64,000 nucleotides of DNA from a virus, in the IMG/VR virus record IMGVR_UViG_3300044949_001956, positions 1 to 64,000 of that record; one strand, given 5' to 3'. A program made the translations under genes and the position numbers. Positions 1 to 64,000 of the stretch are shown piece by piece (the first letter of the stretch is position 1; every line of letters begins with the position of its first letter). The notes under the pieces are model-generated. The model was given only the letters and a program-made list of their open reading frames with translations, searched no databases and had not been told where the DNA came from.

Positions 1-2
1 AT

Positions 3-443
3 ATCGAGCTGCACTGGTCGATGGACTACATCGCAGCCAACGGTAGAAGGTTTCTGATCATACACGGCGACCAGTACGACACGTTTCTGATACAGAATAC
101 GTTCATCGCCAAGCTTGGTTCGTTCGCGTATGACTGGCTTGTGGCATTGAACTCCTGCTTGTCCTTTATCAGGAGAAAGTTTGGGTTTGGCTACTGGTCT
201 CTCTCACAGTACGTGAAGCTAAGAGCCAAGACCGCAACTAACGTTGTTGACATCTTCGAGAACACCATGTGTGACGCTATAAGGAAAGACGGATACGACG
301 GTGTCATCTGCGGTCACATACACATGCCCAAGATAATGGAACGCGCAGACGGTTTCAAGTACATCAACTGCGGCGACTGGACAGAGTCATGCACTGCCGT
401 TGCTGAAACGTATGATGGTAAGTTCGTACTACTGTATATATGA
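3..443 (+). CDS. LpxH-like metallophosphoesterase (5'-truncated by window edge)
   Basis: C-terminal part of a calcineurin-type metallophosphoesterase that resembles UDP-2,3-diacylglucosamine diphosphatase (LpxH/LpxH2), a lipid A pathway enzyme. Visible motifs are LIIHGDQYDTF, the metal-binding GHIHMP and the downstream YINCGDWTES. The frame is open to the left window edge, and the usual N-terminal DxH and GNHD motifs are missing, so the start lies outside the window. A role in lipid A or LPS metabolism would fit the heptose genes nearby, but many phage phosphoesterases of this type have no assigned substrate. Family is fairly sure; substrate is inferred. Confidence 0.7.
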   Translation: MELHWSMDYIAANGRRFLIIHGDQYDTFLIQNTFIAKLGSFAYDWLVALNSCLSFIRRKFGFGYWSLSQYVKLRAKTATNVVDIFENTMCDAIRKDGYDGVICGHIHMPKIMERADGFKYINCGDWTESCTAVAETYDGKFVLLYI

Positions 444-452
444 GGGAATCCT

Positions 453-629
453 ATGACACCTGAAGAGATCCAACGGGCTCTTGACTACGACCTGTTTGTA
501 GCCAGAGACAAGCGGACAGTCTTTCTACTGTCGGTCATCGTGTCGTTCTGTGATGACAGCCAATGGTGGACACTGCCTCAGCACGTCAGAGATGCCGTCA
601 ACGAACTGAAGGAACTTAGCAATGCCTGA
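453..629 (+). CDS. Small hypothetical protein (58 aa)
   Basis: Short reading frame starting MTPEEIQRALDYDLF, preceded by a good ribosome binding site (GAGGG, about 5 nt upstream). Its 3' end overlaps the start of the kinase gene that follows, so the two are probably translationally coupled. No domain recognised. The ribosome binding site, tight packing and protein-like composition support it as a real gene. Confidence 0.6.
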   Translation: MTPEEIQRALDYDLFVARDKRTVFLLSVIVSFCDDSQWWTLPQHVRDAVNELKELSNA

Positions 630-1110
630 ATTGATCATGCTTGTCGGACTGCCTGGCACCGGCAAGTCGACCTGGGTTCAGTCCCAGGGCTACTTTGAAA
701 AGCCGGACTGGATGGTCCTATCGACCGACAACTTCATCGAATCTTGCATCATCGGCACGAACGACACATACAGCGCTGTGTTTCCGTCCCTGATCAGACT
801 GGCAGAAAGGAACCTGGTGGAGGGACTTAACTACGCCTGCAGGGCTCGGATGAACATCGTGTGGGACCAGACCAACCTCTCTGCAGCCGGCCGAGCAAAG
901 AAGCTCAAGCAGCTGCCCATCTGCTACAAGAAGACGGCCCGAGTGTTCCCCGTGCCGTCCAACCACTCTGAGTGGCTCAACTCGGAAGAGCGCTACGGTA
1001 AGGTCATCCCGCAGAACGTGCTTGACAGCATGCATGCCATCTTCGAGCAGCCCACCATCTACGAGGGGTTTGATGAGATCATCACCCCGTACGTGTTCAG
1101 GGATCCCTGA
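622..1110 (+). CDS. P-loop polynucleotide 5'-kinase-like protein
   Basis: 162-residue P-loop kinase. It has a Walker A motif GLPGTGKST near residue 9, an STDNF segment as in T4 PseT-type kinases, and WDQTNLS followed by RAKKL, the typical substrate/lid region of polynucleotide kinases. T4 Pnkp is longer because it also carries a phosphatase domain, which is absent here. The likely role is 5' phosphorylation of nucleic acid ends in repair of DNA or tRNA. It overlaps the 58-residue gene upstream and runs convergently into hldD, overlapping it by 14 nt. Kinase fold is confident; substrate is inferred. Confidence 0.75.
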   Translation: MPELIMLVGLPGTGKSTWVQSQGYFEKPDWMVLSTDNFIESCIIGTNDTYSAVFPSLIRLAERNLVEGLNYACRARMNIVWDQTNLSAAGRAKKLKQLPICYKKTARVFPVPSNHSEWLNSEERYGKVIPQNVLDSMHAIFEQPTIYEGFDEIITPYVFRDP

Positions 1111-1912
1111 TCCAGTCTAGAACATCAGTCCAGTCCATAGAGCAGACCTCATCCAACCGGGTGCGGTCTGCTTTAGTATAGCGCTGATACTGCGCCTTGA
1201 GTTCCTCGGGCATGTCTATCTCTGCTATCTTGGAGTTCTCCTTGATGGCGATAGTCACCGCAACCTGCAGGAAGCTCTTGGGTGATCCTGTACCCACATT
1301 CCATATGTCGGACTGATTTACATACAGAAGCCTGTCGTGAACTTGGCACACGTCGTCGACGTGAACAAAGTCGCGGAAGTACTTGTCTGAATCCTTAAAC
1401 ACCTTGATGGTGCCGGTCTCTCTGGCTTGCTTCCTGAACTTGGTCACAGGACTTGCTTGATCGCCCTTGTGGTCCTCGTGGTCTCCATACACGTTGAAGT
1501 ACCTGAACCCTTGAACCGGCACTCTCCAGTTGCCGGCTTTCACGTATTGGTCGAACGCATACTTCGACCACGCATATGGACTACGAGGTTGACCCGGCGC
1601 TGACTCGCTGAAGTCGGGTCCAGGTCCGTACACACTAGCGCTGCTGGCGTATTGGAACCTTACCCCCAGTTCGTTGCACATGGACAGCAGGTCGATGCTG
1701 AACAGCAGATTCTGCTCTAGTATCTTGTTGATGTCCTTCTCGGTCGTACTGGATATGGCGCCTAGATGGATGACAGCATCTAGTCCTGACACGCGAGGCA
1801 AGGTCTTGTCTGGGTCATACTCATAGCCCTCAACCTCGTGCCCACGGGCAGTCAAGTGCTTGACCATGTTCTGCCCGATGAAGCCCTGGTGACCGGTGAC
1901 TAGTACCTTCAT
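1097..1912 (-). CDS. hldD: ADP-L-glycero-D-manno-heptose 6-epimerase
   Basis: Extended short-chain dehydrogenase of 271 residues. It shows the N-terminal nucleotide-binding VTGHQGFIGQN, the catalytic YAWSK (YxxxK), and a GFRYFNVYGDHEDHKG segment typical of HldD/RfaD. In the known pathway it epimerises ADP-D-glycero-heptose to the L,D form used in LPS core. Its start overlaps the end of hldE by 4 nt (ATGA), so the two form an operon. It is shorter than the roughly 310 residues of E. coli HldD. Confidence 0.88.
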   Translation of the reverse strand: MKVLVTGHQGFIGQNMVKHLTARGHEVEGYEYDPDKTLPRVSGLDAVIHLGAISSTTEKDINKILEQNLLFSIDLLSMCNELGVRFQYASSASVYGPGPDFSESAPGQPRSPYAWSKYAFDQYVKAGNWRVPVQGFRYFNVYGDHEDHKGDQASPVTKFRKQARETGTIKVFKDSDKYFRDFVHVDDVCQVHDRLLYVNQSDIWNVGTGSPKSFLQVAVTIAIKENSKIAEIDMPEELKAQYQRYTKADRTRLDEVCSMDWTDVLDWIRDP

Positions 1913-3078
1913 CTTAACTTCTCTATGATGCTGGTGGTGGAGAGATTGCCCACAAGTGGGATGATGACCACCTCAGCCAAGTCGTTGCCCACCACAGTCT
2001 CGGTGGTGTAGTCACCACCCTTGGTGATCACGTCTGGTCGCAGGTTCTCTATGACTCTTCTGGGCGTGTCCGCGTCAAAGATCACCACCTCGTCAACCGA
2101 CTCTAGAGACTCAAGCAGAGCCTTTCGATCCTCCTGCTTGTTCACGGGTCTGTCGTTGCCCTTGAGTCTTCTGACTGACTCATCCGAGTTGAGACCCACA
2201 ACAAGTCTACCGCCGAGCTTCTTGGACTCTCTCAACAGCTCTATGTGACCTCGATGGAGGATGTCAAAGCATCCGTTTGTAAAGACGGTCTTGACTCTCC
2301 TGATGTCGTCTTGTGTCAGGACGTAGGTGCCGAACTTGGTCACGCTGAGTCCCGCCAGCTTGTTTGCTTTGGTGCACGCCATGACCAGATCGTCACCCAG
2401 TGACAAGTAGTAAGTCATGCTGGCAATGAACACGTCACCTGCGCCCGTGACGTCGCTGACCGAGTGCTCGTCGCCCTTTATGTGTGTTGTAGAGTCCTTG
2501 GTGTACACAGACACACCATCTCTACCTCGTGTGACAACCAGAGCTCCTATCTGATACTTGTAGAGCATTCTTGCAGGACTGTTTTGGTAGTCCTCCTTGT
2601 CCGTGTAGTCAACCAGTTCCTTCTGGTTGAGCTTGACGATGTCTGCGCCGATGTAGTTCTCGAGGCGCTTCTTGGGATCTACAATGACCTTACAGCCGAA
2701 GCTCTTGCACCGAGTGATGATCCTATGGGTGTAGTGCAGGTAACCCTTGTTGTAGTCGCTCAGTACGCAGTACTCGATTCCAGTCAGATCAAGGTAGTCT
2801 ACATCATTGTTTATGGTGTACTGCTCGTTGTCAGAGCGAAACACGAGGTGATTATCACACACGTACCTCTTCTTGATGGCGTGGTTCGTCACATCAAAGT
2901 AGTGATCCACTTCGGCTCCTAGGGCCTGCAAGTTTGCCACCACGTTGCCCGAGCCACCGTCACGGCACTCGTACGACACCTCCTTGAAGATGGGTATGGG
3001 CGACTCCGGCGAGATCCTCTCCACCTTGCCCGTGATGTACTCATCTAGAATGTAGTCACCTATGACTGCTATTGTCAT
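1909..3078 (-). CDS. hldE: Bifunctional heptose 7-phosphate kinase / heptose 1-phosphate adenylyltransferase
   Basis: 389-residue protein. The N-terminal PfkB-type kinase domain has DGGSGNVVANLQALG and the catalytic VTGAGDVF. The C-terminal nucleotidyltransferase domain has FTNGCFDILHRGH and KGGDYT. This is the HldE architecture, which makes ADP-D-glycero-beta-D-manno-heptose. It is somewhat shorter than bacterial HldE (about 475 residues), with the loss mainly in the kinase half. It is coupled to the nuclease gene upstream and to hldD downstream by 4-nt overlaps. Both active-site signatures are intact. Confidence 0.88.
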   Translation of the reverse strand: MTIAVIGDYILDEYITGKVERISPESPIPIFKEVSYECRDGGSGNVVANLQALGAEVDHYFDVTNHAIKKRYVCDNHLVFRSDNEQYTINNDVDYLDLTGIEYCVLSDYNKGYLHYTHRIITRCKSFGCKVIVDPKKRLENYIGADIVKLNQKELVDYTDKEDYQNSPARMLYKYQIGALVVTRGRDGVSVYTKDSTTHIKGDEHSVSDVTGAGDVFIASMTYYLSLGDDLVMACTKANKLAGLSVTKFGTYVLTQDDIRRVKTVFTNGCFDILHRGHIELLRESKKLGGRLVVGLNSDESVRRLKGNDRPVNKQEDRKALLESLESVDEVVIFDADTPRRVIENLRPDVITKGGDYTTETVVGNDLAEVVIIPLVGNLSTTSIIEKLR

Positions 3079-3740
3079 TCTGCAAAAATCTCTAGTGCTC
3101 TGTCAACATAATCGTCCCTGTTCTTCACAAAGATCTGGGCGTCGTCGTGGTCGACCGCAATGGCCACCACGATCTGAGGAAACTTGTGCTCGGTCAGCTC
3201 TTCAGCCATCATCGAGTAGACCGTAGCCTGAAGGAAGTAAGACTGAATGTCTTCCTCTTCTTTCCTGCGCTTGGAGGTCTTGAAGTCGATCACCGAGTTG
3301 ACACCCAGCCAACCAGCAAGCAAGTCAGTCCGACCTGCGGTCCCCAGTCTCTTGGACCAGAGCGGAACCTCTAGTCCGTATACGGTGCCGATGCAGAGGT
3401 CGAGGTGCTTCTTGATCGAGCTGAAGGTGACCAGGTTGAAGGGCATCGCACCCCTCTTGTAGTCCGGATCATTGCTCAGGTACTTCTCACAGAGGAGATG
3501 GACTGCAGATCCCCGCCCGGCCGCCTGAGTGGACACCCTCTTGGCCTCTTCCTCACCGACTCGAGCCTTCCAAGCCTCAAGCCCTGGATTCTTGAGCTTC
3601 TGACCCAGTACTGTGGTCACCGACGGCAAGTTACCAGCAGGCGTCTTGTAGTATCGCTTGCCGTCTACATACTCAGTCTCTAAGTCCGGCAGATACACCG
3701 GGTTGTGAAGGAATCCCTTGTGTCGATTTGTCGTGATCAT
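3075..3740 (-). CDS. PD-(D/E)XK (RecB/Cas4-like) exonuclease
   Basis: 221 residues. The conserved nuclease core is visible as GRTDLLAGW followed by VIDFKTSKR (D-x(n)-DxK) and then a QATVYS helix typical of the RecB/Cas4/MGME1 group. An N-terminal LPSVTTVLG segment is also typical of MGME1-like phage exonucleases. The likely role is DNA end processing in recombination or degradation of host DNA. It overlaps hldE and the dCMP deaminase gene by 4 nt on either side. Confidence 0.8.
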   Translation of the reverse strand: MITTNRHKGFLHNPVYLPDLETEYVDGKRYYKTPAGNLPSVTTVLGQKLKNPGLEAWKARVGEEEAKRVSTQAAGRGSAVHLLCEKYLSNDPDYKRGAMPFNLVTFSSIKKHLDLCIGTVYGLEVPLWSKRLGTAGRTDLLAGWLGVNSVIDFKTSKRRKEEEDIQSYFLQATVYSMMAEELTEHKFPQIVVAIAVDHDDAQIFVKNRDDYVDRALEIFAE

Positions 3741-4177
3741 GCCAGCTTTATCTCAACCCCCGCTTCTAGAGCCATGACGTGACTGTACTCAAAGCTTTCT
3801 TGCCACTTCTCCGTGGCGTCACCTGAAATGCACACGAATATCCGCTTGACGCCAGACTGGATCAGCCCTCTGGTGCAGTCTGCACAGGGTAGTAGAGTGA
3901 CGTATGCTGTGCACCCCTCAAGTGGGATTCCGTTCCTGGCTGCATTAAATATAGCATTACGCTCTGCATGCTCGGTCCAGAAGTACTTCTCTGGCTTCTC
4001 GTGCCTGATGTCGATGTCGTCGTTGACGCCTCGACAAAAGCCGTTGTAGCCAGTAGTCCGAACTTCGTGGTTAGGTCCGACTATGACGCACCCGACCTTA
4101 GTCGATCGGTCCTTGGACTTGGTGGCCACCAGTTCGGCCATCTGCATGAAGTACTCGTCCCAATTCACCTGTTTCAT
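3737..4177 (-). CDS. dCMP deaminase
   Basis: 146-residue zinc-dependent deaminase with the catalytic HAE (TEHAERNAIFNAARNG) and the zinc-binding PCADCTRGL. It converts dCMP to dUMP, supplying substrate for the thymidylate synthase ThyX encoded at about 26.4-27.1 kb. T4 encodes an analogous enzyme (cd). It is divergent from the secreted nuclease gene with only 18 nt between the two start codons, so the two must share or overlap their control regions. Confidence 0.9.
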   Translation of the reverse strand: MKQVNWDEYFMQMAELVATKSKDRSTKVGCVIVGPNHEVRTTGYNGFCRGVNDDIDIRHEKPEKYFWTEHAERNAIFNAARNGIPLEGCTAYVTLLPCADCTRGLIQSGVKRIFVCISGDATEKWQESFEYSHVMALEAGVEIKLA

Positions 4178-4195
4178 CCTATTGAGGGTTCAATC

Positions 4196-4642
4196 ATGAA
4201 GACACTAGTTGCTCTACTTCTTATTTTAGGCCTCACGGCTACGTCAGCTCTAGCTCAGAGGCGCAACCCAGAGTTCATTCAGTACGACTGGAAGGTCATC
4301 AGGGTGATCGACGGCGACACGATCGAGTTTGAAGCCCCATGGGTGCCACCGCCCATCCGTCAGAGGATTGCCCTTCGAGTGTTTGGGGTCGACACGCCAG
4401 AGAAGGGTCACAGAGCGCAGTGTCCGCAGGAAGCGACCAGAGCTCAAGCGGCGACCGAGTTCACCAGGCAGGCCATATCAAACAGCCGTACTGTCCGAGC
4501 GGCCATTACCGACTGGGACAAGTACGGCGGTAGGATCCTCGGTGACGTCATCCTAGACAACGGCGTGAGCCTCAGGGCATTGCTGATCCAGAACGGTCAC
4601 GCCCGTGCCTACTTTGGTGAAACCAAGCAGAGCTGGTGCTAG
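4196..4642 (+). CDS. Secreted staphylococcal-nuclease-like thermonuclease
   Basis: 148 residues with an N-terminal signal peptide (MKTLVALLLILGLTATSALA, cleavage after ALA). The SNase/OB-fold core shows VIDGDTIEF, LRVFGVDTPE and DKYGGRILG, which hold the calcium-binding Asp, the catalytic Arg and the Glu of the family. The start chosen has a GAGGG ribosome binding site and opens with the signal peptide. It is one of few plus-strand genes here. Export to the periplasm or beyond is inferred. It may degrade extracellular or periplasmic DNA of host or competing phage. Confidence 0.85.
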   Translation: MKTLVALLLILGLTATSALAQRRNPEFIQYDWKVIRVIDGDTIEFEAPWVPPPIRQRIALRVFGVDTPEKGHRAQCPQEATRAQAATEFTRQAISNSRTVRAAITDWDKYGGRILGDVILDNGVSLRALLIQNGHARAYFGETKQSWC

Positions 4643-5040
4643 TCTTTACTCTTGTACTTGTCAAAGTTTGAGTGGTCGTAGCAGGTGAGTCTGTAACCAC
4701 CATCACTTGGCCACCCACAGGTAGCATGGCTGAAGCAGTTTGGCTCGTCACACACCCGGGCAAACTTCTTCAGCTCCTTGTTCTCTATTGCCTGCTCTTG
4801 AATGACTTTTATAAGAGCAGGCGCCGTGCTGTAGTCCAGCTCGTTGGTGATGTTCATGCCGCCCGCCTCATAGAGAGGTACATATGCGTCAGGACCAAAG
4901 CCAAGTAGATTGTAGATCAGATAGCGAAACGAACCTGGATTCTCTCCGTGCTCGTCGATCTTCGAGATGACCCAGGCTGCAATCTCGAGCTTGGTATCAT
5001 AGTCATACTTGGCCACAAGGGCGTCGTAGTCCTCACTCAT
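4639..5040 (-). CDS. Hypothetical protein (133 aa)
   Basis: Starts MSEDYDALVAKYDYDTKLE. This start was chosen because GGAGGAAG lies directly upstream and because it overlaps the preceding stop codon as ATGA. The C-terminal third has several cysteines and histidines (RVCDEPNCFSHATCGWP and CYDHS), suggesting a small zinc-binding site. No family recognised. It converges on the thermonuclease gene with a 4-nt overlap. Confidence 0.65.
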   Translation of the reverse strand: MSEDYDALVAKYDYDTKLEIAAWVISKIDEHGENPGSFRYLIYNLLGFGPDAYVPLYEAGGMNITNELDYSTAPALIKVIQEQAIENKELKKFARVCDEPNCFSHATCGWPSDGGYRLTCYDHSNFDKYKSKD

Positions 5041-5216
5041 TTCTCTTCCTCCCAGAATCGGCAGTAGAAGTGTGCGCCGAACGCCTCGATCTCTGGTCGA
5101 GGATATCCCTCCTCGACCAGCCACTCTACCAAATCACTCATCCTATCATTCGGGATGGCCTTAGGAAACCCGTATTTCCATCCCGACGGTGGATCAACAT
5201 ATCTAACAGTCTTCAT
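5037..5216 (-). CDS. Small hypothetical protein (59 aa)
   Basis: Begins MKTVRYVDPPSGWKYGFPK and ends FYCRFWEEEK. It is linked by ATGA overlaps to phoH upstream and to the 133-residue gene downstream, which strongly supports translation as part of that operon. No recognised domain. Confidence 0.7.
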   Translation of the reverse strand: MKTVRYVDPPSGWKYGFPKAIPNDRMSDLVEWLVEEGYPRPEIEAFGAHFYCRFWEEEK

Positions 5217-5983
5217 AGTACGGTGATCATACCCCTGTCCTCTAGGTCCTCTCTGGCGATGATGTACTCCTTCACCAGGTCAGACCTCACGATATCATCT
5301 CGATTGAACTCGATGACGTTGAAGCTTCTCATCTTGTTAATGACCTTAAAGAAGTCCTTGAAGCCCGATACGTCCCTGCGGCCGTCCAAGTCGTTCTGCT
5401 TGATGTCGCCCGCAAACACCACCTTGCAGTTCTTGCCGATGCGAGTGAACACGCTGTGCAGCTCACCTGGAGTCATGTTCTGGAACTCATCAACAATGAT
5501 CACGGCGTCGTTGATGGTGATGCCTCGGACGAACGATGTGGTCATGAACTCGACTACGTTCTTAGTCTTCATGTACTCGTAGGCGTCGCCTCTGCCGAAG
5601 AGCTCCGAGAAGATGGAGTAGTAGGGCGCCTCGTAGACCTTGGACTTTTCCTTGTTGGATCCAGGCAGGAATCCCATGTCTCTGGTAGGGACCACGCTCC
5701 TGACGATGATCATCTTGTCGTGGGTCTTCCTCTCCATGATATCGGTCATGCCGAGGTATATGGACAGGAATGACTTACCAGTGCCAGCGGTGCCGACCAG
5801 GAGAAGGTGTTGGTCTTGGTCGTAAGCGTCAAACGTCAGCCGCTGATTGTCAGTGAGTGGTCGGAACTGTTTGAGGGTAAAGTTAAGTCGTTCAGATATC
5901 TGTGTGGCACCCCCTCCCTCTCCCGACTGTCTCTGGATCCTGCGCTCTTTCTTTGTGAGCTTTCTTTGTCTGGGTGCCTGCAT
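5213..5983 (-). CDS. phoH: PhoH-like ATPase
   Basis: 256 residues. It has a Walker A (GTAGTGKSF), a Walker B-type IIVDEFQNM and the conserved GDIKQNDL of the PhoH/helicase superfamily 1 group. PhoH-like genes are very common in marine phages; their biochemical role in infection is not settled (ATPase, possibly RNA-related, linked to phosphate stress in bacteria). A basic N-terminal segment (RKLTKKERRIQRQ) is typical of T4-like PhoH. The window also carries pstS, another phosphate-linked gene. Confidence 0.9.
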   Translation of the reverse strand: MQAPRQRKLTKKERRIQRQSGEGGGATQISERLNFTLKQFRPLTDNQRLTFDAYDQDQHLLLVGTAGTGKSFLSIYLGMTDIMERKTHDKMIIVRSVVPTRDMGFLPGSNKEKSKVYEAPYYSIFSELFGRGDAYEYMKTKNVVEFMTTSFVRGITINDAVIIVDEFQNMTPGELHSVFTRIGKNCKVVFAGDIKQNDLDGRRDVSGFKDFFKVINKMRSFNVIEFNRDDIVRSDLVKEYIIAREDLEDRGMITVL

Positions 5984-5992
5984 GAGGACTCT

Positions 5993-6241
5993 CTAAAACG
6001 TGTTGATGTTGCTCCGAGTGAGGCCGCGTGAGTGAGCCTTCTTGATTTCCTTCAGACGATCCCGGAAGCCGCTATCCGGTTTCTTGAGCCCCAGGCGGAT
6101 TGAGTCGCCTAGGGCGGGAGCGCTGTGGAACACTTGCTGCATGTGTGGATTGCTAGCCACAAACTCCTCGCGCTCGTTCATCGACATTATGACGGTGAAC
6201 TCCTCACTTGTATTTAGGTCTTTGAAGGTGTAAGACGGCAT
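5993..6241 (-). CDS. Conserved small T4-like phage protein (82 aa)
   Basis: Begins MPSYTFKDLNTSEEFTV and ends LTRSNINTF. The N-terminal strand pattern resembles the FmdB-type zinc ribbon fold, but the zinc-binding cysteines are missing. I recognise the pattern (MPxYxFK...GFRDxLKEIK...INTF) from marine T4-like phages, where it has no assigned function. It lies in a run of overlapping or abutting small genes between phoH and rnh. Confidence 0.65.
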   Translation of the reverse strand: MPSYTFKDLNTSEEFTVIMSMNEREEFVASNPHMQQVFHSAPALGDSIRLGLKKPDSGFRDRLKEIKKAHSRGLTRSNINTF

Positions 6242-6444
6242 CAGCGGTGCCTCCGGTTGTCATCCAAGTCATCCTCGTCATCGTCGATCTCTAGTAGACC
6301 GTTGACATTCTTTGCTCGGATCAGGTTCTTGATCTTCTTGGATCGTCGGTGCTCGTTGAGGCTCTTTCGATCAATGTAGTCGTAGTGGGCATAGTCGTCG
6401 TACCAGTTGTTGTGACCGTAACCCTTAGGCTTAGACTTGCTCAT
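6241..6444 (-). CDS. Hypothetical acidic/basic small protein (67 aa)
   Basis: Tyr/Asp-rich N-terminus (GHNNWYDDYAHYDYIDRK), a basic middle (EHRRSKKIKNLIRAKN) and a strongly acidic tail (EIDDDEDDLDDN). No family assigned. It abuts its neighbours with 1-4 nt overlaps, consistent with an operon. Confidence 0.6.
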   Translation of the reverse strand: MSKSKPKGYGHNNWYDDYAHYDYIDRKSLNEHRRSKKIKNLIRAKNVNGLLEIDDDEDDLDDNRRHR

Positions 6445-6857
6445 GTATCAATCAGTCCCGGGAATGCTAGATTTACTACCTCAATGGTGATGCCTGGATA
6501 AGGGATCTTCTTATCCTTTGCCGCTAGAACCAACTTGGCGTCCTCTGGATCCAGTGATTCTAGAAGTTCGATGAACAGCGCCTCACGGCGGAGCTGCTTC
6601 AGGTTGGGGTTGCCGTTCTCTAGGAACAGGTAAAACTTTCGGGCCTCCGTGAAGAGCCTGTGCTGCTGATCAACTAGATCACACGGCCTGTAGGGAGGAT
6701 CACCCTCTGGCAATAGCCACTTGACTCGTGGGTCAAGCGCTACCCAGAGAACTTGTCGGAGGGGAACTGTGTCATGAGCCCTGAGTACGTTGGCTCGGTC
6801 TTGATCCGTCGTGCCTTGAGAGGCCTTCTTTAGGATCTCACTGATACTGAGTTTCAT
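6441..6857 (-). CDS. Conserved T4-like phage protein, DUF6433-like
   Basis: 138 residues. It matches from memory a conserved marine T4-like family: MKLSISEIL at the start, a central PPYRPCDLVDQQH, then RREALFIELLESLDPEDA and a C-terminal KKIPYPGITxxVVxxAFPGL. Function unknown. It is immediately downstream of the RNase H gene, as in related phages, suggesting a link to replication. Confidence 0.65.
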   Translation of the reverse strand: MKLSISEILKKASQGTTDQDRANVLRAHDTVPLRQVLWVALDPRVKWLLPEGDPPYRPCDLVDQQHRLFTEARKFYLFLENGNPNLKQLRREALFIELLESLDPEDAKLVLAAKDKKIPYPGITIEVVNLAFPGLIDT

Positions 6858-7712
6858 TTAGACAAAGTCTCCAATGGAGTCTGTGAGGTTGCGAAGTCGG
6901 TTGACGATGAAGTAGTTGAGCAAGTTCGGGCTCTTCTTGCCGCCCTGTGAGGTGTAGCTCTCAAGGATGTTCTGGCGCACGTTGGCGGGAATCTGAGTCA
7001 GGTCGATGAGCTGCTTGTTCCGAATGTAGTTCCGGAAGTTCGGGTGGTCGTACTTGCCATCTAGATTTAGGGCAGCCAAAGTGTCCAGCTTCTTCTGTGT
7101 GACTGGAGACTGGCGCTTGCCGATCACGAAGCTGTTGTCATCACTGAGGATGTTGGGAATGCCGTCACCAGCGTCGCCCTTGATGATGTGCTCGAGCAGG
7201 AAGCGATCAGGGTCGTTGCAGATGATCTTCTTCTTGCGGACCGGGTCGTACTGCTGAACGTTGATGTACTGCTGCAGCTGCTGGAAGTCCTTGTCGCCAG
7301 AGAGGATCAGGATCTTCTCGTTGGTGTTGCCGAACTCCTGGCAGAGCGTTCCGATTACGTCGTCGGCCTCGGCAGACTCCACGTCGATCACTCGGTAGGG
7401 GAAGAACTCCTTGAGCTCGCCACGAATCTTACCCAGACACTCGAAGATGGCCTTCCAGTCAAGCTCGGATTCGGCCTGGGACTTCTTGCGATTGGCCTTG
7501 TAGTAGGGAAACAGCTGACGGCGCCAGTAGTTCTTGTTGTCGCAGGCGATCACGAACTCGCCGAAGTCAGGGCCGAACTTGGTCTTGTACATGCGGATGG
7601 AGTTGAGCACCATGTGGCGCACCATCCCCTCATCCACCTTGGCGTTGGTGTGGTTGCCAAGCTGGACCATGATGTTGGAAAGCATTACCTGGGACAGGTC
7701 AAGAATGATCAT
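6858..7712 (-). CDS. rnh: T4-type RNase H / 5'-3' flap exonuclease
   Basis: 284 residues of the FEN-1/5'-nuclease family. Acidic active-site motifs are visible: N-terminal MIILDLSQ, YKANRKK (the basic arch region), ESAEADDVIGTL, LSGDKDFQQL and KGDAGDGIPN. In T4 this enzyme removes RNA primers and flaps during lagging-strand synthesis. All catalytic carboxylate clusters look intact. It sits in the phoH-to-rnh run of small genes. Confidence 0.88.
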   Translation of the reverse strand: MIILDLSQVMLSNIMVQLGNHTNAKVDEGMVRHMVLNSIRMYKTKFGPDFGEFVIACDNKNYWRRQLFPYYKANRKKSQAESELDWKAIFECLGKIRGELKEFFPYRVIDVESAEADDVIGTLCQEFGNTNEKILILSGDKDFQQLQQYINVQQYDPVRKKKIICNDPDRFLLEHIIKGDAGDGIPNILSDDNSFVIGKRQSPVTQKKLDTLAALNLDGKYDHPNFRNYIRNKQLIDLTQIPANVRQNILESYTSQGGKKSPNLLNYFIVNRLRNLTDSIGDFV

Positions 7713-7727
7713 TGTGTATAGAGCTCT

Positions 7728-8111
7728 TCAGCTCTGCTCCTCTGTGGGTGTGATGATGATCTTTACTTTGTCAGACACTTCTAGGTTCCCTTCGCTGTCA
7801 AGCTGAACGAAGAGGTTGTCGGCAATGATCTGCAGTGGGTGACTCATGCCGTAGACTTTGTTGAGAAAGGATCGAGCAGCCTCTACGATGAGAGCGCCGT
7901 CCTTGAGGAAGACCATCTCATCGGAGGGCTGAAAGCCCGCTAGAGCAAGGTTGTCAAACATCATGGGGATGACTTGCTCTAGTGTCTGCTGTATGTGGGC
8001 TTGCCTGACAACGTCTACTGTGTCCTCAACTTCTTCCATGCTCTGGGGAGCCATCTCACCCAGAGGCGACTGGCGCTTCCTGGGAAAGGGAATGACGTTG
8101 TCAATTTCCAT
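7728..8111 (-). CDS. Hypothetical protein (127 aa)
   Basis: Starts MEIDNVIPFPRKRQSP. This ATG was chosen over an upstream GTG (at 8129) because a sigma70-like promoter (-35 at 8141-8146, -10 at 8118-8123, 17-bp spacer) would place the transcript start almost exactly at this ATG. The protein has a helical middle region and ends EVSDKVKIIITPTEEQS. No family assigned. Start-site choice is uncertain. Confidence 0.55.
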   Translation of the reverse strand: MEIDNVIPFPRKRQSPLGEMAPQSMEEVEDTVDVVRQAHIQQTLEQVIPMMFDNLALAGFQPSDEMVFLKDGALIVEAARSFLNKVYGMSHPLQIIADNLFVQLDSEGNLEVSDKVKIIITPTEEQS

Positions 8112-8117
8112 GATTGT

Positions 8118-8146
8118 ATTGTATCTCACCTGGGATTAGAAGTCAA
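8118..8146 (-). promoter_or_regulatory. Sigma70-type promoter upstream of the 127-aa gene
   Basis: On the minus strand, TTGACT, a 17-bp spacer and TACAAT. The predicted +1 is at or next to the ATG at 8111, implying a leaderless or nearly leaderless message. Confidence 0.55.
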
Positions 8147-8150
8147 TCAA

Positions 8151-8158
8151 TATTTATA
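8151..8158 (-). promoter_or_regulatory. T4-type late promoter TATAAATA
   Basis: Perfect T4 late consensus on the minus strand, just upstream of the sigma70-type promoter for the 127-aa gene and overlapping the 3' end of gmhA. Confidence 0.5.
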
Positions 8159-8738
8159 GCTTTAGAGACTCACGGTCTGTAGCGTCTCGGTACCTGATCC
8201 GCTGAGAGATGGCGTGTAGGATCATCATGTGCACATCTTCTACTACGCCGTAGTTGAATGAAGGAACGTGCACGTTGATTTGGGACATCAGTGATGCATA
8301 CCCACCGGTAAAGCCGGTAAGGGCAATCGTTTTAGCGCCCAGCTCGTTTGCCGCGGTGATACCATTTATGATGTTCTGTGAATTGCCGCTGGCTGACATC
8401 GCCAGCACCACGTCGCCGTATTGACACCGATGGTAGCGCAACTGCTTGGCAAAGATGTGCTCGTAGCCTATGTCGTTGGCAAGAGCGGTCACAAGCGGCC
8501 CGTTGCTCGCTAGACTGATAGCCTTCGCGGTGAGGATGTCGTGCTTGTTGGTGTCCTCGTTGAGGCCCTTCATGTAGTCGCAGACCCAGTGATCTGCATT
8601 GGCTGCCGATCCGCCGTTACCCATGATGTAGAGTCTGGCACAGCCGTCGATTGCTTTAAAGGCTTGCTCTAAGATCTCTCGGTTGATCCCTGCTGTAGCA
8701 AGATTGACTGCCCCAAAGTACTCGTCAAAGCTGTTCAT
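8154..8738 (-). CDS. gmhA: Sedoheptulose 7-phosphate isomerase
   Basis: 194-residue SIS-domain protein. It has YIMGNGGSAANADHW, the sugar-phosphate loop of GmhA, followed by SASGNSQNI and ALTGFTGG. It makes D-glycero-D-manno-heptose 7-phosphate, the first committed step to LPS heptose. Its start overlaps the end of the HddA-like kinase gene by 4 nt. Together with hddA, hldE and hldD it gives the phage most of a heptose pathway. Confidence 0.88.
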   Translation of the reverse strand: MNSFDEYFGAVNLATAGINREILEQAFKAIDGCARLYIMGNGGSAANADHWVCDYMKGLNEDTNKHDILTAKAISLASNGPLVTALANDIGYEHIFAKQLRYHRCQYGDVVLAMSASGNSQNIINGITAANELGAKTIALTGFTGGYASLMSQINVHVPSFNYGVVEDVHMMILHAISQRIRYRDATDRESLKL

Positions 8739-9709
8739 AGCTTGAATGCCTCACTTCCGATGTCTGTGAACGAGATGTGGAACTGCTTGTAGTGCTTCCG
8801 CATGTGGGTCTTGAAGCTGGCGTGGCGCTCGTGCGGGACGTAGAAGAGCATGTACCCACCGCCGCCTGCGCCCAATAGCTTGCCGCCGATGGCTCCCGCC
8901 TTCCTCCCCTCCTCGTACATCGCGTCAATATGAGGGTTAGAGATAGAGCTTGCCAGCTTCTTCTTTTGCTCCCAGGTCGTGTGCAGCAGGGCGCCGAAGT
9001 CATGAAGCTTTTCAGACTTCAGGAGCTTGAGACCTTCCTCTGCAATTTGGACCAGCTCCTTGGTGGCATCAACCGTCGACTTGGTCTGCAGGTTGGCGAC
9101 CTGCTCCCCGAGTATATCAGACGTCTTTCTATTCACGCCGGTTGAATAGCAGATGAGTCGCTCGTTGAGCACGCCAAGGATTGCGGAGCTCAGTGGTATT
9201 GGGGTCACCTCTACACCAGAGCTGTCGAACCGGATGCAGTTGAATCCACCGTAAGCTGCCGCATACTGGTCCTGCTTGCCGATGGGCTCTCCGCAGAAGT
9301 CGATCTCGATGTTGCTTGCAAGCTCTGCTAGGTCTCTCTTATTATACGGCAGGCACTTGAGCTTGTAAAGGGCATTCACCAGCGCTACGGTGAAAGTCGA
9401 CGACGAGCCGAGACCCGTGCCCTTGGTCGGAACGTCAGAGAAAGAGCAGATCTCTATCTTGCGCTGAGTCTCAAATATGCCAAGGGCATGCCTGATCCTG
9501 TCGTGCTTGAGTTCACTGGCGTCCTTGACCACTTCCATCTCTGAGTAGACTGCACGAACGTGGTCAGTCTCGCAGGGGTTTACGGCTATCTTGATGCGTC
9601 GGTCAATAGCCGTAGAGATCACCATCCCGGGTGAGTTCCTGTAGAACTGCGGGATGTCACTGCCCCCTCCGAAGAACGAGATCCGGAGGGGAGCCGAGGA
9701 GATGATCAT
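8735..9709 (-). CDS. hddA: GHMP-family heptose 7-phosphate 1-kinase-like protein
   Basis: 324 residues. It has SAPLRISFFGGGSD at the N-terminus, the ATP-binding GLGSSSTFTVALVNAL and the C-terminal GGKLLGAGGGGYMLF, the three GHMP kinase motifs. Its sequence pattern and pairing with gmhA point to D-glycero-alpha-D-manno-heptose 7-phosphate kinase (HddA), the kinase of the GDP-heptose route. The start was chosen at MIISSAPLR, whose ATG overlaps the upstream stop (ATGA). Another sugar kinase of the family is the alternative. Confidence 0.8.
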   Translation of the reverse strand: MIISSAPLRISFFGGGSDIPQFYRNSPGMVISTAIDRRIKIAVNPCETDHVRAVYSEMEVVKDASELKHDRIRHALGIFETQRKIEICSFSDVPTKGTGLGSSSTFTVALVNALYKLKCLPYNKRDLAELASNIEIDFCGEPIGKQDQYAAAYGGFNCIRFDSSGVEVTPIPLSSAILGVLNERLICYSTGVNRKTSDILGEQVANLQTKSTVDATKELVQIAEEGLKLLKSEKLHDFGALLHTTWEQKKKLASSISNPHIDAMYEEGRKAGAIGGKLLGAGGGGYMLFYVPHERHASFKTHMRKHYKQFHISFTDIGSEAFKL

Positions 9710-10707
9710 GCTGTCTTGTACGTGAACTTGGGCGTTGGAAATGCCCTGGACTCTACAGTTGGGTATTCGGCTCGAAGTGACCGAATGAGGTCTTCCCACT
9801 GACTGGCGATCTTTGTCGCGTTAAACCTGACATCTGCATACTGCTTGACAAAGCCCAGGTAGTTGATGGCATTATCCTGGTGCACCACCTGAATGGCATT
9901 CTCCAGTAGGTGATAGAACTTAGAGGCATGCTGATTGTGGTCGTCGATGAACTGGTACATGGATGTCAATCCACCAGACGTGTCAGCAAGACCAGCCAGA
10001 TTTGGATGCAGACACAGGCATCCAGCGCTCATGGCCTCAATCAGTGCTCGGGAGTTGCACTCCTGCCAGATTGAGGGGTAAGCAAAGATGTGAGCCTTCT
10101 GAAGGTGCTCTCGGACCACGTCGTTCGGCTGAGAGCCGTGGTACGTGATCTGCGGGTGGGACTTGCAGCGCTCGAAGAGCTCCTGGTATGGCTTGTCGGA
10201 CTCTTCCCACCCGTAGATGGAGAAGCTAGAGAACACGTCCAGGTGGATGTTCTTGTGCTTTTTCGCTAGTTCCTCAAAGACCGGGATCAGCAGGGCAAGG
10301 CCGCGCTGAGGTGTCGAGGTGTAGATGAGTCGGACTTCATCCTTGGACTTCTCTACCCACTGGATCGGTTCGATGGGTGTCTCGATGGTGACGCACTTGT
10401 CGTTCTGCGGTACACCCAGATATGTGACGTACTGGTTGTACTGCCAGTTGCCACAGAATACCAGCTTGTGGAACCTATCCCTACTGGACTGATCCTTGAG
10501 GTGGTTGGTCTCAGGGTCAAGTGGGAGGTCATGGAGCCAGTAGACTCGAATCTTGCTCTCGTCAAGGCCTCGAACACGACTGCAGATGACCTGCATGTTG
10601 TCCTGGGCTAGTAGGTCGGGTGATAGCTTTGCCGCCACCATCCTCTTGGTCTGCTCGGTTCCTCCGTTAGACTTTACGGAGATTTCGTTCTCTTCAAAGA
10701 TTGCCAT
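9706..10707 (-). CDS. GT-B glycosyltransferase (family 4-like)
   Basis: 333 residues. The C-terminal Rossmann half has RLIYTSTPQRGL, HIFAYPSIWQECNSRALIEAMSAG and a later GG motif, matching the donor-binding EX7E region of GT4/GT1 enzymes. The N-terminal half is short. The start (MAIFEENEISVKSNGGTEQ) retains the glycine-rich acceptor-side loop. Likely adds a sugar to LPS, capsule or modified DNA, and the surrounding heptose and GalE genes favour a surface glycan. It overlaps galE by 14 nt. Confidence 0.78.
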   Translation of the reverse strand: MAIFEENEISVKSNGGTEQTKRMVAAKLSPDLLAQDNMQVICSRVRGLDESKIRVYWLHDLPLDPETNHLKDQSSRDRFHKLVFCGNWQYNQYVTYLGVPQNDKCVTIETPIEPIQWVEKSKDEVRLIYTSTPQRGLALLIPVFEELAKKHKNIHLDVFSSFSIYGWEESDKPYQELFERCKSHPQITYHGSQPNDVVREHLQKAHIFAYPSIWQECNSRALIEAMSAGCLCLHPNLAGLADTSGGLTSMYQFIDDHNQHASKFYHLLENAIQVVHQDNAINYLGFVKQYADVRFNATKIASQWEDLIRSLRAEYPTVESRAFPTPKFTYKTA

Positions 10708-11671
10708 TGCGATACTCCCATGCAGACCGCATCATGAGATCAAGGTCATCAGCACCGTACTGGTACTTGAAGCCGGTCTGCTTTATGAACTTGTTTGGAT
10801 TTGCTACAAGGAAAGGCGGATCGCCTACTCGGCGTGGGCCTTCAACCACCTCAACTTCTGCACAGGCCTTGCTGAAGCAGTCAATCATCTGGCGGACAGA
10901 GTAGCCCATGTTTGTGCCGAGATTGAACTTGTGGTGGCAGGGATTTGAGCCCTCTAGGTATTTATCCGCGTGAATCAGAGCTCGGGCTACGTCGACCACG
11001 TGGAGGTAGTCGCGAATCGGTGTGCCGTCATGCGTATCGTAGTCGGTGCCGTTGATGATGAACGGCTCCTTCTTCATCGACCGGTCACATAGCTGGTTGA
11101 CGATGTGCGGTGTCTCAGGTAGCTGGCCGACATCCCCGTATGCGCCTACGACACAGAAGAAGCGGAACGACACCGCACGGATGTGACCCAACTTGTAGTA
11201 GGAGTCAAGCATCTGCTCGGTCCAGAGTTTGGACAAGCCGTAGTTGTTGGGAGGATCCAGACGACTAGTTTCCCTGAGCACTCGGTCAGAGATGCCGTAT
11301 GTCGCCGCCGTGCTGGCAAAGATAAACTTGTTTGAAGGGGTGAGCTCTCTGATCAAATTGAGAGTCTTGGCGGTGTTGTTCTTAAAGTAGAGTAGAGGCT
11401 CGATGGCACTTGGGCCAAGGAGACTGTTTGCGGCTAGGTGAAAGATGGTTGCATCCTTGTACTCGTGGTACACGTGCATCGCTTGCTCGGATACAAAGTC
11501 TGCTGCCAGGAAGTCGTCGCAGTACTTCACCCTGTTTGCGCCGTTGATCCAGTCAAGCTGACAGTTTGGGTCGTTGTCAATGCCGACGACGTAGTAGCCG
11601 TTCTCCTTGAGCAACTTGCACAGAACAGAGCCGATGTAGCCGTAGGCTCCGGTTACAATAGCTGTCTTCAT
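10694..11671 (-). CDS. galE: UDP-glucose 4-epimerase-like NAD-dependent epimerase
   Basis: 325-residue extended SDR. It has the NAD-binding VTGAYGYIGSVL, ASTAATYG, the catalytic YGLSK and the GalE-like GTPIRDYLHVVDVARA. GalE interconverts UDP-glucose and UDP-galactose (or the N-acetyl forms). It overlaps the glycosyltransferase and cytidylyltransferase genes, forming one surface-sugar operon. Confidence 0.85.
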   Translation of the reverse strand: MKTAIVTGAYGYIGSVLCKLLKENGYYVVGIDNDPNCQLDWINGANRVKYCDDFLAADFVSEQAMHVYHEYKDATIFHLAANSLLGPSAIEPLLYFKNNTAKTLNLIRELTPSNKFIFASTAATYGISDRVLRETSRLDPPNNYGLSKLWTEQMLDSYYKLGHIRAVSFRFFCVVGAYGDVGQLPETPHIVNQLCDRSMKKEPFIINGTDYDTHDGTPIRDYLHVVDVARALIHADKYLEGSNPCHHKFNLGTNMGYSVRQMIDCFSKACAEVEVVEGPRRVGDPPFLVANPNKFIKQTGFKYQYGADDLDLMMRSAWEYRNGNL

Positions 11672-12084
11672 TGCTTCAGTCTCTCCCTCAATTTGGTGGA
11701 GCTGAAGTCATGGAGTCGAGGAATGTAGGAGACTTCGATGCCCCTGGCGTTGCAGATATCCTCGCCAGTGATCCTCTTACCGTCATAATCAGATCCGACA
11801 AAGCGAGCCTGAATATCCAGAGTCGCCATCATGTTGACCAGATCACGCTCGGTATCATACGGCACAATCAGGTCAACGCAAGACAAGCCATCCAGCTGTA
11901 GGTATCTCTCGAATACAGACTGGATGGGCTTGTTCTTTGAGTCAGGCCTGTCGATTGTTGGATCTGTGTGGAGTCCGACAATCAGCAGGTTGCATCGTCG
12001 ACGACACTCTTGAATAAAGTGCACGTGGCCCGGATGCAGTAGATCAAACGCTCCGCAAGTGAAGCCGTTGCGATAGCTTTCCAT
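11668..12084 (-). CDS. Cytidylyltransferase-like nucleotidyltransferase
   Basis: 138 residues with the HxGH family signature GAFDLLHPGHVHFIQ near residue 11, a VGSDYDG segment and a C-terminal SSTKLRERL that corresponds to the ISSTxIR motif. The size is that of stand-alone glycerol-3-phosphate cytidylyltransferase (TagD) or the HldE C-terminal domain. It could activate a polyol- or heptose-phosphate with CTP, ATP or GTP. Its place in the sugar operon supports a nucleotide-sugar role, but the nucleotide and sugar are unknown. Confidence 0.75.
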   Translation of the reverse strand: MESYRNGFTCGAFDLLHPGHVHFIQECRRRCNLLIVGLHTDPTIDRPDSKNKPIQSVFERYLQLDGLSCVDLIVPYDTERDLVNMMATLDIQARFVGSDYDGKRITGEDICNARGIEVSYIPRLHDFSSTKLRERLKQ

Positions 12085-12098
12085 GATGTAGGGTGCCT

Positions 12099-12458
12099 TT
12101 AGGCCTGACGCGTTACAAAGTTCTTTCTGATCTTTGTGGCGCCGAAGTACGCTACGACTAGGTCCTCAACCACCTGCTCGTCGTAGGGCTTGCAGCTGAA
12201 CACGTCTAGGTACATCGTGTCGTTCTCGTCCACAAAGTGAGCGCAGATGTTGCTGGTCTCAATCAACTGGACCAGGGTATAGCCCGCCTTATTGCCGCTG
12301 CCGAACTTTACAATCTGAGGCTCGCCGTAGGCCACCATGTCGATGTCCTTGACGAGCTTCTTAGTAAAGTCATAGATGACCTTGTCGTTTGTAATAGCGG
12401 CATGACTGCATCCCGAGCAGTCGAGCATGAGGTGGTAACCCCAGTGAGACATCAGCAT
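12099..12458 (-). CDS. speD: S-adenosylmethionine decarboxylase, phage-type
   Basis: 119 residues. It starts MLMSHWGYHLMLDCSGC and contains VAYGEPQIVKFGSGNKAGYT and the LIETSNICAHF segment where the pyruvoyl-forming serine is expected. This is the divergent AdoMet decarboxylase-like family I associate with marine T4-like phages. It would make decarboxylated AdoMet for polyamine synthesis. A second, canonical SpeD lies at 52184-52555. Confidence 0.75.
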   Translation of the reverse strand: MLMSHWGYHLMLDCSGCSHAAITNDKVIYDFTKKLVKDIDMVAYGEPQIVKFGSGNKAGYTLVQLIETSNICAHFVDENDTMYLDVFSCKPYDEQVVEDLVVAYFGATKIRKNFVTRQA

Positions 12459-12470
12459 TGTTTCCTTTGG

Positions 12471-12746
12471 TTAGTAGTTGTCGAGGACTTGACAGTACGT
12501 GACCGACTCGATCCGGAAGGAGCGCCAGGCTGCCTTCTCTAGATCCCAAGCCGCAATCACGTCTGTGTTTTGGTTGTGGAAGTTCTTCTCGCTCTGCTGC
12601 TCTTCAAGGCTCTTCACGTAGGAAGCAGGGAGAAGTCGGGGCATGAGAGTGCACCGCATCGCGCGGTTCTCGCCGTTCACCTTGGTGAAGTGAACCTCAA
12701 TGGCGTTGTTCCTGAGATCAGACAGGAGCTTGTCACGCTGGTACAT
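12471..12746 (-). CDS. WYL_2 / Sm-like SH3-fold phage protein
   Basis: 91 residues. The pattern VxFTKVNGExRxMRCTL at the start and a C-terminal AWDLEKAAWRSFRIESV matches the small T4-like family annotated as WYL_2 or DUF2693. It probably forms a small beta-barrel that may bind nucleic acid. Function unknown. Confidence 0.65.
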   Translation of the reverse strand: MYQRDKLLSDLRNNAIEVHFTKVNGENRAMRCTLMPRLLPASYVKSLEEQQSEKNFHNQNTDVIAAWDLEKAAWRSFRIESVTYCQVLDNY

Positions 12747-12760
12747 TATATAGGGTTCCT

Positions 12761-13012
12761 CTACTCGTTGAGAAGGATCTGTGAAGAGCCCTTGTTGAGC
12801 TCCTCACTGAGTTCATTATAACCGCCGATGTACATGCCGTCAACTACAATGACAGGGAATGTCTTGGCGTCCGGGAACTTCTCGAGAAGCATCTCTCTGG
12901 TGAAGTGGACATTCAGCTCTTGGACATTAAACTGGATGCCCTTCTGCATCATGAGTCGAGCTGCAGCCATGCAGTAGTTGCAGCCGTCCTTAGAGTACAT
13001 CTCGACCTTCAC
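12761..13012 (-). CDS. nrdC: Glutaredoxin
   Basis: 83-residue thioredoxin-fold protein with a CNYC redox motif (SKDGCNYCMAAARLM), a cis-proline TFPVIVVDG and the glutathione-binding IGGYNEL. As in T4 (NrdC), it probably reduces the ribonucleotide reductase encoded about 2-6 kb further along (nrdA/nrdB). Its start overlaps the upstream gene by 4 nt. Confidence 0.88.
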   Translation of the reverse strand: MKVEMYSKDGCNYCMAAARLMMQKGIQFNVQELNVHFTREMLLEKFPDAKTFPVIVVDGMYIGGYNELSEELNKGSSQILLNE

Positions 13013-13434
13013 AGAATGGTCTCCGAGGCGCCCGCCTGGACCACAGTGTAGCGCTGTGCCGGGTTCGACATGCTAGCAAAGTAGTTGACGAACTTGGAGA
13101 GAGCCTCATCCACGTTTGCAGCATTCACGATCCTGCGCTGGTCTGCAATTACGGGAGGATCGCCGCCCTGATCTAGACGAACCTTGCCTTCAACGAGGTA
13201 TGTCGACGATGTCGCGACAGCCACCGCGGGAATAGCAACTTGAGGGGTGGGAACATTAGGCTCAGTACGAGCAATCACATCATCCAGCACGTTTGCTGGA
13301 TCTTCAAATGCAGGAGCCACAGCGCCGCTGCTCATGACCTGCTGATACAGGGCATCGCTGTCCTCATAGTTGAACTCTGCTGCAGGATCTTGAGTCTCTG
13401 CAGGCTTGTTCTTTGAACCCTTTGGTCTTGCCAT
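13009..13434 (-). CDS. Hypothetical protein (141 aa)
   Basis: Starts MARPKGSKNKPAETQDP, a basic, proline-rich N-terminus reminiscent of AT-hook-like phage proteins. The middle is Ala/Pro/Val-rich and low-complexity, and the C-terminal part (VNAANVDEALSKFVNYFASM) looks folded. The ATG was chosen for the AGGAG site about 9 nt upstream. Function unknown. Confidence 0.6.
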   Translation of the reverse strand: MARPKGSKNKPAETQDPAAEFNYEDSDALYQQVMSSGAVAPAFEDPANVLDDVIARTEPNVPTPQVAIPAVAVATSSTYLVEGKVRLDQGGDPPVIADQRRIVNAANVDEALSKFVNYFASMSNPAQRYTVVQAGASETIL

Positions 13435-13435
13435 T

Positions 13436-13921
13436 TCACCTATTCTCCTGAAAAATTTCGATATCAAGCGTTGCAACCCCTCTTTCAAGTATACCCAGGC
13501 GCCGCGCCGTTCCCATGCTCAGGTCGAACTCTCGCCCTCTGACGTAGGGCCCTCGATCATTGACTCTTGCAATGACCTCAGCGCCAGTCTCGGGATTCGT
13601 GAATCTGACCCATGTGTTGAACGGGAGAGTCCTGTGAGCGACCGTCAGGTCGTTAGGGTTGTACCTCTCTCCGTTGGCTGTCACGGTGCCGTGTCTGTAC
13701 CACGAGACCACCGCTCTGTATTTAGTTCGTGTAACTACACTCCTAGAAGGGCGAACCCTTCTAGTCTCTTGAGTAAGAGCATTCGCGTTTCCGACTCGGG
13801 CGTCGGGTCTTGTCACCTCTGATGGCGAGTTGTTTCTGTTGTTCAATGTGGACGCCGTAGTGGGTCCGTATATTGCTATGCTCAAACCCAAAAGTGCAGC
13901 AATAAAGATGCACTTTTGCAA
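13436..13921 (-). CDS. RlpA-like double-psi beta-barrel exported protein
   Basis: 161 residues with a signal peptide (MQKCIFIAALLGLSIAIYG). The RlpA-type DPBB domain shows VSWYRHG, TANGERYNPNDLTVAHRTLP and RVNDRGPYVRGREFDLS, including the catalytic Asp of RlpA lytic transglycosylases. It lacks the SPOR domain of full-length RlpA. The likely target is peptidoglycan in the periplasm, perhaps in lysis or cell-wall remodelling. A TA-rich late-like box (CTAAATAA) lies just upstream. Confidence 0.82.
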   Translation of the reverse strand: MQKCIFIAALLGLSIAIYGPTTASTLNNRNNSPSEVTRPDARVGNANALTQETRRVRPSRSVVTRTKYRAVVSWYRHGTVTANGERYNPNDLTVAHRTLPFNTWVRFTNPETGAEVIARVNDRGPYVRGREFDLSMGTARRLGILERGVATLDIEIFQENR

Positions 13922-13945
13922 GGTTTGTCTCCTTCGTTGGTTTAT

Positions 13946-14410
13946 TTAGGCGGCAAGATCCTTGAACCGATCCGCTGCAATTGAGGCAGCAAACGCGTCA
14001 GGCTTTATCTTGGGCCGCATGTTACAGGTGCCAGCGATGTAGCCGATGGCCTGTGAGACTACGCAAGAAGATCCGTAGCGCTCGTTTGGGTTGATGTCTA
14101 GATGTATTTCACAGGGCCTAGCTCCTATAGCTTCTGCCAGCTTGAAGTAAAGACTGGCGACTTTGGTCACCTCGTTCATCAGTCTGATTGATGGCTTGTT
14201 TGGTCTATAGTCGTAGTCCCTTTCCCTTGTTACCTCTCCAAAGATCTTGCACCCATGCTTGCCGTCTATGTGGATCACCACGACTGTGGCGTAGTCAGCA
14301 AACCACTGGTCTCCGACTTTGAAGCGCTCGGAATCGCCTCCGATGTATATCTTGGACTCGTGCGAGGACCGCATGATGTAGTCTCGCGCCTCATCTAGAT
14401 CAAGTTTCAT
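13946..14410 (-). CDS. DUF458 (YkuK-type) RNase H-like protein
   Basis: 154 residues. IYIGGDSERF near the N-terminus, VVVIHIDGKHGCKIFG, IHLDINPNERYGSS and the C-terminal KIKPDAFAASIAADR match the DUF458/YkuK family, predicted to have a ribonuclease H-like fold. The conserved Asp residues (GGDS, LDIN, KPDA) look intact. The substrate is unknown. Confidence 0.75.
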   Translation of the reverse strand: MKLDLDEARDYIMRSSHESKIYIGGDSERFKVGDQWFADYATVVVIHIDGKHGCKIFGEVTRERDYDYRPNKPSIRLMNEVTKVASLYFKLAEAIGARPCEIHLDINPNERYGSSCVVSQAIGYIAGTCNMRPKIKPDAFAASIAADRFKDLAA

Positions 14411-14447
14411 TGGTGAATTCCGAACTCAGTCACTTGGTAACTATATA

Positions 14448-14861
14448 TCAAGTTGAGCTGAAGTCAACCTTTTTCAGGTGGACCTTGTGGATCTTACAAG
14501 AGACCCACTCGTTGTAGAAGCGCTCAGACTCTAGAGCGCCCATGGTGAACTGGTACCTGGCCTCAAAGTAGTTTAGCTCGCCCTTCGACTTACAGAGCCG
14601 AACTATCTCTCTCTTGTACTTGTCCTGACCAAGAGACTGGACTTCCTCGATGAGGACCTTGTTAGATCCCCAGTAGGTCTTCCAGTCGGAGTCGACAAGG
14701 ATCTTTTTCTTCTTGCCCTTGACCGTCTTGGTCCTCTTGAACTTTAGGAGCTTCTTGCCGATGTACTGGCGTCCAGAGTCAAGGTTGGTTATGATGTACA
14801 CGAAGCCGATGAAGTCACTGAGCGAGTCCTCGATGACCGGCTCCCCATAGTAAAGCCACAT
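14448..14861 (-). CDS. GIY-YIG-like endonuclease
   Basis: 137 residues. The GIY-YIG core is present as FVYIITNLDSGRQYIGKK, followed by DWKTYWGSN and a conserved Glu in NYFEARYQF. It looks like the free-standing GIY-YIG proteins of T4-like phages (Seg-type homing nucleases or repair nucleases). Its start codon and ribosome binding site lie inside a 9-bp hairpin (14860-14881), which suggests tight translational control as known for T4 homing endonucleases. Confidence 0.75.
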   Translation of the reverse strand: MWLYYGEPVIEDSLSDFIGFVYIITNLDSGRQYIGKKLLKFKRTKTVKGKKKKILVDSDWKTYWGSNKVLIEEVQSLGQDKYKREIVRLCKSKGELNYFEARYQFTMGALESERFYNEWVSCKIHKVHLKKVDFSST

Positions 14862-14881
14862 GGGAAAGTCTCCTTTCCCAT
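14860..14881 (-). promoter_or_regulatory. Hairpin sequestering the GIY-YIG gene's Shine-Dalgarno and start codon
   Basis: A perfect 9-bp stem (ATGGGAAAG / CTTTCCCAT on the minus strand) with a 4-nt loop. The stem and loop cover AGGAG and the first two bases of the ATG at 14861, so the folded mRNA would block ribosome entry. Confidence 0.65.
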
Positions 14882-14894
14882 ACTTATGGCTCCC

Positions 14895-15116
14895 TTACTC
14901 GTCTTCTTCCAGATCCGCAATGATGCCCTCTTCAATGAGGACCTCATCTAGAACGAAGTCGATGTCTGCACACTCATCCAGGTTGTCACAGTCGTAGTCC
15001 TGGAAGAGCTCGACGAGCTCCTTGTAGATTGTCTTCCTGTCGTCTTCGTCGCCGACATATCGGGCGATCGTTTCCGCTATTTCAGCAAATATGCTAGCGC
15101 CTGTGCTCCATCCCAT
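14895..15116 (-). CDS. Hypothetical acidic protein (73 aa)
   Basis: Strongly acidic (DEDDRKTIYKELVELFQDYD, then a C-terminal EEGIIADLEEDE). It is directly downstream of nrdB, overlapping by 1 nt. It could be a small regulator or structural partner, but no family is recognised. Confidence 0.6.
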   Translation of the reverse strand: MGWSTGASIFAEIAETIARYVGDEDDRKTIYKELVELFQDYDCDNLDECADIDFVLDEVLIEEGIIADLEEDE

Positions 15117-16237
15117 CAGAGTGACATCCCCTTAAGTGACTCGGTTGACACGTCCTTCTTTACACCGCCGATGATGTAGGACGTGATTTGGGTTTCCTGA
15201 GGCGCTACCTGCACCTCACTGCCGCTGATCCACTTCTGTGTCCATGGCAGTGGATTAGATCCGCTCTTATATAGGAGCGGCAAGCCGACCGCCTGCAGTC
15301 GACGGTTGGTGATCCACTCGACGTAGTCAGACAAGAGCTCCATGTTGAGGCCGATCATCGAGCCGTCCTTGAACAGGTAATTGGCCCAGGCCTTCTCCTG
15401 CTCTGCGGCGGACTTGAACATTGCCAGGCACTCCTCGCGAGTCTCCTCACGGATCTTAGCGAAGTCTGGATCATCCTGCGGCAGAATCTTGAGCAACTGT
15501 TGTGTGCCCGCCAGGTGGAGGTTCTCATCACGGGCAATCAGCTTGATGATCTTGGCATTGCCCTCCATCTTCTTCAGTTCGGCAAATGCCCAGGAGCAGG
15601 CAAAGCTGACATAGAAGCGGATGCCCTCCAGGATGTTGACCGACACTAGAGCCAGCCAGAGAGACTTCTTGTGATTATACAGCACTTCCTCTGAGTGTAG
15701 GAAGGCATCGCCATGGTAACCTGTTATCTGCGCCAGGTTGTTGTAGTGGATCAGGTCATCGTAGTTCTTTGAGATGTCCTTGGCGCAGTCGACGATCTCC
15801 TGCATGTCCGTAATCTCGTCGAGCACCTTAGACGGGTCGCTGAAGATGTTGCGGATGATGTGAGTATAGGACCGAGAGTGTACCGACTCGCTGAACGTCC
15901 ACGCCACGATCCAGTTCTCGAGCTCGGGTAGTGAGCAGATGGGCCCGAAGGCGACCGTGGGCGCCCGACCCTGCACCGAGTCGAGCAGGATCTGACGCTT
16001 GAGGTTACTAGTGAAGATGTGCTGCTCGTGCTTGCTGAGAGAACGGTAGTCCTTGGTGTCCTTGGTAAGGTCGACCTCTTCCGGCACCCAGAAGAAGCCC
16101 ATCTGCTGACGGGTGAGCTTCTCTAGGAACGGATACTTCTGCTTGTCGAACCTGGCAATGGTCGGAGCGTCGTCAAAGAACGCCTTGACGCTCAGGTGGT
16201 CCTTCTTGTTATTAGAGTCGAATACGCTGTATGTCAT
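15116..16237 (-). CDS. nrdB: Ribonucleotide reductase class Ia, beta subunit
   Basis: 373 residues from MTYSVFDSNN. Ferritin-like R2 protein with the iron ligands in SESVHSRSYTHI and ARDENLH, and the radical tyrosine region (DLIHYNNLAQITG). It holds the diiron-tyrosyl cofactor used by NrdA. The start chosen is 2 nt from the upstream stop; a longer frame exists upstream but has no family match. The gene lies with nrdA and the glutaredoxin gene, as in T4-like phages. Confidence 0.92.
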   Translation of the reverse strand: MTYSVFDSNNKKDHLSVKAFFDDAPTIARFDKQKYPFLEKLTRQQMGFFWVPEEVDLTKDTKDYRSLSKHEQHIFTSNLKRQILLDSVQGRAPTVAFGPICSLPELENWIVAWTFSESVHSRSYTHIIRNIFSDPSKVLDEITDMQEIVDCAKDISKNYDDLIHYNNLAQITGYHGDAFLHSEEVLYNHKKSLWLALVSVNILEGIRFYVSFACSWAFAELKKMEGNAKIIKLIARDENLHLAGTQQLLKILPQDDPDFAKIREETREECLAMFKSAAEQEKAWANYLFKDGSMIGLNMELLSDYVEWITNRRLQAVGLPLLYKSGSNPLPWTQKWISGSEVQVAPQETQITSYIIGGVKKDVSTESLKGMSL

Positions 16238-16239
16238 CT

Positions 16240-16896
16240 CTATTCCCGTTGATCGTCTTCTGATTTCATGTACATGACTGTATCCGTATCGCCGAGGGAC
16301 CACTTTGACTCGGCTTCGACCGACCACTTAGTCTTTGCAACTCGGAAGTCCGGGAACTTCAGGGTGCTCGGGTTGTTGGACGGCTCGAGGATGATGGTGC
16401 GGTTGTTGGGCTGTGCGGCAAACTGACCGTTGTCGCACTTGATGAAATTGAAGGACTTGTGGTCCTCCGTATCCTCACTGAACCCTGTATTCAGTATATT
16501 ACCATCTGGAAAGCTACTGTCAACCGTAAACATGTAGGTGCCCCAAGTCCACTGCTTGTTCTTGTTTAGGAACTTGCACCGCAGACCACTGATGAGCTTT
16601 TTCTCTAGGATCGTAACGTCATATGACATGCAGTCCCAGATCTGCAGGTAATCAAGCGGTAGTAGTTCATCAGGGTTCACGTCCGTCCGCCAGACGTAGG
16701 CGTGGATCGGGAGCTTGTCATACAGCGCACCGTAGTTGTGCAGGTACGACTCGATCCTAAACGCCTCGCCTCGGATGGACTTCAGAGAGACCCAGAAGCA
16801 CGGCTCAAACTCGCCGTGCCCCTTCTCGAAGTCATAGAGAAACTCTCTGCGAACATAGCACCTCACAGGCGGTAGGTTCGCGATCAGGTGAGCCAT
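16240..16896 (-). CDS. Conserved phage protein between nrdA and nrdB (218 aa)
   Basis: Begins MAHLIANLPPVRCYVRREFL and has EFEPCFWVSLKSIRGEAF, GALYDKLPIHAYVW and LDYLQIWDCMSYDV. I recall similar proteins next to ribonucleotide reductase genes in marine T4-like phages; they have no assigned function. The position suggests co-expression with NrdA/NrdB. Confidence 0.65.
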   Translation of the reverse strand: MAHLIANLPPVRCYVRREFLYDFEKGHGEFEPCFWVSLKSIRGEAFRIESYLHNYGALYDKLPIHAYVWRTDVNPDELLPLDYLQIWDCMSYDVTILEKKLISGLRCKFLNKNKQWTWGTYMFTVDSSFPDGNILNTGFSEDTEDHKSFNFIKCDNGQFAAQPNNRTIILEPSNNPSTLKFPDFRVAKTKWSVEAESKWSLGDTDTVMYMKSEDDQRE

Positions 16897-16908
16897 TGTT
16901 CAGTTCCT

Positions 16909-19206
16909 TCAGATGGTGCAGGAGTCACAGGTCTCGTTGTCAAGTTCGGTCGACTGGATAGTCTCTGGCTGCTTCACCTCGAGCTCGCCGGCGCCGTCAG
17001 CGGTGTTGAAGTAGTATAGTTGCTTGCCGCCGTACTTATAGAACATGATGACGTGGCGGATGAGCTCCGACATGGGAATCTGCTCGTCCTCGTAGTGCTT
17101 CGGGTTGTAGCTCGTGTTCACCGAGATGCCCTGGTCAATGAACTTTTGCAGGACGGCGCAGATCTTCAGGTAGCCCTCAGGTGACTTCTGATCCCAGAGC
17201 AGGTCGTACTTGTTCTTGAGTCGACGAACCTCTGGCGCCACCTGCTTCAGCACGCCGTCCTTGGAGGTCTTGACGGAGACCAGGGCACGGATGGGCTCGA
17301 TGCCGTTGGTCGAGTTGCTGATCTGTGCCGATGTCTCGGACGGCATGAGCGCCATCAGAGTCGAGTTGCGGATGCCATGGATCCTCAGCTCTTCCCTCAG
17401 CAGGTCCCAGTCAAAGTCGTACGAGGGCTCTACCAGAGAGTCGACGTCTCGCTTGTACGTGTCGATGGGTAGGATGCCCTGGCTGTACTTTGTCTCGTTG
17501 AGAGCAAGGCACGACCCCTTCTCCTTGGCAAGCTCGATGGATGCCTTGATCAGGCTGTATGACCAGGCTTCTGTCCACTCGTGAAGTTTCTTCAAACCCT
17601 CCTCAGTGATGTTCTGGTATGACAGGTCATTCCTTGCCAGCCAGTAGGCCAAGTTGATAATGCCGATGCCGAGTGGGCGACGGTTCATCGTACCGATTTC
17701 AGCCGCACGGACGGGATAGTCTTGGTAGTCAAGGATCTCATCCAGACCGCGAACCGCCAGTTCACAAACTCGAGCAAAGTCATACTTGGACCTGATCTTA
17801 CCCCAGTTGACGGCAGCCAGGGTGCAGAGCGAGATCTCACCTTCCTCATCGAACACGTGCTTCAGTGGCTTGGTGGGCAGATCAATCTCCTGGCAGAGGT
17901 TGCTCATCTTGATCGGAGCAACTTCCTTGAGGAACGCGCCGTGGTCGTTGGCGTGATCCACGTTCATCAGATAGATACGTCCAGTATCCTTCCTCTCCTG
18001 TATGAAGGATGAGAAGAGGTCAATGGCGCTGATTGACTTCTTTCGTATCGAAGCGTCAGCTTCATACCCTTCGTAGAGAGTACGAAAGCGATCACAGTCA
18101 GTAAAGAATGCATCGTATAGTCCTGGGACATCTGATGGACTGAATAGGGTGATGTTGCCGCCTGTGAGCAAGCGCTCGTACATCACCTTGTTGAACTGCA
18201 CCGAGTAGTCCATGTGGCGCACTCGGTTGTCGTCGGTGCCCTTGTTGTTCTTGAGGACAAGCAGGTCCTCGACCTCAAGGTGCCAGATGGGATAGTGTAG
18301 AGTTGCGGCGCCGCCGCGGACGCCGCCCTGACTGCACGACTTTACAGCGGACTGAAAGAGCTTATAAAATGGAATAACACCAGTATGAGCAGCATCTCCA
18401 TTGCGAATTGGAGAGCCAATAGCGCGAATACGCCCAGCGCCAATGCCGATGCCAGCTTTTTGCGAGACGTACTTGACAATTGCGGAGGCTGATGCGTTGA
18501 TGGAGTCGAGAGAGTCATCTGTCTCGATGAGGACGCATGAACTAAACTGCTTTTGTGGCGTCCTAAGCCCAGCCATGATCGGCGTGGGGAGAGAGATTTC
18601 AAAGGTTGAGATTGCGTCATAGAAGTCCTTGACCCACTTCAAACGGGTTGTCTTTGGATAGTTGCGGAAGAGCGTCATCGAGATCAGCATGTACGCCATC
18701 TGAGGCGTCTCATAGAACTGACCGGTGACTCGGTTCTTTACTAGGTACTTGCCACGAAACTGCTCCATGCCGGCATAGGCGATGGCAAAGTCGCGCTCGT
18801 GGTCGAGTTGCTTGTTGAGCCAGTCGAACTGTGCCTGGGTGTAGTGTTGCCCGAGTTCCTTTGAGTAGTAGCCCCAGTCAGCAACGTGGTCGTAGTGTTC
18901 ATATAGAGAGCATGGCTCGGGTTGCCCATAGATCTCTTTGCGGAGATTGTAGTTGATTAGTCGTGAAGCAGCATACTGGTAGTTTGGAGCATCCTCAGAG
19001 ATCAACTCTGCAGTTGCCTTGATCAGAGTCTCCTGAATGTCCACGGTCTTGATCTTGTCGTAGAACTGGACCTGTGAGCGGATCTCAATCTCACTGGCGC
19101 TGGTGCCAGCCAGACCCTCACACGCCCAGGCGACCACCTTGTGGAATTTCTGGAGGTCCAGAGGCTCTAGTCGGCCGCCACGCTTAGTCACTCTAGTTGT
19201 TGTCAT
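16909..19206 (-). CDS. nrdA: Ribonucleotide reductase class Ia, alpha subunit
   Basis: 765 residues. N-terminal ATP-cone-like region (TKRGGRLEPLDLQKFHKVV), substrate-site SSCVLIETDDS, the active-site segment NLCQEIDLPTK, a finger loop with MPSETSAQISNSTNGIEP and a C-terminal CDSCTI that carries the redox-active cysteine pair. It reduces ribonucleoside diphosphates to deoxy forms. Length matches E. coli and T4 NrdA (about 750-760), and no intron or inserted element is seen. Confidence 0.95.
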   Translation of the reverse strand: MTTTRVTKRGGRLEPLDLQKFHKVVAWACEGLAGTSASEIEIRSQVQFYDKIKTVDIQETLIKATAELISEDAPNYQYAASRLINYNLRKEIYGQPEPCSLYEHYDHVADWGYYSKELGQHYTQAQFDWLNKQLDHERDFAIAYAGMEQFRGKYLVKNRVTGQFYETPQMAYMLISMTLFRNYPKTTRLKWVKDFYDAISTFEISLPTPIMAGLRTPQKQFSSCVLIETDDSLDSINASASAIVKYVSQKAGIGIGAGRIRAIGSPIRNGDAAHTGVIPFYKLFQSAVKSCSQGGVRGGAATLHYPIWHLEVEDLLVLKNNKGTDDNRVRHMDYSVQFNKVMYERLLTGGNITLFSPSDVPGLYDAFFTDCDRFRTLYEGYEADASIRKKSISAIDLFSSFIQERKDTGRIYLMNVDHANDHGAFLKEVAPIKMSNLCQEIDLPTKPLKHVFDEEGEISLCTLAAVNWGKIRSKYDFARVCELAVRGLDEILDYQDYPVRAAEIGTMNRRPLGIGIINLAYWLARNDLSYQNITEEGLKKLHEWTEAWSYSLIKASIELAKEKGSCLALNETKYSQGILPIDTYKRDVDSLVEPSYDFDWDLLREELRIHGIRNSTLMALMPSETSAQISNSTNGIEPIRALVSVKTSKDGVLKQVAPEVRRLKNKYDLLWDQKSPEGYLKICAVLQKFIDQGISVNTSYNPKHYEDEQIPMSELIRHVIMFYKYGGKQLYYFNTADGAGELEVKQPETIQSTELDNETCDSCTI

Positions 19207-19219
19207 TCGTTACCTCTTT

Positions 19220-19227
19220 TATAAATA
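19220..19227 (+). promoter_or_regulatory. T4-type late promoter TATAAATA
   Basis: Perfect late-promoter box on the plus strand in the gap between nrdA and the small membrane protein gene starting at 19248, about 20 nt before its ATG. Confidence 0.65.
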
Positions 19228-19247
19228 GCTGAAAAGTGGAGGACACC

Positions 19248-19535
19248 ATGGACGTAAACTCTTGGTTCAAGTTGGTAGCCGATTTAGGCTTTCCGATAGC
19301 CTCGGCTCTTGCGGGAGGCTACTTCGTGTTTCTGACCATGAAGTTCATCCTGTCAGGAGTCTTAAGTTCGGTGAAGAGCCTCAGCGGCATCATTACGGCT
19401 CTCGACAACAGAGTCAAGACAATGAACCACGACGTCATCCGAATTGATACCCTTGTCAGTAACGCGATGGGCGTCAAGCCTGACGTCGAGCGAATTGCAA
19501 GGGCAGACGGAAAGAACGACGCCCGTAGAGATTGA
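19248..19535 (+). CDS. Small membrane protein with one N-terminal TM segment (95 aa)
   Basis: Starts MDVNSWFKLVADLGFPIASA at an ATG with GGAGG 5 nt upstream. One hydrophobic segment at roughly residues 13-40 is followed by a coiled-coil-like amphipathic region. It resembles the next protein (19592-19921) in layout: a GFPI motif, a Gly-rich TM segment, then a helical tail. The pair may be holin-like or accessory envelope proteins expressed late. No family assigned. Confidence 0.65.
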   Translation: MDVNSWFKLVADLGFPIASALAGGYFVFLTMKFILSGVLSSVKSLSGIITALDNRVKTMNHDVIRIDTLVSNAMGVKPDVERIARADGKNDARRD

Positions 19536-19591
19536 CTATATATTCTTCCCACGCAAATTGAAACCAAAAAATCAGCACAAGGGTCAAAAAG

Positions 19592-19921
19592 ATGGGCGGT
19601 GTAGTAGAACTCATAAGCAAGTATGGGTTTCCGATCGTGGCGGCCGGCGGGCTTGGCTACTTTGTCTACTACGTTTGGATCTGGGCCACCAAGGAAATCA
19701 AGCCCGTCCTCTCAGACGCAAGCAGTGTACTTATAGCGCTCATAGACCGAATCCGAATGCTTGACAACGACTTGATCAGGCTCAACCAGAAGGTCAACGT
19801 AGTCCTCATGCTGCGAGAGATGGAGCATGAGGAACTGGTCAAGAAGGCGGCTGAGTTCCGTCAAGCGGATCGGGAGACCAAGAAGGAAGCGCCTCCCGAA
19901 AAGCCGCCTACTTCGAAGTAG
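19592..19921 (+). CDS. Small membrane protein with one N-terminal TM segment (109 aa)
   Basis: Starts MGGVVELISKYGFPIVAAGG. One TM segment (about residues 13-35) is followed by an amphipathic helix (ALIDRIRMLDNDLIRLNQKV) and a Lys/Pro-rich tail. It shares the GFPI-TM-helix layout with the protein at 19248-19535, suggesting tandem duplication and divergence. It converges on the cyclase gene, overlapping it by 14 nt. Confidence 0.65.
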   Translation: MGGVVELISKYGFPIVAAGGLGYFVYYVWIWATKEIKPVLSDASSVLIALIDRIRMLDNDLIRLNQKVNVVLMLREMEHEELVKKAAEFRQADRETKKEAPPEKPPTSK

Positions 19922-21932
19922 CCCTGTACACGCCGTCAAAGCCCTTCGGCGGAGAGTAACTTTCCATTCTCTCCGCCATCATCTTGTAGTAGTCAACCAG
20001 CTCGCCGTCAAACAGCGGCTTGAGGTTGGGCAGCATTGACCTGGCAATGTCCCACCTGCCCTTGCGATACGCGGTCAGGAACTCCTGATGCAGGTTCATC
20101 GCCAGTATGTCTCTGTTCTTGACTACGGTATAGATCGACACGGGCTCGGTCTTGCCCTTGACCGCTAGTAGGTCAAGCTCGACCACGTTGAACTCTCCCA
20201 TGACTTGCTCTGCGGTCTTTGGACCAAGGACCAACTTCACGCCGTATGGCTTTGACTGTCCCTCAAGCCTTGCCGCTAGGTTCACGCTGTCGCCCAAGCA
20301 CGTGTAGTCAAACCTCTGGTCACTGCCCATGTTGCCGACCACGACTGAACCCGTATTGATGCCCAGGCCCATGCCGAACGCAGGCACTCCCTCCTTGGCG
20401 ATCTCGTCGTTGAACCTCTTTAGGTCGTCAAGCATAGCAAGTGCCGTGCGGACTGCATCGACTGCGTGCTTTTCGTTGTCAAGCGGAGCATTCCAGAATG
20501 CCATCTGGGCATCGCCGATGTACTTATCAAGAGTGCCGTTGTTCTCTAAGATCTTTGCTGTCATGGCAGTCATGTAGCGATTCATGATCTGAGTCAGGCC
20601 CTGGACGTTGTCGCCGTAGTGCTCAGAGATGGTGGTGAATCCTCGAACGTCGGTGAACATGATCGACAGCTCTCTGGTCTCACCGCCGAGCTTCAAGAGC
20701 TCTGGATTCTTCTGCAGCTTCTCCACCATGTCGGGAGACAGGTACGTGCCGAACTGCTTCTTGATCTGCTGCTTGAGTCTGAACTCCTCCATGGCTCTAG
20801 AGAATGCGGCAGCGGAGAACACAAGTATTGCTGCGGTGATAGGGAACACGGCGTCAAATAGGACCATGTACTCGGCTCTGGCAAACAGCGAGGCGTAGGC
20901 GACCCACCCGATTACAAACACCACGACTGGTCCGCCGACTATCAGTCTCGTCCGTAGGGCCATCAGTATTACCAGTAGACCGACAAGGAGCGATACAGCT
21001 AGCTCGTACGTGTCTGCCTCTGCCTGTCTGGTCACAAACAGTCGATTTATGACAGATGACAGCTCAGTCGCTATGACCTTTGCCGGCAGCATCTCGCCGT
21101 GACTTGTGGCGACCGGGTTGCTGAATCCCTCGGCGGTCAGTGACAGGATGACTATCGTTCCGTCCAGATCATCCGGGAGGTCCAGCACTGAGTATGATTC
21201 GTACCTGAACGAGCGAACGGGCCAAAGTCGACTGTTGGGGTCTGTGTATAGCAGAGGTTGCCCGGGTATCCTCAGCACCTCTACACCCAGATCGTTTGAT
21301 CTGATCTGAAAGCTGACCTCGTCGGACAGCACTCGAAGAGTCTCTAGAATCAGTGATGGATAGACCTTGTCGCCCACCGACACAAGCATCGGACTGCGAC
21401 GAACTACGCCGTCGGGCTCTGGCATGGTGGCTATCATGCCCACGCCAGATGCCGCTTCAGCAAACTGAGGCAGCGGCGGTATGGCGCCGGGCCATGAGGG
21501 CAGGACGTCGTTGATAGGAGGACCGATCAGGGCATAGCCTCTGTCCCTGGCAAACGGCTCTCTTGCCTGTGTTGTCGGCGCCTGAGCCAGGATGACCGTG
21601 TGCTCTCTCAGGGCATTCTCTAGGTCTGAGTCCTTGCCTGACCTATCAGTCTCCGAGAACAGTATGGGCACCACTATAGCCGCGGCGCCTCTGTCCATGA
21701 TGTCGTTGATGTATCGGGCGACAACATCTCTGGGCCATGGCCATTGACCGTTCTGCTGTAGAGCCGCCTCGTCTATGTTGACTAGCACTATCCCCGGATC
21801 GTTGATGACGGCCTGCTGGCGCTCGAGGAAGTCAAAGTACTTCATCCTTGCAACCTCAACGGGCCATGGATCAAAAGCTCTGATCGCCAGTAAGGCGACT
21901 AGGATCAATGCGGAGAGGATGTATTTCTTCAT
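19908..21932 (-). CDS. CHASE2-domain class III adenylate/guanylate cyclase
   Basis: 674 residues. N-terminal TM segment, an extracytoplasmic CHASE2 domain (about 30-320, with INDPGIVLVNIDEAALQQ and WPWPRDVVARYINDI), three TM segments near 330-400, then a class III catalytic domain. The catalytic motifs look intact: ELSIMFTDVRGFTTISE (metal-binding Asp), DKYIGDAQMAFW and GINTGSVVVGNMGS with LGDSVNLAARLEG. The start at MKKYILSAL overlaps the upstream stop by 1 nt (TAATG), making it the last gene of the curli-like operon. It would make cAMP or cGMP at the inner membrane in response to a periplasmic signal. Very unusual cargo for a phage. Confidence 0.9.
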   Translation of the reverse strand: MKKYILSALILVALLAIRAFDPWPVEVARMKYFDFLERQQAVINDPGIVLVNIDEAALQQNGQWPWPRDVVARYINDIMDRGAAAIVVPILFSETDRSGKDSDLENALREHTVILAQAPTTQAREPFARDRGYALIGPPINDVLPSWPGAIPPLPQFAEAASGVGMIATMPEPDGVVRRSPMLVSVGDKVYPSLILETLRVLSDEVSFQIRSNDLGVEVLRIPGQPLLYTDPNSRLWPVRSFRYESYSVLDLPDDLDGTIVILSLTAEGFSNPVATSHGEMLPAKVIATELSSVINRLFVTRQAEADTYELAVSLLVGLLVILMALRTRLIVGGPVVVFVIGWVAYASLFARAEYMVLFDAVFPITAAILVFSAAAFSRAMEEFRLKQQIKKQFGTYLSPDMVEKLQKNPELLKLGGETRELSIMFTDVRGFTTISEHYGDNVQGLTQIMNRYMTAMTAKILENNGTLDKYIGDAQMAFWNAPLDNEKHAVDAVRTALAMLDDLKRFNDEIAKEGVPAFGMGLGINTGSVVVGNMGSDQRFDYTCLGDSVNLAARLEGQSKPYGVKLVLGPKTAEQVMGEFNVVELDLLAVKGKTEPVSIYTVVKNRDILAMNLHQEFLTAYRKGRWDIARSMLPNLKPLFDGELVDYYKMMAERMESYSPPKGFDGVYRATSK

Positions 21933-23326
21933 TATTGCCCCTGTATCACCGTTATGGCTGCACAACTAGCGGTAGCGCAGTTGTGAGTGATTGAGTAGTG
22001 CTGTTGGGTGCTGCCCGTCTGTGTAGTCGTGATGGAAGTTGAACCGCCGCTTAACTCGATCCTCGCCATGTGGTTGCCAGAACCAGACTGATTCACGTTT
22101 ACGGTCTTGTTGCCGCCCAATAGGTTGATCTCAGCATAGTGTGACCCTGCGTTCTGTTGCTGCACCGTTATGGAGTTCACGTTGTTGCCTACAGTAGCAA
22201 GAACTCCTCTGGAACCACCGGTGCCTGATTGATTTATGGTTGTAGAGTTATTGCTTCCTTGGATGGTGGTCTCTATGTAGTTTGTGCTGTTATTGGAGTT
22301 CTGTGTGATGTTGGCGATGTTATTGGATCCATTGACTGTGTACTGCGTAAAGTTCCTTGTGCCCAGCTGAGTGACATTGGCTGTATTGGAGTTGCCGACC
22401 TGCTCGATGATCACTCTGCTGTCACCAGTTGCAGTAAACGTCTGCACACGTCCTGTAAATGCGGCATTGGAGTTGAATGGCGTGGCACTACCGCCGCAGC
22501 AAAGAGAGGGTGCGGCCGCGGGCGGGGGCGGGGCGGATGAGCCAGCATTTGGCTGGACGGGAGCAAACGTCTGCCCGTTCAGTGTGGTCGTGCCCTGAAT
22601 CTCATCAACTAGTAGGATCGGACTCAAAGCTGTATCACCAAGGTTAAAGCTAGCAAACCCCAGTGTGTATGTTCCTGTTTCCGGAACCGTAAATGTTGCC
22701 ACCTGCCATCCAGTTGAGCCGTAGCTGCCGGTAGAGTAGTTGCCCGTGCCGGGATTAGTAAACCCAAGCAGTCCGTATCTGCGCTGTAGGTTGTTCAGCG
22801 TTGGAATCTTGCTTGCATCCGTAGAGTGGACCAACGTGATCAGAGAGCCGTCATTGAACGGCGTGTAGTCAGAGGAGATGTACTGCCACGCTATGCTGTA
22901 GGTTACCCCGACTTGTAGTGCAACTGATCGCCTCAACCAGACTCCGTTTGTTGGGGTAGGATTACCACCACCGGTTTGAGCTTGCTGCTGCAGCATAGTT
23001 CTTATGGCTGTATTGTCTGCCTGCAGCAATCCAAGGCTAGACACTATGGAATCAAATCCAGGAGCTCCGGAGCCAGCTTGTAGTGAGGCCATGTGTGTTC
23101 CATGCGGCGTGACATTCCATGTCTTACCGCCACCTGGCGCAAAGTTAGTTACTCCTGTGACAACAGCCACGCCCACACCATTGGCGCCCCAACCTGTAGG
23201 ACCACGGGTTGCATTGTTGCTTGCGGTCCATCCAGTTAGGTTGCCAAGCTCAAATCCATAGTTGTCCTGAGCCGTTGCTGTGGTAGCAAACAGCAGTACA
23301 AACAATGCGGCAAGTAATCTGATCAT
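21932..23326 (-). CDS. Exported adhesin-like protein with C-terminal curlin-type repeats
   Basis: 464 residues. Signal peptide ends at TATAQ. The N-terminal about 240 residues look like a beta-sandwich module (NYGFELGNLTGWTAS, then VPETGTYTLGFASFNLGD), typical of exported surface proteins. A Pro/Ala linker follows (about 265-285). The C-terminal about 170 residues carry curlin-like repeats with the N-x-A/T-x-x-x-Q-x-G spacing (NSNTANVTQLG, NNIANITQ, NNSTTINQSG). A likely curli-associated fibre subunit or tip adhesin. It overlaps the FecR gene by 4 nt. Confidence 0.75.
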   Translation of the reverse strand: MIRLLAALFVLLFATTATAQDNYGFELGNLTGWTASNNATRGPTGWGANGVGVAVVTGVTNFAPGGGKTWNVTPHGTHMASLQAGSGAPGFDSIVSSLGLLQADNTAIRTMLQQQAQTGGGNPTPTNGVWLRRSVALQVGVTYSIAWQYISSDYTPFNDGSLITLVHSTDASKIPTLNNLQRRYGLLGFTNPGTGNYSTGSYGSTGWQVATFTVPETGTYTLGFASFNLGDTALSPILLVDEIQGTTTLNGQTFAPVQPNAGSSAPPPPAAAPSLCCGGSATPFNSNAAFTGRVQTFTATGDSRVIIEQVGNSNTANVTQLGTRNFTQYTVNGSNNIANITQNSNNSTNYIETTIQGSNNSTTINQSGTGGSRGVLATVGNNVNSITVQQQNAGSHYAEINLLGGNKTVNVNQSGSGNHMARIELSGGSTSITTTQTGSTQQHYSITHNCATASCAAITVIQGQ

Positions 23327-24408
23327 CTGTTCCAGATCCTTACTGTTACTCTGCTTCCACCGTCACCGCTGACCCTAGACTGAGTGTCGACCTCATTGAT
23401 AGAGATGCTGTATGTCGTGTTGTCGGTGCGCTCGCCGGTGTAGATTCTGATCACGTTGTTGCGCTGCTCGTCCTCTCTGTGATACCAGTTTCTACCCCTC
23501 TCGTTCCCACAAGCGTTGAATGGCCAACACGGGTTCGTGGGGGACACGTCGCCTTGCATCTCCGCTGTGGATGACACAAGCAATCTAGTCGATGAAGATG
23601 ACTCTGATTGTTGGTGATTGGATTCAGCGCTACTGGAGGAAGTCGCTCTCTGCTCCTCGCTCGACACAGCACTGCGGTTGCGGTCCCTTTCTCTAGCCTC
23701 ATTGCGCTGCTGCTCTGCAGCCAATATGCCCTCGGGCTTGCGCAGGGCTAGATCATTGCTGATGGTGGCTATGTTTGCTTCTATTCGGACTGGGGGCAGG
23801 GGTTGCTGATTAGCGTCTGTAACGTACGTGGCTGTAAATGGCTGAGTCAGGGTAACAGACCCCGCTGCCGTTATGACGTCGATTATGCCCACTGTGCAGT
23901 TGCCAGAGATCTCAAAGCGATTGATTTCTCTGGGGTCATTGCACGAGGGAAGCAGCACCACAAAGCTACGCCCCGCTTCATCCACCGACATCGCCATGTC
24001 AGTTCCCCTTACAGCAACTGTGGCTGTAGGAGTTGAGATGTTTAGGTTCTGTCGATTGGATCTAGCTATCTGACCAGACGTGTACTGAACTGTGCCCAGA
24101 GTGACTCTCATCGCCATCCTGCCAGCATCGGATCGGTTGGGATCGAACACGAAGCTGTCGATGACTAGTCTGGAGTTCTCTTTGATCTTGACTCTGGTGT
24201 TGTCCTGGAACGTGATGTTGGTCTCCGCTCTGGAGCCAACAAGCACGGTGTCCATGCTCTCTATGCTTGTGTTCTGTTGACCCGGTATAGAGTTTGAACC
24301 TCGTCTGATTTCAACGGTTGTCCCCGTCTGCTCAGAGACTCTGCCGACGGCAGCGTGAGCCACCGTCGGCATTAGGCATAACAATAATCCCACCAGTAGC
24401 TTTTTCAT
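23323..24408 (-). CDS. Exported FecR-domain protein
   Basis: 361 residues. Signal peptide (MKKLLVGLLLCLMPTVAHA) and then a FecR-type beta domain (about 40-150) with VLVGSRAETNITFQDNTRVKIK and LNISTPTATVAVRGTDM. There is no anti-sigma TM arrangement; it is a secreted FecR-domain protein. The second half is Ser/Gln/Arg-rich and low-complexity, then ends in a beta-like region. FecR-domain proteins occur in some bacterial surface and biofilm loci. It sits between the two curlin-repeat genes, so a role in the fibre or its assembly is likely. Confidence 0.78.
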   Translation of the reverse strand: MKKLLVGLLLCLMPTVAHAAVGRVSEQTGTTVEIRRGSNSIPGQQNTSIESMDTVLVGSRAETNITFQDNTRVKIKENSRLVIDSFVFDPNRSDAGRMAMRVTLGTVQYTSGQIARSNRQNLNISTPTATVAVRGTDMAMSVDEAGRSFVVLLPSCNDPREINRFEISGNCTVGIIDVITAAGSVTLTQPFTATYVTDANQQPLPPVRIEANIATISNDLALRKPEGILAAEQQRNEARERDRNRSAVSSEEQRATSSSSAESNHQQSESSSSTRLLVSSTAEMQGDVSPTNPCWPFNACGNERGRNWYHREDEQRNNVIRIYTGERTDNTTYSISINEVDTQSRVSGDGGSRVTVRIWNR

Positions 24409-24412
24409 GCTA

Positions 24413-25081
24413 CTATCTGCCGGTGGAGATCGTTACTGCGTTTGAGTTACCGGTTGTAGTTAGATTAACAGTCGTGTCTGCGGTGCCATGCTGAGTGATA
24501 GAGTGCGTGTTGCTTGTGCCGGTGATTGCGGCGACAAGTACGTGACCTGCACCAGCGCTTGCCCCAGTCATTGAGCTTGTAAGTGTGTTAGAGTCACCGA
24601 GGATCGTGATAGAGCTTGAGCTGCTGTTTGTGGTGATGGTCTGTGTCACAGCATTTGAGTTGCCTGTGATGTCAAGTGTGTTGGTGATGTTGCTGCCTCT
24701 GATAGTTGAGGTAACGGTGTTGAGATCACCAGCGATCGTCATTGTGCTAGTTACGGCCGTGCATGCAGTCGTGTTGTTGCCGCAGTTGAACGTGATCTGG
24801 TTTGTGTCGCCAGTCACGGTCTTTGTGATGGTGTTGTTGTCACCGATCACCTCATAGTCAATGATGTTGGCGTCACCTGTCTGAGTTGTCGATAGTGTGT
24901 TGTTGCTACCAGTGATGCTAGATGGGGACTGTGCAGTTCCTACGCGGTTGGTGTTTCCCATCTGTGTGATGTTAACTGTATTGGTGCTACCGACCTGCTC
25001 GATGTGAACTAGGTTCTGAGCAAGCAGAGGTGAAGCTGTTAGTAGAAAAAGACCTACTGCAGCTACTATTTTTCTGAGCAT
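24413..25081 (-). CDS. Curlin-repeat amyloid subunit-like protein (CsgA/CsgB type)
   Basis: 222 residues from MLRKIVAAVGLFLL (start chosen for GGACGG upstream). A signal peptide is followed by an almost purely repetitive Asn/Thr/Gly/Gln sequence with N-T-V-x-x-x-Q-x-G type units (HIEQVGSTNTVNITQMGNTN, NNTLSTTQTGDAN, NSNAVTQTITTN, SNTHSITQHG). This repeat pattern is diagnostic of curlin subunits that form amyloid. It follows csgG by 16 nt and precedes the FecR gene by 4 nt. Confidence 0.82.
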   Translation of the reverse strand: MLRKIVAAVGLFLLTASPLLAQNLVHIEQVGSTNTVNITQMGNTNRVGTAQSPSSITGSNNTLSTTQTGDANIIDYEVIGDNNTITKTVTGDTNQITFNCGNNTTACTAVTSTMTIAGDLNTVTSTIRGSNITNTLDITGNSNAVTQTITTNSSSSSITILGDSNTLTSSMTGASAGAGHVLVAAITGTSNTHSITQHGTADTTVNLTTTGNSNAVTISTGR

Positions 25082-25097
25082 TTTCCGTCCTATTTGA

Positions 25098-25907
25098 TTA
25101 TGGTGAAGTGGGTGCAAATTGCCAGACGCCTCTTCGTTCACCATCAAATATTATTTCAGTTACAGCGCCCAAAATAGCCAATTGTACTGCATAGTTCATG
25201 CTTTCATTAGAAGCAGCACCGGTCTCCATCTCCAATGACCGTGTGCCGAGTTCATTGAACCTGAGCACACTTACCTTGTCTTGCCAGCTGACAACAGTCT
25301 TGCTGACAGTTACCGACGAAAGAACTTCGCCCGTGGCTACGCTTACAGCACGAAGGTTGACCACTACTTCATCTTGCCTGTACTCGGTTAGACCGCCGAT
25401 GCCCAGGACCCTGGCGCCAAGACCGCCACTCATTAGATTTGAGTCGTAGCCTATGATGCCGCCTTCAAAGATCATGCCGGCAAACACGAGCGGTGGGAGT
25501 GGTCTTGCGTTTGGACCCTCATACAGCTCGCGCATCTGACGAATCAGCTGGCGCTCCTTGATCAGGTTGTCCAATCCGCCTCGCTCGACTACTCGGAACC
25601 AACGGCCGTTGCCAACCGTCTGCAGCGTACGAACTAGATACGCGTCAGCACCCTGAGTCACTGCGGAGCTCAAGGTGGCTATGTTTTGACTTGCTCTTCT
25701 CTGACCTGTTAGGTCTCTGAACTGATACACGGCAACCGTGACTGCACCTGTGGCAGGCGCCGGTATCTCTCTGGGAGTTTCTAGTGCTGGATTGACAAGC
25801 TCCGGGTCTCTTGTTCCGAGCCCGACTTGCTCTCGTAGGTCTCTACCGAGCTGACCGCAGCCAGACAGTAGCAGACCCGCTAAGATGATGATGGGGATGT
25901 TCTTCAT
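25098..25907 (-). CDS. csgG: Curli secretion channel lipoprotein CsgG
   Basis: 269 residues. Lipoprotein signal with lipobox LLLSGC. The CsgG core is visible as VAVYQFRDLTGQR, GRWFRVVERGGLDNLIKERQLIR, FAGMIFEGGIIGYDSN, EYRQDEVVVNLRAVSVATGEVL and the C-terminal NYAVQLAILGAV. Length matches E. coli CsgG (277). It forms the outer-membrane pore for curli subunits. The ATG overlaps the csgF stop by 4 nt (ATGA). Confidence 0.92.
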   Translation of the reverse strand: MKNIPIIILAGLLLSGCGQLGRDLREQVGLGTRDPELVNPALETPREIPAPATGAVTVAVYQFRDLTGQRRASQNIATLSSAVTQGADAYLVRTLQTVGNGRWFRVVERGGLDNLIKERQLIRQMRELYEGPNARPLPPLVFAGMIFEGGIIGYDSNLMSGGLGARVLGIGGLTEYRQDEVVVNLRAVSVATGEVLSSVTVSKTVVSWQDKVSVLRFNELGTRSLEMETGAASNESMNYAVQLAILGAVTEIIFDGERRGVWQFAPTSP

Positions 25908-26356
25908 GGCGCCATCCACCCAAAGTCCCCGATGGGCACATTCATGGTGGTGACTGAACCGGCAGAGTCCCTGATGGTCACTGCTATCAGATTACCGGTC
26001 TTTGAGTACGATATAGTACCGCCATTGAAGGCAAAGGTACCCGAGGCTTGAGCACCAGTGCCTTCAAATAGCTTTTCGGTAATCTGTCTGGCTAGTTCGT
26101 TGTAGACTCTACTCTCTAGGTTTGTGATGAACCTAGCCATAGTGGTGTTCTGAGCTGTCTGCTCGGCTCTGAGCTGCGCTGCCTTTCTTTCGGCTTCGAC
26201 AGCTATCCTTCTTGACAGCTCCATGTTGTAGACAGTAAGCACATGACTGCTGTAGCCAACACCCGAGAAGGCAGGCGAGTTGAATTGGAAGAGTATTTCA
26301 CTTGATTTCGCGGGATTAATGATGAAGACCATAACGATGAGAAGCAGTGCTCTCAT
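25904..26356 (-). CDS. csgF: Curli assembly component CsgF
   Basis: 150 residues with a signal peptide (MRALLLIVMVFIINPAKS) followed by ILFQFNSPAFSGVG, the conserved mature N-terminus of CsgF that plugs the CsgG pore. The rest is helical and then a beta-rich tail. First gene of the operon csgF-csgG-curlin-fecR-adhesin-cyclase. The ribosome binding site GGAGAC is paired with GTCTCC just downstream of a late-promoter box, suggesting late-specific translation. Confidence 0.88.
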   Translation of the reverse strand: MRALLLIVMVFIINPAKSSEILFQFNSPAFSGVGYSSHVLTVYNMELSRRIAVEAERKAAQLRAEQTAQNTTMARFITNLESRVYNELARQITEKLFEGTGAQASGTFAFNGGTISYSKTGNLIAVTIRDSAGSVTTMNVPIGDFGWMAP

Positions 26357-26361
26357 TCGAT

Positions 26362-26394
26362 GTCTCCTGGACCACTATTGGTCCTTGCGGAGAC
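26362..26394 (-). promoter_or_regulatory. Hairpin over the csgF ribosome binding site
   Basis: Nested stems on the minus strand: outer GTCTCC (26394-26389) with GGAGAC (26367-26362) and inner GGACC/GGTCC. The outer stem covers the csgF Shine-Dalgarno. A transcript starting from the adjacent late promoter would begin within the 5' arm and could not form the full outer stem. Confidence 0.55.
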
Positions 26395-26402
26395 TATTTA
26401 TG
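26395..26402 (-). promoter_or_regulatory. T4-type late promoter (CATAAATA) for the curli operon
   Basis: Minus-strand CATAAATAG, one mismatch from TATAAATA, about 40 nt before the csgF ATG and directly next to the 5' arm of the hairpin over its ribosome binding site. Confidence 0.6.
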
Positions 26403-26404
26403 GT

Positions 26405-27055
26405 TTAACTCTGGGTTAGGAACTTGAAGTACTTACTAATTTCACCCCAGGCAGACGTGGCGACCTCGATGTGCTCCTTCTGTGTGCCGTTCTCCATGCG
26501 GAGCTCACAGTAGTGGATCCAGGAACGCAGAGTGCCGTTCATATACATTCGTGAGAGAGTCAGGCCCTCAGGCAGTACTGCACGTGCCTGTTCCTTAGCG
26601 ATACCAGCTTTGATAGCTTCACTGTATACAAATTCAGCAGTATCCCACACGCTACGCTGATGGAAATGCCACCAGTCTTGCAGTTCTTGGTCTTCAACCT
26701 CAATGCTGTTCTGTCGATTCTTGGTGTCCTGCAGTCGAGCCTCGCGAGTCACAAAGCCGAGGTCCTTGGTCGGATCGGCGTAGCGCTGGGAAAACTCCTG
26801 GAAAGAGAATGAGCGGTGCCGAAGGATCTGTCGGGCAATGTCACGTGTCGTCTCGATTTCCATGACCACGTTGACCATCTCGAACACGCTGAAGTGCTTG
26901 TGGCGGATGCAGTATCGAAGAAGCTTCTCGCTTGTCTCGGAGTTGATCTGGTTGGATGGATTGGAGACTCGAGCCGCATACGCAATGAACTGATCTGAGG
27001 TATCTACGCCCTCGATCAGTGGGTTGGTGATGGCTACAATCTTAGCGCTGTTCAT
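26405..27055 (-). CDS. thyX: Flavin-dependent thymidylate synthase
   Basis: 216 residues from MNSAKIVAITNP, with AGGAA about 8 nt upstream. The ThyX motif RHRSFSFQEFSQRY (RHRxxSxxxxSxR) is intact, and the C-terminal part has LPEGLTLSRMYMNGTLRSW. It makes dTMP from dUMP with FAD and methylene-THF, using dUMP from the dCMP deaminase. It overlaps the small gene upstream by 14 nt. Confidence 0.93.
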   Translation of the reverse strand: MNSAKIVAITNPLIEGVDTSDQFIAYAARVSNPSNQINSETSEKLLRYCIRHKHFSVFEMVNVVMEIETTRDIARQILRHRSFSFQEFSQRYADPTKDLGFVTREARLQDTKNRQNSIEVEDQELQDWWHFHQRSVWDTAEFVYSEAIKAGIAKEQARAVLPEGLTLSRMYMNGTLRSWIHYCELRMENGTQKEHIEVATSAWGEISKYFKFLTQS

Positions 27056-27245
27056 TCTGAATGTTCCTCTCATGGTATCCTGTCGTGAACATGTGCCAGA
27101 GCTTCATGTCACGCTTTGGTAGGTCAAGCGCCATCTTCATGTAGAAACGGCCGTTATCTCGATCGTCGTCGTCTGCACAGTGACGACCCTCAAGGTAAGC
27201 GTAGAGGACTTCCTGGTCCTTAAGCTTCATCGGTCGGCGGTCCAT
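27042..27245 (-). CDS. Small hypothetical protein (67 aa)
   Basis: Starts MDRRPMKLKDQEVLYAYLEG at an ATG 12-15 nt after AGGAG. Contains DDDDRDNGRFYMKMALDLPKRD. No family recognised. It overlaps thyX downstream and the 77-aa gene upstream, consistent with an operon. A start at 27230 is the alternative. Confidence 0.6.
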   Translation of the reverse strand: MDRRPMKLKDQEVLYAYLEGRHCADDDDRDNGRFYMKMALDLPKRDMKLWHMFTTGYHERNIQNEQR

Positions 27246-27453
27246 TTTGCTTGAGTGTCTCCTGCGCTGCTTCATTCATGGCTTCCATGAGCCCGATATC
27301 GGAATCCTTTACGGCATCTGTCAGGACTTTCATGATTCCGATCTTTGCAAAGGCACGGATTGCATCCCATTCCATTTCAAACATGACCGTTGCAGATCCG
27401 TCCTCGTTGTCGATGATCTTTGTGATTTCCATCTTACCAAGCTCGTTGCTCAT
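27220..27453 (-). CDS. Small hypothetical protein (77 aa)
   Basis: Starts MSNELGKMEITKIIDNEDGS with GGAG about 7 nt upstream. Looks like a small alpha/beta protein (ATVMFEMEWDAIRAFAKIG) with a helical C-terminus. No assigned function. It overlaps both neighbours. Confidence 0.6.
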   Translation of the reverse strand: MSNELGKMEITKIIDNEDGSATVMFEMEWDAIRAFAKIGIMKVLTDAVKDSDIGLMEAMNEAAQETLKQNGPPTDEA

Positions 27454-27775
27454 GTTTGGCTCCCATCTTCTCAATTACAAACTTAGCCAGTTGCTCTATT
27501 CGTTGGCGCTCTGGATGACCGTGGATCCACATGCCCGTGAAGGGATCAAAGTTCTTGCGGAACCATTTATCCAGGTCAGGTCGTCGCGTGTCTACACTCA
27601 GGTCGATCGACTTAGCAAGCTCGTCAAACTCGGAGTCCGACATGACGGGGCAGTGCAGAATTTCATAGGCAAATGCGGCTACCGTAAGCCGAATCCTGCG
27701 CCGAGTCTCATCACACACCCTGTCACTATAGGGCCCGTTGTCGACTTCGTCAACCAAAAAGGCTTCCAGGTTCAT
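27434..27775 (-). CDS. Conserved phage protein with NAD-ligase Ia-like motif (113 aa)
   Basis: Starts MNLEAFLVDEVDNGPYSDR; its ATG overlaps the primase stop (ATGA). It contains AAFAYEILHCPVMSDSEFDE, which resembles the YYxxxxPxxSDxEFD segment of the N-terminal Ia domain of NAD-dependent DNA ligases, followed by TGMWIHGHPERQRIEQL. No ligase catalytic domain is present. Seen from memory as a stand-alone phage protein of unknown role. Confidence 0.6.
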   Translation of the reverse strand: MNLEAFLVDEVDNGPYSDRVCDETRRRIRLTVAAFAYEILHCPVMSDSEFDELAKSIDLSVDTRRPDLDKWFRKNFDPFTGMWIHGHPERQRIEQLAKFVIEKMGAKHEQRAW

Positions 27776-28803
27776 GCTTTGCTCCACTTGGTGAGCTCGA
27801 GTCGGGCTCGGAGGTCACTGAAGGTGTGAGTGTCGATGATGTACCGAATGAAGTCCTGGCTCAGGCCTGACATGACCATGTCGTTCACGTCCTTGGCCTC
27901 TAGGTTCTCTGGCCAGATGCAGACCCTGTAGCCGTTGATGATGGCACGCTCTAGCTTCTTGCGAGTCTCTGCACTACGAGGCTCGTTGTCGTACACGACC
28001 ACCATGTTCTTCTTCGGCATGTCCTTGACTGCCGCAACTAGATCACCGCCTGCGGTGGCGATGGCGTTGGGGATGAACATGGAGTCGATCGGGCCCTCTA
28101 GCACGTAGGTAGTCTTGTTGAAGTCGACGTCGTCCAGCCCGTAGACCTTGGGCACAGACTCGTCGTTGACTATGGTAATATACCTCACTTTGCTGTTGGA
28201 GTCAATAGACCTGCCCTGGAAAGCGTGCATCTTCTGGTCCTTATCCAGGAAGGGGATAAGTAACCTTGCCTCGTCCTTCTCGGTAGTCTTCTCACTGAAC
28301 TTGCCAGGAATCACCTCGTTGCACCAAGAGTAGAAGTTCGGGCACAAGAACATCTTGGCGTGGAACCGGTTGGGGATCTTGCGGGACTCGACATAGACCT
28401 TAACAGGATGGTCGTGGTGAAGCTGACTGATCTTCTTCAGTCCCTTGAGCGGACCGCCCTTGAGGTACACGGGCTTGGCGAGCTTCTTGACGAACTCATC
28501 CAGCTCACTCTTCCTGATGTCGACCTTCTTCTCGTCCTTGAGCTTCTCTAGGACAAACTCGGAGTAGAGCCTGACGTCGAGCTCTTCGAGGAACTTGTTG
28601 AAGTTGGTGGACTTGCCGCAGTTGTGACAGTGGTAGAGGGTGTTTCCCTTCTTCGAGTACATGAAGCCTCGAGCCTTGCGGTTGTCCGACAAGGAGTCAC
28701 CGCAGAAGGGACACGAGAAGTTGTATAGGGTGTTGGACTTGCGCTTGTAGTTTCGGAGCCTATTGGACACCAGTCCAATGTATTTCTGTTCCAGCCAGTG
28801 CAT
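27772..28803 (-). CDS. 61: DNA primase (gp61-like)
   Basis: 343 residues. An N-terminal zinc-binding domain has CPFC near residue 31 and YHCHNC near residue 58. The TOPRIM domain has TYVLEGPIDSMFIPNA and VVVYDNEPR, carrying the catalytic Glu and Asp residues. It makes RNA primers for lagging-strand synthesis with the helicase at 40859-42268. Driven by its own early promoter at 28838-28865. Confidence 0.9.
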   Translation of the reverse strand: MHWLEQKYIGLVSNRLRNYKRKSNTLYNFSCPFCGDSLSDNRKARGFMYSKKGNTLYHCHNCGKSTNFNKFLEELDVRLYSEFVLEKLKDEKKVDIRKSELDEFVKKLAKPVYLKGGPLKGLKKISQLHHDHPVKVYVESRKIPNRFHAKMFLCPNFYSWCNEVIPGKFSEKTTEKDEARLLIPFLDKDQKMHAFQGRSIDSNSKVRYITIVNDESVPKVYGLDDVDFNKTTYVLEGPIDSMFIPNAIATAGGDLVAAVKDMPKKNMVVVYDNEPRSAETRKKLERAIINGYRVCIWPENLEAKDVNDMVMSGLSQDFIRYIIDTHTFSDLRARLELTKWSKA

Positions 28804-28837
28804 ATTGGTAAAGATCCATGTTTATCGGTCACTAACC

Positions 28838-28865
28838 ATTATACCGATCCAGGATCAAAAGTCAA
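28838..28865 (-). promoter_or_regulatory. Early sigma70-type promoter for primase
   Basis: Minus-strand TTGACT, 16-bp spacer, TATAAT, about 35 nt before the primase ATG. Confidence 0.7.
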
Positions 28866-29248
28866 CTGAAGATTTTGAAGTACTTTTCTACCATGCCAAG
28901 GATGAAGCCGACTGTTATAGCGGATCCAGTTACAAGTAAAGCGAGCTTCTCGAGCTTGGAGACCTTGGCCTCTAAGCGCTCGTGGTGTGCGTCGGACGCT
29001 TCTCTGGACTTCTTGATCTCTTCGAGGATGGCGCCGTCCTCTTCCTTCATGGTCACGTAGACCTCCTTGAGCTTTGCCTCGAGGTCCTCACGTCGCTTTT
29101 CTATCATGAAGTTGATGTGGTCCGTACTCTTCTCTTGCTGTGAGAGCCTGAGCTCCTGGACCGCAAGCATCTTTGACAGGTCCGCCGAGACTGCGGCAAG
29201 TCTCTGTATGGCGTCGTCAATCTTTGAAAAGCGAAGCTCGTCCGACAC
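28862..29248 (-). CDS. Coiled-coil protein with C-terminal membrane anchor (128 aa)
   Basis: Residues 1-100 are highly charged and heptad-like (coiled coil), and residues about 103-122 (LALLVTGSAITVGFILGMV) form one TM segment near the C-terminus. This layout is common for small phage membrane proteins (holin-associated or virion-related), but no family is recognised. It ends inside the primase promoter region. Confidence 0.65.
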   Translation of the reverse strand: MSDELRFSKIDDAIQRLAAVSADLSKMLAVQELRLSQQEKSTDHINFMIEKRREDLEAKLKEVYVTMKEEDGAILEEIKKSREASDAHHERLEAKVSKLEKLALLVTGSAITVGFILGMVEKYFKIFS

Positions 29249-29250
29249 GA

Positions 29251-29436
29251 CTACATTTCCTTGGAGATGTCGCGAAGTGTCTTTCGCTTCAGCATGGGAA
29301 ACAGGACTCTGAGCTTTTTGCCCTTCTTGGGAACTCCGGGCTCACCCTTGGGACCGACGCCGATTCCCTCGATGCCGCCGCTGCCTACGTTGTTCAACGG
29401 AACAGAGGATTGAAGGTCTTCTTTTAGCTTACTCAT
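29251..29436 (-). CDS. Small Gly-rich conserved phage protein (61 aa)
   Basis: Starts MSKLKEDLQSSVPLNNVGSG with AGGAAT upstream. Contains GGIEGIGVGPKGEPGVPKK and a basic C-terminus (KRKTLRDISKEM). I recall similar small proteins in marine T4-like phages near structural genes. Function unknown. Confidence 0.6.
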   Translation of the reverse strand: MSKLKEDLQSSVPLNNVGSGGIEGIGVGPKGEPGVPKKGKKLRVLFPMLKRKTLRDISKEM

Positions 29437-29830
29437 TCCTGATTCCTCTGAGTGCGTCGACAATCTTTTGGTCTAGCGGTATCTCATCTGTATCGACTAC
29501 GGTGTATTTACCGACATTGTGAATCACGGGCGGTAGGGCATTCAGCAGTATCAGAAACGGCTTTATGCAGTGGTACTGCTTCTCCGTCTTTAAAAACAGT
29601 ATCTTCGCAAGGTGAATGCCGAAGCAGTTGTGGAGAGTGATCACGTGGTTCAGGATCAGTCTCTCTTTCAGTTCACCCGCATCCTCATACCTAGTGAGTA
29701 GTTTCTTGATATAGCGGATCCTGTTCAGGTCCTCAAGAAATTCCTCGGATGACTGCATTCCAGGGTTGTCATACACCTTGGCGCAGTAAACGAGGAAGTT
29801 CTCTTCTGTCAGGCGCTCTCTTGGATCCAC
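29429..29830 (-). CDS. Conserved T4-like phage protein, DUF7207-like (about 133 aa)
   Basis: Contains LTEENFLVYCAKVYDNPGMQ, EEFLEDLNRIRYIKKLLTRY and ELKERLILNHVITLHNCFG, matching from memory a widely conserved small T4-like phage family of unknown function. The start is uncertain: GTG at 29830 overlaps the upstream stop (TAGTG), and TTG at 29836 is the alternative. Confidence 0.65.
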   Translation of the reverse strand: MDPRERLTEENFLVYCAKVYDNPGMQSSEEFLEDLNRIRYIKKLLTRYEDAGELKERLILNHVITLHNCFGIHLAKILFLKTEKQYHCIKPFLILLNALPPVIHNVGKYTVVDTDEIPLDQKIVDALRGIRNE

Positions 29831-30108
29831 TACCAAGAGAGAGTCAGTGTCGTCTTACCCCAGCGATTGTTAGCTACACACACGTATAGGCTGGTGCCGT
29901 CGTAAGCTATCTGACCGGGGGAGCCGTTTGCCGTGTTGCTAGCGGGCGCACTGTTTGAGATGAGCCTGGCAGCAACTGAGTTGGCAAAGTTGGCGGTGGT
30001 AATCGTCCTAACGCTGGCGTTAGAAGCGGGGTTGACTAGCACAACTACCCTGTCCGTAGTGGACAGGGTGTTGGCTATCGGTAGTGCAGATATCTTTACG
30101 TCGGCCAT
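29830..30108 (-). CDS. Tail-fibre-type small structural protein (92 aa)
   Basis: Starts MADVKISALPIANTLSTTDR and ends in a beta-rich GQIAYDGTSLYVCVANNRWG. This N-terminal MADxKISxLP pattern and the YDGxxLYVCxxxxxW ending are typical of T4-like marine phage fibre or baseplate-associated proteins. Probably a virion component. AAGGAAC lies upstream of the ATG. Confidence 0.65.
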   Translation of the reverse strand: MADVKISALPIANTLSTTDRVVVLVNPASNASVRTITTANFANSVAARLISNSAPASNTANGSPGQIAYDGTSLYVCVANNRWGKTTLTLSW

Positions 30109-30122
30109 AACAAATTAGTTCC

Positions 30123-30845
30123 TTACACGCCAGGGAATAGTGTGTTGTCAGATGCGGCGTCGTTGACCGCAGCGGGTGTACCGAATGCTGCAGTCTGAGC
30201 GCCGAGAGATCCCATGGCGATGATCGTCTCGTGATGGATCCTGCCGGCACGACCACCAGCTGTAACCACCAGATTTGTGACTGTGTTGTTACCGGCTGCT
30301 GTTCCACCTGTGGCATTTGTCACCGAGATGTTTGATGTCGGAATAGTCACCAGGTCAAACCCAGCGCCTGAATTGGCGATCGTGAACGATAGAGACCCAC
30401 CGGTGGCGTTTGTCGTGAACGTGATGCGCGCATTTGCACCGCCGACGGCGGGTGACCTCACGGTGATGATGTCGGCGTTGTTGTAGCCGGTTAGTGTGGC
30501 ATTGGCTGCAATGCTCGCGATCGGGCCCGTGCCAGCTCTGCGGAAGTTCCAGCCAGCATGAGCGCCACGCTCCTTGCTGTTGTTGAGAACGTTGTTTGAC
30601 ATTTCCGTAGCGGATACGCCGAACACGCCAGTTTCAAGGCCAGGAATAAAGGCGCCCGGTGTGGTGTTGCTGAACAGGTTAACGTCGGTCGCTGCACGTG
30701 TTCCGCTCGTGTTACCGAAGTCGGCGTTCGGACCACCGCCGCCATTGACCAGTGCGTATAGACCGATAGGCGCACCGGTGGATGTGACCCTGACCGTAGT
30801 CGAGTTGGCTGTAACGGCCTGGTCGTTTCTGCCCCAAGATGACAT
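30123..30845 (-). CDS. Virion structural protein (240 aa)
   Basis: Starts MSSWGRNDQAVTANSTTVR. Gly/Ala/Thr-rich, beta-rich sequence with HAGWNFRRAGTGPIAS and a C-terminal GRAGRIHHETIIAMGS. The MSSWG N-terminus and the GRAGRxxxET segment are recognisable from marine T4-like virion proteins. The gene has a late-type promoter box (AATAAATA, 30873-30880) and AAGGAG before its ATG. Confidence 0.7.
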   Translation of the reverse strand: MSSWGRNDQAVTANSTTVRVTSTGAPIGLYALVNGGGGPNADFGNTSGTRAATDVNLFSNTTPGAFIPGLETGVFGVSATEMSNNVLNNSKERGAHAGWNFRRAGTGPIASIAANATLTGYNNADIITVRSPAVGGANARITFTTNATGGSLSFTIANSGAGFDLVTIPTSNISVTNATGGTAAGNNTVTNLVVTAGGRAGRIHHETIIAMGSLGAQTAAFGTPAAVNDAASDNTLFPGV

Positions 30846-30872
30846 TTAGCTACTCCTTATGAGTGTTTTTCT

Positions 30873-30880
30873 TATTTATT
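30873..30880 (-). promoter_or_regulatory. T4-type late promoter (AATAAATA)
   Basis: Minus strand, one mismatch to TATAAATA, about 28 nt upstream of the 240-aa virion protein gene. Confidence 0.5.
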
Positions 30881-30881
30881 A

Positions 30882-33269
30882 TTAGAAGAGCTTGCTCACC
30901 GCGGACTTCATTGAGTCCTTGCTGGCGTGAAGCTTGTTAGCAAAGTCATCCTTTTCCTGCGAAGTCCTCATGGAGCCATAGACTGCCATGACGTGCTTGG
31001 CTAGGTGCTTACCGACCTTGGTCTTTGCGCCGTCCTTGTGCTCGAAGTGTGGCTCAGATCCCTCGATTGCATGGGAAATCTTTGTGAGCTGCTGGATGGG
31101 ATGCCTGTGAGTGTCGTCACCCTCTGCCTCACCGCCGGACTTCTTCGGACGCCCGCGACCCTCCTCGAGCTCGATTTCCTCGTTGGTGCTCTTGCGTGTG
31201 GGATTGAGCTTGGTGTGCCAGTGTTCCTTGCTGGCAACGGCATAATCAGCTCCTCTCTTTTCGGCATGCTTTTTTGCTGTTGCTGTATTTGCATGCGTCG
31301 AGACCACCTTCTTTGAGTCCTTGTGGTAGACTACAAACTGCTCCTCGATCTCGACTTCTTCCTTGCGGACCTTCTTCTCGTCGGAGATGGTGTAGTCAGC
31401 CGTGTTCTTCTTCACGCCAAATCCTGACTGGTCCTGGTTGGCGCCGCGGATAGGGGCGGAAACGATCGTGGGCTTAGCTTCGTCGAGCTGTGCGGCAATG
31501 GACTCGATGCGCTCTAGCTCTTCAGCTGTAAACTCGAACTCTTCGCGAGCAGGAACGTTGGCGTGCATGTATCCAGACCTGCCGCTCTTGTTCATCTTGG
31601 CCTTAGCGAGATCAGTCCCGAGAGTCCTCTTGCGGATTGTCGTCTGCAGGTCTTTTACGTCGGACTTTTGGCCAAAATCACGGGCCATCCTGTTGCTATA
31701 CTGGAGTTCCTTCCTTGCAGAATCTGCTTCTTTCTTAGCGCCCTTGGTGTAGGACTGCAGCGTTGCCTTGCTGATCTCATCAAGCTGTTCTTCTTCCTTC
31801 ATGCCCTGTGCAGCCTTGTGAGCCTTCATGGCCTTCTGCTTGCGAATTGCAAGAGCCTTTCTTTCGGGAGAGATCCCAGCGGGTAGCTTCTTTTCCTGCT
31901 TGGCGATTAGGTCAAGGCGACGCTTTGTCGCGAACTGATCACCTTCCTCGATCTCGACTTCTTCGTTGCGCTGCTTGGCGTAGTATGCGCCAAGGGCCTG
32001 CTTCATGCGCTCCTTCTTGGACTTGCCCTCAAACTTGGGATTCTTTGAGTGCACGAAGTCACTGATCCACTTGCCGGCAGGATCGGACTTCTTCAGGACT
32101 TCCTCGAGCTGCTCTTCGGTGAGGGAGTCGACATCGGATTCAACTTCCTCGCTGTGGAGCTTCTTCATGTTCTTCTTGAAGTAGTCCATGGCCTTCTGCT
32201 TGTAGTCGGCGCCGTGCTCGTCCTTGCTGAACGTCTTGTGCGGCTTCTCACCTGCAGCCATGACCGTGGCTGATGGGGACTTACCTGGGCGGGGACCTGA
32301 GTACGAGACGTATGGCTTGATTGCTTCCTCGATCTCTGTCTCTTCCTTCTTCAGGACACCGCGGCCGACCAGCACGTCCTTGTGCGTGATCTTGTCCTTG
32401 GGATGAGCAAGGGCAGCTAGCTTCTTCTCCTTGTGTGACTTAGGAGAAGTGTGCTTCTTGCTTTCCTTCTTCACATCATCATCGTCGTCGCCGTTCTCGT
32501 CGTCCAACTTGTCATTGGTCTCCGGATCAAGGTCGACATCGGTCTTGGCTTCCTTGGCGTGCTTCTTTTCCATGATGCTTCTAGTGGCGTTGATCAGGCT
32601 GGAAGACAGCCCAAAATCAATCTTTGACATGGTGGGTCTCTCCTCGACAATCTTTGTTTTGATTTCAGCCTGCTTTGACAGCTTTGATTTCTCTGATGTG
32701 GACTCTGCATCGTCGGGTCTAGCGACGTTCTTGATCTTGACACGAGCCTCGGTGCCAGATGATTCTTCCTTGACATAGCTGGTTCTGCCAAGATTTCTGT
32801 GCTGAGGGAGATCGGGCACACTTTCTCCACGCTTCTTGAGGACGTGGTGAACTGCTAGGAGGCGCTCACTTGTGCTAGGGTCGGACTTCTTGTCTATGTG
32901 ATCGCCTGACCACCTGTCATGCATGCCCTTGAGATCGGCCGTATCTCTCTTATCCATTGCTGCAACGTGGACCTTCATGGGCCTATCTGGAATCCACTTG
33001 CCCTTTGCCTCGCTGATCTCTTCCTTAGCCATACGCAGTGTCTCCTTGGCTCGCTGTGCGGCCGCTTTAGTTCTGTTGATGATGTCTTGCTCTTTCTTGG
33101 CCTTGGAGTCATTTGCTTTATTAACAGCGGCCTTTTCGTGAGCAAAGTTTCTTGCTGCTCCTACGTCCTTACCGGAGTTATCCGACCAGTCATCTGGCTT
33201 AGAAGTAGATGTCCTGCGAAACGCAGCATCCTTTGATCCGACTAGTTTGCCTTGACTTACAGTGCTCAT
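30882..33269 (-). CDS. Large Lys/Glu-rich head-associated protein with repeated protease-type sites
   Basis: 795 residues, extremely rich in Lys, Glu, Asp and Ala, mostly predicted coil or helix. Acidic clusters recur: EETEIEEA, EEVEIEEGD, EEVEIEEQ and EEIELEEG, each followed by a new folded-looking block (for example QFVVYHKDSKKVVSTHA). Several fit the T4 prohead protease rule (I/L-x-E then A/G/S). It resembles prohead core or internal proteins of T4-like phages, perhaps processed into several fragments. It overlaps the Dps gene by 4 nt. Confidence 0.6.
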   Translation of the reverse strand: MSTVSQGKLVGSKDAAFRRTSTSKPDDWSDNSGKDVGAARNFAHEKAAVNKANDSKAKKEQDIINRTKAAAQRAKETLRMAKEEISEAKGKWIPDRPMKVHVAAMDKRDTADLKGMHDRWSGDHIDKKSDPSTSERLLAVHHVLKKRGESVPDLPQHRNLGRTSYVKEESSGTEARVKIKNVARPDDAESTSEKSKLSKQAEIKTKIVEERPTMSKIDFGLSSSLINATRSIMEKKHAKEAKTDVDLDPETNDKLDDENGDDDDDVKKESKKHTSPKSHKEKKLAALAHPKDKITHKDVLVGRGVLKKEETEIEEAIKPYVSYSGPRPGKSPSATVMAAGEKPHKTFSKDEHGADYKQKAMDYFKKNMKKLHSEEVESDVDSLTEEQLEEVLKKSDPAGKWISDFVHSKNPKFEGKSKKERMKQALGAYYAKQRNEEVEIEEGDQFATKRRLDLIAKQEKKLPAGISPERKALAIRKQKAMKAHKAAQGMKEEEQLDEISKATLQSYTKGAKKEADSARKELQYSNRMARDFGQKSDVKDLQTTIRKRTLGTDLAKAKMNKSGRSGYMHANVPAREEFEFTAEELERIESIAAQLDEAKPTIVSAPIRGANQDQSGFGVKKNTADYTISDEKKVRKEEVEIEEQFVVYHKDSKKVVSTHANTATAKKHAEKRGADYAVASKEHWHTKLNPTRKSTNEEIELEEGRGRPKKSGGEAEGDDTHRHPIQQLTKISHAIEGSEPHFEHKDGAKTKVGKHLAKHVMAVYGSMRTSQEKDDFANKLHASKDSMKSAVSKLF

Positions 33270-33703
33270 GACTTCAGCGTAGCCCTCAGCATCCAGCCGT
33301 GCTTCTCGTGCACGTCGATCCTGCCAGCGAGGTAATCTGCAAGACCTTCCTTACCAGCCTTTACTGCTAGATTAAAGGCCTTGGTGAGCTCTGCAATGAC
33401 CTTGACGTTGTCTGATAGGAGCTCTTGGACCATACCACGAGCTGTGGGAATGTTGATCTGATCGTCGACCACAGACAGTTGAGCAAACCTGCTCATGCTA
33501 CCAGGCGCATACTGATCTAGTGTCCTGATCCTCTCGGCAACTTCATCGACCGATCCCCAGATGTCCTCATAGATGTCACCGAACAGCTTGTGGTACTCGC
33601 TGAAGTTGGGCCCTTCAACGTTCCAGTGGAAGTTATGAGCCTTGAGGTACATGGCAAAGTTGCTTGCCAGTACCACCTTCATCTGCTGAATTAGGTCGGC
33701 CAT
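33266..33703 (-). CDS. dps: Dps-like ferritin
   Basis: 145 residues. Helical ferritin-like protein with KAHNFHWNVEGPNFSEYH and DIYEDIWGSVDEVAERIR, the Dps ferroxidase site His/Asp/Glu pattern. Dps stores iron and shields DNA from oxidative damage. Dps-like genes occur in some marine phages. It lies among virion genes, so the product may be packaged or bind phage DNA; this is inference. Confidence 0.85.
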   Translation of the reverse strand: MADLIQQMKVVLASNFAMYLKAHNFHWNVEGPNFSEYHKLFGDIYEDIWGSVDEVAERIRTLDQYAPGSMSRFAQLSVVDDQINIPTARGMVQELLSDNVKVIAELTKAFNLAVKAGKEGLADYLAGRIDVHEKHGWMLRATLKS

Positions 33704-34080
33704 TGCTTCTTTGCCTTCTTGGTTGTCTTCTTAGCGGGAGAGGCAGGTGCCTTCGGTGCGGCTGCCTTCCTCTTAGCCTTTGGGGCAGGCGGCGGAGCCT
33801 CTACGACAACTGGCGCTGGAGGTGCAACTGGTGCAGGCTCAGGCTTTGCTGCCTCCGCTGCAATCACCTTGACCTGCTCAACGACCGCCGTAACCGCAGC
33901 CTTGGCGTCTGCATCAGTGACCTTGCCGTCCTTGTTTACGTCGGCGACTGCCTTCACATCATCCATATTCACCTTGCCGTCCTTGTTTACGTCAAGGGCG
34001 CCGTCGGGTGATGCCTTCTTGAAGAAGAACCAAGCGCCGACCGCAGCAACGCCAAAAGCCAAAAGTGTTAGATACCACAT
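33691..34080 (-). CDS. Membrane-anchored protein with two EF-hand-like loops
   Basis: 129 residues. An N-terminal TM segment (WYLTLLAFGVAAVGAWFFF) is followed by two calcium-binding loop signatures DVNKDGKVNMDD and DVNKDGKVTDAD, close to dockerin/EF-hand consensus. A Pro/Ala/Lys-rich tail (about 85-129) follows, ending KKTTKKAKKQWPT. Calcium binding is a prediction from the Asp/Asn spacing. It overlaps the dps gene by 13 nt. Confidence 0.75.
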   Translation of the reverse strand: MWYLTLLAFGVAAVGAWFFFKKASPDGALDVNKDGKVNMDDVKAVADVNKDGKVTDADAKAAVTAVVEQVKVIAAEAAKPEPAPVAPPAPVVVEAPPPAPKAKRKAAAPKAPASPAKKTTKKAKKQWPT

Positions 34081-34105
34081 ATTATCCTCCGTTGATCAAA
34101 TGTTC

Positions 34106-35029
34106 TTACCACGCCCTGCAAGACCAGTACCTGGCCTTCGTGCGAGGACCTGGGTTGTCGCAGTTGTGTCTAGCTCTGAAGTTCTTTCTGCGGCCCGGAA
34201 TGTGCTTCTTGATCGTCATGTTCGGATCGCCGAACTCGACCTTGACCACGTTGCCCTTCTCGTTCTTGACGTAGACCTTGGACTTCTTCACGTCGCCCTT
34301 CATGGGCTTACCGAGAGCAACATTTCTGCCCTGGTACTCCGCCTCGTCCATGCCCAGGCACTCACGGACCACTCTCTTGACTACCTGCCCCGGCGTGCTC
34401 TTCTTGTAGATGCTTGTCAAGGAATCTGTTCCTATCATCCGATTGATCGGCTTGTTGGGGTCGATGGACTCCTTTGCAGACCTAAGCGCATCGGGTGTAG
34501 GAGCACCCTTCTCGCCGGGCTTCCTCATCTTCTCGCCAGATCCTGCAGCAATGCGCTTCCTCTTGGCATGGATGTTTGCCCATAGGCTCTCACGCAGGTC
34601 CTTGTCAGCGCCGTGGTATGTTCCCTTGCCCTTAGTTATGTAGGAGTTGACTCTAGCCATTCCCCACTGCTGCGGCGTGGTGCCGGGACGATGACCTGTG
34701 CGCCAGGCTGCAACGCCGCGGTTATAGACCTTGCGGAGGGTGCCGATAGAGACGCCAGATGCCTTAGCCTTCTTGGCGAGCCCTGCCGTCGCTGTCTCGT
34801 CGATCTCTGCTTCCTCACCGAACTTAGCCCTGTACGCCTTGGTGTGCTTTGATTCCTTGGTCTTGGCGGTCTTGTCGCCAGGGGCGGGCTCGTAAGCGGC
34901 TGGGTTCTTTGGGTCCATCTTGCTTGTCTTCTTCCAATGAGCAGCACGAGCCTTCGCGGTCGACGATGAGAGACCTGACACGTATGCCTTGGTCAGCCCA
35001 GATTCTTTGTCTTTTGGGTTCTTCTTCAC
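34106..35029 (-). CDS. DUF5824-type conserved virion-associated protein
   Basis: 307 residues, GTG start after GGAG. Contains SGLTKAYVSGLSSSTAKARA, KGTYHGADKDLRE, GSGEKMRKPGEKGAPTP and a C-terminal RKNFRARHNCDNPGPRTKARYW. These are hallmarks of a family common in marine T4-like phages. Very basic, so nucleic-acid or head association is plausible. EAEIDET near residue 75 may be a prohead-protease site. A late-type box AATAAATA lies at 35052-35059. Confidence 0.7.
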   Translation of the reverse strand: MKKNPKDKESGLTKAYVSGLSSSTAKARAAHWKKTSKMDPKNPAAYEPAPGDKTAKTKESKHTKAYRAKFGEEAEIDETATAGLAKKAKASGVSIGTLRKVYNRGVAAWRTGHRPGTTPQQWGMARVNSYITKGKGTYHGADKDLRESLWANIHAKRKRIAAGSGEKMRKPGEKGAPTPDALRSAKESIDPNKPINRMIGTDSLTSIYKKSTPGQVVKRVVRECLGMDEAEYQGRNVALGKPMKGDVKKSKVYVKNEKGNVVKVEFGDPNMTIKKHIPGRRKNFRARHNCDNPGPRTKARYWSCRAW

Positions 35030-35051
35030 GTCAGTCTCCGCTGATTTTCAC

Positions 35052-35059
35052 TATTTATT
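35052..35059 (-). promoter_or_regulatory. T4-type late promoter (AATAAATA)
   Basis: Minus strand, about 23 nt upstream of the GTG start of the DUF5824-type gene. Confidence 0.5.
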
Positions 35060-35076
35060 CAATTTAGCCCTTCGAC

Positions 35077-36387
35077 CTATCGAGTGATCTCTTCCCAGTC
35101 CATGGATCCATACACCAATTCGGTGTTTGTAGAAGCTGATACCTCTAGAGTAAGTGCACTGGGTGTACCTGTTAGTCCGTTGCGCTCCAACTGAAACTTA
35201 AAGAGTGCTTCTCTTAGGATGTCGATGGATGTACTGCCCTGTGTTGTAGAGGTGAAGAATCCACTGGCTAGAATTCTTCCACCTGAAACGGCTGTGCCAG
35301 CAATCGTGTACTCAATCGCAGAATCTGCGCCTGCATCAGCCCATGACCCAGTTGTTACAGTAGCACCTGATGTCACCCTCCATGCGTAGATACCTGTAGA
35401 AACACCCATTAGTGATATAGCGGTGGGAATAACGATAGCATCCAGCGCTGTAGATTTGAGTCTTATGGAAACAACGGGATAGTAAGTTCCAGCTGTCGTT
35501 AATGCCTTGGGTGCAGTGATAGCTGTACCTACTGCCTGTTGAAGCCCTCTAAGCTCGTAGCCGCCTTCTGAAATAACGGTGGAACAGACCTGCTTCATTT
35601 TGCTAGACGTGGCTGTAGCTCCACCGTTATTCTTGATCTCGTACCTCAGTGGAAGGCTAGCTGTAGTCATGTACGTGGAGTCAATAAGATTAGCGTGGTG
35701 GAATGAGTGACAGTGGATTAGCTTGCCGTCAATGACGAATCCACACCTTACAGTTCCTACACCTAACCACTCGATGTCAAAGAATGAAATCTGAGCCTTG
35801 GTCACGTCGAGGCTGATCTTCGATGGGCTTGAAGTTACGTTGCCGAGAAGTGTGTCGACATTCCAGTTTTGCTGGGCGACGCGTGTCTCGGTGACGACCC
35901 CACTTACAAGTGACCTCTCAACGAAGTTGACTGTTGTACCGTCCACTTCCAGATAGATGCCGTTCTGAGCACCAAAGTAACCCACTCTCTGTCTCAGATT
36001 GGTCTTGGGTGCATTAAAGACAAAGGTGTTCAGGACCTGTAGAGACTTACCTGGCTGATATGAAAATACCTTGTTGGTCTCACGGACAATCTCTGCATCA
36101 GCTGTGGTGGGTAGATTCAACTCGATCAGACCAGCATTGGCATTGAACGCGTATGTGGTGCCTGCCGTATTAGACGTGTGCCACAGCCCGTTGTCTTTAT
36201 AGCGATGAGAGGAATCAAATAGTGTGAAGGGCAACGCTACTCTACTGCGGCCGAATGCATCGACAGCAACACCGCTTGGGTTGGCTGGTCCGACCAGATT
36301 GCCGTACTGGTCTGCAAGCATGACCACCTCAAAGATGGTCTTCCCATCGGGGAGATACTGGTGTGAGTCTTTTCTAAACTGCGCCAT
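35077..36387 (-). CDS. Virion structural protein, fibre/whisker-like (436 aa)
   Basis: Starts MAQFRKDSHQYLPDGKTIFE and contains FGRSRVALPFTLFDSSHRYK, NAGLIELNLPTTADAEIVRE and SFFDIEWLGVGTVRCGFVIDG, a pattern I recognise from marine T4-like virion proteins. Beta-rich throughout. It ends just before the internal-protein cluster. The exact virion position is unknown. Confidence 0.7.
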   Translation of the reverse strand: MAQFRKDSHQYLPDGKTIFEVVMLADQYGNLVGPANPSGVAVDAFGRSRVALPFTLFDSSHRYKDNGLWHTSNTAGTTYAFNANAGLIELNLPTTADAEIVRETNKVFSYQPGKSLQVLNTFVFNAPKTNLRQRVGYFGAQNGIYLEVDGTTVNFVERSLVSGVVTETRVAQQNWNVDTLLGNVTSSPSKISLDVTKAQISFFDIEWLGVGTVRCGFVIDGKLIHCHSFHHANLIDSTYMTTASLPLRYEIKNNGGATATSSKMKQVCSTVISEGGYELRGLQQAVGTAITAPKALTTAGTYYPVVSIRLKSTALDAIVIPTAISLMGVSTGIYAWRVTSGATVTTGSWADAGADSAIEYTIAGTAVSGGRILASGFFTSTTQGSTSIDILREALFKFQLERNGLTGTPSALTLEVSASTNTELVYGSMDWEEITR

Positions 36388-36390
36388 GAC

Positions 36391-37092
36391 TTATCTCTTG
36401 ACCTGCTCTCTGATGACTTGCATGACCGTCTGATAGCACTCGGACACCCGAGACCTCATGGGCCTGATGTTCTTGTTCTTGTGGGCGACGAGTATCATCG
36501 ACTGAGTCTTCTTGATGTCGCCGTACTCTTTCTTCCTCTGGGCCGCGGTGCCACCCTTGGTCTTCCTGAACTTCTCCAGCTCTGAGTGACTGACGTGGCT
36601 GAGCTCGGGCCTGCGCACTATGTCAACGTGTTGGGCTCTACCCGTCTTTGGATGATACCCGTGCACGTTGACGCCGCCCATCTTCCTCATCTTCTGCCAG
36701 ATACCCAAGCCGCCGACTGACTGCTCTTTACCGGTCAGAATGTGGTTGTGCTTCGTGATGAGATGGTGATACAGCTTGTGCACACCCGCCCCCGGGCGGG
36801 CGACCGCCATCTCGATGGCGTGGGACTTGCCCTGTTTGACTGCATTGACGTGGGCGTCCACCTTGTCGTCGTGACCGACTACGCTGAAGTGGTGATCACC
36901 TGCTTCATCAACGCCGTGGTAGACCTTGCGACCGTCTTCCATGGTGGAGTGCAGCTTCATCTTCTTTTTGGCGCCTGGATCGACCGACTTCTTTACGTCA
37001 GCGATGCCCTTACCCAAGAGCTTCTTGTATGCAAATCCGCCTGCTGTTCTCTTGATGTCGGTCCTCAGAACCGCTTCGTCTAGGTCTTCCAT
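36391..37092 (-). CDS. Possible head-packaged GNAT-like protein (233 aa)
   Basis: Starts MEDLDEAVLRTDIKRTAGG; LDE followed by Ala fits a prohead-protease cut near residue 6. The middle has GKSHAIEMAVARPGAGVHKLYHHL and HNHILTGKEQSVGGLGIWQKM, which resembles a GNAT-like acyltransferase fold of phage proteins. The C-terminus is basic. Family assignment is tentative. Its ATG overlaps the end of the upstream ligase-nucleotidyltransferase gene (TGATG). Confidence 0.5.
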   Translation of the reverse strand: MEDLDEAVLRTDIKRTAGGFAYKKLLGKGIADVKKSVDPGAKKKMKLHSTMEDGRKVYHGVDEAGDHHFSVVGHDDKVDAHVNAVKQGKSHAIEMAVARPGAGVHKLYHHLITKHNHILTGKEQSVGGLGIWQKMRKMGGVNVHGYHPKTGRAQHVDIVRRPELSHVSHSELEKFRKTKGGTAAQRKKEYGDIKKTQSMILVAHKNKNIRPMRSRVSECYQTVMQVIREQVKR

Positions 37093-39179
37093 CAGAACAC
37101 GGTTCCCTTTGCCTTTTTAGCATTTATGGACTTTGAGTGATCAATGAAGCCTCTGAGTCCCCACTTCTGGAGTCTCTTGTTTAGGTCCTTGACCTCTGCG
37201 TCGTACACCTTGAGATTCTTGTCGTGGTAGTCATTGATTGCATCGGATGAAACGACGGGATTGCCGGTCACCAATCCGAGACCTCGGATATCAGCTGTGG
37301 ACTCCTCATTGAGCTTGCCGCGACGCTTTAGCTCCGCTCTGGCTCTGGTACCGATAACATCATTCCTCTTGGCATATTTACCTAGCGATATGTTGCTGGT
37401 CTCAGGCCCTATCCTTATGTCCATGGCCTTACGCACGTCGTCGTATAGTTCTCTGGAATGCTCTGGGTTGACGTGCTGTGGAATTCCCTTCTTGAACTCG
37501 CCGAACTTACCTGTCATGGCATGACCGCGCATCTTCGATGCAGACATTCCAGACACGCCTTCGGCATCAGGATCTCTCTCACCCGCGGAAACCACGTTGA
37601 TCGACTTGAAGTTGAACTCCTTGTGTGGTCCGTTGTAGCGGTCAAGCAACTTCTTGTACTCGTCGATCCTGTCGGAGCCAGCGACCATTGTGACGTGCGT
37701 GACGCCTCGGCTGTGCAGGTCCTTGAGCTGATGTATGAACGTCGGAGCTTCCTTACTTGCAACGGACATGTTAGCATTGGGAAAGAACCTCTGAGCGTGC
37801 TTGAGCTTCTGCTCTGCTGACAGCGGATTTTTCTCTGGATCTTGAGAGTGTGAGAGAACTATCGAGTGACCTGCCTTGTTTGCGTTGGCCAACTCCATGA
37901 CTCGATCGACCAGGGCGCCGTGACCGACGGTCGGTGGGTTCATCCGCCCGAACGCGAACACGTGGTGGATCTCGCTCTCAGTCGGTGCAGTTGCCTCTGG
38001 GTCGCCCTTGCCTCTGTTATTGGCAAAGTTGAGTCTGGAGAACTCCGCCCTGTCAACCAGCTTTGTTGGTCTGCCGTTTCTGATGGAAACAAATCCCTCG
38101 GGCTTGACTTGCTTGCCGCCCACGGTGTGCTCAAACTCTGTAGGATTACCTAAGGCTTTAACCAGAGTGTCCTTGGCCTGCTGCAGGTGACTGTGAAGCT
38201 CTAGAGCCTTAGAGAACTGATCGGCATTCCCTCCCACGTCGTCGATAAACTTGTTGTACTGATCCTCTTTTCTTTTCTTTGCGGAATCAGTCTTTACCTT
38301 CGAGACGTCGGACTCCCTCTTGGCCTCTAGGTGCTTGCTGTATCCCGCAGCTGTGGGCTTGGTTCCGTCCCTGACAGTTTGGTTGATGTAAGGCTTTAGG
38401 TACTGATCGTGTGCAGAGAGCTTGTCAAACATGCCCAAGTCGAGAGCCCTGTAGGCTTCCAGAGCATTGTCCTTGTGACCCTGGTATTCCTGCTGCACCT
38501 TGCTGGTGTATCTGGATGGATCAACTTCCTTGATCTCTGGGTTCACCAGGTTGACGTGCGGATCCTGCTTGAACGCACCGTGGTCTACATCAAAGCCCGC
38601 TTTCATGTCGGCCAGCTTCTTGCCGGAGTACTTGGTGTGTACCACAAATCCGATCTTTGATGCGGCAATCTTTCTACCCTGAGGCGAGTCCTTATCGGCG
38701 GAGTACGTTATGGTGTTGGGCGCAAACTTGTATCTGCCGTTCTCATCTTCTACGTCGGGTCTCTCGTACAGGAAGTCTCCCTGATAGACTCCGCCCGTGT
38801 GCGGCATGACCTTGGGGAGGTGCTCTAGGGCGGCCTTCAGCTTTGCTGCCAGACCAGGAGCGTGACCGTGATTCCTGTCAACGTCTTCTGGGGTGTAGTT
38901 GATCTTGGGATTGACATTGAACGCCGACTTTGATGCCACAAAGAAGTTGCCAGTCTCTGGGTCCTTGCCGAATACCACACTGGGTGATCCGTCATACTTC
39001 ACAGTCAGTCTTGACTTTGACTTCTTGCCCAACAGAATGTTGTGGACATCTTCAAGGTTGTCAGCTGCATGGGCAACGCCCTCGTCACCGCCGTGGATGA
39101 TGTGATCCTCTGCATGCTCTAAGTGCTTAAGCTTGTCAACGTCCAGAGACTCAGTAAGAAATCTTGCAAATGCTAACAC
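37092..39179 (-). CDS. Ligase-like / nucleotidyltransferase fusion with capsid-targeting-like N-terminus
   Basis: 695 residues. N-terminus MLAFARFLTESLDVDKL resembles a T4 capsid-targeting sequence (cleavage after LTE). Residues about 57-380 carry ligase-type motifs: KYDGSPS near 61 (motif I KxDG), GGVYQGDFLYE, and EGFVSIRNG with KLV (motifs IV and V). Residues about 400-570 form an HxGH-type nucleotidyltransferase: FAFGRMNPPTVGHG and GMSASKMRGH (the ISST-type motif). A likely role is nucleic acid end repair or NAD-linked chemistry delivered with the DNA. Domain calls are by eye. Confidence 0.65.
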   Translation of the reverse strand: MLAFARFLTESLDVDKLKHLEHAEDHIIHGGDEGVAHAADNLEDVHNILLGKKSKSRLTVKYDGSPSVVFGKDPETGNFFVASKSAFNVNPKINYTPEDVDRNHGHAPGLAAKLKAALEHLPKVMPHTGGVYQGDFLYERPDVEDENGRYKFAPNTITYSADKDSPQGRKIAASKIGFVVHTKYSGKKLADMKAGFDVDHGAFKQDPHVNLVNPEIKEVDPSRYTSKVQQEYQGHKDNALEAYRALDLGMFDKLSAHDQYLKPYINQTVRDGTKPTAAGYSKHLEAKRESDVSKVKTDSAKKRKEDQYNKFIDDVGGNADQFSKALELHSHLQQAKDTLVKALGNPTEFEHTVGGKQVKPEGFVSIRNGRPTKLVDRAEFSRLNFANNRGKGDPEATAPTESEIHHVFAFGRMNPPTVGHGALVDRVMELANANKAGHSIVLSHSQDPEKNPLSAEQKLKHAQRFFPNANMSVASKEAPTFIHQLKDLHSRGVTHVTMVAGSDRIDEYKKLLDRYNGPHKEFNFKSINVVSAGERDPDAEGVSGMSASKMRGHAMTGKFGEFKKGIPQHVNPEHSRELYDDVRKAMDIRIGPETSNISLGKYAKRNDVIGTRARAELKRRGKLNEESTADIRGLGLVTGNPVVSSDAINDYHDKNLKVYDAEVKDLNKRLQKWGLRGFIDHSKSINAKKAKGTVF

Positions 39180-39199
39180 GGTTGAGGATCTCCGGGGGT

Positions 39200-40207
39200 T
39201 CAGTGACCAAGAATCTTCTTTATCTTTTTGGCGCCCTCATCCGTACCGATGTGGGTGTGTGACTTGTCTAGCTTCCTGATCATGAACTGAACGGTGCGGG
39301 CGTTGTCGTTCACCCTGTCCTTCTGTCGGATCCTAAATCTACCGACACCCTCCATTGATGGGAGACCGAGCTTGTGCCTGTCCTTGTCTCGGCTCAGACC
39401 TGCTCTGTACGTGCCGTGGGAGTCTAGATGAACAACATCGACGTGGTGGTCCTTCATGTACGCGTGAGCTGGAGACAAGTCATGATCGTCTGAAAACACC
39501 TCTTCAGCTGTGGTCCGATGCGCTGGCTTTACGTAGTCCTTACCCTGCACGTCGTTGATGTGGTCAATCAGCTTCTTCTTTTTGCCGTTTACCGTAACGT
39601 GGGCCTTTTCAATTGCTGCGGCGTACTCCGGTCTATTCTGTCTGGCCTTATCGCTGATGTGCCAGCGCCCGGTCTTCGGATGTCTCGTGAGAGTTAGCTG
39701 ACCGAAGGCAGCCGTGAGATTTGACTTGTGCTCTCCTGTAACCGCGGATTCATTTGTGGTGACGCCCTCAGAACCACTGATCTTCTTTTGAGTCTTGCCT
39801 CTCTTGTCGATGAGATGAAAGTCATTTCCTGCCGTAGACCCTGCACCCCCGCCACTCATCAGACCATGACCGTTAAGGTGCTTGACCAGGGTGTTTTCCT
39901 GAGCCAGACCTATGTTCTTTCTGTCACTGACCTTCTTGATCTTGCTGATGGGGACAGCGACCTTGTTTGAACCTTCCTTGCTCACAACCACATGGTGCAC
40001 ACCGTTGCTGTCGACGTGATGTGAGTGCATGGTGACCTTATCACCTGTCCTGAAGTCTCCTACATCGCCGTCGATCTCGTGTGACAGAGGCTTGTGAGCC
40101 GGCTGTCCTGCAACAAATGGCTTAATATACTTGCTTGCATGATATTCACCTCTGGCGCCAGATGCGGTGAGCTTAGCTTCTGAGATAAAGCTAACAAATG
40201 AGAGCAT
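39200..40207 (-). CDS. Possible head-packaged PD-(D/E)XK-like nuclease (335 aa)
   Basis: N-terminus MLSFVSFISEAKLTASGARG closely parallels the T4 internal-protein targeting sequence (pattern M-K-T-Y-Q-E-F-I-A-E-A), with a predicted prohead-protease cut after ISE. The middle has NDFHLIDKRG and, 28 residues later, TGEHKSNLTAAFGQLTL, which fits a D-x(n)-E-x-K nuclease core and its following Gln. The C-terminus is basic. Driven by a late promoter at 40240-40247, beside a hairpin that touches its ribosome binding site. Confidence 0.55.
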   Translation of the reverse strand: MLSFVSFISEAKLTASGARGEYHASKYIKPFVAGQPAHKPLSHEIDGDVGDFRTGDKVTMHSHHVDSNGVHHVVVSKEGSNKVAVPISKIKKVSDRKNIGLAQENTLVKHLNGHGLMSGGGAGSTAGNDFHLIDKRGKTQKKISGSEGVTTNESAVTGEHKSNLTAAFGQLTLTRHPKTGRWHISDKARQNRPEYAAAIEKAHVTVNGKKKKLIDHINDVQGKDYVKPAHRTTAEEVFSDDHDLSPAHAYMKDHHVDVVHLDSHGTYRAGLSRDKDRHKLGLPSMEGVGRFRIRQKDRVNDNARTVQFMIRKLDKSHTHIGTDEGAKKIKKILGH

Positions 40208-40215
40208 GATTCTTC

Positions 40216-40239
40216 TCCACAGAGACTATTAGTTTGTGG
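40216..40239 (-). promoter_or_regulatory. Short hairpin next to the ribosome binding site of the 335-aa gene
   Basis: CCACA, directly after the late promoter, can pair with TGTGG, whose last bases are the first of the GGAGAAG ribosome binding site. The stem is only 5 bp. Confidence 0.4.
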
Positions 40240-40247
40240 TATTTATG
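40240..40247 (-). promoter_or_regulatory. T4-type late promoter (CATAAATA)
   Basis: Minus strand, immediately after the T-run of the terminator at 40249-40279 and about 33 nt before the ATG of the 335-aa gene. Confidence 0.6.
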
Positions 40248-40248
40248 C

Positions 40249-40279
40249 AAAAAGGGATCGGGCCCTAAGACCCGATCCC
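40249..40279 (-). terminator. Rho-independent terminator
   Basis: On the minus strand, a perfect 9-bp stem GGGATCGGG / CCCGATCCC with an 8-nt loop, followed by TTTTT. It ends the presumed noncoding transcript from 40389 and insulates the next late promoter. Confidence 0.85.
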
Positions 40280-40389
40280 CTGCATTCAAGAGTAAGACTG
40301 TCGAGCGGAACCCCACCGTGCTCCCGACTGTTCCTTTCGGTTATCCCCTGTGCCTCTGCTTGTCTAGATCAAGCAAGTCTTACTTCATT
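40249..40389 (-). ncRNA. Candidate structured noncoding RNA (about 140 nt)
   Basis: A perfect late promoter TATAAATA (40395-40402) is followed by about 110 nt without a usable reading frame and then a strong terminator (40249-40279). The transcript can fold: GTAAGACT (40383-40376) pairs with AGTCTTAC (40299-40292) and encloses a TGCTTG/CAAGCA hairpin (about 40357-40375) and a GTCG-GAGC/GCTCGAC stem (about 40300-40328). No similarity to a known RNA family was recognised. Promoter, terminator and multi-stem fold together support a real RNA. Confidence 0.65.
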
Positions 40390-40394
40390 GAGCT

Positions 40395-40402
40395 TATTTA
40401 TA
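40395..40402 (-). promoter_or_regulatory. T4-type late promoter TATAAATA
   Basis: Perfect late consensus on the minus strand, upstream of the candidate noncoding RNA and just beyond the end of the 85-aa gene. Confidence 0.7.
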
Positions 40403-40407
40403 CAAGT

Positions 40408-40665
40408 TTAGCCGATTCTATGAGACGGTTGCAAAATAAATGCAGGCGTCCACCCGTCGAAGGCCCGCCCTTCCTGTAGTGATTTGCGGAACTTATGAGC
40501 CTCATCAAACGTGTAAAACTGCTTGATGACCTGGTCAGTGGCCCGTTCGATTACCTGAAAGCCGTCATACTGAAACACGCCCTCAGGCTTTGCGGTCGGC
40601 TTGCCTAGGACATAGTACTTGCCCGGCTCGGGAGTCACGTTGTCTGAGTACATCTTCTTCTTCAC
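40408..40665 (-). CDS. Hypothetical protein (85 aa)
   Basis: Contains PGKYYVLGKPTAKPEG and a helical EAHKFRKSLQEG with a GWTPAFIL ending. No family recognised. Last gene of the helicase operon; its ATG overlaps the upstream stop. Confidence 0.6.
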   Translation of the reverse strand: MKKKMYSDNVTPEPGKYYVLGKPTAKPEGVFQYDGFQVIERATDQVIKQFYTFDEAHKFRKSLQEGRAFDGWTPAFILQPSHRIG

Positions 40666-40862
40666 TTCTTGATTGCATCCATGAGACGACGATATATCGT
40701 GATTGCTTCAGCGATATCCGCTACAGGTAGGTCGGGAAACTCTGGCTGTGGGGTAGAGTGCTGCCATCGGTTCTCCAAGACCATGCGCTTTGTAAACATC
40801 TGATCTCTTACTTCAGTCACTGCCATCTCTAGGACTTTAAACTTCAGTTCGTTATCTGTCAT
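40662..40862 (-). CDS. Hypothetical protein (66 aa)
   Basis: Starts MTDNELKFKVLEMAVTEVRD, helical, with TPQPEFPDLPVADIAEAITI. ATGA overlap with the helicase gene supports translation. It may be a helicase-associated small protein, but nothing in the sequence shows this. Confidence 0.6.
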   Translation of the reverse strand: MTDNELKFKVLEMAVTEVRDQMFTKRMVLENRWQHSTPQPEFPDLPVADIAEAITIYRRLMDAIKK

Positions 40863-42268
40863 GCAAATCCGTCCATCTTCTTGCTGCCAAACTTAGAGCG
40901 CTTCTTGAAGAAGTCAGAGTCACGCTCGCCAAACTCAGACTTGTCCATTACAGGTCGATCATCCATGATGCCATCCTGTGCGGCCTCATCCACATCATAC
41001 AACTTCATCTTGGATCTGTCAACACCAATGACAAACCTGCGGTTCTTAGCTGGATCATTGAAGCGGTTCTTCAACTGCTTGACCATGAGCTGATTGAGTG
41101 ACTCGAGTTCCTCGCTGTTGATCAGAGCGAACATGAAGTCAGCCGTGGCTGGCAGACCGAAGGACTCGGAGGTGTCCGTCAGATCGACGTCGCTGTTGCT
41201 GTAGCCGCTTCGAGTCGTCTGAGTGGCAGTGACGATGGGCACACTGAACTCGACTGCAAGGGCTCGAAGCTCCTCGGCTATGGCCTTGATGTAGGTGTAG
41301 CTGTTCACGTTGGCTGTGTACTTTACCCGACTCGATGCGCAGATGTTGATGTAGTCGATATAGATGATGTCGGGGATGAAGTTCTTCTTGAGCTTGAGCT
41401 CATTCAGCAGGTGTCTGAAGTTGGCGGAACCAGCCGATGAGGTCGGATATTCCTTGATGATGAGCTTGCCCGTGGTCTTGTTCTTGACTCTGGCGATCTT
41501 CTTCTGGAACGCGTCGAAGGGCATCACCGCAAGCTCGTCGATGGTCACGTCTAGCAGGTTGGAGTCGATGCGCTCAGCGATCCTCTCCTCGGCCATCTCC
41601 ATGGTGATGTAGAGGACGTTCTTACCGTCAAGCAGGTTGCCTGCCGCACAGTGACACATGAACATCGACTTACCGACGCCGGTGCCAGCCAGGCACACGC
41701 TGAGGGTCTTCTTGGGCAGACCGCCCTTCGTGATGGTATTGAAGTACTCTAGGTTGAAAGGAAGCCTTAGCTCCTTGCGGTGGTAGAACTCGTATCGGGC
41801 CTCGGCGTCGTCAAGGAAGTTGTGACCGATGTTGGTGTCAAAGCTCACCGCAAGTGCGTCGGACAGCACCTGAGGGATGGAGTCCTTGGTGAGCTTTGGA
41901 TCCTTGTTGTCGAGGATCTGGATAGACTTCATGATCCCGTTGTAGACTGCCTTCTCCTGGCAGAACTTCTCAGTCTTCTCGACTAGCCACTCGAGGTTGG
42001 TCTTGGGATCAAACTCGTCTAACTGGGTGATGGCATCCCGTACTGAAGTGTGTAGGTCCTCATCCGAGCCCCGACGAGAGTCGTTGTCGATGTGGAGGAT
42101 CTCGGTGGACGGGAACTTGTTGTACTTGTGGACGTAGTCCTCGATCAGCTCGAAGACGGACCTGTCAATGCGATCCTGAAAGTACTCGGACTTCAGGAAG
42201 GGGATGACCTTTCTCCCGAAGTCCTCGCGGTTGATCAGGTTAGTAAAGATGACTTTTTCAAACGTCAT
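40859..42268 (-). CDS. 41: Replicative DNA helicase (gp41/DnaB family)
   Basis: 469 residues. N-terminal helical domain, then a RecA-like ATPase with Walker A (AGTGVGKSMFM), ITMEMAEERIAERID, Walker B (PDIIYIDYINICASS) and TATQTTRSG. It unwinds DNA ahead of the polymerase and recruits the primase. Upstream lies a small gene, then uvsX, giving a replication-recombination operon. Confidence 0.92.
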   Translation of the reverse strand: MTFEKVIFTNLINREDFGRKVIPFLKSEYFQDRIDRSVFELIEDYVHKYNKFPSTEILHIDNDSRRGSDEDLHTSVRDAITQLDEFDPKTNLEWLVEKTEKFCQEKAVYNGIMKSIQILDNKDPKLTKDSIPQVLSDALAVSFDTNIGHNFLDDAEARYEFYHRKELRLPFNLEYFNTITKGGLPKKTLSVCLAGTGVGKSMFMCHCAAGNLLDGKNVLYITMEMAEERIAERIDSNLLDVTIDELAVMPFDAFQKKIARVKNKTTGKLIIKEYPTSSAGSANFRHLLNELKLKKNFIPDIIYIDYINICASSRVKYTANVNSYTYIKAIAEELRALAVEFSVPIVTATQTTRSGYSNSDVDLTDTSESFGLPATADFMFALINSEELESLNQLMVKQLKNRFNDPAKNRRFVIGVDRSKMKLYDVDEAAQDGIMDDRPVMDKSEFGERDSDFFKKRSKFGSKKMDGFA

Positions 42269-42486
42269 TCAGCCCTCTTGTAAATTCCGAGTACGTAGTT
42301 CTCTGCAGCATCCTCTACGTATTGGATACTTTTACCCTTAATCACCATGTAGTCAACAAGAGTCTCACCCTCATACAAGTCGATGACGTACGAAGAGCCT
42401 TCGTTGATGGACCAGACTACAGAGCGCCTGGATCCATCCGGACTTTGAAAACTGGATACGGAGACCTCTACATCAGACGTCATCAT
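42265..42486 (-). CDS. Small hypothetical protein between uvsX and helicase (73 aa)
   Basis: Starts MMTSDVEVSVSSFQSPDGSR, beta-rich with SINEGSSYVIDLYEGETLV. It starts inside the end of uvsX with GGAGG 6 nt upstream and ends overlapping the helicase ATG, so it is coupled to both. No family recognised. Confidence 0.65.
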   Translation of the reverse strand: MMTSDVEVSVSSFQSPDGSRRSVVWSINEGSSYVIDLYEGETLVDYMVIKGKSIQYVEDAAENYVLGIYKRAE

Positions 42487-43522
42487 CTTGATCCTCCGGC
42501 ATGATGTCATTCATGCCCAGGCTGTAGCGGCGCTGGATCCAGCCGGAGAAGTCAGTCTCGTCGAGCAGGGTCTTCCAGAAGTCACCGTTGTCGACGATGT
42601 CGGCTGCACGATAGTTCTTTGTGGCAATCTCACCGGTCTCCTGGTCAACACGGGCATACCAGCCCTGCTTTGGCTTGGTCATGAAGCCGCCCTCAAGTGC
42701 CAGATCGAGCAGACCAGACCACTTGTTGATGCCCGAGTCGTAGTTGACCGTAATGGGAATCTTGGACTTTTCCTTGACGTGGCGAGACTTTTCCACGTTG
42801 ATGATGAAGTGGTAGCCCTTGATCTCCTTGTCGTCCTTGTCCTGCTGACGGCCGATGATCCAGATGTTGTCGGCAGAGTAGTAGATGCCGGTACCGCCAC
42901 TGACCACGGGCTTCGAGAACATCTCCTGCGTCATGTACACGTGGTTCACGACGACCATCGGAATGTCCTTGAGGGTCAGGTGAGGTGTGACCATGCGGAA
43001 CAGAGACTTCAACTGCTTGGCTCGAGTCATGTCTGCCGCCGAACTCTGCTTTAGGGCATCCTCGACTTCCTTCTTCGAGGCCAAGTTGCCGACCGAGTCA
43101 ACGATGATCATGACCTTGTCGTCACGCTTCAGTTCCTGCAGCTGAGCCATCACGTCGAACTTTAGCTGCTCGATGTCGGTGATGGGCGTGTGGACCACGG
43201 ACTCCATCGGGACGCCAAACGACGAGAAGTAGGACTGAGGCGTGCCGAACTCCGAGTCATAGAACAGGATGATGCCGTCTGGGTGAGCCTTGAGGAAGGC
43301 GGCAGCCATGAGCAGAGAGAAGGCCGTCTTGAAGTGCTTGGACGGCGCCGCGAGTACCGTCAGACCCGGCGTGAGCCCGCCGTCAATGCGGCCAGACAGC
43401 GCCACGTTGATCATGGGGACTCGAGTCGGGATCATGTCCTTGCGGCCGTAGATCTTGGAGTCGGTGAGTGTAGCGGTGAAGTCTATGGTGCTGTTCTTGA
43501 TCAGGCGTTCTTTGAGAGACAT
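42473..43522 (-). CDS. uvsX: UvsX recombinase (RecA family)
   Basis: 349 residues. Walker A variant AAPSKHFKTAF, then GIILFYDSEFG, the Walker B-type VMIIVDSVGNLASK and VVVNHVYMTQEM, matching T4 UvsX (which also has a divergent GP-SKTF P-loop). It catalyses strand exchange and recombination-dependent replication. It has its own early promoter at 43553-43580. Confidence 0.92.
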   Translation of the reverse strand: MSLKERLIKNSTIDFTATLTDSKIYGRKDMIPTRVPMINVALSGRIDGGLTPGLTVLAAPSKHFKTAFSLLMAAAFLKAHPDGIILFYDSEFGTPQSYFSSFGVPMESVVHTPITDIEQLKFDVMAQLQELKRDDKVMIIVDSVGNLASKKEVEDALKQSSAADMTRAKQLKSLFRMVTPHLTLKDIPMVVVNHVYMTQEMFSKPVVSGGTGIYYSADNIWIIGRQQDKDDKEIKGYHFIINVEKSRHVKEKSKIPITVNYDSGINKWSGLLDLALEGGFMTKPKQGWYARVDQETGEIATKNYRAADIVDNGDFWKTLLDETDFSGWIQRRYSLGMNDIMPEDQDDDV

Positions 43523-43552
43523 GCTTAGCTCCTGTGGATGGATGTCGGATTT

Positions 43553-43580
43553 AGTATATCACCGGCTGGCAAAAAGTCAA
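43553..43580 (-). promoter_or_regulatory. Early sigma70-type promoter for uvsX
   Basis: Minus-strand TTGACT, 16-bp spacer, TATACT, about 30 nt before the uvsX ATG; AGGAGC precedes the ATG. Confidence 0.7.
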
Positions 43581-43795
43581 CCGTCAACTAGCTTGTTCAT
43601 CTTCTTGATGAATTCATCAATCCGTTGAACACGGTCCTTTCCAGCCCACTTGATGATGTCCTTGTCTGGGTTAGACTTGAGGTTCTTAAGCAGGGGCATG
43701 ATCATGTCCCGGAGTTGCTCTGCCTTGTCGTTCCTCTCGATGACTGTGGTGAGTTCTGACTCGTCCACAATGGAGAAACCGAAGTCGTCTTCCAT
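43577..43795 (-). CDS. Conserved small T4-like phage protein (72 aa)
   Basis: Starts MEDDFGFSIVDESELTTVIE and contains LRDMIMPLLKNLKSNPDKD and RIDEFIKKMNKL. I recall a similar short protein downstream of gp43-type polymerase genes in marine T4-like phages. Function unknown. Confidence 0.65.
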   Translation of the reverse strand: MEDDFGFSIVDESELTTVIERNDKAEQLRDMIMPLLKNLKSNPDKDIIKWAGKDRVQRIDEFIKKMNKLVDG

Positions 43796-43804
43796 AATTG
43801 TCTC

Positions 43805-46321
43805 CTAACCGAAGAAGTCTTCTAGAGTGTTGATCTTTTCTACCTGCCATCCGACAACCTCAAGCAGGGATCGGATGGGCTCCAGAAATGACTTCTGGAA
43901 CTGAATCTCGTAGTCCACATAGCGATGCAGGTCTAGCTCAGTGGGCAGCTCATCCAGGATGGCGATCACGTGGTCACCGATGGGGTTGGGCGTCTTGAGG
44001 TACGCAAACTTCACCTTGTCGCCGTCGCCGATCATCTGGTACTTCTTGTCGAGGTCCCGCTTCCTGAGCAGGTCGTTGTATAGCAGGGCGCCCTTGACGT
44101 GGATCGGCGTGCCCTTCATGTACACGGAGTGTCTGTCACGGTACTTATCCATCCCCTTCATGCCTCGGGGGAACGCCACCTCCTCGAAGGGCAGCTTCAT
44201 GAACTGACCCTTGAACTCGGCGATGAATGCCTGGACCGTGACCTCGTCCTCGTTCATGATGATGCGGAGGGCCTTCTTGATGCTCGCCCGACACGCCTTG
44301 GGAGTAGAGGACCGAACCGCCTCGATGCCCATGACCTTGAGCTGAGGCTCCGTGTACCGAACGTCCTCGATGTCGAGGGCATTCAGTATGTACATCTTGC
44401 GGGCCTTCCAGATGCCCTTGTTGGCGATGGTCTCCCGCTTCATGAACATCTTCTGAGAGTAGGCGTGCATGTAGTCTGCCAGACCCTCATACGACTTGTT
44501 GATGACCGACTGGATCTTGCTCTTGCAGAACTTGTCCAGAGCCTCGACAATCTTGTCCCGGTCGGTGACCCCAAGCAACTTGACCAGCGGATCCATGTTG
44601 ACGTAGATCGAGTCGGTGTCAGCCGCGATCACGTAGTCGATGTCATTGGTCTTGAGCAGACCGTTGAGGTACTCGTTGAAGTCCCGCTCGATCCACCGGA
44701 TGGACAGCTGACCAGACATGGTGATCGCCTCAGCCAAGTCGAAGTCAAACCACCGGAAGTACTCGTTGGCCAAGGCGCCGTAAGCTGAGTTCAACTGGAT
44801 CTTCTTGGCGAGCTGCAGGTTGTGGTACCTGGCGATCCTGTTGGTGACCTCTCGGCGCTTGTCACTGTCAGCGGTCAGAGTCTCGAGTTCTCGCTTGGCC
44901 TCGAGCATCTTTTTCTTGTACTCGGTGCGGTCGTTGTACATCTTCTCCATCAGCGCCGGCAGGAAGCCCTGCTTGTCCTTGGAGAACTTCACGCCGTTGG
45001 CAGCATATGCTACCCCCTGCTCCTCGATAACCGCGTGCTTGTCCAGGATCGAGTCGATCACCGGGAAGTAGGGCTCTCGACTGAGCTTGGTCTCCGGGCT
45101 GATGTTGTACTGCATGATCAGGTGCGGATACAGGCTGTTCAAGTCAAACGACACCACCCAGTCATACATGCCGGGCTTGACTTCCTTCACGTGACCGCCG
45201 ACTAGCGACTGGCTGAAGTCGCCCTTCTTAAACTGAGGGATGACAACGGCACGGTCCATCAGGTAGTTGTGGATGATCACGTCCCAGGGAAGCACGGTGG
45301 TCATTACGTCGCTGTAGTTGACCTTGGCGTCGTAGGCAAAGGCGATGACCTGGTCGATGAACTTGAGCTTCTCCTCAAGCAAGTCGACTACGGTGGTGTC
45401 CTGGATGTTATAGTCGATGAACAGCTCGAAGTTCTTGCGGTAGAGGTCATCAAGACTGGTGTAGCCCTGAGCCTTGTAGTCGAGCTTCTTGATCTGGAGG
45501 TTCTCGACCTCAGCGATGGACTCTAGCTTGTAGCTCTCCTGCTGCTCGAACTTGAACTTCTTGTAGAGGTTGAGGTAGTCCAGGATGCTGATCCCAGCCG
45601 GCGTGAATGCCTGGTTCTCTCGGCCGTGGATCTCTACGGTCCGCTCCTCGAGGATGCCCCACGGTGAGAGCTTCTTGGCCTCTGCCATGCCCAGGACGTT
45701 CTTAATCCTGTTCACGATGTAGGGCAAGTCGAAGAACTCTATGTTCCAGCCGGTCAAGATGTCGGGCTGATAGCGTCCAGACTGCCAGATCTTCAGGAAG
45801 TTGTTGAGGAGGTGCCACTCGTCCTTGCACTTGATGTAGTGCACGTTGTCGGCCTTGGGCTTGTAGTCAAAGTAGCCCAGCACCACCTTCTCGCCTCGGC
45901 GGCTGAGGGTGATGGCGGTGATTTCCTTGTCGGCGGCTGCAATGTCTGGGAACCCATCAGACGAGTCCGTCTCGATGTCGATGCCGATCACGTTGATCCA
46001 CGAGGGATCGTAGTCAAGCTCGCCGTGGAACTTGTCGTAGATGTAGAGGTACTTGAAGTGGTTGAGGCCGTAGATGTCTACGTTCGACACGTCGGAGTAG
46101 CGCTTGATGAAGTCCCGAGCGTCCGAGATGGACTCGAAGTCCATCCGCTCGACTGGTCGGCCGTCTAGGGTCCGGTACTTCGTGTTCCCGTCCCGGCGAC
46201 TCGACAAGAACATGTAGGGCTTGTAGTCGATGATGTCCTGAACGCGACGATTGTCACTGGTGTAGCCGCGGAGATAGATTTTGTCTCCGCGGCTGTAAAC
46301 GTTGGTGTAGAACTTTGCCAT
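43805..46321 (-). CDS. 43: Family B DNA polymerase (gp43)
   Basis: 838 residues. The 3'-5' exonuclease has GIDIETDSSDGFPD, and the polymerase has motif A (SFDLNSLYPHLIMQYNISP), motif B (KKIQLNSAYGALANEY) and motif C (IAADTDSIYVN). All catalytic Asp residues appear intact in both active sites. Length is close to cyanophage gp43 and slightly below T4 (898). No intein or split is seen. Own early promoter at 46352-46379. Confidence 0.96.
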   Translation of the reverse strand: MAKFYTNVYSRGDKIYLRGYTSDNRRVQDIIDYKPYMFLSSRRDGNTKYRTLDGRPVERMDFESISDARDFIKRYSDVSNVDIYGLNHFKYLYIYDKFHGELDYDPSWINVIGIDIETDSSDGFPDIAAADKEITAITLSRRGEKVVLGYFDYKPKADNVHYIKCKDEWHLLNNFLKIWQSGRYQPDILTGWNIEFFDLPYIVNRIKNVLGMAEAKKLSPWGILEERTVEIHGRENQAFTPAGISILDYLNLYKKFKFEQQESYKLESIAEVENLQIKKLDYKAQGYTSLDDLYRKNFELFIDYNIQDTTVVDLLEEKLKFIDQVIAFAYDAKVNYSDVMTTVLPWDVIIHNYLMDRAVVIPQFKKGDFSQSLVGGHVKEVKPGMYDWVVSFDLNSLYPHLIMQYNISPETKLSREPYFPVIDSILDKHAVIEEQGVAYAANGVKFSKDKQGFLPALMEKMYNDRTEYKKKMLEAKRELETLTADSDKRREVTNRIARYHNLQLAKKIQLNSAYGALANEYFRWFDFDLAEAITMSGQLSIRWIERDFNEYLNGLLKTNDIDYVIAADTDSIYVNMDPLVKLLGVTDRDKIVEALDKFCKSKIQSVINKSYEGLADYMHAYSQKMFMKRETIANKGIWKARKMYILNALDIEDVRYTEPQLKVMGIEAVRSSTPKACRASIKKALRIIMNEDEVTVQAFIAEFKGQFMKLPFEEVAFPRGMKGMDKYRDRHSVYMKGTPIHVKGALLYNDLLRKRDLDKKYQMIGDGDKVKFAYLKTPNPIGDHVIAILDELPTELDLHRYVDYEIQFQKSFLEPIRSLLEVVGWQVEKINTLEDFFG

Positions 46322-46351
46322 TACGAATCCTGAGAGTGCGGTGAGACCTTC

Positions 46352-46379
46352 AGTATATCACATGTAGAGCAAAGGTCAA
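46352..46379 (-). promoter_or_regulatory. Early sigma70-type promoter for DNA polymerase
   Basis: Minus-strand TTGACC, 16-bp spacer, TATACT, about 30 nt before the polymerase ATG. Confidence 0.65.
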
Positions 46380-47011
46380 CGGAAGATTTCAAGCGCTCTC
46401 TTGTATGAATCTCTGCGCTTGTCTAGGCCGTGCACAGAGGACATTGCGCCGGCGGGACCAGCGTTAATGATCCTGCTGACCTCGTCGATGTTGCCCTTGT
46501 CGGCAACTGCGTTCAGCTTGTTTGTCTCCCAGAACCAGCCGGCAGACATGCAGGCGCCCTCTGGGTTGTTCATGTAGTCCGACGCCTCTTCGGCTGTCAT
46601 ACCCATGGACTTGCCGAACGCCGTGTAGTTGTTCTTGCCGGTCAGCTGAATGAACCCGCGGCCGCGGTACCTCCAGCCGTCGCCCGAGGCCTCAGAGCCG
46701 TTGCCCATCCTGTCCCTGTAGACTCGGTTGGCGATCTTCTCTGGCGCCCTATCATAGGCATTGGGGTCGACATCCCTGAAATGCCTGGGGAACACCTCAG
46801 TCAGTCTCTTGGCGCTGTAGTTCAAGTTCTCTTCACGAGCCCTCAGACCGCCAGACTCGATGTCGATCTGCGCCATAAACGCGGCAACGCGCTCTGGTGT
46901 ATTGATGGAGTACTGCTCAAGCGCATGGTTCAGGTCGTCGACCAGGGGCTCGACCGTCGCGGCAGGCGTCTTGTTAAAAAATGCTGTAAGCTGCTCTCTT
47001 GTAACCTTCAT
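46376..47011 (-). CDS. GH19-type endolysin
   Basis: 211 residues from MKVTREQLTAFF, with GGAGG 5-6 nt upstream. A glycoside hydrolase family 19 (chitinase/lysozyme-like) domain: FMAQIDIESGGLRAREENLNYSA (first catalytic Glu), YRGRGFIQLTGKNNYTAFG and a C-terminal RIINAGPAGAM. No signal peptide, so it would need the phage's holin to reach peptidoglycan. Spanins are encoded 1 kb away on the other strand. Confidence 0.88.
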   Translation of the reverse strand: MKVTREQLTAFFNKTPAATVEPLVDDLNHALEQYSINTPERVAAFMAQIDIESGGLRAREENLNYSAKRLTEVFPRHFRDVDPNAYDRAPEKIANRVYRDRMGNGSEASGDGWRYRGRGFIQLTGKNNYTAFGKSMGMTAEEASDYMNNPEGACMSAGWFWETNKLNAVADKGNIDEVSRIINAGPAGAMSSVHGLDKRRDSYKRALEIFR

Positions 47012-47028
47012 GCGATCCTCCAATGAAA

Positions 47029-47051
47029 GAAGGGGGCAAAGCGCCCCCTTC
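47029..47051 (-). terminator. Rho-independent terminator between the DUF1127 gene and endolysin
   Basis: Minus-strand 9-bp GC-rich stem GAAGGGGGC / GCCCCCTTC with a 5-nt loop, then a short T-rich TTTC. It ends the hsp20-DUF1127 transcript just before the endolysin ribosome binding site. Confidence 0.7.
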
Positions 47052-47054
47052 TAC

Positions 47055-47234
47055 TTATACTCCAAACTTGGAGTTTGAAAGCCTCTCGGACAAGGCTTTT
47101 ATGTCGGACCTCTGGACTCCAATGTCCTGGAGGTCACGATCTGATAGTCGGTCCAGGTTGTTGATCTGCCTGTTGAACGCGACCGTGCCGCGAACCCCCT
47201 GAATAAAGTGGGACACGAAGTCCTTGAGAGCCAT
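47055..47234 (-). CDS. DUF1127 small protein
   Basis: 59 residues, starts MALKDFVSHFIQGVRGTVAF. The signature LDRLSDRDLQDIGVQRSDI is the DUF1127 (YjiS-like) motif, common in alphaproteobacteria, where such proteins have been linked to RNA binding and metabolic or stress control. Its ATG overlaps the hsp20 stop (TGATG), so it is translationally coupled to hsp20. It was probably captured from a host. Confidence 0.85.
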   Translation of the reverse strand: MALKDFVSHFIQGVRGTVAFNRQINNLDRLSDRDLQDIGVQRSDIKALSERLSNSKFGV

Positions 47235-47692
47235 CACTTGCTGCCCGCCTCCTTGACTTCGATCTTGCGGGGCTTCTTCTCTTCCGGGATCATGTGCTCG
47301 AGCCAAACCTTGAGCATGCCGTTGATGAGTTCGGCATTGTGGATCTCGACGTTGTCGGCCAGCGTGAAGCGGCGAGTAAATGCCCGACTGGCGATACCGT
47401 AGTGGAGGTAGTTAGCCTTCTCGTCATCAGTATCGGCGGCAGCGTTGCCCTTGATGACCAGCTTGCTGTCCTCGAGCGTGAGCTCGATATCCTGCTTGGT
47501 AAAGCCGGCAACCGCCATCTCGATCACGTACTTGTTGTCGTCGACCTTCTTGAGATTGAACGGAGGGTACGAGGCCGCATTGTTAGCGAGCCACTCGGAG
47601 CCTTCCTTGAGTGACTTGGCGAGCTTGTCAGCGCCGATGAAGAATCGGTCGAAGTTGCTCGAGTCGAACGTGTAGGTCTTCCAGTGTGTCAT
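47234..47692 (-). CDS. Small heat shock protein Hsp20 (alpha-crystallin family)
   Basis: 152 residues. Alpha-crystallin domain with YPPFNLKKVDDNKYVIEMAVAG, LVIKGNAA, AFTRRFTLADNVEIHNAELING and the C-terminal KIEV anchor. Hsp20 prevents aggregation of unfolded proteins, and such genes are common in marine T4-like phages. Own promoter at 47752-47779 and a leader of about 55 nt; AGGAG lies 6 nt before the ATG. Confidence 0.93.
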   Translation of the reverse strand: MTHWKTYTFDSSNFDRFFIGADKLAKSLKEGSEWLANNAASYPPFNLKKVDDNKYVIEMAVAGFTKQDIELTLEDSKLVIKGNAAADTDDEKANYLHYGIASRAFTRRFTLADNVEIHNAELINGMLKVWLEHMIPEEKKPRKIEVKEAGSK

Positions 47693-47751
47693 GTCTTTCT
47701 CCTGTTAAAGCGAGATTGGTGTTGTGGATGCCCATTCGGCGCACCCAATGC

Positions 47752-47779
47752 ATATATAGGCGCATTCTTGTAGGAGTCA
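47752..47779 (-). promoter_or_regulatory. Sigma70-type promoter for hsp20
   Basis: Minus-strand TTGACT, 16-bp spacer, TATATA. Confidence 0.6.
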
Positions 47780-47834
47780 ACGGAAATGTGAAAGGATTTT
47801 TACACTCCGTAAAGCTTTTAGAGGGTCAGTCAGT

Positions 47835-48032
47835 CTAGTGAAAAGATTTTTGTATCCGCTCCGCTGAGGTCACATACACGTCGGCGGTTTTTCGGTCTAA
47901 GATATAAATAGGAGTTAGATCGGCTGCCTTGAACTCCTCTCCGTACACAAGAAGCTTAGCAAAGCTGTTGTCGGTACCGGACAGGTAATCTGCAGCGATC
48001 CTAATCCTCTCCTCGGAGACTATCTCGAACAT
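47835..48032 (-). CDS. Hypothetical protein (65 aa)
   Basis: Starts MFEIVSEERIRIAADYLSGT, with AGGGAAAG upstream. Small alpha/beta sequence with TPIYILDRKTADVYVTSA. No family. Its start overlaps the divergent i-spanin start by 2 nt, so its control region lies inside the i-spanin gene. The opposite strand inside it carries a late promoter. Confidence 0.6.
   Translation of the reverse strand: MFEIVSEERIRIAADYLSGTDNSFAKLLVYGEEFKAADLTPIYILDRKTADVYVTSAERIQKSFH
47903..47910 (+). promoter_or_regulatory. T4-type late promoter TATAAATA for the spanin pair
   Basis: Perfect consensus on the plus strand, inside the oppositely oriented 65-aa gene and about 120 nt before the i-spanin ATG. Confidence 0.65.
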
Positions 48033-48399
48033 GATTCTTTCCCTACTCGGCTTAAATCGCCTCTGGCTCTACGCGGCACTTGCAGTGATGGCCATAGGCG
48101 CCATCACCACCACGTACTATGTATGGAAGTCGTCCATCGAGCGAGCAGCTCTCATGGAGTTCAACCGTGCTCAGCTAGAGCAGAACAGGAAGGACCAAGA
48201 GGAGTTCCTCCGAAGGCAAGAAGCACTAGAGGAGCAGCAGAGAGAAGCCACTAGAGCTCTGCTAGAGCAGAACAGAGACGTGCAGAACCGGATTGAAAGC
48301 ATCCAGGGGAACCTGAACTCTCCCGCGGCCGCGGCCGCGGACAGGCCCGCCTCTGACATATTGAAGCGCACAGTCGAGCAGTTGAGGGCAATCAGATGA
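48031..48399 (+). CDS. Inner-membrane spanin (Rz-like)
   Basis: 122 residues. N-terminal TM anchor (LWLYAALAVMAIGAITTTYYV), then a long periplasmic coiled coil (LEQNRKDQEEFLRRQEALEE) and an Ala-rich segment. It is followed by a lipoprotein gene overlapping by 4 nt, the classic Rz/Rz1 arrangement. Together the two fuse inner and outer membranes at lysis. Ribosome binding site GGAG upstream; late promoter at 47903-47910. Confidence 0.85.
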   Translation: MILSLLGLNRLWLYAALAVMAIGAITTTYYVWKSSIERAALMEFNRAQLEQNRKDQEEFLRRQEALEEQQREATRALLEQNRDVQNRIESIQGNLNSPAAAAADRPASDILKRTVEQLRAIR

Positions 48400-48767
48400 G
48401 AACCGTAGTCACCCTAGGAGCAGTACTTCTGCTGACCGCTTGCGCTTCACCAGAGCCGGTGGTGGTCACCTCGACAAAGTACAGAGTCGTGATGCCAGAG
48501 GACAGCATGTTCACTTGTGAGACTGTAAGCAGGTTCCCGGAGCCAAGAACTCTGACTGACCTGCAAGTCGCTAGGCTGCTCGCCGAACTGCATCAGAACA
48601 ACGTCAGGTGCAGGAACAGCATGCAGGCCATCCGTCAGTTTCTTGACGACGCCAAGATCAGAGTCGAAGAGGGAAGAGAGCCTCCCGCTAGACCGGAGAC
48701 TCCCGCCCCTGCACCAGCTGCACCGACAAGCGAGCAGCCAAGACAGAGACGAGTCCCGATCCGGTAA
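48396..48767 (+). CDS. Outer-membrane spanin lipoprotein (Rz1-like)
   Basis: 123 residues with a lipoprotein signal (VVTLGAVLLLTAC, lipobox LTAC) and a Pro/Ala-rich C-terminal third (PETPAPAPAAPTSEQP), as in o-spanins. Overlaps the i-spanin gene by 4 nt (ATGA). It converges on the His-rich lipoprotein gene with no gap. Confidence 0.82.
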   Translation: MRTVVTLGAVLLLTACASPEPVVVTSTKYRVVMPEDSMFTCETVSRFPEPRTLTDLQVARLLAELHQNNVRCRNSMQAIRQFLDDAKIRVEEGREPPARPETPAPAPAAPTSEQPRQRRVPIR

Positions 48768-48998
48768 TCACCACCTGCGCCAGTGATGGTGGTGGTGGCG
48801 GTAGACGTGGTGCTCTCGGTATACCACCACCGGTGTCCTAGTGCTGAAGTAGTAGACCTCAGGTCGAATCTCGGTGTGCGAGTAAACAGCGACCGGAGGC
48901 GGCGGATGGTAGATGGTCACCACCCTCGCCGGCTGGATGACCGTCGTGCAGCCCGTGGCGAGTAGGGCAAGCAGGCACACCGAGATTCGTTTGAGCAT
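48768..48998 (-). CDS. Small His-rich lipoprotein (76 aa)
   Basis: Signal with lipobox LLATGC, then a Val/Pro/Tyr-rich stretch and a histidine cluster at the C-terminus (REHHVYRHHHHHWRRW). Export and lipid attachment are clear from the sequence. The His cluster could bind metal. It overlaps the upstream gene by 1 nt. Function unknown. Confidence 0.7.
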   Translation of the reverse strand: MLKRISVCLLALLATGCTTVIQPARVVTIYHPPPPVAVYSHTEIRPEVYYFSTRTPVVVYREHHVYRHHHHHWRRW

Positions 48999-49174
48999 CA
49001 GTCCTCGTCCTTGATCAGGGGCTTGCCCACCACGTGAGTCGTGTTGGCGATGTACTTGGAGAACTGCACCGCCTCACCGATGGTGTTGAACGTCTTGGTG
49101 CGCTCGACAACAGACGGGCGCGAGTAGGACGGAAAGCCCTTGACCACCTCGGAGTAGACTACCTTCAGCATCAT
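48998..49174 (-). CDS. Small hypothetical early protein (58 aa)
   Basis: Starts MMLKVVYSEVVKGFPSYSRP, preceded by GGAG 5 nt upstream and by a sigma70-type promoter (49200-49228). Contains KTFNTIGEAVQFSKYIANTT. No family recognised. Coupled to the His-rich lipoprotein gene downstream. Confidence 0.65.
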   Translation of the reverse strand: MMLKVVYSEVVKGFPSYSRPSVVERTKTFNTIGEAVQFSKYIANTTHVVGKPLIKDED

Positions 49175-49199
49175 CGTGTCTCCATTGCCTGTTGTTGTG

Positions 49200-49228
49200 A
49201 CCATACCACATCTATATATCAAAGTCAA
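49200..49228 (-). promoter_or_regulatory. Early promoter cassette
   Basis: Minus-strand TTGACT, 17-bp spacer, TATGGT, followed by a leader with GGAGACA. Confidence 0.6.
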
Positions 49229-49235
49229 CCGATCT

Positions 49236-49619
49236 TTAAAGTCGGCGACTCCGAGAACCGAGACAGTTGCCGTCAGACGGGACTGCCACGCCGTAGCCGC
49301 CCTTGTTGTAGAGCTGAGTCACGCCGGCGACCTTGGCCATGACCTGTGTCTGCACGTGGGCCGACTCCTTGTAGAGGTTGGCCATGATGCCCTTGGCTCT
49401 ACCGCCGTCCACGATCGTATTACTGAGTTGAGGCTCTTCGGTCTTGTAAGACGGAATCTTGTTCTTGTGCAGCTTGGCCTTGGTCAACTGCTCGGGATGG
49501 ACGCCGTTGCGGCGAAGCCACGCCTCGTGCTCTGCCTTGGCCTGGACCTGCTTGGCGGTCGGCTTGGGCTTGCACTTGCCGTTCGAGTTGTACATCGGAC
49601 CAAGGAGGTGCATCGTCAT
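49236..49619 (-). CDS. Hypothetical conserved phage protein (127 aa)
   Basis: Starts MTMHLLGPMYNSNGKCKPKP. Contains HEAWLRRNGVHPEQLTKAKL, QLSNTIVDGGRAKGIMANLY and QLYNKGGYGVAVPSDGNCLG. I recall similar proteins in unrelated phages (pattern WLRxxGVHPxQL ... KGGLQ) without a function. Second gene of the transcript from the promoter at 49739-49767. Confidence 0.65.
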   Translation of the reverse strand: MTMHLLGPMYNSNGKCKPKPTAKQVQAKAEHEAWLRRNGVHPEQLTKAKLHKNKIPSYKTEEPQLSNTIVDGGRAKGIMANLYKESAHVQTQVMAKVAGVTQLYNKGGYGVAVPSDGNCLGSRSRRL

Positions 49620-49630
49620 AGGCTGATGCC

Positions 49631-49717
49631 TCAGAATACAAAGATGAGGAAGAAGGCAAACACGGCAAAGAGGGTGACGGCGCCGAGAGCCTCGAAGAGG
49701 ATGTTGGTCATCTGCAT
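49631..49717 (-). CDS. Single-TM microprotein (28 aa)
   Basis: A 28-codon frame, MQMTNILFEALGAVTLFAVF and on to a stop, almost entirely one hydrophobic helix. It has its own strong promoter (49739-49767) and a GGAGACA ribosome binding site directly upstream. The leader's ATG (MNNGD) is in frame. Likely a real early membrane microprotein, perhaps acting on the host envelope. Confidence 0.6.
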   Translation of the reverse strand: MQMTNILFEALGAVTLFAVFAFFLIFVF

Positions 49718-49738
49718 GTCTCCGTTGTTCATAGTCTC

Positions 49739-49767
49739 TTTATACCCTACCTGGCTTTTAAAGTCAA
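49739..49767 (-). promoter_or_regulatory. Early promoter cassette
   Basis: Minus-strand TTGACT, 17-bp spacer, TATAAA, followed by GAGACTATGAACAACGGAGA. One of the near-identical copies in this region. Confidence 0.75.
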
Positions 49768-49796
49768 CCACAGTTTTGTAACCGATTGTAACAGGA

Positions 49797-49864
49797 CTAC
49801 CAGCGATCTTGGTGGGCTAGGTGGGTTTCCCATCAGTCTGGATGGTTTAGATCGCTGGTAGCTG
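49797..49864 (-). repeat. Conserved hairpin element, copy 1
   Basis: Outer inverted repeat CTACCAGCGATCT / AGATCGCTGGTAG (13 bp, perfect) encloses a 19-nt core AGACTGATGGGAAACCCAC (minus-strand reading). A close copy lies on the plus strand at 62271-62341. Both sit just upstream of early promoters. Confidence 0.7.
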
Positions 49865-49872
49865 ACTTTCTT

Positions 49873-49933
49873 GGCTAACCCATTGAGATCCTAACAAAAC
49901 GCCCTATCCCACGGATAGGGCTAAGTTATTGAG
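49873..49933. repeat. Noncoding hairpin stretch with GGCTAACCCATTGAG element
   Basis: Contains GGCTAACCCATTGAG, a motif that recurs (inverted or partial) at 51529-51541, 52118-52145 and 62377-62406, and a strong GCCCTATCC / GGATAGGGC hairpin (about 49902-49922), followed on the minus strand by GTTTTG and so possibly a weak terminator for the gene at 49944-50042. Confidence 0.5.
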
Positions 49934-49943
49934 ACCAAATGAT

Positions 49944-50042
49944 TTATCCGTATATTGTCAAGACTATAAACAGCAAAACCGAAAAGCAGAGGAGGATCAC
50001 GTCTGCAGGACCCCATGGTGGGTCTCTCTCTGGGTCCTTCAT
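49944..50042 (-). CDS. Single-TM microprotein (32 aa)
   Basis: Starts MKDPERDPPWGPADVILLCF and continues as one hydrophobic helix to ...TIYG. The short charged Pro-rich N-terminus followed by a TM segment looks like a genuine small membrane protein. GAGGG lies about 10 nt upstream of the ATG. Last gene of the run starting at 51119. Confidence 0.5.
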   Translation of the reverse strand: MKDPERDPPWGPADVILLCFSVLLFIVLTIYG

Positions 50043-50043
50043 T

Positions 50044-50253
50044 TCATATGATCCCTCTGGTTATGTTTCGGTACTCGTACGGACCGTCGTTTATACCGGG
50101 GCGACGAAGATGAGGTAGTACGTACTGCCTCTCCCTGCGCTCTATGACTTCGAGCCAGACAGTCTCGACACAGACGTCTTCTTCTCGAACTTCGACTGGA
50201 TGCCATGCAAACCAGCGGTGCCACCCGTCTGGGTCTCTACGATTCCAGCGCAC
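50044..50253 (-). CDS. Hypothetical protein (69 aa)
   Basis: GTG start. Trp/Arg-rich N-terminus (RWNRRDPDGWHRWFAWHPVE), then ETVWLEVIERRERQYVLPHL. No other start is possible because of an in-frame stop just upstream. No family, but composition and position in a packed operon favour a real gene. Confidence 0.55.
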   Translation of the reverse strand: MRWNRRDPDGWHRWFAWHPVEVREEDVCVETVWLEVIERRERQYVLPHLRRPGINDGPYEYRNITRGII

Positions 50254-50261
50254 TGTTCACA

Positions 50262-50417
50262 TCATCGGTCATTGTGCATGTTGTCCTTCACAAAGTTAAT
50301 AGCAACAGCAAAGTGCAGGATAGAGGCGGCCCACCATTGCATTTCGCGCTCTGTAATCAGATAGATGAAGCCGAGTACTGTAAAGCTCACGGCCATCACG
50401 ATGTTAAAGATTTTCAT
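50262..50417 (-). CDS. Small two-TM membrane protein (51 aa)
   Basis: Starts MKIFNIVMAVSFTVLGFIYL and contains a second hydrophobic segment (WWAASILHFAVAINFV). Its ATG overlaps the upstream stop (TAATG), supporting coupled translation. No family. Confidence 0.6.
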   Translation of the reverse strand: MKIFNIVMAVSFTVLGFIYLITEREMQWWAASILHFAVAINFVKDNMHNDR

Positions 50418-50704
50418 TATCGCTTTACCGCCTCAAGATCATTCCTCAGTCGATCATTCTCTTCCACTTGTAAGACATAAGCATCATGATACTCGTGCCA
50501 CAACCCATCCAGAAGTGTGATGTTTTCCCTCAGCTGATCACGTTCAGCTAGCAGCATATAAAGAGTCGAGGCAGTCTCTCCGTGCATCTCAGCCAATCCG
50601 TGCGTAGAGGTCATATCAGCGTCAGAATGCTTACGCAGCCTCACAGCCTCATTTTCGTGCCACTTAGCCAGTCGGATAACGTCACTGGTGAGAATGTCGG
50701 TCAT
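50417..50704 (-). CDS. Hypothetical helical protein (95 aa)
   Basis: Starts MTDILTSDVIRLAKWHENEA with GGAGG 7 nt upstream. Highly helical and charged (DQLRENITLLDGLWHEYHDA). No family. Third gene of the transcript from the promoter at 51145-51173. Confidence 0.6.
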   Translation of the reverse strand: MTDILTSDVIRLAKWHENEAVRLRKHSDADMTSTHGLAEMHGETASTLYMLLAERDQLRENITLLDGLWHEYHDAYVLQVEENDRLRNDLEAVKR

Positions 50705-50706
50705 GC

Positions 50707-50907
50707 TCAATCCTCCAGCATCGAGATGGCGACCATCTGGTCGGGTTCAAAGATGAGAGACGTGCTCGGATATGAGCGCATCTCGTACGCGCACCTGAGG
50801 ATGACTCGAGTGGCGGTTTGGTTGACCTCGATCACAAACTTGTCCTCATCCTCGAGGTAGTCGCCGGGGCACACGTCCTCGGCTCGGATTTCCTTGCGGT
50901 ACCTCAT
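50707..50907 (-). CDS. Hypothetical protein (66 aa)
   Basis: Starts MRYRKEIRAEDVCPGDYLED with GGAGG about 10 nt upstream. Beta-rich, with a DEDKFVIEVNQTATRVILRC stretch that may form a small SH3-like barrel. No assigned function. Confidence 0.6.
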   Translation of the reverse strand: MRYRKEIRAEDVCPGDYLEDEDKFVIEVNQTATRVILRCAYEMRSYPSTSLIFEPDQMVAISMLED

Positions 50908-50909
50908 GA

Positions 50910-51119
50910 TCACTCAACCTCCAGTCGTTCACCATCAAGGAGCCGCTCGCAAGCCGGAGCGTCGACTCCAACTTCGTGAATGAAGTAGTCGTACTGCGTG
51001 GTGCGGTTAGCGGCCTCGAAGGTCCGAGCCGCAACCAGAGCGATCTCGCGAGTCGAATAAACGCCCAGGACGGTACCGGGCTCGTAAGTGATCTCACCCA
51101 TAAGAACGTAGACGGTCAT
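50910..51119 (-). CDS. Hypothetical early protein (69 aa)
   Basis: Starts MTVYVLMGEITYEPGTVLGV. Looks like an alpha/beta small protein of the kind seen in phage early regions (YFIHEVGVDAPACERLLDGE). Directly downstream of an early promoter (51145-51173) and AGGAGACAGACAG. Confidence 0.6.
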   Translation of the reverse strand: MTVYVLMGEITYEPGTVLGVYSTREIALVAARTFEAANRTTQYDYFIHEVGVDAPACERLLDGERLEVE

Positions 51120-51144
51120 CTGTCTGTCTCCTGTTTATGGTTTA

Positions 51145-51173
51145 ACTATAACCTAGATGGAAATTAAAGTCAA
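51145..51173 (-). promoter_or_regulatory. Early promoter cassette
   Basis: Minus-strand TTGACT, 17-bp spacer, TATAGT, then a leader with AGGAGACA before the 69-aa gene. Confidence 0.7.
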
Positions 51174-51184
51174 CCCCTATTTGA

Positions 51185-51451
51185 TTAACCCTTGGTAATT
51201 TCCGCCAGGGCGGCCTTGCCGGTCTTGCCGAGCGCATTGTTTGCCGTCAGAATCTGCACCCCGAGATCGTAGCTGATATGACCCTCACGGATAGCAGCCA
51301 CCACCTGGCGCTGGATCGCAAGCTTGCGCTCTGCAGCGTTTATGTTGGCCCGGTTTCGGGTGCCCGTGGAGTTCGGCCGCGGGCGGAGGGCATGCTGCAG
51401 GGAAGTGGGGAGCTTGGCGATGTCGGCCAGGGTTTTAATTTCCGTGATCAC
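51185..51451 (-). CDS. Hypothetical early protein (88 aa)
   Basis: GTG start chosen because GGAG lies 6 nt upstream; an in-frame ATG at 51472 (MDNGDTG) sits at the predicted +1 of the promoter and is the alternative. Basic, with ALRPRPNSTGTRNRANINAA and a helical AERKLAIQRQVVAAIREGHI. No family. Confidence 0.6.
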   Translation of the reverse strand: MITEIKTLADIAKLPTSLQHALRPRPNSTGTRNRANINAAERKLAIQRQVVAAIREGHISYDLGVQILTANNALGKTGKAALAEITKG

Positions 51452-51478
51452 ACCCGTGTCTCCGTTGTCCATAGTCTC

Positions 51479-51507
51479 TTTATACCCCATTCCGGGATTA
51501 AAGTCAA
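51479..51507 (-). promoter_or_regulatory. Early promoter cassette
   Basis: Minus-strand TTGACT, 17-bp spacer, TATAAA, then GAGACTATGGACAACGGAGA. Confidence 0.75.
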
Positions 51508-51537
51508 CCCCTATTTTTGTTATTAAAACTCAATGGG

Positions 51538-51777
51538 TTAGTCCAGCTCGACTTCCTCGACCTGGGACTGGGACTCTGTCAGTTCCTGGTGCTGCTCCAG
51601 GAGCTCCATCATGGCCCGGCACATCTCGTACATGTTGTTGAACGGGCGCTGCTCGTACTGGTTCAGCTGCAGCGGCTCTCCGTTCTCAAGCGCCTCTTCG
51701 ATACCCGCGGCACACTGCTTCATGGCAGCCATGGTGTTCTCGAACATGCAGTAGGACATGTTGGGGTAGTCGCGCAT
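51538..51777 (-). CDS. Hypothetical protein (79 aa)
   Basis: Starts MRDYPNMSYCMFENTMAAMK with AGGAGAG about 7 nt upstream. The MSYCxFENT segment occurs in many small phage and bacterial proteins of unknown function. The tail is acidic (ESQSQVEEVELD). Second gene after the promoter at 52079-52107. Confidence 0.65.
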   Translation of the reverse strand: MRDYPNMSYCMFENTMAAMKQCAAGIEEALENGEPLQLNQYEQRPFNNMYEMCRAMMELLEQHQELTESQSQVEEVELD

Positions 51778-51808
51778 TCTATCTCTCCTTCTGATGACGA
51801 TTTGTGGA

Positions 51809-52051
51809 TTAACCGACGACCTTGAAGCCGTCGAGTGCATTGTATGTCACGTAGCCGTCATTCTGCAGGATCGTGAGAGGAGGATTGGACTTCAGCTTCT
51901 CCACCCAATCCTCGAGCGTGTAGTGCTTGCAGAGGATCTTGATGTACTCGCCTTTCTTGACGGCACCGCGATACTTAAAGCGGGCGATGAAGTTACCCTG
52001 ATAGGTCAGGTAGCCACCGTGATATTCAAAGCCGGAACGTTCAAATTTCAT
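51809..52051 (-). CDS. Hypothetical early protein (80 aa)
   Basis: Starts MKFERSGFEYHGGYLTYQGN with GGAGACAGACAG directly upstream; an in-frame upstream ATG (MNNGDRQ) lies at the predicted +1. Beta-rich N-terminus, then YIKILCKHYTLEDWVEKLKS. No family. Confidence 0.6.
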   Translation of the reverse strand: MKFERSGFEYHGGYLTYQGNFIARFKYRGAVKKGEYIKILCKHYTLEDWVEKLKSNPPLTILQNDGYVTYNALDGFKVVG

Positions 52052-52078
52052 CTGTCTGTCTCCGTTGTTCATAGTCTC

Positions 52079-52107
52079 TTTATACCACCACCCGCTATAA
52101 AAGTCAA
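52079..52107 (-). promoter_or_regulatory. Early promoter cassette
   Basis: Minus-strand TTGACT, 17-bp spacer, TATAAA, then GAGACTATGAACAACGGAGA. Confidence 0.75.
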
Positions 52108-52117
52108 CCCCATACAA

Positions 52118-52145
52118 ATCAATGGGTTACGGCTAACCTATTGAT
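52118..52145. repeat. Hairpin ATCAATGGGTTA / TAACCTATTGAT
   Basis: 12-bp imperfect inverted repeat (one mismatch) with a 4-nt loop, directly upstream of the early promoter at 52079-52107. Related to the CAATGGGTTAG elements at 51529-51541, 49873 and 62377. Confidence 0.55.
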
Positions 52146-52183
52146 CTATATGGGGCTGTTTTTTTATAAAAAAGTAGGGTGTT

Positions 52184-52555
52184 TTAGATCAAGGGTTTAG
52201 CCTGACCCCTCTCCATGTAGTGGACCACGCACCTCTGAGCCCTGTAGAACTGCTTGATGGTGTCCAGACAGTCCATGGGGTCGCAGTCGCCGCACATGAA
52301 GGCATCTATGAGAGCAGACCCATGCTCTGGCCAGGTGTGGACCGAGATGTGAGACTCGGCAAGCACGATGACGCCGGTGTATCCGTGACCGTCTCCGAAG
52401 TGGTGCCAGCGCTCGGTGATGACGGTGGCGCCCGCCTCGTTTGCGGCTCTCTTCAGAGCCTCGGCGGCGCCGTCCATGTCCCAGAAGGGCATGGAACCGA
52501 CCTCACCCCACACGTCTACTACAAGGTGCCTTCCCAGAGGCCTAGTCTGATCCAT
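52184..52555 (-). CDS. speD: S-adenosylmethionine decarboxylase proenzyme, bacterial SpeD type
   Basis: 123 residues. It has the full class 1b signature VLAESHISVHTWPEHGSALI, with the pyruvoyl-forming Ser after HI and catalytic His, and FMCGDCDP. It makes decarboxylated AdoMet for spermidine synthesis. Length is the bacterial norm. This is the second AdoMet decarboxylase-like gene here (the other is at 12099-12458). GAGGG lies upstream. Confidence 0.9.
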   Translation of the reverse strand: MDQTRPLGRHLVVDVWGEVGSMPFWDMDGAAEALKRAANEAGATVITERWHHFGDGHGYTGVIVLAESHISVHTWPEHGSALIDAFMCGDCDPMDCLDTIKQFYRAQRCVVHYMERGQAKPLI

Positions 52556-52586
52556 CGCATGTGACCCTCAGCGTTGTTGCGGGTGG

Positions 52587-52594
52587 TATTTAGA
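52587..52594 (-). promoter_or_regulatory. Possible late promoter (TCTAAATA) for speD
   Basis: Minus strand, one mismatch to TATAAATA, about 35 nt before the speD ATG. Confidence 0.35.
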
Positions 52595-53186
52595 CCTGCC
52601 AGTTGAGGTTCGAGTTAAAGAAGACCATGCCGCTGAATCGAATGTAGCGCTGGGTCATGGTAGACGCCCTGCGGACCTCATCAGTAGTCACCATGTCAAG
52701 CAAGAAGCCGCGCTTACCGAACTGCTGGAACCAGTAGTTGGGATCCTGCTCGTTGACGTGGTGGTGTCCGCCCTGGCCGGGGAAAGCGTGGGTGACCACG
52801 ATGCGCTTGCACTTGCCGAACGTGTCCATGTAGTTGTCCATGTACTGCTCGGACACGTGCTCAAGAAACTCACAGGACCAGCCTAGGTCCCAGTAATCCC
52901 CAAATGGAGATCCAACTGGGGCGGGACCCTTGGTGTAGTCGTGGAGGACGTAGCGGTCTGGGTCCGGTCGCTCTAGGGTAAAGTCGCCGTCCACACCCAG
53001 TGACACAAGTCCCTTGCTGTGGGCAAGCTCTACCATCCCCCCGGGCCCGCACCCGACGTCGAGGTATGACTTCACGCCGAACTTGTTGATGAAGTGATCT
53101 AGAGCGCCCTCGTCGATGTGAGTCTCGTTCTGGTGCCCGCCAAGGTGAGAGGGAAGTCCATTGGCGTCGGTGATGACTAGCTTCAT
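52590..53186 (-). CDS. Class I SAM-dependent methyltransferase
   Basis: 198 residues from MKLVITDANGLPSHLGG. The SAM-binding motif YLDVGCGPGGMVELA and SLGVDGDFTLERP are clear, and WDLGWSCEFLEHV is the motif II region. The C-terminal half has THAFPGQGGHHHVNEQ. This is a common phage/FkbM-like family; the substrate is unknown, with sugars or peptides possible. Frames further upstream run into the tRNA-Tyr gene, so this ATG or the one at 53201 must be the start. Confidence 0.75.
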   Translation of the reverse strand: MKLVITDANGLPSHLGGHQNETHIDEGALDHFINKFGVKSYLDVGCGPGGMVELAHSKGLVSLGVDGDFTLERPDPDRYVLHDYTKGPAPVGSPFGDYWDLGWSCEFLEHVSEQYMDNYMDTFGKCKRIVVTHAFPGQGGHHHVNEQDPNYWFQQFGKRGFLLDMVTTDEVRRASTMTQRYIRFSGMVFFNSNLNWQV

Positions 53187-53212
53187 TCTGTATCCATCCA
53201 TGAGATCAAAAA

Positions 53213-53297
53213 TGGTGGGAGGTGCTGGGTTCGAACCAGCCGTGACCGAAGTCGCCGGATTTACAGTCCGGTGCCCGTCCACTCGAGCATACCTCCC
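53213..53297 (-). tRNA. tRNA-Tyr(GTA)
   Basis: 85 nt with acceptor GGGAGGT / ACCTCCC, discriminator A and encoded CCA. The anticodon loop is CTGTAAA, giving GTA. The long variable arm expected for Tyr is present. T-loop TTCGAAC. Confidence 0.92.
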
Positions 53298-53301
53298 AAA
53301 G

Positions 53302-53375
53302 TACCCGCTGTCGGATTCGAACCGACGCTGAAAGGCTTTTAAGGCCCATACCTCTGCCTGTTGGGTTAAGCGGGC
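53302..53375 (-). tRNA. tRNA with UAA anticodon (Leu-type) but short variable arm
   Basis: Acceptor GCCCGCT / AGCGGGT, T-arm GTCGG TTCGAAT CCGAC, anticodon loop CTTAAAA giving UAA, a Leu anticodon. The variable region is only about 5 nt, whereas tRNA-Leu is normally a class II tRNA with a long arm. CCA is not encoded. Charging identity is uncertain. Confidence 0.75.
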
Positions 53376-53389
53376 AGACACACTATATA

Positions 53390-53464
53390 TGGTAGTTCCT
53401 GTCAGATTCGAACTGACGACCTACTGATTAAGAGTCAGCTGCTCTACCGCTGAGCTAAGGAACT
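53390..53464 (-). tRNA. tRNA-Lys(CTT)
   Basis: Acceptor AGTTCCT / AGGAACT, anticodon loop CTCTTAA (CTT), T-loop TTCGAAT, encoded CCA. Confidence 0.9.
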
Positions 53465-53470
53465 GTAGGG

Positions 53471-53547
53471 TGGTGTTCCCGGCGAGACTCGAACTCACGA
53501 CCCCCAGATTAGGAATCTGGTGCTCTATCCAGCTGAGCTACGGGAAC
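53471..53547 (-). tRNA. tRNA-Arg(CCT)
   Basis: Acceptor GTTCCCG / CGGGAAC, anticodon stem CCAGA/TCTGG with loop TTCCTAA (CCT), T-loop TTCGAGT, encoded CCA. Confidence 0.92.
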
Positions 53548-53550
53548 AAG

Positions 53551-53844
53551 TCACTTGAAGAACTCATCTGCATTGAAGGCCTTGTCGTCGATCCACACGT
53601 CGTACGAGGGCTTACCCAACTTCAGGCTCGTGTACTTGCAACCCCAGTCGGCAAGCTGATTGTGAGTCAACTCAGTCCAGTCCTTGCCAGATCCAGAGCC
53701 GCGGGCCGTCCAGTAGTGGATCTCATGGCCTTGGTCATAGAGTCGATTGAACAAGTAGATCCGATCCATCAAGGGTTGTGCGTGGGGATAGTCGCCCTCG
53801 GTGTTGGTGCAGATCGTGCCGTCAATGTCAACCAGATACTTCAT
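53551..53844 (-). CDS. HAD-like phosphatase
   Basis: 97 residues from MKYLVDIDGTICTNTEGDYP. The HAD motif I DIDGT is present, YWTARGSGSG matches motif II (T/S), and DVWIDDKAFNADEFF gives the C-terminal acidic pair. Such minimal HADs occur beside capsule and LPS genes and in phages; it could dephosphorylate a sugar phosphate (for example a GmhB-type step missing from the heptose set), but this is inference. Overlaps the zinc-finger gene upstream by 17 nt. Confidence 0.78.
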   Translation of the reverse strand: MKYLVDIDGTICTNTEGDYPHAQPLMDRIYLFNRLYDQGHEIHYWTARGSGSGKDWTELTHNQLADWGCKYTSLKLGKPSYDVWIDDKAFNADEFFK

Positions 53845-54025
53845 CTGTAAACTTCTCGTAAGTGATTGTTGTCTTCTTGACCATGCGACCAGATCCACCG
53901 CAGGGCTTGCAAGGGATCTTGAACGTGTCGTACTCTCGCTTGTGGTAGTCGGTCATCTCACTGCCCCAGATGTAGCCCTTGCCCTCACAAGAGGCGCAGA
54001 GGATGACTTCAACGGTGGTCTTCAT
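53828..54025 (-). CDS. DnaJ-type zinc-finger small protein (65 aa)
   Basis: Starts MKTTVEVILCASCEGKGYIW. Two CxxCxGxG motifs (CASCEGKG and CKPCGGSG) make one DnaJ cysteine-rich zinc-binding unit without a J domain. Such proteins may act as small chaperone or RNA-binding factors. Start chosen because the region upstream is the tRNA-Pro gene. Confidence 0.75.
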   Translation of the reverse strand: MKTTVEVILCASCEGKGYIWGSEMTDYHKREYDTFKIPCKPCGGSGRMVKKTTITYEKFTDEVSG

Positions 54026-54044
54026 AGCGATTATCCTCTGGAGT

Positions 54045-54119
54045 TGGTCTGAGAGACAGGATTTGAACCTACAACCCCTGCGTCCCAAACGCAGTGCTCT
54101 ACCGTTGAGCTACTCTCAG
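54045..54119 (-). tRNA. tRNA-Pro(TGG)
   Basis: Acceptor CTGAGAG / CTCTCAG, anticodon stem CTGCG/CGCAG with loop TTTGGGA (TGG), T-loop TTCAAAT, encoded CCA. Confidence 0.92.
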
Positions 54120-54281
54120 TTAGATCTTAGTCTTTGCATCTAGCTCTTTGATTCGACGCTTGAAGTACTCTATCACACTTACCGTATCTTCGTCAACACT
54201 TTCCACAGGGATGAGGTTTAAGGTGTTGATCAGTTCATCTTCAAAGACAGACTTCTTGAGAACGTCGATGGAATAGCTCAA
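54120..54281 (-). CDS. Small hypothetical protein (53 aa), TTG start
   Basis: Open frame between two tRNA genes, starting at TTG with GGAGAG about 6 nt upstream: (L/M)SYSIDVLKKSVFEDELI and so on to ...KELDAKTKI. Helical, charged and protein-like. Not recognised; the rare start codon lowers confidence. Confidence 0.5.
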   Translation of the reverse strand: MSYSIDVLKKSVFEDELINTLNLIPVESVDEDTVSVIEYFKRRIKELDAKTKI

Positions 54282-54299
54282 TGCAATCTCTCCAAAAGG

Positions 54300-54390
54300 T
54301 GGCGGAAGGGGTGAGATTCGAACTCACGGTAGGGTATCAGCCTACGTCGGTTTTCAAGACCGGTGCCTTAAACCACTCGGCCACCCTTCC
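54300..54390 (-). tRNA. tRNA-Ser(TGA)
   Basis: Acceptor GGAAGGG / CCCTTCC, discriminator G, encoded CCA, D-arm TGGCCGAGTGG typical of Ser, loop CTTGAAA (TGA), long variable arm (TAGGCTGATACCCTA) as expected for Ser, T-loop TTCGAAT. Confidence 0.93.
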
Positions 54391-54401
54391 GCAAGCCCTA
54401 C

Positions 54402-54890
54402 TTAGAAGCGATAGTTCAGACCGAGGGTTACACGGTCCGCAGTCACGTCTCCACTAAAAGCCTCTACACGACGATAGCGAGCGTCGACCTGCCAGTTGGC
54501 GCTCAGGTTGTAAGCCACGCCTACGCCGGCATTCCACAGCGCCTGAGGATCATTGGCAGCATCGGCAAGTGCATTGAAGCCGTAGCCAGCGCCCACCAGG
54601 ACATACGGAACCACGGGACCCAGAGGATACCCAGCAGTCACGTTTGCAAAGACCGCCTGACCGCCACGCTGAGTCTCCGTCTGAGCGGTGAAGTCACCGA
54701 GTGCCTCTACAGCAAGGAAGCGGTTGACGCGATACCCTACGGTTGCAGTTCCGCCCCACTGGGCATCTTCAACCGAGCGGCCCTGAGTCGCTGCGGCGGC
54801 GCCGACATAGACGCCAGACTGAGCCGCGGCTTCAGTAGCAAAGGCGCCGACGGCAAGAGCAGCGACGAGAGCAATACCAGTCTTGTTCAT
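54402..54890 (-). CDS. Outer-membrane beta-barrel protein
   Basis: 162 residues. Signal peptide (MNKTGIALVAALAVGAFATEAAA), then alternating strands typical of an 8-stranded OMP barrel (GTATVGYRVNRFLAVEALGD, VDARYRRVEAF) ending in LGLNYRF, the BAM-type C-terminal Phe signature. OmpA-like/Omp25-like family. It could alter the infected cell surface or block superinfection (inference). GGAG lies 8 nt upstream of the ATG, just after the tmRNA gene. Confidence 0.8.
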   Translation of the reverse strand: MNKTGIALVAALAVGAFATEAAAQSGVYVGAAAATQGRSVEDAQWGGTATVGYRVNRFLAVEALGDFTAQTETQRGGQAVFANVTAGYPLGPVVPYVLVGAGYGFNALADAANDPQALWNAGVGVAYNLSANWQVDARYRRVEAFSGDVTADRVTLGLNYRF

Positions 54891-54919
54891 GTAGTTTCTC
54901 CATATCGAGTTGTGAGGTC

Positions 54920-55203
54920 GGTTGATTCTGTTTCTAGGCTCAACCGTAAGCCCAAGAGATTACGCCGCTAAGCGAGTCTCAACAAAGCCGTTATCGTTGG
55001 CGTTTGTGTTGGTTTGTTGCGTTGGGTAGCTTCCGCACCATTGCCTACTTCGACCCTTACTGTCATCAGTCGATCCTGTTTCCGCCCCAAAGGAAAACTG
55101 TGACGTATCATCACTGACAGAGGTCACAGCCGTGTTATTGGTGGAGCGGCGGAGTGCTGCCCTCCGGTCCTGTCTGACCTATTTGGTCGCTATCATCAGC
55201 AAC
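54920..55203 (-). ncRNA. ssrA: Two-piece (circularly permuted) tmRNA
   Basis: Read on the minus strand. The acceptor piece comes first and ends CCGCTCC-A-CCA (55148-55139), with a T-arm CGGAG/CTCCG just before. After an about 50-nt spacer (itself with a CTGTGAC/GTCACAG hairpin) the coding piece begins GGGGCGG (55088-55082), pairing with CCGCTCC to rebuild the 7-bp acceptor stem. The tag frame reads ANDNGFVETRLAA followed by TAA (stop at 54960-54962), matching proteobacterial tags (AND...LAA). Permuted tmRNA is the alphaproteobacterial form. Outer ends are approximate. The promoter lies directly upstream. Confidence 0.88.
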
Positions 55204-55207
55204 AAGG

Positions 55208-55215
55208 TATTTATA
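55208..55215 (-). promoter_or_regulatory. T4-type late promoter TATAAATA overlapping the tmRNA -10 box
   Basis: A perfect late consensus that shares bases with the sigma70-type -10 of the tmRNA promoter, so the same site could be used early and late. Confidence 0.55.
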
Positions 55216-55237
55216 CACCAGTCCTAGTCGAAGTCAA
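55210..55237 (-). promoter_or_regulatory. Early sigma70-type promoter for tmRNA
   Basis: Minus-strand TTGACT, 16-bp spacer, TATAAA. The predicted +1 (about 55203) is just before the acceptor piece; it overlaps the 3' end of the 103-aa gene. Confidence 0.75.
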
Positions 55238-55535
55238 CCTTTTCCGACACAAGAGTTCGAGTCTCAGTGACCTTAGTGACTTGAATCGTCTCGAGCTTTG
55301 GAGAGTAATAGCTGGGCCCGACCTTTGATCTTGCTACGCTTATAGCCTTCTCTTTGGTGTCGAACTTGTATGCCAGCGTCTCGTTGGTGATCCACTGAAA
55401 GATGTTGTACTGGTAGTCGATGGAGACCCAAGCTGGTACATTCTCCTCCATCATCACGTACCCGGCTGAGTTCTCAGACTGATTCATCCGGACCGATACC
55501 GTGTAGTACTCTGTCTTGATCTCGTTAACTGTCAT
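55224..55535 (-). CDS. Hypothetical protein (103 aa)
   Basis: Starts MTVNEIKTEYYTVSVRMNQS. Beta-rich with repeated Thr/Val, ending TETRTLVSEKVDFD. No family. Overlaps the 61-aa membrane protein gene by 4 nt. Confidence 0.6.
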   Translation of the reverse strand: MTVNEIKTEYYTVSVRMNQSENSAGYVMMEENVPAWVSIDYQYNIFQWITNETLAYKFDTKEKAISVARSKVGPSYYSPKLETIQVTKVTETRTLVSEKVDFD

Positions 55536-55717
55536 CGGTTCTTGATGAGCTTGTAGAGTTCTGGGGCTACAACAAAGGCTCCGAACACGAGGAAGGGCGC
55601 TGCAAGCATGAACAGTGACAGAGCAGCGCCGAAGATGAATCCTAGACCGATACCGAGTAAGATGTAGCCAAACGCTAGTATCAAAAGTCCGATGATGAGT
55701 CTTTCCTGATCAGGCAT
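55532..55717 (-). CDS. Small membrane protein with two TM segments (61 aa)
   Basis: Hydrophobic throughout (IIGLLILAFGYILLGIGLGF, then LSLFMLAAPFLVFGAFVV) with a short basic tail YKLIKNR. Coupled to neighbours by overlaps. Function unknown. Confidence 0.65.
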   Translation of the reverse strand: MPDQERLIIGLLILAFGYILLGIGLGFIFGAALSLFMLAAPFLVFGAFVVAPELYKLIKNR

Positions 55718-56030
55718 CTAACTCTCCCAGGGGATCAAAAATGTTGACTGTCTCTTCCTTTCTGGGTTCCATGATGACTCTACTGGGGTCATATCCAGTG
55801 TAGTACCAGAAGGCTATTCTAAGTGCGGACAGAGTCTTGAACTGTATGGAGGCGCCCTTGGCGATCATGATTGCCGCCGGCTCTCCGGAGCTCTTTCGTA
55901 CGTAGTCAATGAACTCCTCGTCGAAGAGGCACTGAGTTTCCAGTCGATTGATGTCACGAAGCAATGCCTCGCAAGTCTCTTTGTGCTTCTTGTTGAGGAA
56001 CGGAACGTCAGAGAACCTTATGTAAGCCAT
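55710..56030 (-). CDS. Hypothetical protein (106 aa)
   Basis: Starts MAYIRFSDVPFLNKKHKETC. Helical with ETQCLFDEEFIDYVRKSSGE and an acidic tail. No family. First gene of a three-gene run. Its ribosome binding site (GGGAGAG) is inside a 12-bp hairpin whose loop holds a late-promoter-like box. Confidence 0.65.
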   Translation of the reverse strand: MAYIRFSDVPFLNKKHKETCEALLRDINRLETQCLFDEEFIDYVRKSSGEPAAIMIAKGASIQFKTLSALRIAFWYYTGYDPSRVIMEPRKEETVNIFDPLGELDA

Positions 56031-56032
56031 CA

Positions 56033-56078
56033 GTCTCTCCCGTCAGTGTGTGTGCCTATTTAATGAGACGGGAGAGAC
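56033..56078 (-). promoter_or_regulatory. Hairpin covering the ribosome binding site of the 106-aa gene, with an internal late-type promoter
   Basis: Perfect 12-bp stem GTCTCTCCCGTC / GACGGGAGAGAC. The 3' arm contains GGGAGAG, the Shine-Dalgarno, 5 nt before the ATG. The 22-nt loop contains ATTAAATA (56057-56064), so transcripts starting there lose the 5' arm. Confidence 0.65.
56057..56064 (-). promoter_or_regulatory. T4-type late promoter-like box (ATTAAATA)
   Basis: Two mismatches to TATAAATA; lies in the loop of the hairpin at 56033-56078, about 27 nt before the ATG at 56030. Confidence 0.45.
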
Positions 56079-56095
56079 GCGGTTCAGTGCACCGC

Positions 56096-57139
56096 CTACG
56101 TCCAGATTGATTGACCGTTCGGACTACGAATACGATCTCTCCAAGCAGCTCGGATCAGCTCATGAGTCGCAGCAGGGAGCGGAATGTACTCTAGACGAGA
56201 GGCAATGTCACTGCCCTGACGGTATGCCCAATCAAAGAAGCGCATCGTATTCAAGCTGCCCGCCACCTTGTCCGCCGTCGGGTTGGTCGGCAACAGGATG
56301 TAGGTGGGCGAGGTGATCGGCCACACCGTCGCACCGTTCAGGTCGATGGTGTCGGCGGCGAAGTTCGGCACATTCCAATCGGCCGCCGCGGCGGTCGCCA
56401 GGAAGGCAGGCGGCTCCGGGCGCACGAAGTTGCCGGACTTGTTCCGGATCTGCGTGGTCGGCATCCGGTTCACCACGGCATAGGCGTTCTCGATGTAGCC
56501 GATCGTGCCCGGGGTGTTGCGGATGATGTTCGACACGCCTTCATTGCCGCGCGCGCCATTGCCCACCGGCCAGCGCACGGAGGTCCCGGCACCCGGACCA
56601 TTGCGCCACTCTTGGGAGATGCGCGAGAGATAGGTCGTCCACACCCAGGTCGTGCCCGAGCCATCGGCACGGTAGGCGACCGAAAGCGGCAGGTTCGGGA
56701 TACGGATGTCGCGGTTCAGCTCGGCGATCCGCGGATCGTTCCAGCGGGTGATCCGGCCGAAGAAGATGTCGGTGATGATTTCCGGCGTCAGGCGCAGCGC
56801 ATTGTCCGCCACACCCGGCAGGTTCGCGCTCAGCACGACCGAGCCCATGACGGTCGGGAACTGCAGAAGGTTGCGCTCGGCGAGCTGCGCCGTGGTCAGC
56901 GGCGCGTCAGAGGCGCCGAAATCGACCGTACGCGCGGTGATCTGGTTGATGCCGCCGCCGGAGCCGATTGACTGGTAGTTCAGCTGCACGCTGATGGCTT
57001 CTCGTGCGGCCTGCGCCCAGCGCTCATAGAGCGGACGGGGGAAGGTGGCGCCGGCGCCGGTGATCGTAAGTGTTTGTGCTGATAGACTGGGGGATGCTAG
57101 TAGAGCGGCACCAGTCAGCATTAATGTTCGTCGGTCCAT
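56096..57139 (-). CDS. pstS: Periplasmic phosphate-binding protein PstS
   Basis: 347 residues with a signal peptide (MDRRTLMLTGAALLASPSLSA). The P-binding sites are visible: ITGAGATFPRPLYERW, QSIGSGGGINQI, DFGASDAPL and VAYRADGSGTTWVW. It binds phosphate for the host Pst transporter. The middle of the gene (about 56.23-57.06 kb) is much richer in GC and GC-ending codons than its flanks, as expected for a recently host-derived gene. AAGGAG lies before the ATG. Confidence 0.92.
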   Translation of the reverse strand: MDRRTLMLTGAALLASPSLSAQTLTITGAGATFPRPLYERWAQAAREAISVQLNYQSIGSGGGINQITARTVDFGASDAPLTTAQLAERNLLQFPTVMGSVVLSANLPGVADNALRLTPEIITDIFFGRITRWNDPRIAELNRDIRIPNLPLSVAYRADGSGTTWVWTTYLSRISQEWRNGPGAGTSVRWPVGNGARGNEGVSNIIRNTPGTIGYIENAYAVVNRMPTTQIRNKSGNFVRPEPPAFLATAAAADWNVPNFAADTIDLNGATVWPITSPTYILLPTNPTADKVAGSLNTMRFFDWAYRQGSDIASRLEYIPLPAATHELIRAAWRDRIRSPNGQSIWT

Positions 57140-57179
57140 AATATCTCCTTTTCATGATGTACAAATCACATTTACAGAA

Positions 57180-57251
57180 AGCGGATGGCCAGACTCGAAC
57201 TGGTCTTCTACGGCTTGGAAGGCCGGGGCACAACCCTTATACCACACCCGC
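57180..57251 (-). tRNA. tRNA-Gly(TCC)
   Basis: Acceptor GCGGGTG / CATCCGC, anticodon loop CTTCCAA (TCC), T-loop TTCGAGT. CCA not encoded. 72 nt. Confidence 0.88.
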
Positions 57252-57499
57252 AAAACTAGCTGAGCCTCACGCCCTTGGCTCGAATGTTGTCTGGCATTAC
57301 CAATGAGCGACGTCCGCTATGCGGTCCGTATCCAGATCAAACATACTAGATGACGTTCTACTTTATCAGGTATGTCGCTCCCCCGTAGGCGAACTTACCA
57401 CGCCCATTATTCAGCACCACTGAGCCTGGACCCTTACGAACGCCTGACCACGATTGTAGAACTACGTCTCCTGTCACCTAGTATACCACTACTTAGTGT
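57252..57499. other. Mostly noncoding stretch between tRNA-Gly and phosphatase gene
   Basis: Apart from the 39-codon frame listed at 57358-57477, only fragments of protein-like sequence are seen on the minus strand (for example PDNIRAKGVRLS at about 57256-57291), broken by stops. No tRNA, promoter of the repeated type or strong hairpin recognised. It may hold decayed small genes. Confidence 0.4.
57358..57477 (-). CDS. Possible small protein (39 aa), GTG start
   Basis: Frame (V/M)TGDVVLQSWSGVRKGPGS and so on to ...YGGATYLIK looks protein-like, but the ribosome binding site is poorly placed (AGGAG lies inside the frame). Low confidence. Confidence 0.3.
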   Translation of the reverse strand: MTGDVVLQSWSGVRKGPGSVVLNNGRGKFAYGGATYLIK

Positions 57500-57862
57500 T
57501 CACCACTTATAGGCCCGCCGGATAATTTCGACAAGCTCCGGGTCCCGGTACTCATAGTTATCCGGGATCATGAGATTGAACACCGGCGTATTGAGACCGC
57601 AATCAGCCAGCAGCTTATTAACCACCATCTCATGGTCAAGCTGGACGCACACAATCTCATCCGCCCAAGTCAGCAGCACCCGATCCAGAGGGACCAGTGC
57701 ATAGTCGTGGATACCACAAGCCCGGGTGTTGTAGTTATACGGGTCCTGTGAAAGCACCCACGCGATGGTAGGAGACCGCAGAAGGCCCGCCGAACAAACC
57801 GTCAGAACCTTCTTGTATGAACCCTGGTGCGGGTTCTTGCAGTTGTGCAGCCGGTTCATCAT
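57500..57862 (-). CDS. Low-molecular-weight protein tyrosine phosphatase-like protein
   Basis: 120 residues. The CX5R loop is visible as VCSAGLLRSPT, preceded by a VLTV strand as in LMW-PTPs and the wider phage phosphatase group; ALVPLDRVLLTWADEIVCV follows. The Asp of the usual DPxx general-acid loop is not obvious. AAAGG lies 9 nt before the ATG. Likely a phosphatase on host or phage proteins. Confidence 0.75.
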   Translation of the reverse strand: MMNRLHNCKNPHQGSYKKVLTVCSAGLLRSPTIAWVLSQDPYNYNTRACGIHDYALVPLDRVLLTWADEIVCVQLDHEMVVNKLLADCGLNTPVFNLMIPDNYEYRDPELVEIIRRAYKW

Positions 57863-57991
57863 GTATGCATGCCTTTCTTCTGGAATACTTGTCGAAGACC
57901 AGGGCCCTGGAACCCATGGGTGGTTTTATCGGTTCTACCACCAGTCACCTTGAAGCCGTGTTCCCCATTAGCAACGGCTAGTCTTCGAACT

Positions 57992-58067
57992 TGGTGAGAG
58001 TGTGGTGGAGTCGAACCACCTCCGGCGTAGGCCACGTCTCCGCTCAGCTCCCAGCTCTTACACTCTC
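57992..58067 (-). tRNA. tRNA-like sequence, isotype unassigned
   Basis: 76 nt with acceptor GAGAGTG / CACTCTC (extendable to 8 bp), discriminator A, encoded CCA, and a perfect T-arm GGTGG TTCGACT CCACC. No anticodon stem-loop with a U33 fits the middle section, so it may be a degenerate or unusual tRNA. Confidence 0.5.
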
Positions 58068-58073
58068 AAACTT

Positions 58074-58168
58074 TGGTAGTCGTGACAGGACTCGAACCTG
58101 CAACCGCGCACCAATCTAGTGCATACGAGAGGTATAAGCTCTCCGCTCTGCCATTGAGCTACACGACC
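58074..58168 (-). tRNA. tRNA with UAU anticodon (Ile-type) and expanded variable arm
   Basis: 95 nt with acceptor GGTCGTG / CACGACT and encoded CCA. D-arm TAGCTCAATGGCAGAGC. Anticodon stem GAGAG/CTCTC with loop CTTATAC gives UAU. An 18-nt hairpin-forming insert (GCAC/GTGC) lies in the variable region, unusual for Ile. T-loop TTCGAGT. Confidence 0.75.
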
Positions 58169-58173
58169 AAAAA

Positions 58174-58250
58174 TGGTGCCCGCAGAGAGATTTGAACTCC
58201 CGACCTACTGATTACAAATCAGTTGCTGCTACCAGCTGAGCTATACGGGC
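58174..58250 (-). tRNA. tRNA-Thr(TGT)
   Basis: Acceptor GCCCGTA / TGCGGGC, anticodon stem ACTGA/TCAGT with loop TTTGTAA (TGT), T-loop TTCAAAT, encoded CCA. Confidence 0.9.
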
Positions 58251-58411
58251 TAGTTGGCTCGGGCTAACACCACCACGTTCGCAGTAGCGCTTGATCTCTT
58301 ATCGCACCCCCGAGCAGCACGATCGTATCCTACTACTAACCCGAACCGCTATCTCTGCTGTTACACTAACGATCCGGGATCTCAGCCCAAATAGGCGTAA
58401 GCTGAAGATTT

Positions 58412-58487
58412 TGGCTGGCCTGGCAGGGCTCGAACCTGCGACCCGGTGATTAACAGTCACCTGCTCTACCAGCTGAGCTACAGACCA
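58412..58487 (-). tRNA. tRNA-Asn(GTT)
   Basis: Acceptor TGGTCTG / CAGGCCA, anticodon stem GGTGA/TCACC with loop CTGTTAA (GTT), T-loop TTCGAGC, discriminator G, encoded CCA. The 160 bases before it (58251-58411) hold no gene I can support. Confidence 0.93.
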
Positions 58488-58501
58488 CAACCCATTATAT
58501 A

Positions 58502-58732
58502 TCAGGCAGCCTTGGTGCGGCGCTTGGCCTTCTCGACCAGTCGGTAGAAGTTCTTGGACTGACCCTTGGAGTTGGTGCGCTCGACAAGCTCGACCTGGAA
58601 GCCGTTCTCGCGGAGACGGTAAATCAGATGGTACGGCTGGCTGATGCGGAAGCGTGCAGCAATCTGCTTTGCGGTCAGTTCAGTGCCCGAGCGCATCGTG
58701 GTCAGAAGACGGTTATAAGCGGTAGTTTCCAT
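58502..58732 (-). CDS. Small winged-helix/HTH-type protein (76 aa)
   Basis: Starts METTAYNRLLTTMRSGTELT with AGGAGAT upstream. TAKQIAARFRISQPYHLIYR followed by RENGFQVELVERTNSKG looks like a helix-turn-helix with a beta wing. A DNA-binding regulator is the likely role. Its basic tail (KAKRRTKAA) supports nucleic-acid contact. Confidence 0.7.
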   Translation of the reverse strand: METTAYNRLLTTMRSGTELTAKQIAARFRISQPYHLIYRLRENGFQVELVERTNSKGQSKNFYRLVEKAKRRTKAA

Positions 58733-58743
58733 GTTATATCTCC

Positions 58744-58932
58744 TTAGAGGATGTCAATGAGTCGGCCGTTCTCATCAACGGCACGAACTCGGTGGTCCGG
58801 CAGCATTCGAGCCGCCGCTTCCATGTAAGACTGAACCAGTTGAGCCGAGGAGCCAGCGCCGTTACCGACTCGGTTGATAGTCGACCAGTCGGAGTACTTG
58901 TTGGCAACTTGGATCAGTAGATCGCCGTTCAT
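58744..58932 (-). CDS. Small hypothetical early protein (62 aa)
   Basis: Starts MNGDLLIQVANKYSDWSTIN. Contains QLVQSYMEAAARMLPDHRVR. AAGGAA lies about 11 nt upstream; promoter at 58965-58993. Transcribed with the winged-helix gene. No family. Confidence 0.6.
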   Translation of the reverse strand: MNGDLLIQVANKYSDWSTINRVGNGAGSSAQLVQSYMEAAARMLPDHRVRAVDENGRLIDIL

Positions 58933-58964
58933 GTGGAAGTTGGTTCCTTTTGGTTAACTCTTAT

Positions 58965-58993
58965 GTTATACCATGGGTGGGGTATAAAGTCAA
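58965..58993 (-). promoter_or_regulatory. Early promoter cassette
   Basis: Minus-strand TTGACT, 17-bp spacer, TATAAC, 33 nt before the 62-aa gene. Confidence 0.7.
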
Positions 58994-59036
58994 CCATAGT
59001 TTTGTAACAGAGTGCTACAGCAGGTTTGTATACAAA

Positions 59037-59477
59037 CTAGATTGTATACTCGAAGTTCACGGTGAACTCATTCTCCTGCAGTAGCTTGGCACCGTTTGAG
59101 AGGTGAAAGTCTCTAGCCATGTCCGTCTTGGGACTCAGAGTGACTGCTCGAGTCACACGAGGCTTGTTCCAGCGGATATGGGTGAGCGCTTGGGTGATGA
59201 TCTTTCGCCCAGAGCCCTTCTGGAAGGACCAGACCGAGTAGAAGCAAGCCACGTTGAAGCTCGACCACTCAGACAGAACGTCGGCTTCGGTCTTGGGTAC
59301 CGCACCGAGATAGGCGCCGCACAGCACCGCCTTCACGCTTATCTCCTCATGGAGCACAAAGCACTCTCGGTTTGCCGCTATTCGCTGCCAATGAGTTATG
59401 TTAGGCCTGACTGGATCGGTCTGAAGTACCTGCGACCAGTGCTCACTGTGTGTCCTGACTGCGGTCAATTGCTCCAT
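59037..59477 (-). CDS. GNAT-like acetyltransferase
   Basis: 146 residues. The central strand-loop-helix CFYSVWSFQKGSGRKIITQA matches the acetyl-CoA pyrophosphate loop (Q/R-x-x-G-x-G/A), followed by FHLSNGAKLLQENEF, the family's C-terminal strand. The substrate is unknown. Probably acetylates a small molecule or host protein. Confidence 0.7.
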   Translation of the reverse strand: MEQLTAVRTHSEHWSQVLQTDPVRPNITHWQRIAANRECFVLHEEISVKAVLCGAYLGAVPKTEADVLSEWSSFNVACFYSVWSFQKGSGRKIITQALTHIRWNKPRVTRAVTLSPKTDMARDFHLSNGAKLLQENEFTVNFEYTI

Positions 59478-59519
59478 GATGTCACCCCAAGTTTGACTTG
59501 CAGTACTATATAACCTACC

Positions 59520-59717
59520 TCAGTAGGCGGGGGTAAAGTACTCTAGGGTCTTCTTGATGGCCCTGTAGTGCTCGTCGATCTCCTTGATATTCTCGAGTCG
59601 ATTGCCGAGTCCATACTTGAGCACCATGTCGAGCTCGGAGTGCATTGCGCGCTCGAGGATCTCGAGGTGGTACTTTAGAAAGTCGATCGTAACTGCTTCG
59701 TCGTGGATCTTGCTCAT
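59520..59717 (-). CDS. Hypothetical protein (65 aa)
   Basis: Starts MSKIHDEAVTIDFLKYHLEI. All-helical (ERAMHSELDMVLKYGLGNRL). No family. First of a run of small genes in this block. Confidence 0.55.
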   Translation of the reverse strand: MSKIHDEAVTIDFLKYHLEILERAMHSELDMVLKYGLGNRLENIKEIDEHYRAIKKTLEYFTPAY

Positions 59718-59718
59718 G

Positions 59719-60021
59719 TCAGAGTGTTCTCACAATGGTGTGTCTAAAGCGAGTGGTAGAGCCATAGGCTTCCCAGGATGGCTGTCTAAGCTCTCGAAGA
59801 AGACCTAGCTTTGCATTCTCTAGGTCCGCGGACCTCAAGGCATCATCTTGGGCCTTTGCAAAGATTATAGTTTCCTTCTCGCCCAGCACCTCTTCCTTGA
59901 TCTTGTATGCGGTGGTCCTGACTACGTACCGCTTCTTGCCCTTGGTATCCTTCACGTACTTGGTGAAGTACCCGTAGGGCTTGCTGTCCCAGATGTCATC
60001 TAGCTCTTCTTTGCTGAGCAT
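59719..60021 (-). CDS. Hypothetical protein (100 aa)
   Basis: Starts MLSKEELDDIWDSKPYGYFT. Basic beta-rich middle (DTKGKKRYVVRTTAYKIKEE) and helical end. No family recognised. Confidence 0.55.
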   Translation of the reverse strand: MLSKEELDDIWDSKPYGYFTKYVKDTKGKKRYVVRTTAYKIKEEVLGEKETIIFAKAQDDALRSADLENAKLGLLRELRQPSWEAYGSTTRFRHTIVRTL

Positions 60022-60022
60022 G

Positions 60023-60217
60023 TCAGACCTTCATGATCGCACGGAGCATCTTCTCTTCAACGCCAGCTGCAAGAGCGACGTTGTAGAGCGTCCGGAGCTT
60101 TCGAATGGTCAAGTCGATGGCTTCCTGGTTGGAGATGCCCTCCAGGTCCTCGACTCCCATATAGGACAGGGAGTCGCAGAGGTGGTCGATCAATTCAGTC
60201 ACTTCGGACTCACTCAT
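60023..60217 (-). CDS. Hypothetical protein (64 aa)
   Basis: Starts MSESEVTELIDHLCDSLSYM with GGAGACAAGACC directly upstream, the same type of ribosome binding site as the other early genes. Helical, with ISNQEAIDLTIRKLRTLYNV. No family. Confidence 0.6.
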   Translation of the reverse strand: MSESEVTELIDHLCDSLSYMGVEDLEGISNQEAIDLTIRKLRTLYNVALAAGVEEKMLRAIMKV

Positions 60218-60251
60218 GGTCTTGTCTCCGTATGTTTGGATGTACACAGTG

Positions 60252-60578
60252 TTACGCGACATACCAGGTCTCGATCTCGTCTTCTACCTGGATGGACTCA
60301 GAGCCGTCGTACTCGGTGATCTTGAACCGAGTGCCCTGGGGAATCCACTCGATCTCCAGGTCATAAAAACCACTCCCGAGGTAGATGCCTGGGTACGTAT
60401 CTTCCAGATACTTGATCATGTCGTCCCTGCTCATGGACTTGCCGTCGGTCCGGACGTACTCGACGACAGTCGGATCAAACAAGATCGCTGGATGATCCTC
60501 ATTCCAAGTCGACCAGCCAGAGCCGAAGCTCGGGCTAAACAGTACGGCAACGTTGCCGCCTTCAATCACCTTGTGCAT
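60252..60578 (-). CDS. Conserved hypothetical protein (108 aa)
   Basis: Starts MHKVIEGGNVAVLFSPSFGS with GAGGAG about 9 nt upstream. Contains GWSTWNEDHPAILFDPTVVE and LEIEWIPQGTRFKITEYDGS, a pattern I have seen in phage and bacterial proteins of unknown function (VLFSPxFGxGW ... EWIPxGTxFxIxEYDGSE). Confidence 0.7.
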   Translation of the reverse strand: MHKVIEGGNVAVLFSPSFGSGWSTWNEDHPAILFDPTVVEYVRTDGKSMSRDDMIKYLEDTYPGIYLGSGFYDLEIEWIPQGTRFKITEYDGSESIQVEDEIETWYVA

Positions 60579-60585
60579 ATATCTA

Positions 60586-61026
60586 TCACTCCTCTGTTTG
60601 GCTGTCACTAACTATCACGAGTTCAGCTTGAAGCTCGCATCGAACCGTGTGTCGGCACTTCTTGTGGAACTGCCAGCCGGTGCACGTGCAGGACCAGAGT
60701 CGTGTGTGGCTATTCAGCTGCACGATATATACTTCACCGGTCTTGGACGAGGTCACGTTGTAGACCCGGTCCTTGATGGGCGCCTTCGGCTTTACCGGCT
60801 TGTCGTTGACAGCAACGATCCGATGCTCGGGCACCATGTTGAGGGCCCTGGTCTCCGAGTTGAGGAGACACACGTGAGGGCCCTTGAGCCAAGACGGTGC
60901 ACCGACCACGGTGCCACGAAGAGTGTCGGTCTTCCGTGCACGGTGCTTGCTGTCGTGAGCAAAGTACTGCAGAGTGTGAGCCATGTCGATGGTCACCTCG
61001 ACCTCAGAACCGATAGGCAATTCCAT
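60586..61026 (-). CDS. SWIM-type zinc-finger protein
   Basis: 146 residues. The C-terminal SWIM motif is visible as WSCTCTGWQFHKKCRHTVRC (CxCx(n)CxH). The N-terminal part is beta-rich (GSEVEVTIDMAHTLQYFAHD). SWIM domains bind DNA or protein; the role here is unknown. Own early promoter at 61052-61079 and AAGGAA before the ATG. Confidence 0.75.
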   Translation of the reverse strand: MELPIGSEVEVTIDMAHTLQYFAHDSKHRARKTDTLRGTVVGAPSWLKGPHVCLLNSETRALNMVPEHRIVAVNDKPVKPKAPIKDRVYNVTSSKTGEVYIVQLNSHTRLWSCTCTGWQFHKKCRHTVRCELQAELVIVSDSQTEE

Positions 61027-61051
61027 ATTGGTTTCCTTTATGTCACTACCG

Positions 61052-61079
61052 ATTATACCGAGGCCAAGGCAAAAGTCAA
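61052..61079 (-). promoter_or_regulatory. Early sigma70-type promoter for the SWIM gene
   Basis: Minus-strand TTGACT, 16-bp spacer, TATAAT, about 26 nt before the ATG. Confidence 0.7.
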
Positions 61080-61082
61080 CGA

Positions 61083-61505
61083 CTATGCTATCTTCTCCAT
61101 CTTGGACCGCACCTCGCGCTCGAGTCGATCCCAGCGACTGATCTTGCCGTTGCTGTAGGCAAAGTCGTCGCTCATCTCGTCCTGGTAGCGCCAGTTCTTA
61201 ATGTTGTCGAGGGTCTGCTGCAGCACCTCTCGAGTTATCTCAGGGAGATCCTCGATCTGTTCTCGGGCCCAGGTCAGCGCCTGTGAGCGGGTGGCAAAGG
61301 TACCCAGACGGGTATCGGTGCCGAGCTCTTCGCTGATGGGGTTGTAGACGGTGACGCCGAACTGCTCGCCGACCTTGTGGTGAGAGTTGTACACGAGCGT
61401 GCCGTAGACCTTCTGGGTGTCGTCGTCAATCAGGCGCCAGCCCTTGTACCAGACCTCACCCTGCTTGTTCTTGTAGTCGATGATCTTCTTGGCGACCAGG
61501 TTCAT
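61083..61505 (-). CDS. Hypothetical protein (140 aa)
   Basis: Starts MNLVAKKIIDYKNKQGEVWY with CGGAGAG upstream; its ATG overlaps the upstream stop (TGATG). Contains DTRLGTFATRSQALTWAREQ, a small alpha/beta pattern, and a charged C-terminus. No family. Confidence 0.6.
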   Translation of the reverse strand: MNLVAKKIIDYKNKQGEVWYKGWRLIDDDTQKVYGTLVYNSHHKVGEQFGVTVYNPISEELGTDTRLGTFATRSQALTWAREQIEDLPEITREVLQQTLDNIKNWRYQDEMSDDFAYSNGKISRWDRLEREVRSKMEKIA

Positions 61506-61771
61506 CACTTCTCTCCGTACTTGGCCTTGTCAAGGCTGCGGCGAATGCTGCTGACCAAGATCTCAGCGGAGTTGATCGCGGCCTCTGGGTTCATGCGGCC
61601 CGCACTGAAGAAGGCCGACTCGAGGCGACCGATGTGGGAGGAGTAGGCCGTCCGCCAGGCATCGGACTCCTTGGCGCCGTTCTTGACCAGAGTCTCGGCA
61701 TACTCCATGGTCAGCTTGAACGCGGTGTCCAGGAGCTGATTGATCCGAACGGAATCGGTGTTGTCGCTCAT
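61505..61771 (-). CDS. Hypothetical early protein (88 aa)
   Basis: Starts MSDNTDSVRINQLLDTAFKL with GGAGACAGACAG directly upstream; an in-frame leader ATG (MDNGDRQ) lies at the predicted +1. Helical, with NPEAAINSAEILVSSIRRSL. No family. Confidence 0.6.
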   Translation of the reverse strand: MSDNTDSVRINQLLDTAFKLTMEYAETLVKNGAKESDAWRTAYSSHIGRLESAFFSAGRMNPEAAINSAEILVSSIRRSLDKAKYGEK

Positions 61772-61798
61772 CTGTCTGTCTCCGTTGTCCATAGTCTC

Positions 61799-61827
61799 TT
61801 TATAACCCAGGTCGCTTTTAAAGTCAA
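61799..61827 (-). promoter_or_regulatory. Early promoter cassette
   Basis: Minus-strand TTGACT, 17-bp spacer, TATAAA, then GAGACTATGGACAACGGAGA. Confidence 0.75.
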
Positions 61828-61835
61828 CCCCTATC

Positions 61836-62078
61836 TCAGTTATAATTCCAGGCTTCCATCGAGACCTGGTGACCCGCCGAAGCCCATTCGGCCCGAAAGC
61901 CGTTGAACAGGGAAATGGCGAGCTTGGAGCCCGACGTCTCGAAGATATCGTATACAGAGCGATCGCCGCTCTCGGCGTCAACTTCCCAGATGATCACCCG
62001 ATACGTGTCGAACCCCTGCAGCTCGGCGGGGAGCCGCTTTTGGGTGAGGTTCCGGGAGAGATCGATGTTGATGGCCAT
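61836..62078 (-). CDS. Hypothetical early protein (80 aa)
   Basis: Starts MAINIDLSRNLTQKRLPAEL with CGGAGACAGACACA upstream. Beta-alpha small protein with IIWEVDAESGDRSVYDIFET. No family. Confidence 0.6.
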   Translation of the reverse strand: MAINIDLSRNLTQKRLPAELQGFDTYRVIIWEVDAESGDRSVYDIFETSGSKLAISLFNGFRAEWASAGHQVSMEAWNYN

Positions 62079-62105
62079 TGTGTCTGTCTCCGTGTTGATA
62101 GTCCC

Positions 62106-62134
62106 TTTATACCACCACCCGCTTTTAAAGTCAA
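62106..62134 (-). promoter_or_regulatory. Early promoter cassette (variant leader)
   Basis: Minus-strand TTGACT, 17-bp spacer, TATAAA. The leader has ATC instead of the in-frame ATG seen in other copies. Confidence 0.72.
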
Positions 62135-62270
62135 CCCCTATCTTGCGGCACCCACCGGCAGACCCCCACAAAGGTACCCGCTAGGCAAAAAGTCAATAAA
62201 ATCAATAACTTAGCCGATCTAGGGGTTCTATACAAAATGTATAAGAATCAATGGTTTAGCCGATTCCATA

Positions 62271-62341
62271 CAGCTACCAGCGATCTAAGTCAGCTAGACT
62301 GATGGGAAACCCACTAGAGCGGCTTAGTACGATAGTAGCTG
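62271..62341 (+). repeat. Conserved hairpin element, copy 2
   Basis: Outer stem CAGCTAC...GTAGCTG with paired internal CG and TAAG blocks encloses the 19-nt core AGACTGATGGGAAACCCAC (62296-62314), identical to copy 1 at 49821-49839 (opposite strand). A TTTTT run follows, so it may also terminate transcription. Confidence 0.7.
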
Positions 62342-62376
62342 TTTTTAGGTGACCCGCAAAAATTATTTCCGAATCT

Positions 62377-62406
62377 TCTCAATGCGTTGAAGCTAACCCA
62401 TTGAGA
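62377..62406. repeat. Hairpin TCTCAATGCGTT / AACCCATTGAGA
   Basis: 12-bp imperfect stem directly upstream of the plus-strand early promoter; related to the elements at 49873, 51529 and 52118. Confidence 0.5.
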
Positions 62407-62414
62407 TGGCGTGG

Positions 62415-62443
62415 TTGACTTTTATAGCGGCTAGGGGTATAAA
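62415..62443 (+). promoter_or_regulatory. Early promoter cassette
   Basis: Plus-strand TTGACT, 17-bp spacer, TATAAA, then GAGACTATGAACAACGGAGA. Confidence 0.75.
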
Positions 62444-62470
62444 GAGACTATGAACAACGGAGACACACAA

Positions 62471-62671
62471 GTGGATCGGATTGATCGGAACAAGGTTCGC
62501 GAACTGACCCGTGCGCTGGAAGCCCGGGTGAACTCTCCCCACTACGTCATCGGCTGGCTGGAGTCCATGATCGCCTCGGTCGACTCGCCGGTCCGCCTGA
62601 CCAAGAAGCAGGTCAAGGCCTTCAACGAGATGCTCGACGACAACATCCGCTGGGCATCGGAGACGAAGTGA
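62471..62671 (+). CDS. Hypothetical early protein (66 aa)
   Basis: GTG start (VDRIDRNKVRELTRALEARV) with GGAG 8 nt upstream; the in-frame ATG at 62450 (MNNGDTQ) at the predicted +1 is the alternative. Helical, basic, with SPVRLTKKQVKAFNEMLDDN. No family. Confidence 0.6.
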   Translation: MDRIDRNKVRELTRALEARVNSPHYVIGWLESMIASVDSPVRLTKKQVKAFNEMLDDNIRWASETK

Positions 62672-62675
62672 CCTA

Positions 62676-62703
62676 TTGACTTTATTCTCAGATCGGATAT
62701 AAT
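62676..62703 (+). promoter_or_regulatory. Early sigma70-type promoter
   Basis: Plus-strand TTGACT, 16-bp spacer, TATAAT, 25 nt before the 160-aa gene, with ACGGAGACAGAC before the ATG. Confidence 0.75.
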
Positions 62704-62728
62704 CCACAAGCAATCAACGGAGACAGAC

Positions 62729-63211
62729 ATGACCAAGCTCATCAAGCAGGCTAACCGCCCCGGGCTCTACGTCTCGGACATCATCAACGAGCGCTACCAG
62801 ATCCTCGAGTCCGAGGTGTTCAAGTCCTCGTACTTCGTGTACGACCTGGTCAAGGACGACATGATCCGCTCCAACGACGGCAGCTGCAAGTACTTCGACT
62901 CGCTCGACTCGGCAATGGCAGTCGCTACCGGTCTGGGCATGGTCGCTAAGGCCGTCAAGGTCAAGCAGCCCAAGCCCGAGAAGATCAAGGAGCCCAAGGC
63001 GGCTGGCAAGCGCGACGAACTTCAGGCAGCCGGCCGGCCGAAGCCCAAGAAGGGCTCCGCCAACGGCACGATCATCGAGCTCATCAAGACGACTCAGATG
63101 ACTGACGCCGAGATCTCTGCCGAGGTCATGCGGCTCTTCCCCGACTGCAAGACCTGCAAGCCCTACGACGTCAAGTACCGCCGTCGCAAGGTCGAGGCGG
63201 GCGCCCTTTGA
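62729..63211 (+). CDS. Hypothetical protein with Lys/Pro linker and C-terminal HTH-like region (160 aa)
   Basis: Starts MTKLIKQANRPGLYVSDIIN. Residues 1-70 form a small alpha/beta domain; about 75-112 is a Lys/Pro-rich linker (KQPKPEKIKEPKAAGKR). The C-terminal part (ANGTIIELIKTTQMTDAEIS ... KPYDVKYRRRKV) resembles a winged-helix DNA-binding module. A DNA-binding early protein is likely. Overlaps the peptidase gene by 4 nt. Confidence 0.65.
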   Translation: MTKLIKQANRPGLYVSDIINERYQILESEVFKSSYFVYDLVKDDMIRSNDGSCKYFDSLDSAMAVATGLGMVAKAVKVKQPKPEKIKEPKAAGKRDELQAAGRPKPKKGSANGTIIELIKTTQMTDAEISAEVMRLFPDCKTCKPYDVKYRRRKVEAGAL

Positions 63212-63666
63212 TCACTCGCTACGGCGCCCCTAATAGGGCCAGTCCGGAACTGGCAGTCGAGGCTCTCGGGTTCTTTACCGAGAGCCTCATGAGCAAGCGT
63301 CTGTGCGCCAACCTCAAGATCAGGCTGTTCTTCAAGGACGACCTGCTCAAGAAGCACAGGCTTGAAGCTCAGTGCGCCTGGGAGGATGACAACCTCCGGC
63401 CCCGCGAGTTTGCCGTCACGGTCGACAGCGGGCTCACCAGGCATCGCATGCTGCTTTCACTGGCTCACGAGGCGGTGCACATCAAGCAGTACGCGACTGG
63501 CGAGCTGAGGTACTTCATCCGCGGGTGCGCCTGCAGGTGGCGGGGCAAGCCCATCAACGAGGATCGTATCCCCTACACCGAGCTCCCGTGGGAGATTGAG
63601 GCCTGGGGCCGCGAGCGTGAACTGTTGGAGTCATTCTTAGAGACAAGGAAGAGAGGCCGTGCCTAA
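63208..63666 (+). CDS. SprT-like zinc metallopeptidase
   Basis: 152 residues. The zincin helix is visible as LSLAHEAVHIKQYATGEL (HExxH), with a downstream Glu in PWEIEAWGRERELL as a possible third ligand. SprT-type proteases act on DNA-protein crosslinks or unknown substrates. Coupled to the upstream gene by a 4-nt overlap and to the ArfA-like gene by an 8-nt overlap. Confidence 0.78.
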   Translation: MITRYGAPNRASPELAVEALGFFTESLMSKRLCANLKIRLFFKDDLLKKHRLEAQCAWEDDNLRPREFAVTVDSGLTRHRMLLSLAHEAVHIKQYATGELRYFIRGCACRWRGKPINEDRIPYTELPWEIEAWGRERELLESFLETRKRGRA

Positions 63667-63790
63667 AAGGAATCCTGTGGCCAGAGCTCTGGCCTCGCGA
63701 CTCTTCGCCAAGAGAGTCGTGAAATCCAAAAAGATCTATAGCCGCAAGGCAAAAAGAAAGGGCGCCGATTTGGCGCCCTTTTCGCATTAG
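63659..63790 (+). CDS. arfA: ArfA-like alternative ribosome-rescue factor with terminator inside the frame
   Basis: 43 codons from GTG, with AGAGG just upstream. PKRNPVARALASRLFAKRVV followed by KSKKIYSRKAKRKG aligns by eye with the ArfA core (N-A-I-x-A-L-x-x-x-LF-x-x-RV-x-K-x-KK-x(n)-Y-x-RK). ArfA recruits RF2 to ribosomes stalled without a stop codon. A GC-rich terminator (63760-63782) lies before the stop codon, so the mRNA should end without a stop, exactly the arrangement known for proteobacterial arfA, where tmRNA then keeps levels low. Confidence 0.72.
   Translation: MPKRNPVARALASRLFAKRVVKSKKIYSRKAKRKGADLAPFSH
63760..63782 (+). terminator. Bidirectional terminator inside the arfA-like frame
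   Basis: Perfect 7-bp stem GGGCGCC / GGCGCCC, 5-nt loop, then TTTT on the plus strand and TTTCTTTTT on the minus strand. It serves both the arfA-like gene and the convergent gene at 63787-63999. Confidence 0.85.
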
Positions 63791-63999
63791 TCGAGGTCCT
63801 TGTTTCGTGACCCTGGTGTGTCTACCATCAGGTAGCGAGCCTTTTCGTTGACTCGATGTCGAGCCTCCAGGATTTCACGGACCTCGAAGAGTCTCTGGAC
63901 ACAGGCCCTGATGGTCCGCCTGGTGACCTCGTCGTTGGTTCCGTCCTCTAGATCTATGAGAGCGGCATGGAGGTTGTTGTCCACCGACCGGTCGACCAA
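63787..63999 (-). CDS. Hypothetical protein, 5' end at or beyond window edge
   Basis: At least 70 residues (the frame is open to position 63999, with only a TTG there): VDNNLHAALIDLEDGTNDEV and RACVQRLFEVREILEARHRV. Helical. No family. Probably truncated by the window. Confidence 0.5.
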   Translation of the reverse strand: MVDRSVDNNLHAALIDLEDGTNDEVTRRTIRACVQRLFEVREILEARHRVNEKARYLMVDTPGSRNKDLD

Positions 64000-64000
64000 A

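Follow-up and report, generated by a model that had tools for sequence, protein, structure and literature searches.

Can a bacteriophage encode a ribosome rescue factor whose own synthesis is held in check by trans-translation? The question is raised by the end of the window, as we call the whole 64,000-nt stretch of viral DNA analyzed here, where a 43-codon ArfA-like reading frame carries a terminator-like hairpin ahead of its stop codon. The same anatomy is found in E. coli ArfA and B. subtilis BrfA, both shown experimentally to be made from nonstop mRNA, which arises by internal termination (or RNase III cleavage for E. coli ArfA) and leads to tagging of the product (PMC8012679, PMC6881298). 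The window belongs to a viral record of 107,845 bases, assigned by its DNA polymerase to the T4 superfamily (closest match cyanophage gp43, about 48% identity), and contains the following features:

54869–55256, minus strand: permuted (two-piece) alphaproteobacterial-type tmRNA with the tag ANDNGFVETRLAA (ARAGORN, Rfam)
63208–63666, plus strand: upstream gene, metallopeptidase-like, with a HEAVH motif (phrog_10499)
63659–63790, plus strand: ArfA-like gene of the phrog_20887/DUF7230 family, GTG start, 43 codons, TAG stop (phrog_20887 match, hhalign to ArfA)
63671–63748, plus strand: conserved core NPVARALASRLFAKRVVKSKKIYSRK, residues 5–30, complete before the hairpin (60-member comparison)
63756–63782, plus strand: intragenic terminator-like hairpin GAAAGGGCGCC-GATTT-GGCGCCCTTTT (shuffles, d-score)
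63788–63790, plus strand: TAG stop, 6 nt past the T run and expected downstream of the 3′ end in most transcripts
63787–64000, minus strand: convergent gene continuing past the window end, about 108–118 aa, last of the regA/gp62 operon

Elsewhere in the window, three minus-strand genes for a CHASE2 and nucleotide-cyclase protein, a repeat-rich protein (NSNTANVTQ-like repeats) and a FecR-domain protein adjoin at 19908–24408 and form a bacterial-looking set within the phage genome. Minus-strand genes at 1909–3078 and 8735–11671, HldE-like kinase/nucleotidyltransferase by Pfam and GHMP-kinase-like, glycosyltransferase-like and epimerase-like by reading only, may represent a sugar-nucleotide pathway, and a PstS-like phosphate-binding protein (PBP_like_2; 56096–57139, minus strand) is encoded close to the tRNA/tmRNA cluster.

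The ArfA-like gene starts with a GTG at 63659, downstream of the purine-rich stretch AAGGAAGAGAGG and overlapped by 8 nt by the stop of the upstream gene, and its 43-residue product reads MPKRNPVARALASRLFAKRVVKSKKIYSRKAKRKGADLAPFSH. Within the frame, GGGCGCC (63760–63766), the loop GATTT (63767–63771) and GGCGCCC (63772–63778) are followed by TTTT (63779–63782), and the stem reaches 11 bp once the flanking A-T and G-T pairs are counted (63756–63782). Hairpin and T run are thus wholly contained in the 43-codon frame, and the frame, the hairpin end at 63782 and the stop codon at 63788 are all as the original prediction had them. Dinucleotide shuffling of the frame (2000 replicates) reproduced the stem score only once, and the 72-nt 3′ segment of the gene gives a folding z-score of −3.7. 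Our own implementation of the d’Aubenton-Carafa terminator score yields +18.1 on the plus strand and +22.0 on the minus strand. The convergent minus-strand operon comprises regA and gp62 clamp-loader genes; its final TAA (63789–63787) shares two bases with the ArfA-like TAG (TTAG) and the hairpin begins 4 nt past it. The hairpin also serves the regA operon; that it ends a convergent gene had been proposed from the outset. On the plus strand, where the U tract consists of only four T, the predicted RNA end falls at 63785–63786 (7–8 nt after the GC stem), or 2–3 nt short of the stop. Termination before the stop codon is predicted, but the margin is narrow: a few extra bases of elongation past the T run would take in the stop codon, and nonstop and normal transcripts probably occur side by side. 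A search of IMG/VR with the exact hairpin gave no match, no nucleotide relative of positions 62001–64000 was found in the phage collection, and the searches yielded no close relative of the phage in which conservation of this very hairpin could be followed.

At the protein level, the window product matches phrog_20887 (PHROGs; E = 7.2e-11) and phrog_2701 (E = 5e-5), whereas its scores fall below the gathering scores of both DUF7230 (PF23876; 23.7 bits versus 27, E = 5e-5) and ArfA itself (PF03889; 12.3 bits versus 25.5, E = 0.12). Searches by tblastn and viral-contig scans, including one with a four-row family alignment, gathered 151 distinct members, with homologues in Pootjesviridae, phiM12-like phages, the jumbo phage Atu_ph07, Acinetobacter Twarogvirinae and many marine phages; a match to Escherichia phage AV129 was judged to be a chance antisense frame. 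Among 60 members tested, phrog_20887 was matched by 59, DUF7230 by 47 and ArfA by 20 (E up to 1), and core positions N5, P6, A8, K24, K25, Y27, R29 and K30 are invariant or nearly so. Aligned by hhalign with 20 bacterial ArfA proteins, the phage family scores 37–41 at 94–95% probability, the value of 37.4 being what remains once a GKG/GRG-type motif filter has taken out ten rows; among 200 column-shuffled profiles the highest score was 15.2. The two families share the core NxxxxxLxxPxFRxRVxKxKK...YxRK in register (N5 with N14, and Y27/R29/K30 with Y39/R41/K42), and the sole gap is a three-residue deletion of GKG. The residues invariant in the bacterial set are A18, K34, GKG (35–37) and R41, of which the window protein keeps the K34 and R41 equivalents, with R9 in place of A18 and no GKG; in E. 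coli ArfA, the A18T mutation abolishes activity. Like its E. coli counterpart (YhdL), the window protein is small and basic, with a hairpin between core and stop and a convergent overlapping neighbor (mscL in E. coli); unlike it, the protein has 43 rather than 72 residues, its core starts with NPxA, and its gene is carried by a phage whose probable host class has been described as devoid of arfA.

The distance to canonical ArfA is bridged by sequences with a GKG-type motif that do pass the PF03889 cut-off, namely locus L071 (29.3 bits), Roseobacter phage CRP-212 (33.3), phages RXM (29.6) and Cr30 (27.1), and the alphaproteobacterial L225 (31.9) and L229 (29.4); CRP-212, Cr30, L071 and L225 combine an NPxAK start with a KPKKGKG-type motif. 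These intermediates, together with the in-register profile alignment, identify the phrog_20887/DUF7230 family as a divergent branch homologous to ArfA at the profile level. The ArfA-like designation in the original prediction accordingly stands as one of distant homology, whereas outright membership fails because the window protein’s own PF03889 score falls short of the cut-off that six relatives exceed. A PDB profile search with the family returned no ArfA and chance matches only, and an NCBIfam search gave no relevant match. Bacterial ArfA, mostly disordered when away from the ribosome, frees nonstop ribosomes through RF2 and becomes essential in cells that lack tmRNA.

To place the hairpin in a family context, we scored strong perfect stems lying wholly inside the reading frame after the YxRK motif in the 149 viral members with a readable 3′ end, with 1608 neighboring genes from these loci as controls; a free-energy-only test proved too loose, with about 7% of control genes passing. 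Such hairpins are present in 20 of 149 members versus 6 of 1608 controls (Fisher P = 1.6e-17, a value that overstates independence because the members are related). The ratio of hairpins inside the frame to those over or after the stop is 20:4 in members and 6:57 in control genes, and under a stricter test requiring a T tract, inside versus after the stop, it is 10:3 and 5:68, respectively. At least seven unrelated hairpin sequence types occur in the viral set (window; phiM12/phiN3/Atu_ph07; L021; L020/L123; L027/L056/L039; L042; L034 group/L050), several of which share one place just past YxRK; Citromicrobium phage RXM contributes one more type, and the alphaproteobacterial members further ones. 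In phiM12, phiN3, L039 and L056 the downstream gene lies on the same strand, so convergent packing does not explain those hairpins. The 61 nt past YNRK in L020 and L123 differ at four bases only, which make up two compensatory pairs even though the exchanges alter the protein (R to G, L to P). Comparing the L034 group with L050, we see one stem pair go from G-C to A-T without a change in either encoded residue. The hairpin is 94% identical whereas the following 60 nt are only 37% identical, and the stop lies anywhere between 35 and 212 nt from the hairpin, as would be expected if the residues encoded there were rarely made. The exact L034-group hairpin recurs in eight viral contigs, each time in the ArfA-like gene. 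Together, the enrichment, the unrelated types and the compensatory pairs support selection on the intragenic hairpin in the wider family: recurrence in relatives is borne out, and the caveat that the hairpin’s position might be a coincidence of compact packing can be set aside for the family. Nonstop synthesis is, however, not general, as 125 of the 149 members, pelagiphage forms included, have no strong intragenic hairpin.

In Acinetobacter AB-Navy1, where the submitters annotated a terminator inside the CDS, the hairpin extends up to the stop codon and the T run comes after it. In L027 (1996–2166), L056 (2480–2650) and L039 (2480–2635) the hairpin’s 3′ arm holds TTGACT or TTGACA with TATAAT about 17 nt further on, so that terminator and promoter seem to have bases in common. 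The Pootjesviridae loci L002, L004, L005, L007 and L208 have no hairpin, their reading frames run into the convergent gene, and all five carry the DNA word GAGGGGG near the convergent stop.

Could the hairpin simply terminate the convergent regA operon, with the ArfA-like gene overlapping it in a compact genome and that gene’s own transcripts reading through to the stop codon? The overlapping stop codons with the hairpin directly after, the slightly better minus-strand T tract (CTTTTTG; d-score 22 versus 18) and the presence of a convergent gene end 1–11 nt from the hairpin in nine of the 20 carriers all speak for such an arrangement. We nevertheless regard it as unlikely, considering how seldom the control genes contain such a hairpin, the carriers whose downstream gene lies on the same strand, and the recurrence of unrelated hairpin types just past YxRK. 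Moreover, E. coli arfA and mscL overlap tail-to-tail in a like manner and arfA is nonstop all the same (PMC10070815), and a bidirectional terminator would leave the ArfA-like mRNA nonstop as well.

A similarly doubtful alternative accepts the product as an ArfA-like rescue factor but has it made here from a normal, constitutive mRNA that boosts rescue capacity, as in pelagiphage and most Acinetobacter phage members. It draws on the hairpin-free majority of the family, on Pelagibacter phage HTVC027P gp30, which is annotated as ArfA and highly expressed (PMC12753301) and whose frame has no intragenic hairpin, and on the mere 6 nt separating the window’s T run from its stop; against it stands the strength of the window hairpin in the shuffles and its placement, which matches that in nonstop-type members. 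Less probable still is that the family comprises small basic peptides with a function apart from ribosome rescue, such as RNA or DNA binding or an anti-host activity, whose likeness to ArfA is compositional. The lysine-rich, 43-residue product, its PF03889 E-value of only 0.12 and the loss of A18 and GKG would fit that view, whereas column-shuffled nulls of the same composition reach at most 15 versus 37, bridging members exceed the PF03889 cut-off, and nonstop architecture marks two release factor-dependent rescue factors, ArfA and BrfA.

We thus consider it probable that the window gene represents a phage ArfA branch made from nonstop mRNA and, by virtue of that, repressed by trans-translation. 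In such a model, codon 31 already completes the protein core, which would fill the vacant mRNA channel and bring in a release factor; RNA polymerase would meet the terminator hairpin at codons 33–42, and most transcripts would end short of the stop, leaving ribosomes stalled at the 3′ end. As long as tmRNA-SmpB is available (host tmRNA, perhaps the phage’s, and host SmpB), the nascent peptide would be tagged and degraded; were trans-translation depleted, for example by heavy mRNA breakdown in infection, the ArfA-like peptide would escape and could rescue ribosomes with host RF2 or RF1. As to how complete termination might be, in one test about 40% of its efficiency was left to a terminator placed 38 nt ahead of the stop codon, and a translating ribosome can partly suppress a nearby terminator inside translated sequence (PMC4824070).

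The trans-translation side of this model is represented in the record itself. As the original prediction had stated, the same phage carries a tmRNA: ARAGORN finds its tag, and it passes both the Rfam alpha_tmRNA (RF01849; 89 bits versus a threshold of 50) and tmRNA_permuted (RF04321; 93.4 versus 47) models. Its permuted alphaproteobacterial form, along with the ANDN tag, suggests that the host is an alphaproteobacterium. On the 107.8-kb record we found neither a SmpB gene nor a release-factor gene, so both rescue layers would lean on host SmpB and RF2 (or RF1). Across 44 scanned records, tmRNA exceeded threshold in the window record and in the contigs of L020, itself a hairpin carrier, and L088, with weaker matches in two more; co-carriage with the ArfA-like gene thus recurs. 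In most scanned records of hairpin-bearing relatives, many of them fragmentary, no tmRNA was found, and the pairing is hence not obligatory. The original proposal, largely right in other respects, therefore holds for a tmRNA and a distant ArfA homologue in one phage; it overstated a closed, phage-encoded loop and understated the breadth of the phenomenon.

Phage genes annotated as ArfA (PMC8953757, PMC12753301) and phage tmRNAs (PMC4131195) were already known, the latter from mycobacteriophages, phage G and Bradyrhizobium elkanii phages (PMC4131195, PMC12656738); the window tmRNA differs in its permuted alphaproteobacterial form and in sharing a record with an ArfA-like gene. Citromicrobium phage RXM g10 (PMC8953757), annotated as ArfA like HTVC027P gp30 (PMC12753301), resembles the window gene in that its frame contains a hairpin with a perfect 11-bp stem, located 55 nt ahead of the stop; both of these proteins keep a GKG/GRG-type motif, unlike the window protein, and nonstop synthesis is not mentioned for either in the accessible portions of the two reports. 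Bacillus BrfA likewise has an intrinsic terminator within its coding region and a product repressed by trans-translation (PMC6881298), but it is reported to be evolutionarily distinct from ArfA and is likened here as a functional parallel only. The literature searched, partial in its coverage, yielded no account of a phage ArfA made from nonstop mRNA, of what DUF7230 does or of alphaproteobacterial arfA, and no description of intragenic hairpins for phrog_20887, phrog_2701 or DUF7230, the window protein’s own sequence family, which has no functional assignment.

The family extends to bacterial genomes. Its profile is matched in 33 of 385 alphaproteobacterial genomes, a count that includes weak matches and any prophage genes and that contradicts a survey that found arfA in 0 of 2,376 such genomes (PMC11633108). 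About nine of 27 chromosomal members, a count that leaves out L222, carry an intragenic hairpin, including L210, L211, L228 and L229; L211 lies between ordinary chromosomal genes, and L229 couples a GKG-type ArfA above the Pfam cut-off with an intragenic terminator. ArfA-like genes were noted in Alphaproteobacteria at L210, L211 and L212–L242, several with intragenic hairpins, and at L216, L225, L226 and L232 a stop codon falls within the profile-matched stretch, possibly where the profile runs past a short C-terminus.

These findings offer a probable role for a phage family of wide distribution that so far had none; its 151 members span Rhizobium, Sinorhizobium, Agrobacterium, Acinetobacter and pelagiphage-like phages. 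They also reveal in viral genes the nonstop-mRNA architecture of bacterial ArfA. Sinorhizobium phage phiM12, whose gp363 gene carries an intragenic terminator-like hairpin followed by six T, offers direct experimental access to the nonstop reading. More tentatively, alphaproteobacterial phages and some of their hosts may carry an unrecognized nonstop ArfA clade that serves as a fail-safe sensor in infection, the protein appearing only when mRNA breakdown or host defense exhausts trans-translation and the phage tmRNA perhaps tuning the threshold.
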